Shown here in pieces: positions 1 through 5,099 of a stretch of 5,099 bases of DNA (positions are counted from its first letter, which is position 1; each line of letters opens with the position of its first letter). The position numbers were made by a program, and so were the translations under genes. The notes below the pieces were generated by a model. It did no database searches and was not told the origin of the DNA. It saw only the letters and a program-made list of their open reading frames with translations. This DNA comes from Nitrospinae bacterium RIFCSPLOWO2_12_FULL_45_22. GTDB lineage: Bacteria > 2-12-FULL-45-22. The DNA lies in contig MHDQ01000188.1 in assembly GCA_001803565.1 (NCBI GenBank), forward strand, positions 1-5,099. The letters run 5' to 3'.

Positions 1-31
1 GATGATTTTCTGGGTAATTTTTATTAGACAT
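1..31 (-). CDS. Start of an unidentified gene, cut by the window edge
   Basis: An ATG at 29-31 on the minus strand follows GAGGAGG (36-42) at a 4-base spacing and opens a frame that reads MSNKNYPENH before leaving the window. The leader closely resembles that of the nucleotidyltransferase gene at 646, which also has a GGAGG-type site 4 bases before its ATG. Ten codons are too few to assign a family. It lies 72 bases downstream of the nucleotidyltransferase stop codon in the same direction, so it may be read through from that gene or have its own weak promoter. Confidence 0.45.
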   Translation of the reverse strand, partial: MSNKNYPENH

Positions 32-35
32 GTAG

Positions 36-42
36 CCTCCTC
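36..42 (-). promoter_or_regulatory. Strong Shine-Dalgarno site for the gene starting at 31
   Basis: The minus strand reads GAGGAGG, 4 bases upstream of the ATG at 29-31. It is the main reason for believing that a gene starts at the left window edge. Further upstream a TATAAA (55-60) and a TTTACT (76-81) are 15 bases apart, shorter than the usual 17, so any promoter here is only a weak suggestion. Confidence 0.5.
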
Positions 43-103
43 AATACTAATGATTTTATATCAAATTTTTACGTGAGTAAAGCAGATAGGCAGTTGAGCT
101 AAT

Positions 104-646
104 TTATCCCTTCAGTTGTTTCTTTATCTTTTCCCATTCCTCTAAAACATCCCATTCTTTGGTCCAAAAGTCTAAATATTCCTCCTCAGGGATCAATCCG
201 AGCCTTCTTATCCTTTCAATAATAGAATCTATATCCCAGAGGTCTTTTTGCCGATGGGCGATTAGCTTATGAATCAACAGATCCTCCAAAGAGATCACAG
301 GAACCTTTATCCCTTCCACTTCTTCCCAGGTCTTCCTTTTAACCACTAGATGTTGGTAAGGGATCTTGCATATAATCAGGTGGATAGGTATTGATCCTTT
401 ATCACATAAGAGCATATCAGGATCAGATTCGGGAATAAGTTTTATCTTAAATCCATTCCTCTCTAGAATCTTTATTAGATCTTGGGTTGAGATGGTTTCC
501 AGGATAACCAGGATGTCTAAGTCTGCTGTGAATCGTGGCTCCATCCGGTAAAAGTTTGCAGCAAATGCCCCGATTATAGCATAATCTATTCCATCCGCTT
601 CAAATATGTGATGGAGTCCTTTAATGATCTGTAGTATTGACTCCAT
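104..646 (-). CDS. Nucleotidyltransferase, AbiEii-like (possible toxin of a two-gene module)
   Basis: A 180-residue protein with the nucleotidyltransferase fold signature. Residues 22-47 hold a hydrophobic strand ending in G26-A27, then R38-F-T40-A-D42-L-D44-I-L-V, matching the G-G/A ... R-x-T-x-D-L-D-I motif of AbiEii-like and related enzymes. D42 and D44 would bind the metal ions. Residues 119-139 (S-L-E-D-L-L-I-H-K127-L ... K-D135-L-W-D138-I) match the second conserved block of this class. The third acidic residue expected near position 89 reads I-H89-L-I-I, so a His may replace the Asp. Such enzymes transfer a nucleotide to tRNA or protein, and many are toxins of type IV toxin-antitoxin pairs; the substrate here is unknown. 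The ATG at 646 has GGAGGAGG 4 bases upstream. The gene overlaps the 67-residue ORF before it by 26 bases, which supports co-expression. Family membership is fairly certain, toxin function is inference. Confidence 0.85.
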   Translation of the reverse strand: MESILQIIKGLHHIFEADGIDYAIIGAFAANFYRMEPRFTADLDILVILETISTQDLIKILERNGFKIKLIPESDPDMLLCDKGSIPIHLIICKIPYQHLVVKRKTWEEVEGIKVPVISLEDLLIHKLIAHRQKDLWDIDSIIERIRRLGLIPEEEYLDFWTKEWDVLEEWEKIKKQLKG

Positions 647-824
647 GGAGCCTCCTCCATCGGTTGAAAAACTCCAAATGGGTATATATATCTGCTTCTT
701 CTAGTTTTTTCATGATTTCAGAAGGGTTTATACCGTCTCTTTTCAGTCCGGCTTCAAAGAAGGCATTTCCTAATTCAAAGAGTTCCCAGGTAGTTTTTAT
801 AATTCCAGTGGAATTTGGTTCCAT
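621..824 (-). CDS. Small companion protein of the downstream nucleotidyltransferase
   Basis: A 67-residue protein that I cannot assign to a named family with certainty. Residues 11-45 read as two amphipathic helices: T-W-E-L-F-E-L-G-x-A-F-F-E-A-G-L-K-R, followed by I-N-P-S-E-I-M-K-K-L-E-E-A-D. Small proteins with this layout (aromatic and leucine-rich helix, 'AGLKR', then a helix ending the domain) commonly sit just before nucleotidyltransferase genes, as this one does. The ATG at 824 lacks an obvious Shine-Dalgarno site, and an in-frame stop lies 12 codons upstream, so translation must start near here. Its last 8 codons overlap the nucleotidyltransferase start, so ribosomes finishing this ORF pass directly over that start site. 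An antitoxin or chaperone role for the partner is inference from gene order only. Confidence 0.65.
   Translation of the reverse strand: MEPNSTGIIKTTWELFELGNAFFEAGLKRDGINPSEIMKKLEEADIYTHLEFFNRWRRLHGVNTTDH
645..660 (-). promoter_or_regulatory. Hairpin over the nucleotidyltransferase ribosome-binding site
   Basis: The minus strand reads ATGGAG-GAGG-CTCCAT. The two 6-base arms are exact reverse complements with a 4-base loop. The stem and loop contain the whole GGAGGAGG Shine-Dalgarno site (651-658) and the first two bases of the start codon at 644-646. In mRNA this would partly hide the start site until a ribosome translating the upstream overlapping ORF opens it. The sequence match is certain; the regulatory effect is inferred, and a 6-pair stem is only moderately stable. 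Confidence 0.5.
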
Positions 825-865
825 GAATTTAACCCGAAAAATGCGGATAAGCTCCTATCGGTAAG

Positions 866-997
866 CTATAAATCTTTATTTTTTGTTAGCTTCTCTATGA
901 TTTTCTTGGCCAGGGTATGAAACTCCTTAGCTATTGAAAGGGCCACGAAGCCCTCACTAAGTCTCAGCCTGTACTTTGCTTCTTCGCTTGAATCCAT
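866..997 (-). pseudogene. Short ORF with HEPN-like N-terminus, probably an internally deleted remnant
   Basis: An ATG at 995-997 with GGAG 8 bases upstream opens 43 codons ending in TAG at 866-868. The first residues, M-D-S-S-E-E-A-K-Y-R-L-R-L-S-E-G-F, resemble the first helix of HEPN-domain proteins. The rest (A-L-S-I-A-K-E-F-H-T-L-A-K-K-I-I-E-K-L) looks like a closing HEPN helix. A complete HEPN protein is usually 110-150 residues and has an R-x4-6-H active site between these helices, which is absent here, so the middle appears to have been lost. It lies directly after the MNT nucleotidyltransferase remnant, matching the usual HEPN/MNT pairing. The ORF and its ribosome-binding site are visible; the family assignment is from memory of the pattern and is tentative. 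It may instead be a small functional peptide. Confidence 0.4.
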
Positions 998-1090
998 AAG
1001 CGCCACTCCAGTCTATGCCCCAGCCTGGTTCGGGTTGCTCTTCCCATATCCAGATGAAGGAGCCAAATCTTTTTATCCCGTTAGAGAAAG
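957..1090 (-). pseudogene. Detached C-terminal fragment of an MNT-type nucleotidyltransferase
   Basis: Reading on from the stop codon at 1098-1100 in the same frame gives an open stretch ending at TAG 957-959. It includes G-I-K-R-F-G-S-F-I-W-I-W-E-E, then Q-P-E-P-G-W-G-I-D-W-S-G. A tryptophan-rich strand followed by a Pro-Gly turn is the usual shape of the C-terminal tail of MNT-type nucleotidyltransferases. No start codon or ribosome-binding site belongs to it. Its end overlaps the start of the HEPN-like ORF at 997 in another frame, as would be expected if MNT and HEPN once overlapped head to tail. The frame identity on both sides of the hairpin is directly visible; the homology claim is inferred. 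Confidence 0.45.
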
Positions 1091-1120
1091 CCGCCGATTA
1101 AAATCGGCGGTTACTACCGC
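1091..1120. repeat. GC-rich perfect hairpin with an overlapping second hairpin
   Basis: Bases 1091-1110 form a perfect inverted repeat with 9-base arms (CCGCCGATT and AATCGGCGG) and a 2-base centre; bases 1090 and 1111 could add a G-U pair. Bases 1107-1120 form a second inverted repeat, GCGGT-TACT-ACCGC, sharing the right arm of the first, so the two are mutually exclusive folds. The element is GC-rich in an A+T-rich setting and lies exactly where similarity of the MNT protein to its family ends. Its minus strand supplies the TAA stop at 1098-1100. It resembles ends of IS200/IS605-type elements or REP-like units, but no transposase lies here. It could also act as a terminator, although no T-run follows on either side. 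Confidence 0.6.
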
Positions 1121-1373
1121 TTACTGTCTTGGCATATAAAGAGACTTGAAAAGGGAGTTCTTTAGGGATCATCTTCCTCAAGAAGATCTGCCTCTCAAAG
1201 AGGTGCTCGGGGAGGTCTTGTGCCAGGATAAAGATATCCCCATCGCTCCTCCCTGATCCCTCGCCTCTGGCCCGGGAGCCAAACAGGATGAGGCAGATAA
1301 GCCCTTCTCCTAATAGTGCAAGAAAGGCCTTTATTAACGGTTCAAAGATTGAGTTAATGGCTTCCCTTTCCAT
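1098..1373 (-). CDS. MNT-type minimal nucleotidyltransferase, C-terminally truncated
   Basis: A 91-codon ORF. Residues 27-51 carry the nucleotidyltransferase core: L-I-L-F-G32-S33-R-A-R-G ... R-S43-D44-G-D46-I-F-I-L-A, the G-S-x(10)-D-x-D motif of the MNT family (pol-beta fold). D44 and D46 would bind metal. The strand expected to carry the third Asp reads F-Q-V-S78-L-Y-A, with Ser in its place. Similarity seems to stop near T83; the last 8 residues are translated from the hairpin at 1091-1120, which also provides the stop. Family members are usually 100-150 residues or longer, and a likely tail is still present in the same frame at 957-1090. An in-frame TAG lies just before the ATG at 1373, so this start is forced; its Shine-Dalgarno site is poor. 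The ORF begins 24 bases after the CARF-HD gene and could share its transcript. Intact MNT proteins are commonly antitoxins of HEPN ribonucleases that AMPylate the HEPN partner. Here it is probably a dead or dying gene. Confidence 0.75.
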   Translation of the reverse strand: MEREAINSIFEPLIKAFLALLGEGLICLILFGSRARGEGSGRSDGDIFILAQDLPEHLFERQIFLRKMIPKELPFQVSLYAKTVSGSNRRF

Positions 1374-1397
1374 ATTCTATGGTGAAAATGTCTTATG

Positions 1398-3896
1398 TTA
1401 AAAATTCTCTTTGTATAGTTGCTTATCGAACTCTCCATATTGATAGATATCTACTCCATATATGCATATCTCCCATTTATCAGTCTTCAAAACCTGTTTA
1501 CAAGACAAAATCTCCTTTTTAATCTCTCGGATAATATCATTTTTAATAATCTCCTGGGTATCAGGCGGATTAGGTGGGTCCCATTTAACATCCTTCCGAA
1601 GCTCAATGGCTATCCTGAATCTAAATAGCAAAGGAATGCTCAATTCGACATCAATCTTCTTACTATTTATTGGGTTAACCAACCGGAAAAATACGGCATT
1701 GACCCGGTTATGTAAATCAAAGTGTCTTTCCTGGATCATCTTGAATATGATCTTGTTGCAGCAAGAAAGCCATTCTGTAAGAATGAGATAATATTGTTTT
1801 TCTTTTCCGTTGGCTTTATTCTCTTCAACCCATACCCTCTGAACCACACCAAGAAGGGCTGACTCGAGATCTCTCAAGCCACTTTCCATCTTTTTCTTAT
1901 TCCCATAGTCAAAGATTAAGTTAATTTCTCTAAACTTATTGAAATTCTTATCCTCCATTTTTATCCAGGGAAGGATACGGTAATCCAAAATATCCTTTAC
2001 TTCTTTTCTTCTTTGGCTGGTTTTATTAATACAATCTGAAATCCTCCCACCCTTATTCTTTTTAAGCCCTTCATAAATATGCCATATGCCATCGAACCAC
2101 TTCTTTAAAGCCACCCAGTTCATCAGATCTTTAGAATCCATATGTTGAATAGAATATTGCATCATAGAAGACAACCTCTGGAGCGTTTTCATTTCAGTGT
2201 CGATCTCTCGTTCAGTTAATTCTATCCGCCTCCGCCGGTATTCTTCATCTATCACCCGTTCTCTCTGGTTGTCACAGGCATCAATAATTCGCTGAAGTGC
2301 GGTAATCAGCTCCATCCTAAGGTATTGTCCTGAGTTAATTAGAAATTGATTATTTAGTTCCTTAATGGGATGGTCTATCTCTTTCCAGTGATAGAATCTT
2401 TGGGGCAATTCAGAGGTCTTAATCAGGGGCATCTTTCTGCGGTGGTAGCGATAGGCAGCGATGATGGCATTAATATATGGCTCTTTATTGTTGCTTATAT
2501 CTTTACCACTAAATCCTATTGTCTCCGTCTTTTCTCCCTTCTTAACCTTTTCCAAGTCTCCCATTACTGCATAATAGGCAAGCTCGTGATGTAGATCCCG
2601 ATTAAAGGAAGGAAATGAGGTAATATCTACTTTTTTTGTCTTTCTAGTGTCATCTTCATTCCACTCAAAGTTGATTTCCCTACCCGAATGCCCAATGTCA
2701 TGAATCCATAAGGTGTAAAGGAGGACATAAATCTCCTCCGGAGACAGAAAGTCTTTAAAGGGATATTCTTTAGCCTGATTTCTATTCACTTCAAAAGTTT
2801 GCATGGGCTTTATTAGCTGAACAGCCATCTCAAGGAGCCGCTGGCAGTGTCCTCTAGCATGATCCACAGTCTCAGGGATGTTATCACCAAGCCAGATATA
2901 CTGGGTATCAGCAAATCTTTTCTCAAGATCTTCTTTTAGTGGATGACCCTCAGGGAATAGGGTTAGTGCCACTGCCCCACTTCCAAATCGGGTCAGTTTT
3001 GTTCTTGATTCCTCCCATCGCTTCTCAAGAATATCTTTAATAGGTAAGGCTGTATATCTTTTCTGCGATGGGTCTTCTATAAAGAGGTGCTGTAGTCTCA
3101 GGGGCAGGGACTCCAGCAACCCTTTTGCTTTGTCCTTATCTATATGAGGTAGGGCATAGATAATAGAACGGTATTCATTTCGGCCAATAATATCAAAATC
3201 CACAGGGAGTAATGGCAAGTCTATAATATTTGGTGATTGCTCATATAGATATTTTATCTTCACGCCCTCGTAACACATCCCTATGATGGAGGTATAAGGG
3301 ATGAGACCTTTGTAGCCCCCAGTAATATTGATGATGAATTCGTGGCCTTTGTGTTCTTCCTTTTCCAAGTAGAAAGTGATAGAAGAGATGAGATTCTGGA
3401 TACCTTCGGTTTGGAATCTATCAGCTTTCTTTACCTCAATCCCTTTTAAGAGTCCACCGCAAGGATGTTCTTCCATACAGTTTCCCAAGGAAGATTGGGT
3501 AATATAATTTTTCAGTACGAGAAAACAGAAGGCCCCTTCAGGGGTATCAGAAAAGAGTAGGACAATTTTATCCTGGTTAACTTTAGAACACCCGATCTTC
3601 CAGAGGCTGGCTACCTCAGCAGGGGCAAAAAGGCGGTGATTTTCGATTGTTGAGTTCAGTTTAGCTTTCAATAGACTTACAACTTCATTTACTTTACCCG
3701 AGTAGGAGTCCTGAAAATTCTTTAATGCCAGTTCAGTAGGCCAATTCGTAAACGGGTTTTTTAAGTATTTTGCAATATCTTTTCCTCTGGAGTATAAAGG
3801 GTTAGGTTCATTATCAATATGCTCGCTTACTAATTTCTCCAGGAGGGATGTACCTACTGTGGTAAAGATAAGTTTTGGAGGTATGTCCATATCCAT
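1398..3896 (-). CDS. CARF-HD fusion: putative type III CRISPR signalling effector
   Basis: An 832-residue protein. Residues 8-240 are a CARF domain of the APE2256/Csm6-like group: a first strand ending T-T-V-G15-T16-S17-L-L, a middle strand at 110-125 (V-L-L-F-S-D-T-P-E-G-A-F), the signature N-I-T-G193-G194-Y-K196-G-L-I-P-Y (190-201), and a tail with L-P-L-L-P-V-D-F-D (227-235). Such domains bind cyclic oligoadenylate made by Cas10. Residues about 335-545 are an HD domain: H346-x3-H350, H399-D400-I-G-H403, D-L-H436-H437-E, Y-R-Y-H485-R-R and D539-A-C-D542 give the full metal-binding pattern, close to the HD type found in conflict-system effectors. It could be a nuclease or a nucleotide phosphohydrolase; the sequence does not decide. 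Residues about 546-832 are charged, helix-rich in the first half, and unassigned. No signal peptide or membrane segment is seen, so it is likely cytosolic. It starts 7 bases after the RAMP gene, which implies one operon. The second ATG at 3890 (M3) has better ribosome-binding-site spacing and may be the true start. Confidence 0.87.
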   Translation of the reverse strand: MDMDIPPKLIFTTVGTSLLEKLVSEHIDNEPNPLYSRGKDIAKYLKNPFTNWPTELALKNFQDSYSGKVNEVVSLLKAKLNSTIENHRLFAPAEVASLWKIGCSKVNQDKIVLLFSDTPEGAFCFLVLKNYITQSSLGNCMEEHPCGGLLKGIEVKKADRFQTEGIQNLISSITFYLEKEEHKGHEFIINITGGYKGLIPYTSIIGMCYEGVKIKYLYEQSPNIIDLPLLPVDFDIIGRNEYRSIIYALPHIDKDKAKGLLESLPLRLQHLFIEDPSQKRYTALPIKDILEKRWEESRTKLTRFGSGAVALTLFPEGHPLKEDLEKRFADTQYIWLGDNIPETVDHARGHCQRLLEMAVQLIKPMQTFEVNRNQAKEYPFKDFLSPEEIYVLLYTLWIHDIGHSGREINFEWNEDDTRKTKKVDITSFPSFNRDLHHELAYYAVMGDLEKVKKGEKTETIGFSGKDISNNKEPYINAIIAAYRYHRRKMPLIKTSELPQRFYHWKEIDHPIKELNNQFLINSGQYLRMELITALQRIIDACDNQRERVIDEEYRRRRIELTEREIDTEMKTLQRLSSMMQYSIQHMDSKDLMNWVALKKWFDGIWHIYEGLKKNKGGRISDCINKTSQRRKEVKDILDYRILPWIKMEDKNFNKFREINLIFDYGNKKKMESGLRDLESALLGVVQRVWVEENKANGKEKQYYLILTEWLSCCNKIIFKMIQERHFDLHNRVNAVFFRLVNPINSKKIDVELSIPLLFRFRIAIELRKDVKWDPPNPPDTQEIIKNDIIREIKKEILSCKQVLKTDKWEICIYGVDIYQYGEFDKQLYKENF

Positions 3897-3905
3897 CCTT
3901 CCTTT
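3897..3905 (-). promoter_or_regulatory. Ribosome-binding site that decides the CARF-HD start
   Basis: The minus strand reads AAAGGAAGG, overlapping the TAA stop codon (3904-3906) of the RAMP gene. It abuts the first ATG (3894-3896) directly but lies 6 bases before the second ATG (3888-3890), the usual spacing. Start at 3890, giving 830 residues beginning M-D-I-P-P-K, is therefore the better supported choice. The overlap with the upstream stop suggests coupled translation of the two genes. Confidence 0.55.
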
Positions 3906-5064
3906 ATTCGTGCAGTTTGTAGGTATTAGTCTCTACTTCCTGAGCAGTAGGCAGGGGGTGTTCACAAATGGGTTTTCCATAGTGTGAGCAAGTTTTTATC
4001 GTGCAATTGGCGGTATAATTAAAAAAGCTGGGGCGATCCGGATACTTGATGGGAAGTCCATGATTTATAGGGGGATAGTTCAGGATAGCCCTCAAATCTT
4101 CCCAGGCATCAGTATGAAATGAATTTTTGGCATTCTTAAGCTTATTTATGAAGTAACTAACCTCTGTGCTATCTGCTCCCTTTTTGCCTTTGTATCTATC
4201 GAACATATTGATATTTTTAAAACCCTTTTCATCAAACTCTATCTTTATTGTCCCAAGGCCCAGTGGCTTTCCCAGTCCAATCTTATGGCACATGCTGTCA
4301 TCAAGCCTCAGGGATAAAAGGAGAAGGCCAAGTTCTTCATCAGAGAGGTTTTCATAGGTTACAGGAAAAGAAAGATTACCAGAGACGAGGAGTTCAATAG
4401 CATCGCAACCGGGAAAATACTGGGTCTTTATGGCTTCGTTATCTGGAGGTCTATGGTAATAGAATTTTCTTCCTCGTAAATTCCCATTATGATTGAGGTA
4501 AAAGCTTTCGTGGTGGGGCTTGGGGCTGGACAGGGCATGGTCTCTCAAGAACCTTCGCTCAAGGCTTCCATTCTCTATCTTTATATCGGAAAAAGAGACC
4601 TTTCCCCCAAAGCCTTCCTGTCCTTCCTGTCCTTCACCAACGGATTTATTAGATGTCCCAAAGAGTCTACAGCAAATGCAGAGACCCTTTTTTTCATCTC
4701 TTAGATAGCATCCATCATTTTTGCTTTCATCTGGAATACCATAAGAGAAATTAACCTTATACCTTCTTCTTTCCCTTTCTATTTCCCAGCTATTCCCACT
4801 GGGTGAATTATAGTTTGTTTTCTGAACATTCTGACCAACATTTTGCCACTGGGAATTAGGGATAGCGTTAAAGGCGGCTATAAGAGTTCTGTTTTGGATA
4901 TCATCTCTGTATTCCGCTGAAAACATGGAGAAGCAAGCACTGGAAATGGCCTCAGCTATGGATCTGATCATGCCTTTTACAGTAGAGCCAGGTATGAAAG
5001 GGAGACCATCATGGTTCCTGCTGAACCTCTTGTAAAAGACAAATTGGGGGGTTGGGTTTGGGGT
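3904..5064 (-). CDS. CRISPR type III RAMP (Cas7-like) protein, 5' end missing
   Basis: A RAMP-superfamily protein of the kind that forms the backbone or cap of type III crRNA complexes. The frame stays open upstream of the ATG at 4971 and encodes F-Y-K-R-F-S-R-N-H-D-G-L-P then F-I-P-G-S-T-V-K-G-M-I-R-S. This last block is the N-terminal RAMP signature (IPGSS-x-KG-x-x-R), so the ATG at 4971 is internal and the true start lies beyond the window. Counting from that Met: C98-I-C-C101-R-L-F-G105-T is the usual Cys-x-x-Cys-x-LFG block, G122-G-K-V-S-F-S-D follows, then P-H-H-E-S-F-Y-L (152-159), G-R-K-F-Y-Y-H (167-173) and the glycine-rich loop G232-L-G-K-P-L-G-L-G (232-240). The C-terminus has a Cys/His cluster (C323, C328, H330, C336, H338). 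The GRKFYYH and GLGKPLG blocks recall the TIGR03986-type RAMP group, but I cannot confirm the subfamily or the subunit position. Superfamily assignment is firm. It is co-transcribed with the CARF-HD gene. Confidence 0.9.
   Translation of the reverse strand, partial: TPNPTPQFVFYKRFSRNHDGLPFIPGSTVKGMIRSIAEAISSACFSMFSAEYRDDIQNRTLIAAFNAIPNSQWQNVGQNVQKTNYNSPSGNSWEIERERRRYKVNFSYGIPDESKNDGCYLRDEKKGLCICCRLFGTSNKSVGEGQEGQEGFGGKVSFSDIKIENGSLERRFLRDHALSSPKPHHESFYLNHNGNLRGRKFYYHRPPDNEAIKTQYFPGCDAIELLVSGNLSFPVTYENLSDEELGLLLLSLRLDDSMCHKIGLGKPLGLGTIKIEFDEKGFKNINMFDRYKGKKGADSTEVSYFINKLKNAKNSFHTDAWEDLRAILNYPPINHGLPIKYPDRPSFFNYTANCTIKTCSHYGKPICEHPLPTAQEVETNTYKLHE
4613..4635. repeat. 9-base tandem repeat inside the RAMP gene
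   Basis: The plus strand has CCTTCCTGT at 4613-4621 and again at 4622-4630, then a partial copy to 4635. On the coding strand it is in frame and yields a short Glu-Gly-Gln repeat (residues about 113-120 counted from the internal Met), in the variable loop between the CxxCxLFG block and the GGKVSFSD strand. Copy number could vary by slippage without breaking the frame. Confidence 0.6.
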
Positions 5065-5099
5065 TTACAAGAGGTTCAGCAGGAACCATGATGGTCTCC
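5001..5099. repeat. Perfect 36-base inverted repeat at the window end (probable fold-back artefact)
   Basis: Bases 5001-5036 and 5064-5099 are exact reverse complements, separated by 27 bases (5037-5063) that include the G-rich run GGGGGGTTGGGTTTGGGG. The inner arm and the spacer are coding sequence for the RAMP protein: the inner arm carries most of the F-Y-K-R-F-S-R-N-H-D-G-L block and the spacer reads P-N-P-T-P-Q-F-V. The outer arm is a copy of the opposite strand of that coding sequence and introduces an in-frame TAA at 5065-5067. An exact repeat that ends precisely at the last base of the sequence, and breaks a conserved gene, is best explained by a fold-back chimera or assembly error. 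A genuine hairpin cannot be excluded from sequence alone. Confidence 0.85.

Follow-up and report, generated by a model that had tools for sequence, protein, structure and literature searches.

A CARF–HD fusion protein from a probable type III-D CRISPR–Cas operon, with an output module resembling PPX/GppA domains III–IV

The window analysed here (the whole stretch of DNA, 5099 bases, which is an entire contig, G000:C188, of a genome that is 85% complete) encodes a single polypeptide that joins a CARF sensor to an HD domain. We consider it probable that this protein is a cyclic oligoadenylate (cOA)-gated effector of a type III-D CRISPR–Cas system, with a metal-dependent phosphodiesterase as its output. 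The gene had been placed at positions 1398–3896 in a preliminary description; the open frame agrees exactly with these coordinates and lies on the minus strand, which corrects that description. It starts with ATG, and the chance of an 833-codon stop-free run at the GC content of the window is about 1e-23. The gene and the parts of its product are as follows.

1398–3896, minus strand: gene of the CARF–HD protein, 832 amino acids, coordinates including the stop codon (profile matches and five CARF–HD relatives)
3192–3875, minus strand: CARF domain, residues about 8–235, with the GTS motif at 15–17 and the GGYK motif at 193–196 (Cas_APE2256 match and Cami1 alignment)
2997–3191, minus strand: linker, residues about 236–300, helices and two short strands (AF2 secondary structure; VIA alignment to the region after the CARF domain of Cami1, 8phb/8phj)
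2247–2894, minus strand: HD-CE domain, residues about 335–550 (Pfam HD-CE, invariant columns, PPX/GppA profile match, cross-family alignment)
1767–2246, minus strand: helical stretch, residues about 551–710, longer than in the relatives (AF2 model, gaps in the relatives' alignment)
1401–1766, minus strand: C-terminal domain, residues about 711–832, with invariant H725 and E795 (alignment, L017 model, VIA alignment to PPX/GppA)

A CARF domain had been proposed for residues 1–240, and both sequence and structure bear this out. Pfam Cas_APE2256 matches residues 93–229 (1.3e-21, above the cut-off), the PADLOC CARF7 models match the protein, and the two motifs on which the proposal drew are present as T13-V-G-T-S17 and N190-I-T-G-G-Y-K196. 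Searched by sequence against the PDB, the protein matches Cami1 best (5.6e-19) and, after it, ring-nuclease entries of the APE2256 family. The full-length predicted structure (AF2, 39 rows) is good for the CARF domain, moderate for the HD domain and poor at the C-terminus. Cami1 and Sis0811 form the top rows for this model in both Foldseek and VIA, the latter aligning residues 8–299 (CARF and linker) with Cami1 at Z 21.9, and the structure search also reveals a resemblance of the CARF fold to the ring nuclease SSO1393. By homology with Cami1 and Sis0811, the CARF domain would bind cOA as a dimer. GTS is CARF motif I, which has been tied to cOA cleavage in Sso2081 (PMC10018336); as the motif is present here, self-limitation through cleavage of cOA by the CARF domain is possible.

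To place the protein among its relatives, we scanned a genome collection, which included two genomes from the source phylum, with a CARF alignment. This retrieved 80 loci. Five of them encode CARF together with HD, and HD was absent from the other loci that the scan retrieved. The five come from Ca. Lithacetigena (L017), Poribacteria (L018), a genome labelled Deltaproteobacteria (L019), Nitrospirae (L020) and Desantisbacteria (L021, with an apparent frameshift). They are 24–31% identical to the window protein and match the PADLOC CARF–HD fusion profiles too, and the architecture occurs in diverse lineages. IMG/VR scans with the window protein and with the CARF, CARF–HD and HD alignments returned no relative, nor did the phage records, and the plasmids held only CARF proteins of Cami1-like length. 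In a CARF tree, five of the six CARF–HD proteins group together (94/87), and the L018 protein is placed elsewhere on a long branch, which suggests an exchange of the CARF domain or a second fusion.

The CARF–HD gene directly follows a RAMP gene in L017, L019, L020 and L021. In L019 and L020 the CARF–HD gene is itself followed by a Cas6-like gene; L021 has a Cas6-like gene further down, and L018 has one two genes on, where a CARF-DUF2103/RelE protein separates it from the CARF–HD gene. The same Poribacteria locus (1148–8720) thus holds a CARF–HD and a CARF-DUF2103/RelE gene and, past the Cas6-like gene, another two ORFs whose sequences read as CARF-like.

The HD domain is likewise recognised by sequence and by fold. 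Pfam HD-CE matches residues 341–555 (1.7e-11, 44.8 bits against a cut-off of 27) and is above its cut-off in all five relatives. An alignment of the six proteins allowed us to revise the metal site given in the preliminary description. All six proteins share the likely ligands H350, H399, D400, H436, H485 and D539, whereas H437 and D542, which had also been listed, vary. The list had moreover left out H346, H403, R433, R486, R536, Q544 and R547, all of which are invariant, as are G402, S404, P429 and P490. According to a review, HD phosphodiesterases whose metal centres are di- or trinuclear have the motif H...HD...H...HH...D (PMC8177086). As the CARF–HD family keeps this ligand set, save that R486 replaces the second His of HH, we read the module as a phosphodiester hydrolase, and a metal-dependent phosphodiesterase with an apparently intact site is the best reading of its residues.

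A search with the whole predicted protein was dominated by the CARF domain, and the HD and C-terminal part of a relative (L017) was therefore folded instead (pTM 0.76). When this model was compared with the PDB in VIA, the first five rows were PPX/GppA proteins (Z 12.5–13.0 over 181–192 residues), followed by PDE10A at about 10.5, and residues 325–819 of the window protein itself align with an exopolyphosphatase at Z 12.6, values to be read with the caution that a VIA Z near 13 can arise by chance for helical bundles. Cas3/Cas10-type HD domains, SAMHD1-type dNTPases and HD-GYP domains were not among the top PDB rows for the L017 model, an absence that does not by itself count as evidence against them. 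The C-terminal domain has low model confidence in the window protein; its L017 counterpart is predicted to be beta-beta-alpha-beta, like domain IV of PPX/GppA. Foldseek by itself ranks PPX low for the L017 model (E 0.56). Since helical folds may often reach such Z scores and Foldseek does not rank PPX highly, the profile and motif evidence weighs more. In profile–profile comparison the HD module matched five PPX/GppA proteins at 97% (score 79), against 15–76% (scores 31–44) for HD-GYP sets of equal depth. A search of 386 genomes with the module profile retrieved a PPX/GppA protein (L143, 4.8e-4), and the motifs H, HDxG, H, RYHR and RIxDxxD occur in the same order in both families. Hits of the PDEase_I profile were weak. 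Single-sequence hhalign comparisons with SpoT, Dgt, YfbR and Cas3 HD gave no match; the E. coli PPX and GppA sequences, when used singly, were weak too, so those families are still candidates. Leaning on the profile and motif evidence, we regard the HD output as a two-domain module closest to domains III–IV of PPX/GppA and then to cyclic-nucleotide phosphodiesterases.

This relationship brings with it the idea of an HD domain that has lost its catalysis and acts in binding or as a scaffold, on the model of the degenerate E. coli PPX/GppA domain (HEVG in PPX). We consider this very improbable: although the nearest fold family includes degenerate HD sites, the six likely ligands are invariant in six highly divergent proteins, and they match those of the PPX and HD-CE members whose sites are intact.

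Assuming, then, an active phosphodiesterase, we weighed its possible substrates. Nucleic acid comes first, with about an even chance of being correct; a 2025 classification lists HD-family DNases among the cOA effectors (PMC12669027). Free nucleotides or a nucleotide alarmone come second, as a real possibility that falls short of probable, and cOA itself third, as an unlikely one. The second option amounts to a small-molecule enzyme in which cOA binding triggers hydrolysis of dNTP, NTP, (p)ppGpp or a cyclic nucleotide, and we grant it roughly one chance in three. It fits the nearest folds, PPX/GppA and the cyclic-nucleotide phosphodiesterases, as well as the PDEase_I hits, weak as these are. 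PPX/GppA proteins are polyphosphate and pppGpp enzymes, and their catalysis sits in the ASKHA domains. CARF effectors that act on nucleotides also exist (PMC11645235, PMC12715507), and small-molecule activity is reported for Cad1 and for CARF-HAD effectors. The placing of HD effectors among the DNases in the 2025 classification speaks against a small-molecule substrate. A broader version of the idea is more speculative, and we rate it as possible but unlikely: a cOA-gated, exopolyphosphatase-type HD with an intact metal centre would destroy a nucleotide or alarmone pool, and HD-CE would be a common small-molecule weapon under CARF, NB-ARC and HSP90-like triggers. HD-CE domains fused to NB-ARC or HSP90-like ATPases were found in other genomes by the module-profile search (loci L140, L141 and L142).

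Next, we considered the genomic setting of the gene. The preliminary description had recognised a type III RAMP gene upstream, and this identification holds (TIGR03986, 1.3e-34); the RAMP gene ends 7 bases before the ATG of the CARF–HD gene. Two features lie at this end of the window.

3904–5043, minus strand: 3' part of the TIGR03986 type III RAMP gene (profile match), its first 87 codons apparently on contig C291 (L013:1–262, minus strand)
5001–5099, no strand: near-perfect inverted repeat that closes the contig, with 43-nt arms at 5001–5043 and 5057–5099 and a 13-nt spacer

The ATG at 4971 is not the true start of the RAMP gene, as the frame continues towards the contig end. There the inverted repeat, probably a product of misassembly, introduces a stop into the RAMP frame and interrupts the gene. 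Another contig of this genome, C291, breaks off within a gene of which it carries the first 87 codons. These match TIGR03986 positions 1–50, whereas the window part matches best at 333–557; the 5' end of the RAMP gene thus appears to lie on C291. Judged from this one gene split over two contigs, rather than from reads, the natural order would be a type III-D operon with the CARF–HD gene at its end.

PADLOC matches on C291 to Cas10d, Csx10 (Cas5), a Csm2-like protein, Csm3 proteins and Csx19 identify a type III-D locus. The contig carries Cas6, Cas1, Cas2, a CRISPR array of at least 13 repeats, Cas10d, Csm3, Csx10, Csm2, two more Csm3-type proteins, Csx19 and the start of the TIGR03986 gene; Cas2, like the reverse transcriptase and AEP parts mentioned below, was named by sequence reading and not by profile. 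Its Cas10 has 500 amino acids and contains GGDD, its only Pfam match is palm2, and an HD domain is absent, both by Pfam and in that no HD motif is present at its start. Several neighbouring genes were also observed. A 997-aa ORF just upstream of Cas1 and Cas2 (C291, locus L013, 11882–14875, minus strand) contains a run of N and reads as a reverse transcriptase with TPR-like repeats and an AEP/PrimPol-like part, and two small adjoining ORFs between Cas10 and the array (6710–7476, minus strand) read like a HEPN-MNT toxin–antitoxin pair. In the window, downstream of the CARF–HD gene and also on the minus strand, an AbiEii/DUF2204-type nucleotidyltransferase lies at 104–646 and a short MntA-like nucleotidyltransferase at 1098–1373.

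The genomic setting bears on a further explanation, namely that cOA is what the HD module degrades, which would make the protein a ring nuclease or attenuator instead of an effector. HD phosphodiesterases are able to cut cyclic dinucleotides (PMC8177086), and the CARF domain, with its fold like that of Sis0811 and SSO1393, keeps the motif I GTS (PMC10018336). However, two CARF profiles found no second APE2256-type CARF and no Csx1-type CARF in the 85% complete source genome. As the window protein is the only CARF protein found there, an attenuator would have no response to dampen, unless an effector is missing from the assembly, which the incompleteness of the genome allows. Besides, a CARF domain alone could suffice as a ring nuclease, and HD-CE is also joined to NB-ARC and HSP90-like ATPases. 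Together, this makes an attenuator improbable, and the reading of the gene as that of a CARF–HD fusion effector downstream of a RAMP gene is supported.

An effector of this kind might work as follows. Binding of target RNA would lead the HD-less Cas10, through its GGDD cyclase motif, to make cOA, most likely cA4. The cOA would bind to the CARF domain, which should dimerise as its homologues Cami1 and Sis0811 do, and the change would be relayed by the linker, which may open or order the HD site. The two-domain output, with its PPX/GppA III–IV and PDE-like fold and H350, H399, D400, H436, H485 and D539 as putative ligands, would then cut phosphodiester bonds, so that the cell or the invader is slowed. 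Through its GTS and GGYK motifs, the CARF domain may also cleave cOA and in this way limit the response.

CARF–HD fusions had been described as noted in surveys and as poorly characterised in their activity, and both statements agree with what we found. The fused PADLOC models CARF7--CARF_CYTH_HD (3.6e-42) and CARF7--CARF_HD (6.6e-39) match the window protein across CARF and HD (PDLC01933 residues 66–736, PDLC01929 residues 13–573), which means that the architecture has already been catalogued. In the open literature searched, which leaves most subscription papers outside it, we found no biochemical or other experimental study of any CARF–HD protein. Nor did we meet the link to PPX/GppA domains III–IV in that literature, in searches that had other aims. 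The window protein is thus a further member of a fusion class known from classifications and defence databases, and of an apparently uncharacterised kind. This case supplies six divergent members of the class, a strict list of invariant residues, a type III-D setting in which Cas10 lacks an HD domain, and a structural tie between the CARF–HD output and both PPX/GppA and cyclic-nucleotide phosphodiesterases. If HD-CE has one chemistry, solving it for CARF–HD would also explain the HD-CE proteins with NB-ARC or HSP90-like ATPases.

The protein was also compared with known systems. It shares with PPX/GppA domains III–IV the order of an HD domain and a small C-terminal domain, and HDIG, H(H/K), RYHR(K/R) and RIADxLD line up between the two. 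However, it lacks the ASKHA domains I–II (no PF02541 match, where E. coli PPX scores 367 bits), its H346 is absent from PPX, and its ligands are intact where those of E. coli PPX are degenerate. The ligand order H..HD..H..H..D is also that of the HD-GYP cyclic-di-GMP phosphodiesterases, but the window protein has neither the GYP triad nor the HH pair (HRRKMP follows the His, and R486 stands for the second adjacent His), and the profile match is weaker. The HD-CE proteins with NB-ARC or HSP90-like ATPases contain the same Pfam domain, and most of their ligands agree with those of the window protein, H346 and H350 among them; unlike it, they are larger, carry another trigger domain and show no CRISPR link in the short stretches seen. 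The PADLOC entries CARF7--CARF_HD and CARF_CYTH_HD have the same order of CARF and then HD, and differ in that the CYTH domain named in the latter label has no Pfam match in the window protein. Finally, Cami1 (CARF-RelE, PDB 8phb/8phj) has a similar CARF7-type sensor and linker and likewise comes from a type III system. Its output is a RelE ribonuclease, whereas the window protein, in which Pfam gives no RelE match, carries the HD-CE module in that role.

Follow-up and report, generated by a model that had tools for sequence, protein, structure and literature searches.

The last 36 bases of the window, which is the entire contig C188 (5,099 bases), are almost certainly of technical origin, a fold-back copy of the contig's own sequence. 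The contig belongs to a draft assembly of 321 contigs totalling 3.67 Mb, with an estimated completeness of 85%. Bases 5064–5099 are the exact reverse complement of bases 5001–5036 (36 nt, no mismatches), the two arms are separated by a loop of 27 nt, and the outer arm terminates on base 5099, the final base of the contig. As in a fold-back chimera, a segment is followed by the reverse complement of a stretch close by. When three mismatches are allowed, the pairing of the arms reaches inward to 5043/5057, covering 43 nt with 93% identity. The first-pass annotation had described a perfect 36-base inverted repeat reaching the last base, with a TAA at 5065–5067 in the frame of a RAMP gene, and both the arm boundaries and the minus-strand translation bear this out. 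Its junction, placed at about 5063, can be refined to the boundary between bases 5063 and 5064, and its statement that the copied sequence lies 37 bases or more inward was imprecise, as the match to the arm starts 28 bases in from it, just past the 27-nt loop. The features are as follows:

5064–5099, no strand assigned: outer arm, almost certainly a spurious inverted copy of 5001–5036 and to be trimmed; a perfect reverse complement to the last base.
5037–5063, no strand assigned: 27-nt loop, open in the RAMP frame and probably genuine coding sequence for a proline-rich linker.
5001–5036, no strand assigned: inner arm, genuine coding sequence and source of the copy, in the RAMP frame and aligned with orthologs (RF..N through G..(F/I/V)PGS).
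3904–5063, minus strand: predicted type III CRISPR RAMP gene (TIGR03986-like), with its 5′ end absent from this contig and its 5′ part at C291:1–262.

The open reading frame entering the right end of the contig matches the TIGR03986 profile with 152.9 bits, and also matches Pfam RAMPs. The curated TIGR03986 threshold of 161.35 bits is not reached, because the gene is cut: the fragment covers profile positions 64–107 and 333–557 and lacks the amino-terminus. The disrupted gene is predicted to encode a TIGR03986-like type III-D CRISPR RAMP protein. On the minus strand and in the RAMP frame, the outer arm reads RPSWFLLNLL followed by a stop, immediately ahead of TPNPTPQFVFYKRFSRNHDG; after this arm-encoded TAA (5067–5065), the open frame is TPNPTPQFVFYKRFSRNHDGLPFIPGSTVKGMIRS. 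The loop lies outside the ortholog alignment, save for weak coverage by paralogous RAMPs.

Orthologs of the gene were compared at the amino-terminus. The ortholog from a Ktedonobacteraceae bin (locus L150) starts MNPYDFVRID and that of genome G014 (locus L027) starts MNFNFKNPYNFVKID. They carry about 60–70 extra residues amino-terminal to the point where the match of the contig begins, so the gene should run well rightward of 5063. The search for relatives within the phylum spanned two genomes, and protein searches yielded one distant ortholog in the genome_contigs set; searching the viral_contigs set with the RAMP protein gave no ortholog. Relative to three orthologs, the RAMP protein contains extra segments (4600–5063 on the minus strand and C291:1–110): the linker at the contig break is longer by about 25–35 residues, and about 35 extra residues follow the motif SAEYRDD. 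The contig of the Ktedonobacteraceae ortholog likewise stops inside the same gene (L150:7639–8469), there without a fold-back.

Adjoining the RAMP gene is an 832-residue open reading frame (1398–3896, minus strand) with a Cas_APE2256 (CARF-type) region and an HD-CE region; these domain matches make it a possible type III accessory effector. Two separate nucleotidyltransferase-like open reading frames, both weak matches, are located at 104–646 (AbiEii/DUF2204-like) and 1098–1373 (MntA-like), both on the minus strand.

A second contig of this genome, C291, carries the missing amino-terminus at its left edge, and a same-genome search located the remaining RAMP genes on C291 as well. Its bases 262–1, on the minus strand, contain an ATG start and encode 87 residues (MPFFINPYNFVRFDPDMTRRQREVPVIGHGLGQGNTGKIDCKVIIKTPIF...GRGGIITPQGY), with no stop codon before the contig breaks off. 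This fragment, which begins MPFFINPYNFVRFD, matches TIGR03986 profile positions 1–50 with a score of 24.7 bits taken separately, not jointly with the fragment on C188. The profile is tiled by C291 (1–50) and C188 (64–107 and 333–557), each once in the genome, and neither end of the TIGR03986 family was found on any further contig of the genome. Directly adjacent to the amino-terminal fragment, and preceding it, is a csx19-like gene; C291 also carries two Csx7-like RAMPs, csx10, another RAMP and cas10, a neighbourhood of type III-D composition. In both orthologous loci, too, the counterpart of this gene comes after a RAMP and a small gene occupying the csx19 position. The strands agree as well, with the right end of C188 facing the left end of C291.

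Since the amino-terminus is located at the edge of C291, with matching strand and gene order, the real sequence beyond 5063 most likely continues towards that contig, and the arm with its in-frame TAA is most likely not part of the RAMP gene. The contigs share no overlapping sequence, and gene content, strand, order and profile tiling point to a most likely join across an unsequenced gap. Their reading frames would be compatible if the gap were a multiple of three bases, zero included. The proposal in the first-pass annotation of a chimeric read or an assembler fold-back is supported by this fragment, which has the strand and order predicted from the orthologs. The check that had been suggested there, a search of related contigs for the uninterrupted gene, could be run in part: it recovered the amino-terminal part on the edge of C291, with the gap itself unsequenced. 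The advice to refrain from biological interpretation of the final 36 bases is upheld, as the amino-terminus is on C291 rather than in the arm.

The fold-back was compared with the contig ends of 140 of the 321 contigs of the genome (1.39 Mb, 268 true contig ends; 12 of the 140 contigs were covered only to 20 kb). The right end of C188 is the only short-loop fold-back, one in 268 true ends, and at the other 267 no inverted copy of at least 14 nt was present within 1000 nt. The runner-up among perfect inverted repeats with a spacer of at most 300 nt in the same 1.39 Mb measures 26 nt. From these two comparisons, the 36-nt repeat is far beyond chance, and the fold-back is an isolated event rather than a general property of the assembly.

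We estimate a probability of about 90% that the outer arm arose in vitro as a fold-back (snap-back) chimera and that the gene continues from about 5063 towards C291. A plus-strand 3′ end that halted near 5063 would have annealed back to nearby sequence, on its own molecule or on one like it. Its extension would then have produced a reverse copy of the stretch from 5036 to 5001. A read of the chimeric molecule would have let the assembler lengthen the contig by 36 bases beyond a local assembly break. The self-priming may have taken place during amplification or library preparation, and the arm was presumably carried by one or a few reads. In the organism, a single uninterrupted type III-D CRISPR RAMP gene would run from C188 to C291. 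Counting against a chimera is the solitary occurrence of the fold-back, with no sign of the many inverted chimeras expected from whole-genome amplification; a single case in 268 ends speaks against heavy amplification.

The assembler or a gap-filler might itself have turned onto the reverse strand of C188, with no chimeric molecule involved. The position of the feature exactly at the contig end would suit such an event, as would the observation that other contig ends run 42–95 bases into sequence common to another contig. However, a graph or overlap join requires shared bases at the junction, where the loop is unpaired and the base pairs are few and interspersed with mismatches, so a chimeric molecule or read appears to fit better than an assembler join. 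Nor is 36 nt a k-mer signature, since the overlaps between contig ends vary; a fixed assembler k behind this length was rejected on their range of 42–94 nt. We regard this explanation as improbable. A real 36-bp inverted duplication, present in the genome or in a minority of cells and interrupting or switching off the RAMP gene, could lie in the unsequenced gap between C188 and C291, but neither half of the gene shows decay or an interrupted frame, no comparable repeat exists in the 1.39 Mb, and the arm stops exactly at the contig end, which together leave it a slimmer chance still. Reading round the covalently closed hairpin end (telomere) of a linear replicon would likewise produce fold-back sequence. 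The site, however, lies within a conserved gene that has its remaining part on C291, so the replicon does not end at the fold, and the 27-nt loop is open coding frame; the probability of such a telomere is negligible.

C188 and contig C210 begin with the same 95 bases and then diverge, which indicates that C188 meets a repeat or branch point at its left end too; together with the overlaps at other ends, this makes an overhang of 36 bases unremarkable in length. A stable fold as the cause of the break was considered and rejected, since neither the single strand leading to the junction nor the joined contig ends folded better than shuffled sequences (z about −0.6). The G-rich loop was also rejected as a cause, as it does not stand out from genome-wide controls; few contig ends (5 of 268) have long runs of G or C. 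Searching the viral contigs for the junction and for the sequence round the inner edge of the loop gave no match.

We recommend trimming bases 5064–5099 and drawing no biological conclusion from them. The importance of the case is one of quality control only, the feature being almost certainly an ordinary sequencing artefact. Left untrimmed, the fold-back gives a CRISPR gene the appearance of being broken when it is just divided between contigs, and masks the link between two contigs that jointly hold one type III-D locus. A simple test for such ends is to search the edges of other contigs for the portion that the broken gene lacks.

The gene resembles other type III CRISPR RAMP genes of TIGR03986 in that its profile is tiled by the two contigs and its gene order is as in other loci; it differs in being cut on C188 and in the additional linker sequence. 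The predominant chimeras of multiple displacement amplification (MDA) join nearby segments in inverted orientation (406 of 475; Lasken and Stockwell 2007, PMC1855051), and little complementarity is required at the junction; unlike in such products, the other contig ends here are without such joins. Chimeric reads with inverted repeats also arise from sonicated libraries, through fragmentation and end repair (PMC10908179). The PDSM model proposed there differs from our case in that it concerns human DNA libraries and starts from pre-existing inverted repeats, whereas any priming pairs in C188 are few. The likeness is that a strand is joined to its own inverted complement, from partly single-stranded fragments and without genome amplification.
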